From Clostridiales bacterium UBA1246 (GTDB lineage: Bacteria; Bacillota; Clostridia; Oscillospirales; Oscillospiraceae), in assembly GCA_002308315.1 (NCBI GenBank), contig DBWE01000114.1, positions 596-13,617 on the forward strand: a stretch of DNA of 13,022 nt. Direction: 5' to 3'. The number at the start of each line of letters is the position of its first letter. Within the stretch, counting starts at the first letter, position 1. Of the stretch, positions 1 to 13,022 are shown one piece after another. The translations under genes were made by a program, and so were the position numbers. Below the pieces are notes generated by a model, which saw nothing but the letters and a program-made list of their open reading frames with translations, made no database searches and was not told where the DNA came from.

Positions 1-1094
1 CCTGCCGTACTTTTGTTCTTATACCAATTCACAAGCGCGGATATTATCGCCGCAAGGTAAGACAGCAGGGCGAATATCCCCTGGTTTGCGAGTATGTTCA
101 GATACTCGTTGTGAGCGGCGTCGATACTGCGCACTACGTCTCCCCTGCTGAAATAAACAGTCATCCGACGCGAAAGGGTATCGGGACCGCCGCCGAACAG
201 CGGACGCTCTTTTATGAGAGGAATGACGTTGCGCCAAATGAATATCCTGCCGCTTCCGAAGCTGTCCTCGGCTCTGCCGTGCAGAAGCTCATGCGCCTGT
301 CCGAGAGTACCGCCGGGATCGAAAAACCAGATAAGCGCAGCGGCAGCAAGCAATATGACAGCCGCGGAGGCAAGCATAAGGCGCCTGTGCGCGGGAAATA
401 CGGCGTGCAGGCACAGCAGTCCGCCGACGAAGAGCCCGGCGTACCCGGCGTCGACGCCCATCGGAATGAGGACGGCTGCGGACATGACCGCAGGTATGAG
501 ATATGCATATTTTCCGGATCGCAGCGCAAGAACGGCGAAGAACGCCGCCGACATGCAGAGCAGCGCCGCGGCAAAGCCCGCGTTGCCTACGGTGCCTATA
601 TACTGACCCGAATAGGCTTTGCCGCCGTCATACCAGTTCAGACCGTCGGGATACAGCCCGAAAGGATTTGCTCCTCTGAGCTGAATGAAACACAGTACGC
701 AGAAAATACCGACGGAGATCGCCGCGGCCGCAGCCTCGGCTCTGCCCGGCGAGGCATTGCGCGAGATCATAAGGAAAACCGCGGCATACATACCGATGGT
801 CAAAACGCCCTCATATCGGCTTCCACCGGCAAAAGCGTCTTCTTTCCAGGGCGAAAGCAGAGCCGAAATGAGCGAGAACAGCCAATATGATACGACAAGC
901 GCTTCCGTAAGCGTAAGCCGTCCGGGTATTCCCCCGGAAAAGCACATTACTGCGATGAAAGCTCCCGTAAGTATGCAGAACAGGACATACTTCGGCAGGG
1001 TTATGGCGCTGTACCCCCGCGTCCAGAAAAACAGCAGATAGACCGACGCCATGAGCGCAGTATAAACAGAGCAGTACAGGGATCTTTTATTCAT
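1..1094 (-). CDS. Wzy / O-antigen ligase-like polytopic membrane protein (C-terminus cut by window edge)
   Basis: An uninterrupted frame of 364 codons runs from ATG at 1094 off the left edge, so the C-terminus is missing. The ATG is preceded by GGAG about 9 bases upstream. The protein is strongly hydrophobic with many predicted membrane segments (for example around residues 12-24, 36-52, 65-80, 97-111, 123-138, 172-191, 198-215 and 239-258). A hydrophilic stretch then carries the family signature: FGSGR and IW at 279-287, PLFGGGPD at 298-305 and DAAHNEYLNILANQG at 325-339. This arrangement fits the Wzy_C / O-antigen ligase superfamily, whose members polymerise or transfer lipid-linked glycans outside the membrane. 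The substrate cannot be read from sequence. It lies 69 bases behind sigE on the same strand, with no convincing terminator between them, so it may be read through from the sigE transcript. A teichuronic-acid or exopolysaccharide polymerase is as likely as a ligase. Confidence 0.8.
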   Translation of the reverse strand, partial: MNKRSLYCSVYTALMASVYLLFFWTRGYSAITLPKYVLFCILTGAFIAVMCFSGGIPGRLTLTEALVVSYWLFSLISALLSPWKEDAFAGGSRYEGVLTIGMYAAVFLMISRNASPGRAEAAAAAISVGIFCVLCFIQLRGANPFGLYPDGLNWYDGGKAYSGQYIGTVGNAGFAAALLCMSAAFFAVLALRSGKYAYLIPAVMSAAVLIPMGVDAGYAGLFVGGLLCLHAVFPAHRRLMLASAAVILLAAAALIWFFDPGGTLGQAHELLHGRAEDSFGSGRIFIWRNVIPLIKERPLFGGGPDTLSRRMTVYFSRGDVVRSIDAAHNEYLNILANQGIFALLSYLAAIISALVNWYKNKSTA

Positions 1095-1163
1095 CAGGAA
1101 AGGCTCCGACTTTTTTTGAAAAGCTTACCAAAAAAATACGGATTTTACAATAAAGCTTTTTTG

Positions 1164-1853
1164 TCATCCGATCTCTTTGAGGATATCCCATTTAAGCCTT
1201 TTGATTATGCGCTTTTCAAGCCGCGAGATGTATGACTGTGATATCCCCATCATATCGGCGACCTCCTTTTGAGTCTGTTCCCGTACTCCGCCGAGTCCGA
1301 AGCGCAGTTTAATGATCTTTTTTTCCCTGTCGGACAAACGGCCTATCGCGCGATGAAGCAGCATTCTGTCGGTGTCGTCCTCCAGCGGCCTGATGATCGA
1401 ATCCGCTTCGGTGCCCAGCACCTCGCCGAGAAGAAGCTCGTTGCCGTCCCAGTCGGTATTGAGCGGTTCGTCAAGACTGATCTCGCTTTTCTGAGAAGCG
1501 GTTTTTCTCAAATGCATGAGTATTTCGTTCTCTATGCAGCGGGAGGCGTAAGTGGCAAGCTTGATGTTTTTCTCCGGATCATATGTATTGATCGCTTTTA
1601 TAAGCCCGATAGCGCCTATCGAAACCAGATCTTCGATATTTATCCCGGTATTTTCGAATTTTTTCGCTATATACACCACAAGCCTGAGATTATGTTCGAT
1701 CAGTCTGTTTCTCGCGCTTTCGCTTCCGCGGCTAAGCTCGAGTATGCATTCCGCCTCTTCCTGGCGGCTCATGGGGGGCGGGAGATTATCGCTTCCGCCG
1801 ACATACATTATCTCTCCGTAAAGCAGCTTTCGCAGCATGTTCAAAATACGCAT
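1164..1853 (-). CDS. sigE: RNA polymerase sporulation sigma factor sigma-E (pro-form)
   Basis: This is the mother-cell sigma factor active after asymmetric division. It has 229 residues with the full sigma-70 layout: region 2 at about 50-120 ([16 protein letters not shown], then [17 protein letters not shown] and [15 protein letters not shown]) and a region 4 helix-turn-helix at about 194-216 ([20 protein letters not shown]). The block [15 protein letters not shown] at 128-142 and the GGSDNLPPP motif after a short hydrophobic N-terminus match sigma-E rather than sigma-K, G or F. The N-terminal 16-18 residues are the pro-sequence that SpoIIGA removes near the YVGGS motif. It is shorter than the roughly 27 residues of B. 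subtilis. I chose ATG 1853 because GAGG lies 7 bases upstream. ATG 1859, two codons earlier, would overlap the spoIIGA stop as ATGA but has the GAGGA directly against it. spoIIGA ends two bases before this start, so the two genes form the classical spoIIG operon. sigG does not follow. Confidence 0.96.
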
Positions 1854-1855
1854 TT

Positions 1856-2635
1856 TCATTCCTCGCCTATAAGAGCGTCGCAGCCGCACATGCTTATCTC
1901 GGCAGGCGACATGGCCGCCCATATTCCCTCCTTCTTTTTTCCGTCGATATATACCCCGCCGGGTCTGAACGCAAGCAGGAGCCCGCCCTTGCCGTCTACG
2001 GTACGGTAGGGCACCAGACGGTATCCCGCTCCCAATTCCGGCAGCATATCCGCCGCGCCGCGATCTCCGGCCGAGCGCAGGACATTTTGCGCCTGCGGAG
2101 GAAGGAGCGGGACGAGCCTTTCTTTCCCCGCAATGATCACATGGCCGCCGGATATCGGTTCTCTGAGCTTGTTTCCGCTGTCAATGAAAGCTGTAAGACT
2201 CACCTCCCCGTACTGCGACCGGATCACGAGCTCTGCCCGCTCCCTGCGTCCGGCAAACCGAAAGGGTATCGCGCAGACGCCGGCGCTGAAAGCGAGCGAA
2301 AGCAGAAGCGCTCTCACTGTATGTATACCGAGCGCAAGCGTCAATCCCGCGAAGAGAGCATTCATGGCGAAGTATGCTCCCGCAAGACGCCATAGTCCCC
2401 TTTCCCGCCCGTAGGCCGTCAGAAGCATCAGCGCGGATATACACAGCTTGATCGGCATGGCCGTAAAGAATTGAGCAAATACCGCCGCGACGGAATATGA
2501 CGCGCCTATCAGCGCCGCTGCGGCAAGCCTGAGTTTCTTTCTGTTTTTCCCGCACAGTTTTCCGCTTGCCCACAGCATGGTAAGATCCGCGGCAAATTCG
2601 AACAGGAAAAGGCTGTCTATATAAAGCACCCTCAT
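1856..2635 (-). CDS. spoIIGA: Sigma-E processing peptidase SpoIIGA
   Basis: This is the membrane-embedded aspartic protease that cleaves pro-sigma-E in the mother cell. It is 259 residues long. The N-terminal half (about residues 5-125) is hydrophobic and should form five membrane segments. The C-terminal half is cytoplasmic and contains the protease signature FIDSGN at 150-155, with Asp152 as the catalytic aspartate, followed by a downstream beta-rich domain ending in [10 protein letters not shown]. The N-terminus [14 protein letters not shown] aligns with the usual family start, which supports ATG 2635. There is no Shine-Dalgarno sequence in front of it (the preceding bases are AATCCGGGC), and the ATG sits inside an 11-bp inverted repeat. 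GTG 2629 is a possible but unsupported alternative start. The stop at 1856-1858 abuts sigE. Transcription is probably Spo0A-dependent (see the promoter at 2642-2676). Identity is certain for the family; the mode of translation initiation is inferred. Confidence 0.94.
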
Positions 2636-2660
2636 GCCCGGATTGTACAGGCATGAGGGT
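2628..2660. repeat. Perfect 11-bp inverted repeat over the spoIIGA start codon
   Basis: The arms ACCCTCATGCC (2628-2638) and GGCATGAGGGT (2650-2660) are exact reverse complements separated by 11 bases. The spoIIGA ATG (2635-2633) lies in one arm, and the TACAAT -10 candidate lies in the spacer apart from its first bases near the far arm. There is no U-run after it on either strand, so it does not look like a terminator. It could be a DNA operator centred on the -10 element. Alternatively, in longer read-through RNA it could form a hairpin that hides the start codon. Confidence 0.85.
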
Positions 2661-2676
2661 AAGCTTGTTTGTCGAA
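2642..2676 (-). promoter_or_regulatory. Putative Spo0A-dependent spoIIG promoter
   Basis: On the minus strand an exact Spo0A box (TTCGACA, complement TGTCGAA) occupies 2676-2670. It overlaps a -35-like TCGACA at 2675-2670. A -10-like TACAAT follows at 2647-2642 after exactly 22 bases. The B. subtilis spoIIG promoter is known for a 22-bp spacer, with Spo0A bound next to or over the -35 region, so this layout matches. A second near-match (GGTCGAA, 6 of 7) lies upstream at 2718-2712 inside the DUF951 gene. The -10 position predicts transcription start at about 2635, on the spoIIGA ATG itself. The box, hexamers and spacing are read directly; function is inferred from the position in front of spoIIGA. 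Confidence 0.6.
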
Positions 2677-2678
2677 CT

Positions 2679-2861
2679 CTATTCCGGACGAATGACTTTT
2701 TTTATCCCTTTTTCGACCTTTGCGCGAGGCAAAAGCAGCTCATGTCCGCATCCCGAGCATCTGATGCGGAAATCCATGCCTACCCGTAGGACCGTCCAGC
2801 TGTTTGAGCCGCACGGGTGCTTCTTTTTCATTTCAAGCGTATCGTTTACACGGACGTCCAT
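2679..2861 (-). CDS. DUF951 family small zinc-ribbon-like protein
   Basis: This is a 60-residue protein of the DUF951 family (YyzM type in Bacilli), common in Firmicutes and of unknown function. The family pattern is clear: KKKHPCGSNSWTVLRVG at 12-28, DFRIRCSGCG at 30-39, and LLPRAKVEK at 43-51. Three cysteines (17, 35, 38) plus His15 could form a zinc site, although this is inference. The start is ATG 2861, preceded by GGAAAGGAG about 8 bases upstream, a strong ribosome-binding site. The gene is divergent from the hydrolase at 2971 and lies 43 bases upstream of spoIIGA on the same strand. Its 3' end overlaps the region where upstream Spo0A sites of the spoIIG promoter would sit. I see no convincing promoter of its own in 2862-2970. 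Confidence 0.9.
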   Translation of the reverse strand: MDVRVNDTLEMKKKHPCGSNSWTVLRVGMDFRIRCSGCGHELLLPRAKVEKGIKKVIRPE

Positions 2862-2921
2862 TCGCTCGCTCCTTTCCCCGATGCCGGACAGCGTCGTATT
2901 TCTTCATTTTTCTGCGGATAC

Positions 2922-2950
2922 TTGAAAACAAAAGCTCAAGATTGTAAAAT
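2922..2950 (+). promoter_or_regulatory. Sigma-A-type promoter of the alpha/beta hydrolase gene
   Basis: TTGAAA at 2922-2927 and TAAAAT at 2945-2950 are separated by exactly 17 bases. Each hexamer matches the vegetative consensus at five of six positions. A GGGAGG ribosome-binding site (2956-2961) follows immediately, then ATG 2971. The predicted transcript therefore has a leader of only about 14 bases. Confidence 0.65.
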
Positions 2951-2970
2951 GAGCCGGGAGGAATCGTTTT

Positions 2971-3903
2971 ATGTGGTTATATATCCTGGTCGGCTCGTTG
3001 GCCGCAGCCGTATTTCTCATATCCTTTTTCGCTTTCCGTTATATCTTCGGACGCGCCCGGGAAATGGATATGTCCGACAGGCAGCAGCTTCTCTCCAGTG
3101 ATTGGTTCATGTATGAAAAAGAAATAAGCGAAGGCATACGCTGGATCGAAAAACAGAAATGGCAGGACGTGGAAATAAAAAGCTCCGACGGGCTGACGCT
3201 CCGGGGCCGCTGGCTCCCTAAGGCAAACGCCGAAAAAACGGCTCTGCTTTTTCACGGATATCATTCCATGGGGCACAATGATTTCAGCCTTTCCTTAAAA
3301 CATTACAGGGATAAGGGCTTCAACATACTTATGCCGGATCAGCGCTCGCACGGCAGGAGCGAAGGAAAATACTGCACTTTCGGCGCTCTCGAATCCGACG
3401 ACTGCCGTTTGTGGATCAACGAAGCGCTGCGCCTTGCCGGAAGCGATACGCAGATACTGCTTGGCGGAGTTTCCATGGGCGCTTCCACCGTTTTGCTGTC
3501 TTTGAAAAGAGGTCTGCCCGATAACGTCAGGTGCATTGTGGCGGACTGCGGGTTTACCGGGCCGAAAAACATCATAAAATGGTATATGAAGAACAAATAT
3601 CACATGTATCTGTTCCCGCTGCTGCAGCTGGTGGGACTGTACTGTCAGATATTTGCTCACTTTACTCCCTCGGCTTACGATACGCGGAAGCTCCTGGAGG
3701 AAAATACCAAAATTCCGGTTTTTCTCGCACACGGCAAGCCGGACAGCATCGTCCCCTACTTTATGTCCGAGGAAAACGATAAGGCCTGCGCTTCGAAACA
3801 CGTTTTCTTTTCGTCGGAAACGGCCATGCACGCAGGCTGTGCCCTGACGGAGGGAAACAGGTATTTTAACGCGCTCGACAAATTCATAAACGAATGCTTC
3901 TGA
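2971..3903 (+). CDS. Membrane-anchored alpha/beta hydrolase
   Basis: This is a 310-residue serine hydrolase of the alpha/beta fold, resembling the YqkD-type proteins of Bacilli. An N-terminal membrane anchor covers residues 3-26, followed by a basic turn (FGRAR), so the catalytic domain may be held at the membrane. Visible active-site elements are the oxyanion HGYHSMG at 95-101, the nucleophile elbow GVSMGAS with Ser168, the acid Asp258 in HGKPDSIVP, and His287 in AMHAG. DQRSHGRSEG at 123-132 is another hallmark of the family. The order and spacing of the triad are normal, so it should be active, but the substrate is unknown. ATG 2971 has GGGAGG 9 bases upstream. It is the only confident plus-strand gene in the window, with its own promoter and a hairpin terminator directly after the stop, so it is probably monocistronic. 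A connection to the neighbouring sporulation genes is not shown. Confidence 0.9.
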   Translation: MWLYILVGSLAAAVFLISFFAFRYIFGRAREMDMSDRQQLLSSDWFMYEKEISEGIRWIEKQKWQDVEIKSSDGLTLRGRWLPKANAEKTALLFHGYHSMGHNDFSLSLKHYRDKGFNILMPDQRSHGRSEGKYCTFGALESDDCRLWINEALRLAGSDTQILLGGVSMGASTVLLSLKRGLPDNVRCIVADCGFTGPKNIIKWYMKNKYHMYLFPLLQLVGLYCQIFAHFTPSAYDTRKLLEENTKIPVFLAHGKPDSIVPYFMSEENDKACASKHVFFSSETAMHAGCALTEGNRYFNALDKFINECF

Positions 3904-3910
3904 ACTTGTT

Positions 3911-3938
3911 CGGCCCGCGGCGCAGTCGCCGCGGGCCG
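3911..3938 (+). terminator. GC-rich hairpin terminator between convergent genes
   Basis: A perfect 12-bp stem (CGGCCCGCGGCG / CGCCGCGGGCCG) with a four-base loop CAGT lies 8 bases after the hydrolase stop. It is followed by TTCTTTG, a short, imperfect U-rich tail in the plus direction. The convergent cotransporter gene ends at 3946, so the stem may also end or stabilise that transcript, although no U-run follows it on the minus strand. Confidence 0.85.
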
Positions 3939-3945
3939 TTCTTTG

Positions 3946-5703
3946 TCAGTCGGGTATATCGTAGCGCTCCATGTATTCGTCAAAGCATCTGCGGAAATGC
4001 TCATTGTTTACCGATTTTATTTCATTCAGGTATTCATGCGCGTCAAGATGATCGTGCTTTGCCTCTATGACTGCCACTGCGATGTTGGAGCAGTGATCCG
4101 AGATACGTTCAAAATTCGTAAGGATATCGGAGAGAACGAAGCCCATTTCTATGGTGCATTTCCCGCTTTGAAGACGCTTGACATGCAGACCCTTGACCTT
4201 GGTGATGAGATAATCGATAACTTCTTCCAGAGGTTCTACTCTGGATGCAAGCTCCGCGTCGTTGTTTATTATCGAGTTTATGGCAAGATCGAGTATTTCG
4301 TTAAGCGCCTGAGAAAGGCTTTTTACTTCGCGCGTGCCTTCCTCGGAGAAGCTTATCTGCTTGTCGTGCAGCTCCCGGGCGTTTTCCGTAAGATTGACTG
4401 CATGATCGCTCAAACGCTCAAAATCGCCTATTGCATGAAGCATTTTGCCCACGGCAAGACTGTTGCCCGCTGACAGCCCCTTGGACGACAGCTTCACAAG
4501 AAAGCTGCCGAGCCTGTCTTCATACATATCGATAAGGTCCTCGACCTTATCGATCTCATCAATGGCTTTTTCATCGAATTCGAAAATAAGACCGATCGCT
4601 TTTTCCGCGGTATCGTGAGCAAGTCCGGCCATTTTATCTACCATGCGGCCGCATTCGGAAACGGCTACCACCGGCGTGTTGATGAGGCGCTCGTCCAGGG
4701 ACACGAAAAGCTTCTCGGAGCTGTCGGGCTTGTCCGGCATGATCTTTTCGCTTGCTTTGATCAGGAGTCTGCGCATAGGCATCAGAATGGCTGCCGTCAG
4801 GACGTTGAACGTGGTGTGTATCAGCGCGATGCTCACGGCGTTGACCGGCAGAGCGGCAAAGGCAAACCTGAATATCGCGTTAAGCAGGCTGAAAACGCAA
4901 AGGAGAACAACGGAACCGGATACCGTAATGAGCAGATTGATCACGGCGACGCGCTGCGCTTTTCTGTCGGTACCGATACAGGATATCAGCGCAGTGGCGC
5001 AGGTGCCGATGTTCTGGCCCATAACAATCGGTATGGCCATGGCGCAGGTTATGCCCCCTCCGGCCGACAGCGCCTGAAGTATGCCTATCGAGGCTGCGGA
5101 GCTTTGTATGATCCCGGTAAAAACCGCCGCGGCGAGCAGCGCGATCACCGGATTTTTGAACGCCGTAAGTACGGCCGAGAAGCCCTGCATTTCGCTCAGC
5201 GGAGCCATTGAGTCTTTCATAAGCTCCATCCCGTACATGAGGATGGCAAACGCGACAAGGACGGTCCCGATGCGCTTTTTTCTGTCGCTGTGGGAAAACA
5301 TGATATAAATAATCCCGACGAAGGCAAAAATAAGCGAAAAATACTCCGGCTTCAGAAGTCCGAGCAGCGATCCGTCCGTGCTGATACCCGAGAGGCTGAG
5401 TATCCAGGCGGTGAACGTAGTGCCTATATGCGCTCCGAAAATCACCGTTACAGTGTCCGAGAAAAGCATTATGCCGGAGTTGACCAGGCCTACGAGCATT
5501 ACCGTTACGGCTGAGCTGGACTGCATCGAAATGGTTATCACGGCGCCGAGAAGCATGCTCATTGCGGGATTTGAAGTAACTTTTCTGAGCATCGTTTCGA
5601 GCTTTCCACCGGATATTTTTTCAAGGTTTGCCGACATAACGTTCATTCCGTACAGGAAAAACGTCAGTCCGCCGAACAGTGTTATGACCGAAAACAGATC
5701 CAA
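3946..5703 (-). CDS. Na+/phosphate cotransporter family protein with C-terminal PhoU domain
   Basis: This 585-residue protein belongs to the NptA/YjbB-like family of sodium-coupled phosphate transporters. It has two inverted Na/Pi-cotransporter repeats. The first carries QSSSA at 61-65 and GAHIGTT at 90-96; the second carries QSSAA at 200-204 and GQNIGT at 229-234. These are the paired QSS and G-x-x-IGT motifs of the SLC34-like fold. Membrane segments fill about residues 5-310. A cytoplasmic PhoU-like helical bundle spans about 345-575, normally linked to control of phosphate flux. The start is TTG 5703, supported by GAGGGAG 5-6 bases upstream; the next in-frame ATG would remove the first 19 residues. 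A good promoter at 5776-5804 serves it alone. In bacteria this family can import or export phosphate, and direction cannot be read from the sequence. No pst or pho genes lie in the window. Confidence 0.93.
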   Translation of the reverse strand: MDLFSVITLFGGLTFFLYGMNVMSANLEKISGGKLETMLRKVTSNPAMSMLLGAVITISMQSSSAVTVMLVGLVNSGIMLFSDTVTVIFGAHIGTTFTAWILSLSGISTDGSLLGLLKPEYFSLIFAFVGIIYIMFSHSDRKKRIGTVLVAFAILMYGMELMKDSMAPLSEMQGFSAVLTAFKNPVIALLAAAVFTGIIQSSAASIGILQALSAGGGITCAMAIPIVMGQNIGTCATALISCIGTDRKAQRVAVINLLITVSGSVVLLCVFSLLNAIFRFAFAALPVNAVSIALIHTTFNVLTAAILMPMRRLLIKASEKIMPDKPDSSEKLFVSLDERLINTPVVAVSECGRMVDKMAGLAHDTAEKAIGLIFEFDEKAIDEIDKVEDLIDMYEDRLGSFLVKLSSKGLSAGNSLAVGKMLHAIGDFERLSDHAVNLTENARELHDKQISFSEEGTREVKSLSQALNEILDLAINSIINNDAELASRVEPLEEVIDYLITKVKGLHVKRLQSGKCTIEMGFVLSDILTNFERISDHCSNIAVAVIEAKHDHLDAHEYLNEIKSVNNEHFRRCFDEYMERYDIPD

Positions 5704-5775
5704 AAAAGCTCCCTCTCTTCCCTCGTCAGATACATATCACGTATCCGTGCTTCACAACACGCCAAGACCAATGTA

Positions 5776-5804
5776 ATTATATTTGCGTCTTCGGTTAAAT
5801 GCAA
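5776..5804 (-). promoter_or_regulatory. Sigma-A-type promoter of the Na+/phosphate cotransporter gene
   Basis: On the minus strand TTGCAT (5804-5799) and a perfect TATAAT (5781-5776) are separated by 17 bases. Transcription would start near 5769, giving a leader of about 65 bases before the TTG start. That leader contains a short dyad, GATAC-7-GTATC, at 5729-5745, of unknown meaning. I see no clear PhoP direct-repeat box. Confidence 0.75.
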
Positions 5805-5828
5805 TAGATCAAATTGCCCAAATTGTTT

Positions 5829-5860
5829 CAGACCGGCTGACAACAAGTTCAGCCGGTCTG
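5829..5860 (-). terminator. Hairpin terminator behind spoIVB
   Basis: A perfect 12-bp stem (CAGACCGGCTGA / TCAGCCGGTCTG) with an 8-base loop begins 5 bases after the spoIVB stop codon. On the minus strand it is followed by GAAACAATTTGGG, a weak U-rich stretch. Position and stability suggest a terminator that separates spoIVB from the cotransporter gene, which has its own promoter just downstream. Confidence 0.75.
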
Positions 5861-5865
5861 TGAAT

Positions 5866-6861
5866 TTACGCCGCAGCGTCAAGCATCCTGTCCATGAATA
5901 TCCCGTATCCTTTTGTCGGATCGCCGATCAATACGTGCGTGACCGCGCCGACGATTTTACCGTTTTGTATCACGGGGGAGCCTGACATGCCCTGTACTAT
6001 CCCGCCCGTAAGAGAGATCAGCTCGTCGTCCGTGACCGTGATGAGATAATCTCTTGCGCACTCCGAGCCGCGGTAAATGCGGGAAATTTCCGCCTTGTAC
6101 CTTACCGGACCCTTGCCCACGTCGGAGAGAATATATGCCTCGCCGCATTTAAGCTCACGCCGCGGCATTACCGGGATCGCGTCTCCCGAGCCGAAGGCCC
6201 CGTCATCCGCATTTCCGAAAATGCCGCACTCATCGTTGAGATCTATTTCTCCGCATTTTTCTCCCGACGAGCTCCCCCTGAGTTCTCCGGGACTTCCCTT
6301 CTCGCCTTTTACCGCGCCGTCTATCCGGGCATAATAAATGCTGCCCTCCCGAAGCGGAAGAACGACGCCCGTTTCGATATCGTTTACCGAGTGTCCCAAA
6401 GCGCCGAACGATCCGTCTTCGGGATCGATAAAAGTAACGGTACCGAGCCCCGAAAGTCCGCTTCTCAGCCATACTCCGAGCTCGTACCGCCCGCTCGTAC
6501 CGAGTACGGGAGTAACGGCGGTCTGATACTGCCGCCCGCCGCGCGTATAGCGCACGGAAAGCTCCCCGCATTCTTCTTCAAGCGCTTTTTTCAGATCCTC
6601 CGGGCAGTCTATGCGGCGCGATCCGATATATTCTATCACGTCTCCCGCTCTCAAGCCGGCGTCATACGCCGGTTCCGCCTCTCCCGACGCCGTATCGACC
6701 TTTGTCAGCGCCGTTATCACCACGCCCTGCGTTTCTATTTCTATTGCGACCGTTCTGCCGACGGGAACGAGCTCGCGCGCATCGCTCGCCGCTGCGGAAC
6801 AGTCTGCTAAAGCAAAACACAGAAGCAGCGCGGCGATTTTTCCTGTTTTTATTGACTCCAC
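5866..6861 (-). CDS. spoIVB: SpoIVB peptidase (S55 family, sporulation checkpoint protease)
   Basis: This serine protease is secreted from the forespore into the intermembrane space, where it triggers the sigma-K checkpoint by cleaving SpoIVFA in organisms that have it. It has 331 residues, shorter than the roughly 425 of B. subtilis. The N-terminus (about 8-25) is a hydrophobic signal or anchor. A PDZ domain covers about 45-118 (AYDAGLRAGDVIEYIG at 65-80). The S55 domain follows, with GLGTVTFIDPEDGSFGALGH at 138-157 holding the catalytic histidine (157). GGIVQGMSGSPVIQNGK at 286-302 holds the catalytic serine (295), followed by GAVTHVLIGDPTKGYGIFM. One of the acidic residues at 278-280 is the probable third triad member. 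The start is GTG 6861 with AGGAG 9 bases upstream; the nearby ATG 6869 is out of frame. A strong hairpin follows the gene, so spo0A, its common downstream neighbour, is not co-transcribed here. Confidence 0.95.
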   Translation of the reverse strand: MESIKTGKIAALLLCFALADCSAAASDARELVPVGRTVAIEIETQGVVITALTKVDTASGEAEPAYDAGLRAGDVIEYIGSRRIDCPEDLKKALEEECGELSVRYTRGGRQYQTAVTPVLGTSGRYELGVWLRSGLSGLGTVTFIDPEDGSFGALGHSVNDIETGVVLPLREGSIYYARIDGAVKGEKGSPGELRGSSSGEKCGEIDLNDECGIFGNADDGAFGSGDAIPVMPRRELKCGEAYILSDVGKGPVRYKAEISRIYRGSECARDYLITVTDDELISLTGGIVQGMSGSPVIQNGKIVGAVTHVLIGDPTKGYGIFMDRMLDAAA

Positions 6862-7092
6862 GCTCTCATGCTCCTTTTCTGACTTCGCGTTCCTATTATG
6901 GCGGTTTCAAAAGCAAAAACCACTGTCAATAAACTGCGAATTTCCCATTGAGGAAATGGGACGAAAAGGATGAACGATCACAGCGCCGAAGTCGCGGGCG
7001 CTTCGGGGCAAGGGCCGAGATCATTCCGGCAAATAACCGGAAGACGATACTGCAATTACCTTCTTCGGCCGAGCGTATCAAACCGGCTGCAG
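6862..7092 (-). other. 231-base gap before spoIVB with several small hairpins and a weak sporulation promoter candidate
   Basis: I find no gene here. Three short dyads are visible: TTCCGG-7-CCGGAA (7024-7042), CCGAAG-9-CTTCGG (6986-7006) and TCCCATT-5-AATGGGA (6943-6961). None has a following U-run on the minus strand, so the terminator of the upstream operon is not obvious. CATAATA at 6900-6894 (minus) fits the sigma-G -10 pattern, as expected in front of spoIVB, but no matching -35 lies 17-18 bases upstream. A perfect TTGACA (6929-6924) is 23 bases from that -10, too far for normal sigma-A use. Confidence 0.35.
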
Positions 7093-8268
7093 TCAAACGA
7101 TTTGAAAAATATAGAATTTAAGATATTCGGTCTCGGGGACGCCCCACAAAACGGGATGGTCCGGTCCCTGCTGTCTGGCTTCTATCTGCCGCAGGCTTAC
7201 GTCGGCGTCTGCCGCAGCCTCTGAAAGCATTTGTCTGAAAAGAGAGTCTGTCATAAAGTGCGAGCAGGAGCAGGTAGCGAGATAACCGCCCCTGTGAAGC
7301 AGCTTCATCGCTTTGAAATTGATCTCCTTATATCCTCTTGCCGCGGAGCTGACGGTGGAATTGCTTTTTGTGAACGCCGGAGGATCGAGAATGATAAGAT
7401 CGTAGTTTCTTTCAGCGGAAGACAGGAAATCGAAAACATCCGCCTGAATAAAGCGAACGTTATCCATTCCGTTGACGGCCGCCGAGCGTCGGGCAGACTC
7501 CAATGCCGAAGCGGAAATATCCACCGCCGTTACCTCGCTCGCTCCGGCAGCGGCACAGTTGAGCGCAAAGGCTCCGCTGTGTGTAAAGCAGTCAAGAACG
7601 CGCATTCCGCCCGCAAGCCGTGCGACGGCGGCGCGGTTATATTTCTGATCGAGAAAAAAACCGGTTTTCTGTCCGTTTATATAGTCTACGTCGAACTTCA
7701 GACCGTTTTCGGTAATGATCACATGTCCGTCCCCGTCGCCGAATGCAAAACCGCAGCGGCGTTCAAGCCCTTCCTTGTCGCGCAGCGCGTTGTCGCCGCG
7801 CTCATATATTATGCCGCAGCCCGTCTGCTTTATAAGCTCGTCGTATATCGCTGCCTTGACTTTATCCGTGCCCAGACAAAGCACTTCGCTCACAAGAACG
7901 TTTGAAAATCTGTCGACCGTCAGCCCGGGGATGCCGTCAGCCTCTCCGAATATCAGCCGGCAGCATTCAAAGTCCTCCCCCATTACTTTCCTGCGGTAGT
8001 CCACGGCGTATTTAACTCTTCTGCGCCAAAAGGCCTCGTCGAAACGGTCGTTGGGGTTTCGGGAAAGAATACGTACGCGGATCTTGCTTATGTCGTTTAT
8101 AAATCCCGCGCCGAGCCATTTTCCGGACTGCGAAACCACGTCGGCTATGTCTCCGCTGCGGTAATCTCCTTCGACGGAAAGCACTTCGTCGCCGTATACC
8201 CATCTGTGACCCGCGCGTATGGTTTTTTCCGATTTTTTGGAAATAGTGAATTTTGGATAAATTCTCAT
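7093..8268 (-). CDS. Class I SAM-dependent 23S rRNA methyltransferase (RlmI/YwbD-like, COG1092)
   Basis: This 391-residue protein has a three-part layout: an N-terminal PUA domain (about 1-72, starting [21 protein letters not shown]), a central linker domain with [15 protein letters not shown] at 107-121, and a C-terminal Rossmann methyltransferase. The family marker [14 protein letters not shown] is at 199-212. SAM motif I is [10 protein letters not shown] at 225-234, the acidic residue after motif II is in VDIS at 249-252, motif IV is LDPPAF at 294-299, and TCSCSH at 332-337 matches the cysteine motif of RlmI. E. coli RlmI makes m5C in 23S rRNA, while the related B. subtilis YwbD has been assigned a guanine substrate, so the target base is uncertain. 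ATG 8268 overlaps the mtnA stop by four bases (ATGA) with GGGAG 9 bases upstream. An upstream start at 8310 would run deep into mtnA and is rejected. It is probably the last gene of the nucleoside transport operon. Confidence 0.9.
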
Positions 8269-9296
8269 TTGAAAAGACTCCCGAGGCTTTCGGTATACGG
8301 AGGGCGGCATATCCCCTTTTCGGTGATTATTCCCGTGATAAGGCTGCTGTCGGTAACGTCAAAAGCCGGATTGAAGCATCGCACTCCCTCGGGCGCCATG
8401 GGGTGCGAATACCACAGCGTGCTTATTTCCTTCCCGTCGCGCTGCTCTATTACGATGTCGCTGCCGCTGCGGCATTCAAGATCGATCGTACTCGTCGGAC
8501 CGAGCACGTAGAACGGAACGCCGTAATGCTTCGCCGCGATCGCCAAAAGACTCGTCCCGATTTTGTTTGCCGTGTCGCCGTTTGCGGCGACTCTGTCGCA
8601 GCCGACGAAGCAGATATCTATTTTGCCCTGAGACATCACCGAAGCCGACATATTGTCGCATATAAGCGTAACGTCCACGCCCGCGGTCATCAGCTCCCAC
8701 GCTGTCAGCCTGGCGCCCTGAAGCAGAGGCCGCGTTTCATCACAGTATGCCGCGACACGCATGCCCCGCTCCGCGGCCATTATTATCGGGCCGATCGCCG
8801 TACCGTAGCGCGAGGTCGCGATCGGGCCGGCGTTGCAGTGCGTCAGGACGGTCGAGCCCTCTTTCAGCAGGGAAAGTCCGAAACGGGATATCGCCGTACA
8901 CATGTCTATATCTTCGTCCAGTATGGCCTGGCATTCCCGTCTCAGCGCACGTGTATCGCCGCCGGACTTCTCCGCCGCGTCTGTCATGCGTTTTAGGGCG
9001 CGCGAAAGATTTACCGCCGTCGGCCGCGATGAGCAGAGATATTCCGCGTCGCGCCTGAAGCTTTCCATAAAGCAGGCTTTGTCGTATCCCAGTGAGAGGA
9101 CGTACATGGCGAAGCCTGCGAATATGCCCAAAGCCGGAGCTCCGCGTATCCGCAGGCTGACAATGGCCTCATACATTTCTTCAGCCGTTTCAAGCTCGAT
9201 ATATTCCCTGCTGTTCGGAAGCAGGGTCTGGTCAAGTATGACAAGGCGCCTTTCGTCATCGGAAAGGCGCACATGGTCGACAAAACGATCCGTCAT
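8265..9296 (-). CDS. mtnA: MtnA-type S-methyl-5-thioribose-1-phosphate isomerase
   Basis: This aldose-ketose isomerase converts methylthioribose 1-phosphate to methylthioribulose 1-phosphate in methionine salvage. Family members can also act on 5-deoxyribose 1-phosphate or ribose 1-phosphate. The protein is 343 residues, the normal length. Diagnostic motifs are RIRGAPALG at 49-57, RPTAVNL at 91-97, THCNAG at 152-157 with the catalytic Cys154, [13 protein letters not shown] at 187-199, CDNM at 213-216, and [18 protein letters not shown] at 231-248 with the catalytic Asp234. NPAFDVTD at 309-316 is the usual C-terminal block. The ATG at 9296 overlaps the preceding permease stop as ATGA and has GGGAGG about 4-5 bases upstream. 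Its place between importer permeases and a methyltransferase suggests it handles the sugar phosphate left after phosphorolysis of an imported or recycled nucleoside. The matching phosphorylase or kinase is not in the window. Confidence 0.93.
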
Positions 9297-10264
9297 CGTT
9301 CCTCCCTGAAATAGCTCAGCCCGAGGGCGGACGGGCCGAGGTTTTCCTTTTTGCGCCGCAGCGATACGAAAATAAGAACGGCTATCGTAACAACGTAAGG
9401 CAGAGTCTTGAACAGCTCTGACGTGCTGCGCGTCAAGCCGCCGATATAATAATACATCCAGCTGAGAAGTCCGAAAAGATAGCTGCCCCAGATGGCGCTG
9501 CGCGGTCTCCAGGTGGCGAAGATCACCAGCGCGACCGCAAGCCAGCCCAGAGCTTCAATGCCGCCGTCGCTTGCCCAGGTGCCCTTGATATAATCCATGA
9601 TATAAAATAGTCCGCCTATGCCGGATATCATGGCTCCCGCGCAGGTAGAAAGATATTTGTATTTTATGACGTTTATGCCCGCGGCGTCCGCGGTGGCGGG
9701 GTTTTCGCCCACGGCGCGGAGGTTCAGACCGGAGCGGGATCTGAACAGCCAGTGCTGAAGAACGAACGCAAGGATTATCCCCACATAAACGAGCCAGCCT
9801 ATGTTTTTGATGATGGGTATATTGCTCAGGAAAGGAATAACGGCCCTGTATGCTTTCGAAGTGACAGGCAGCGAGATCTGTCCGACGCCTCCGGCAAGCT
9901 TATTCAGGCTGCCCCCGAAGAAATTTGCAAAGCCGCAGCCGAAGATCGTGAGAGTAAGGCCGGTAACGTTCTGATTGGCTCTGAGGGTTATGGTGATGAA
10001 GGAATAAATAAGCCCCCCGGCGAGAGAAAACAGCATTGCCGTGACGAAAGATATTATCAGACACAGCGCCGGCGACGGGGAGGCGGTATACTGCTCATAC
10101 CAAAAAGCGCCCATAAGGCTGCCTATGGCGCCGAGACTCATGATCCCCGGTACGCCGAGATTAAGATTTCCGGATTTCTCAGTGAGTATTTCTCCCAGAG
10201 CGCCGAACATTATGACAGTACCGAATATTATTGCCGACTGGATCAAAGACAGTATCTGCGTCAT
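9293..10264 (-). CDS. ABC transporter permease, second subunit (BPD_transp_2; NupQ/YufQ-like)
   Basis: A 323-residue inner-membrane permease of the BmpA-associated nucleoside importer family. It has about eight to ten hydrophobic segments and the typical N-terminus with [20 protein letters not shown] at residues 23-42. The cytoplasmic coupling loop [21 protein letters not shown] links it to the ATPase. It pairs with the larger permease encoded just upstream: that gene's TAA and this ATG share one base (TAATG). GGAG lies about 11 bases upstream. In B. subtilis the corresponding NupPQ pair transports guanosine and other nucleosides. Substrate here is inferred from family and from the mtnA neighbour, not shown. 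Nothing appears truncated. Confidence 0.9.
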
Positions 10265-11355
10265 TACCGCGCACTCTCCTTTCTGCGGAAAACGAGCCTG
10301 TAATTTATAAAGAACTCGCTTCCGAGTATGAAGAACAGTATTATGCCGATTATTATCTTTCCCGCGTATTCGTTAAGGTTATAATCACTGGCTATCTGCC
10401 CCGCTCCCGCTTCCAGGAAAACGAGGAGCAAAGAGATGAGTATCATTACGAAGGTGTTGAATTTGGCAAGCCATGCCACGATTATCGCGGTAAAGCCTCG
10501 TCCTCCGGCGGTCGCGGTGGAGATGGTATGGCTGGAGCCGGCTACCGCGATAAAGCCGCTTACTCCGCATATCGCTCCCGAAAGGCACATGGTACGGAGT
10601 ATGACCCGCTTGACGTTTATTCCGGCGTAGCGCGCCGTCCTCTCGCTTTCGCCGACTATCGCTATCTCATAACCGTGCTTGGAGTAACGGAGATACACGA
10701 ACATCCCCAGCGTCAGTATCCCCACGATCACGACGTTCAGCGTATACTGATTGCCCAGCAGCGCGGGAAACCAGCCTTCCTTGCCGCTCTGATTGATTAT
10801 GCCGACCGAGTTGCTGCCCGCGGGATGCTCCCAAAGACTGACGAAAAAGCTTGTGAGCTGTATTGCGACATAATTCATCATAAGCGTAAAAAGCGTTTCG
10901 TTCGTATTCCATCTTGCCTTGAACAGCGCCGGGATAATCCCCCAGACGGCTCCGGCTATGATGCTTGACGCAAGCATGACGATGAGCAGGAGCCACGTAG
11001 GCATAAGATTTCCGAGAAAGATCATGCACGCGGCGGTGGCGACGCCGCCTATAAGTATCTGACCTTCGGCCCCTATGTTCCAAAAGCGCATTTTGAACGC
11101 CGGAGCGAGTCCGACGCCTATGCAGAGGAGCATCATGGTATCGCGCACGGTGACCCAGCTGCGCCTTTTTGTCCCGAAAGCTCCGCTCCACATGGAAGCG
11201 TACACCTTCAGAGGATTGAGCTTGACTATTGCGTATATGATGGCCGCGCAGACGATCAGAGCCGCGATAACGGAAACCAGTCTGATGATCCAGGCCTTCC
11301 ACCACTTTATGTCAGTGCGTTTGACTATGTGTACAAACGGTTTATGTTCATTCAT
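10264..11355 (-). CDS. ABC transporter permease, first subunit (BPD_transp_2; NupP/YufP-like)
   Basis: A 363-residue membrane permease, the larger partner of the pair. The N-terminus (about 1-20) is cytoplasmic and basic, followed by a first membrane segment at about 22-45. Family motifs are FKMRFWNIGAEGQILIGG at 87-104, ARWNTNETLFTLMMNYVA at 146-163 and the ATPase-coupling loop VGESERTARYAGINV. ATG 11355 has AAAGGAA about 10 bases upstream. A 52-base gap separates it from the ATPase gene, the only real gap inside the operon, and I see no hairpin or promoter in it. It should form a heterodimer with the 9293-10264 product and bind a single ATPase polypeptide carrying two nucleotide-binding domains. 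Confidence 0.9.
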   Translation of the reverse strand: MNEHKPFVHIVKRTDIKWWKAWIIRLVSVIAALIVCAAIIYAIVKLNPLKVYASMWSGAFGTKRRSWVTVRDTMMLLCIGVGLAPAFKMRFWNIGAEGQILIGGVATAACMIFLGNLMPTWLLLIVMLASSIIAGAVWGIIPALFKARWNTNETLFTLMMNYVAIQLTSFFVSLWEHPAGSNSVGIINQSGKEGWFPALLGNQYTLNVVIVGILTLGMFVYLRYSKHGYEIAIVGESERTARYAGINVKRVILRTMCLSGAICGVSGFIAVAGSSHTISTATAGGRGFTAIIVAWLAKFNTFVMILISLLLVFLEAGAGQIASDYNLNEYAGKIIIGIILFFILGSEFFINYRLVFRRKESAR

Positions 11356-11407
11356 TTTACGACTGTTCCTTTGTGACGGTTTTGGTTTTATACGGATCTA
11401 AACGGTT

Positions 11408-12952
11408 TCAGTCCTGACCTTTTCCGGGATCGGCGCCGCTGCCGGAAAGGTAGGTCATCTTATAGCCTATTTCTTCTTTACTTACCGTTCTCGCGTCCAC
11501 GACGTCGTTCAGTACTCCCCCGCACAGAACTATGATCCTGTCGCACAGCTCGATCAGCACGTCAAGATCCTCGCCCACATATATTACCGCGACGCCCTGC
11601 TCCTTCTGCTCTGCAAGAAGATTGTAAATGGTATAGGAAGTATTGATATCGAGACCTCTTACGGCATATGCCGTCATAAGAACGGTAGGCACGGCGGAGA
11701 TCTCTCTGCCTACAAGCACCTTCTGAACGTTTCCGCCCGAAAGCTTTCTTACGGGAGTATTCAGAGACGGCGTCATGACTTCAAGCTCCTCCTTGACCGT
11801 TTCCGCAAGCTTTTTTGAGGGCGAACGGTCGGTAAACGGACCGGGAGAATTGCGGTAGGATTTCAGCATCATGTTGTCCGACATTCCCATGCTGCCTACC
11901 AGTCCCATGCCGAGTCTGTCCTCCGGGACAAATGAAAGATGTACTCCCATATCCATGATCTCCGCAGGCTTAAGACCGGTCATTTCGCTGACGCTGCCGT
12001 CGGGAGCGTAGTATTTTACGCTCGAACCGCTTTCCGTTTTCTGGAGCCCGGCGATGGCCTCGAGGAGCTCTTTCTGTCCGCAGCCGGAAATACCCGCGAT
12101 GCCGAGGATCTCGCCTCCGTAGGCGGTAAACGAAATGTTTTTGAGAACTTCAACGCCCTCGCCGTTCCGTACGGAGAGATTATTGACCTCGAGTCGTTTC
12201 ACGGGGTTTACGGGCTCGGAACGCCGGATGTTGAGAGAAACCGCTCGACCCACCATCATATCCGTCAGCTTCTGCGGATCCGTTTCTTCGGTTTTGACTT
12301 CTCCTATATACTTGCCCTTTCGGAGTACGGCGACCCTGTCGGATATCTCCATGACCTCGTTGAGCTTATGCGTGATGATCACTATGCTCTTTCCGTCGGC
12401 CTTCATGCTGCGGATAACGTTGAAAAGGCGCTGAGTTTCCTGCGGAGTGAGCACAGCCGTGGGCTCATCCAATATCAGCACGTCCGCGCCCCGATAAAGC
12501 GCCTTTACGATCTCGAGCGTCTGCTTTTGACTGACGGACATATCGTAGACCTTTTGCTGGGGATTTACTTCAAATCCGTATTTTCCGCATATGTCTTCTA
12601 TGCGTCTTGCGGCCGTCTTAAGATCGAATTTTTCATCGTCGATTCCGAGAACGGTATTTTCTGCGGCCGTAAATACGTCGACCAGCTTGAAATGCTGGTG
12701 GATCATACCGATATGATGATTGAACGCCTCTTTCGGCGAACTGATGGAAACCTCCCTGCCGTCAACGAATATATGTCCGCTGTCGGGATAGTATATGCCC
12801 GACAGGATATTCATAAGAGTGGTTTTACCGCTCCCGTTCTCGCCGAGAAGGGACAGTATCTCGCCCTTGTAAATATCGATATTGACATTATCGTTGGCAA
12901 GAGTGGCGCCGAATGCTTTGGAAATGTTTTTCATCTGTACGGCATATTCCAT
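11408..12952 (-). CDS. Duplicated-domain ABC transporter ATPase (NupO/YufO-like nucleoside importer)
   Basis: A 514-residue protein with two fused nucleotide-binding domains, as in nucleoside and simple-sugar importers. Domain 1 has Walker A GENGSGKTT at 37-45, Q-loop Gln86, Walker B LILDEP at 159-164 and switch His195. Its signature loop reads MSVSQKQ at 138-144, where relatives usually have LSVGxxQ. Domain 2 has an intact LSGGN signature at 404-408. It also has a degenerate Walker A (GISGCGQKE, no GKT), and MTAYAVRGLD replaces the common AAQPTRGLD at its Walker B. Loss of ATP hydrolysis residues in domain 2 is normal for this family. ATG 12952 has GGGAG 7 bases upstream. Family operons usually begin with a BmpA-type lipoprotein, which is probably just beyond the right edge. 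The nucleoside substrate is inferred. Confidence 0.92.
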   Translation of the reverse strand: MEYAVQMKNISKAFGATLANDNVNIDIYKGEILSLLGENGSGKTTLMNILSGIYYPDSGHIFVDGREVSISSPKEAFNHHIGMIHQHFKLVDVFTAAENTVLGIDDEKFDLKTAARRIEDICGKYGFEVNPQQKVYDMSVSQKQTLEIVKALYRGADVLILDEPTAVLTPQETQRLFNVIRSMKADGKSIVIITHKLNEVMEISDRVAVLRKGKYIGEVKTEETDPQKLTDMMVGRAVSLNIRRSEPVNPVKRLEVNNLSVRNGEGVEVLKNISFTAYGGEILGIAGISGCGQKELLEAIAGLQKTESGSSVKYYAPDGSVSEMTGLKPAEIMDMGVHLSFVPEDRLGMGLVGSMGMSDNMMLKSYRNSPGPFTDRSPSKKLAETVKEELEVMTPSLNTPVRKLSGGNVQKVLVGREISAVPTVLMTAYAVRGLDINTSYTIYNLLAEQKEQGVAVIYVGEDLDVLIELCDRIIVLCGGVLNDVVDARTVSKEEIGYKMTYLSGSGADPGKGQD

Positions 12953-12965
12953 GGCAGATCTCCCG

Positions 12966-12990
12966 TGCGGCCTCAGGAAAAAAGGCCGCG
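12966..12990 (-). promoter_or_regulatory. Hairpin in front of the ABC ATPase gene (attenuator or RNA stabiliser)
   Basis: GCGGCC at 12967-12972 and GGCCGC at 12984-12989 form a stem, extendable by one weaker pair at each end. On the minus strand the loop contains a run of six T. It lies 14 bases before the ATPase start codon and overlaps no other signal except its upstream flank. Such stems between a binding-protein gene and its transporter genes often lower downstream expression, but the upstream gene is not visible here. A TATAAC at 13006-13001 could be a -10 element; its -35 would lie outside the window. Confidence 0.4.
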
Positions 12991-13022
12991 AATTATTTCT
13001 GTTATAGCAGACGTAACCTATA

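Follow-up and report, generated by a model that had tools for sequence, protein, structure and literature searches.

Does transcription of the sporulation operon spoIIGA–sigE begin on the spoIIGA start codon itself and, if so, what would such an arrangement do? Sigma-E commits the mother cell to sporulation, so on/off control of the gene for its activating protease is central. The question is raised by a 13,022-nucleotide stretch of DNA from Clostridiales bacterium UBA1246 (the window; contig C212 of genome G000, an assembly of 222 contigs that is 67% complete), in which the minus strand reads DUF951, spoIIGA and sigE. The DUF951 gene (2679..2861; PF06107, E 5.5e-29) runs in the same direction as spoIIGA (1856..2635; PF03419, E 6.6e-46), which encodes the sigma-E-activating protease, and sigE (1164..1859; Sigma70 r2/r4) begins in an ATGA overlap with the spoIIGA stop (start offset −4). 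A PF03419 gene followed through such an overlap by a sigma factor gene fits a spoIIG-type promoter in front of it.

The sequence-only reading had described here a Spo0A-controlled promoter that would start transcription on the A of the spoIIGA ATG, and its elements were confirmed by direct reading of the minus strand. The Spo0A box TTCGACA (2670..2676) follows two bases after the DUF951 stop and overlaps the −35-like hexamer TCGACA (2670..2675). A 22-nt spacer (2669–2648), the −10 hexamer TACAAT (2642..2647) and six further bases, CCGGGC (2641–2636), lead to the ATG (2635–2633), 43 nt from the DUF951 stop. On the basis of the −10 distance and the pyrimidine at −1, transcription is predicted to start at 2635. 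An over-long spacer before the −10 is also found in the Bacillus subtilis spoIIG promoter, and the window resembles spoIIG of B. subtilis and Clostridia in this spacer, in the spoIIGA–sigE pair and in the Spo0A box overlapping a −35-like hexamer. By itself the box is not special (with one mismatch allowed, TTCGACA gave 39 matches in the window against 41 expected), whereas TTCGACA followed 19–24 nt downstream by TACAAT occurred once, with 0.00 expected from 200 shuffles.

No Shine–Dalgarno (SD)-like core was found before the ATG at 2635, in agreement with the sequence-only reading, whereas such a core precedes the used start in 8 of the 10 other window genes checked. An rlmI-like gene (our name) has one only near an alternative start, and at sigE, with its start in the spoIIGA stop, GAGGA precedes a second ATG. 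The SpoIIGA N terminus read from 2635 aligns with those of 23 relatives chosen out of 30 loci. Elsewhere in the window, a SpoIVB peptidase gene (PF05580; 5866–6861) is separated from spoIIGA by about 3 kb that include a Na/phosphate transporter gene. No known RNA family reached gathering score in the window.

We then compared the regions upstream of spoIIGA in the window's family and near relatives. From 255 loci (L001–L255), 219 distinct upstream regions were kept after removal of 3 loci without a usable N-terminal match, 30 duplicates, L052 (too short) and L165 and L193 (start codon not found). The set is not random: it combines the best-scoring matches with 80 named records gathered by sigE similarity, for which family membership was assumed, and includes two loci (L024 and L027) from another family of the order. 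Hexamers of the form TAnnnT that match TATAAT at 4 or more of 6 positions were counted by the distance from their end to the start codon. This distance was 6 nt in 52 of the 219 loci and 7 nt in 9, but 0–5 or 8–13 nt in none; single loci followed at 14 and 17 nt, and counts climbed from 19 nt. The 61 loci at 6–7 nt compare with a mean of 2.8 and a maximum of 7 in 100 shuffles. In 127 of the other 158, the best hexamer matching at 5 or 6 of the 6 positions lay 17–59 nt upstream; the remaining 31 had no such hexamer within 60 nt. A strict SD core was present in 2/61 loci of the first kind and in 116/158 of the second, many of whose SD-core-less members show G-rich runs by eye. L223 and L226, which lack an SD core and have TACCCT at 6 nt, do not satisfy the hexamer rule; they were included on visual inspection, bringing the leaderless-type loci to 63.

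Transcription starts favour a pyrimidine followed by a purine, and a start on the A of ATG therefore predicts both a pyrimidine at −1 and an excess of ATG. A C or T stood at −1 in all 63 leaderless-type loci against 104 of the other 156, and ATG was used in 61/63 against 92/156; the p-values for these two features ignore relatedness, and because related loci are not independent, the locus counts overstate the case. At positions −2 to −6 of the leaderless-type loci, pyrimidines occurred in only 28–38 of 63. Judged on these sequence features, namely a −10 tied to the start codon, the missing SD and the pyrimidine–purine context, the leaderless-type loci have the signature of leaderless mRNAs, and the proposed initiation on the A of ATG gains support from the coupling and the −1 base alike. 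The [CT]GAC core of the Spo0A box ended 22–23 nt before the −10 in 47/63 leaderless-type loci and in 86 of the 115 leadered loci with a usable −10. Since this geometry is equal in the two classes, the promoter is apparently the same and the start codon is placed differently. The 22-base spacer length emphasized by the sequence-only reading holds for the window, whereas the spacing in relatives is most often one base shorter. Together, the genome comparison supports the leaderless spoIIG reading well.

Leaderless mRNAs are rare in the Clostridia studied so far. Published maps give 15 potentially leaderless genes for C. difficile (PMC7438776) and put leaderless transcripts at about 2–3% in three solventogenic strains (PMC9045289); in C. 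phytofermentans, 4% of start sites are potentially leaderless, generally at genes that have another start and keep a ribosome-binding site (PMC5171806). This rarity favours an alternative in which the true transcription start lies further upstream and gives a leader without SD, the −10 at 6 nt being coincidental or serving another RNA. We consider it highly improbable: the 6–7-nt coupling, the empty flank at 8–13 nt and the invariant −1 pyrimidine need a start codon tied to the transcription start, and the other genes of G000 and of a second genome, G210, show no peak at 6–7 nt. Searches of an open-access library brought up no title about leaderless spoIIG, and the single paper there that mentions both spoIIGA and 'leaderless' does so in separate places.

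The leaderless state is distributed in a few blocks. On a FastTree phylogeny of the 219 SpoIIGA proteins it needs 3 changes, compared with 54.8 for shuffled labels, and 2 of the 3 are forced by the starred branches. Fifty-seven leaderless-type loci form one pure clade (support 96; no leadered members), the window's own clade comprises L001, L002, L004, L236 and L238 (support 83) with the leadered L003 as its sister, and L006 is a leaderless-type singleton on a long branch. By our tally, which excludes the 7 named leaderless-type loci that carry no genus code, the 56 coded loci cover 22 genus codes, so that some twenty genera of the family appear to share the arrangement. Among named records, the sigE loci closest to the window's are from Oscillospiraceae and Clostridiales, most of these records being metagenome assemblies. 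Of 20 loci from the order's other families, one was leaderless-type (L343, G077) and L345 was ambiguous. Elsewhere in the class, none was found among the best-scoring 30 of 108 matching genomes; 29 of these 30 loci have an SD-like run, unlike the window, where the predicted transcription start coincides with the start codon.

We also looked at other genes. For spoIIAA, 30 loci were found and 27 taken on (L281, L284 and L285 gave weak or broken matches); L271, L273 and L277 were also excluded because the extracted coordinates missed the gene. The 24 usable loci, 23 from leaderless-type genomes and one from G008, included none of leaderless type and, by eye, 23 with an SD-like run, so that a leaderless spoIIAA was rejected. 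A leaderless spoIIE was likewise rejected: among 25 of 30 loci (L307 and L312–L315 were left out as partial matches), none had a −10-like hexamer at 6–7 nt and 24 had an SD-flagged start, the remaining one being L309 (G008). Nor did a genome-wide leaderless habit find support: across 119 kb of G000, which contain the window, and 200 kb of G210, distances of 6–7 nt were no more frequent than those on either side (97 and 176 genes, respectively; 94 and 182 under looser rules). At the seven named leaderless-type loci, the stricter scan returned 4 matches in 83 genes, 2 of them spoIIGA, and the looser one 7 in 103, 3 of them spoIIGA, with a small excess at 6–7 nt (4 and 3 against 1–2 nearby). These scans are insensitive, recovering 2/7 and 3/7 of the named spoIIGA genes, respectively, and the window's spoIIGA in both; because so few known cases are recovered, other leaderless genes may well exist. 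Possible cases, each with a −10-like hexamer 6–7 nt before the start codon and without an SD core, lie in L087 (reverse strand, 2133), L101 (15273) and L082 (reverse strand, 19041). Among the genes examined, the leaderless arrangement thus seems mostly specific to spoIIGA. Its putative mRNA recalls those of Actinobacteria in the TAnnnT −10, the predicted lack of a 5′ UTR and the ATG or GTG start. In Corynebacterium glutamicum, about a third of mRNAs are leaderless, with a TAnnnT −10, no 5′ UTR and an ATG or GTG start (PMC3890552). Unlike in C. glutamicum, spoIIGA stands out here against other G210 and G000 genes that form no peak, with a few further candidates in the named relatives.

What could be gained by starting an mRNA on its start codon is suggested by a feature that the sequence-only reading had overlooked, an inverted repeat at 2661–2627 around the −10 and the ATG. 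Its 5′ arm (2648..2661), lying in the promoter spacer, pairs with 2640–2627, the 3′ arm (2627..2640), which takes in the discriminator, the ATG and codons 2–3. The resulting hairpin has 14 bp and a loop of TACAAT plus C, and the ATG lies inside the stem; the region folds with a z of −3.9, and none of 200 shuffles folded as well. A gapless alignment of six genomes of the window's clade (G000, G001, G012, G151, G215 and G008) retained pairing in 95.2% of cells, and 5 of the 14 pairs had changed on both sides, a number reached by none of 500 shuffles; slid controls gave at most 2. With G265 and G341 added, 84.8% of cells paired and 6 pairs had changed on both sides. The compensating changes affect the start codon, where G008 reads GTG for ATG and CAC for the partner CAT, as well as the loop-side pairs, which are non-coding. 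The alignment indicates that the pairing is conserved by compensating changes across genera.

Two further explanations bear on this repeat. Because it is a near-perfect dyad centred on the −10, a usual location for a repressor site, it could serve as an operator in the DNA, bound by a dimeric repressor that would cover the −10 and the start. In the nine genomes searched the pattern occurred only at spoIIG and in three of them, which leaves a multi-site operator unsupported, although the pattern did not admit the variants of G008, G151 and G215 and G000 is incomplete. Compensated base changes also fit pairing better than a fixed binding sequence, and the hairpins of other lineages have unrelated sequences; an operator is unlikely. 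The second explanation makes both features by-products without function: a deletion would have shortened the distance, and template switching, a process that makes perfect palindromes and can mimic compensation, would have produced the palindrome. This is very unlikely, as the leaderless state is kept without exception in the clade of 57 and the hairpin pairs are shared by the window with G008 and G012, whose SpoIIGA proteins are 50% and 41% identical, respectively, to that of the window.

Folding predictions point to opposite states of the start codon in two kinds of RNA. In the window, the ATG has a predicted unpaired probability of 0.00 in read-through RNA and of 0.70 in leaderless RNA; across loci, the start codon in its own mRNA is unpaired with a mean of 0.66 in leaderless-type loci against 0.45 in leadered ones, for every one of which a 28-nt leader was assumed. 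A fold z below −4 occurred in only 6/63 leaderless-type loci (−4.4 to −9.3), the lowest value among the 156 leadered loci being −2.7, so hairpins do not explain leaderlessness in general. In G126 and G196, a 12-bp hairpin of unrelated sequence occupies a similar place with the ATG in its stem. G210 (L367/L131) has a 15-bp perfect inverted repeat that sets the −10 and upstream bases against codons 4–8 and leaves the ATG in the loop, with a terminator-like signal already upstream of it; 630 letter shuffles gave at most 9 pairs. A 10-bp repeat also surrounds the SD and start of the leadered L069, whose fold is nevertheless ordinary (z −1.3).

From the sequence comparisons, the best explanation, which we regard as very probable, is that a Spo0A-driven spoIIGA mRNA is leaderless and that, in the window's clade, a hairpin silences read-through RNA. 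A sigma-A promoter of the spoIIG type, presumably activated by Spo0A, would start RNA on the A of the spoIIGA ATG, and this leaderless mRNA would serve spoIIGA and, through the ATGA overlap, sigE. RNA running in from DUF951 would carry both hairpin arms and so hide the ATG, and it may also terminate at the hairpin, whereas RNA from the Spo0A promoter would begin inside the 3′ arm, lack the 5′ arm and leave the ATG free. With read-through RNA blocked and the operon's own RNA free, synthesis of the protease and of the sigma-E precursor would require Spo0A to fire this promoter. More tentatively, and with a likelihood that we put somewhat lower than an even call, the arrangement could act as a one-way lock in which spoIIGA, and through it sigE, is translatable only from an mRNA that starts on the ATG, because any longer RNA would fold over it; similar hairpins would then have arisen separately in G126/G196 and perhaps in G210. 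The terminator-like signal in G012 slightly lowers our estimate for this lock.

Outside RNA that folds over a start codon is known from the IS10/Tn10 transposase gene and phage T4 gene e, where hairpins hide the start in read-through RNA, the genes have an SD-containing leader, and the protected product is a transposase or a phage late protein. The spoIIG arrangement is similar in that RNA from the proper promoter begins inside the hairpin, here by prediction. It differs in that the hidden element is the leaderless ATG of a cellular sporulation operon.

The upstream neighbour offers a further view of the hairpin. In G000, G001, G012, G151 and G215, DUF951 lies 43, 43, 57, 52 and 96 nt upstream of the start, and predicted hairpin energies are −27.0, −25.6, −33.3, −30.6 and −30.9 kcal/mol, respectively. 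In G304, G265 and G341, a motif search of the last 700 nt did not find DUF951, a divergent ORF begins 112–135 nt upstream, and the predicted folds reach only −14.7, −10.7 and −10.9 kcal/mol; we take the longer co-directional frames upstream in these relatives to be antisense frames. Loss of hairpin and DUF951 in these three genomes may be a single event. In a motif scan, 24 of the 219 loci had a co-directional DUF951 no more than 600 nt ahead of spoIIGA: 21 leadered loci, at 93–258 nt, and three loci of the window's clade, at 43–57 nt.

A strong hairpin with DUF951 upstream fits insulation of spoIIGA from read-through. The same association suits a reading in which the leaderless mRNA is real, the hairpin acts mainly as an intrinsic terminator for DUF951 that overlaps the promoter, and the hiding of the ATG is incidental. 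The window hairpin indeed scored as terminator-like, with CTTTATAT after the stem, and in G012 a 20-bp stem, AAAGCACCC...GGGTGCTTT followed by ATTT, has the form of a two-way terminator. Against this, the window has only a poor T-run and G151 has lost it (GGGTGTTG), and the hairpins of G126 and G196, of unrelated sequence, also hold the ATG, yet are followed by TCATTTATG. We therefore regard this terminator reading as possible but rather doubtful. In a simple scan, G012 and G215 show terminator-like signals ahead of the hairpin, and the hairpin-poor G304 is flagged as well. A hairpin therefore does not just substitute for an absent terminator, and the argument from gene context is weaker than a clean on–off match would be.

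That one developmental gene is leaderless across about twenty genera, when such mRNAs are rare in studied relatives, implies selection on the very placement of the start site. The locus offers a simple test of whether leaderless initiation shuts out leaky transcription, and makes a case for asking how ribosomes initiate on leaderless mRNAs early in sporulation. If the proposed lock holds, leaderless initiation and the covarying hairpin would tie sigma-E activation strictly to the Spo0A promoter. Gene finders that rely on SD sequences may misplace spoIIGA starts in these mostly metagenome-assembled genomes.

Finally, G008, which counts against the proposed explanation, departs from its clade in both neighbour and start. 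It keeps the hairpin (−23.8 kcal/mol, predicted) with what we read as a hisC-like gene upstream, not DUF951, while spoIIGA now begins 54 nt further downstream than at its former start. Read by eye, that former start in G008 (L372) opens a 15-codon GTG frame, 6 nt after the −10, whose TGA stop directly precedes the SD-like run belonging to the current ATG; the frame is a possible leaderless upstream ORF.
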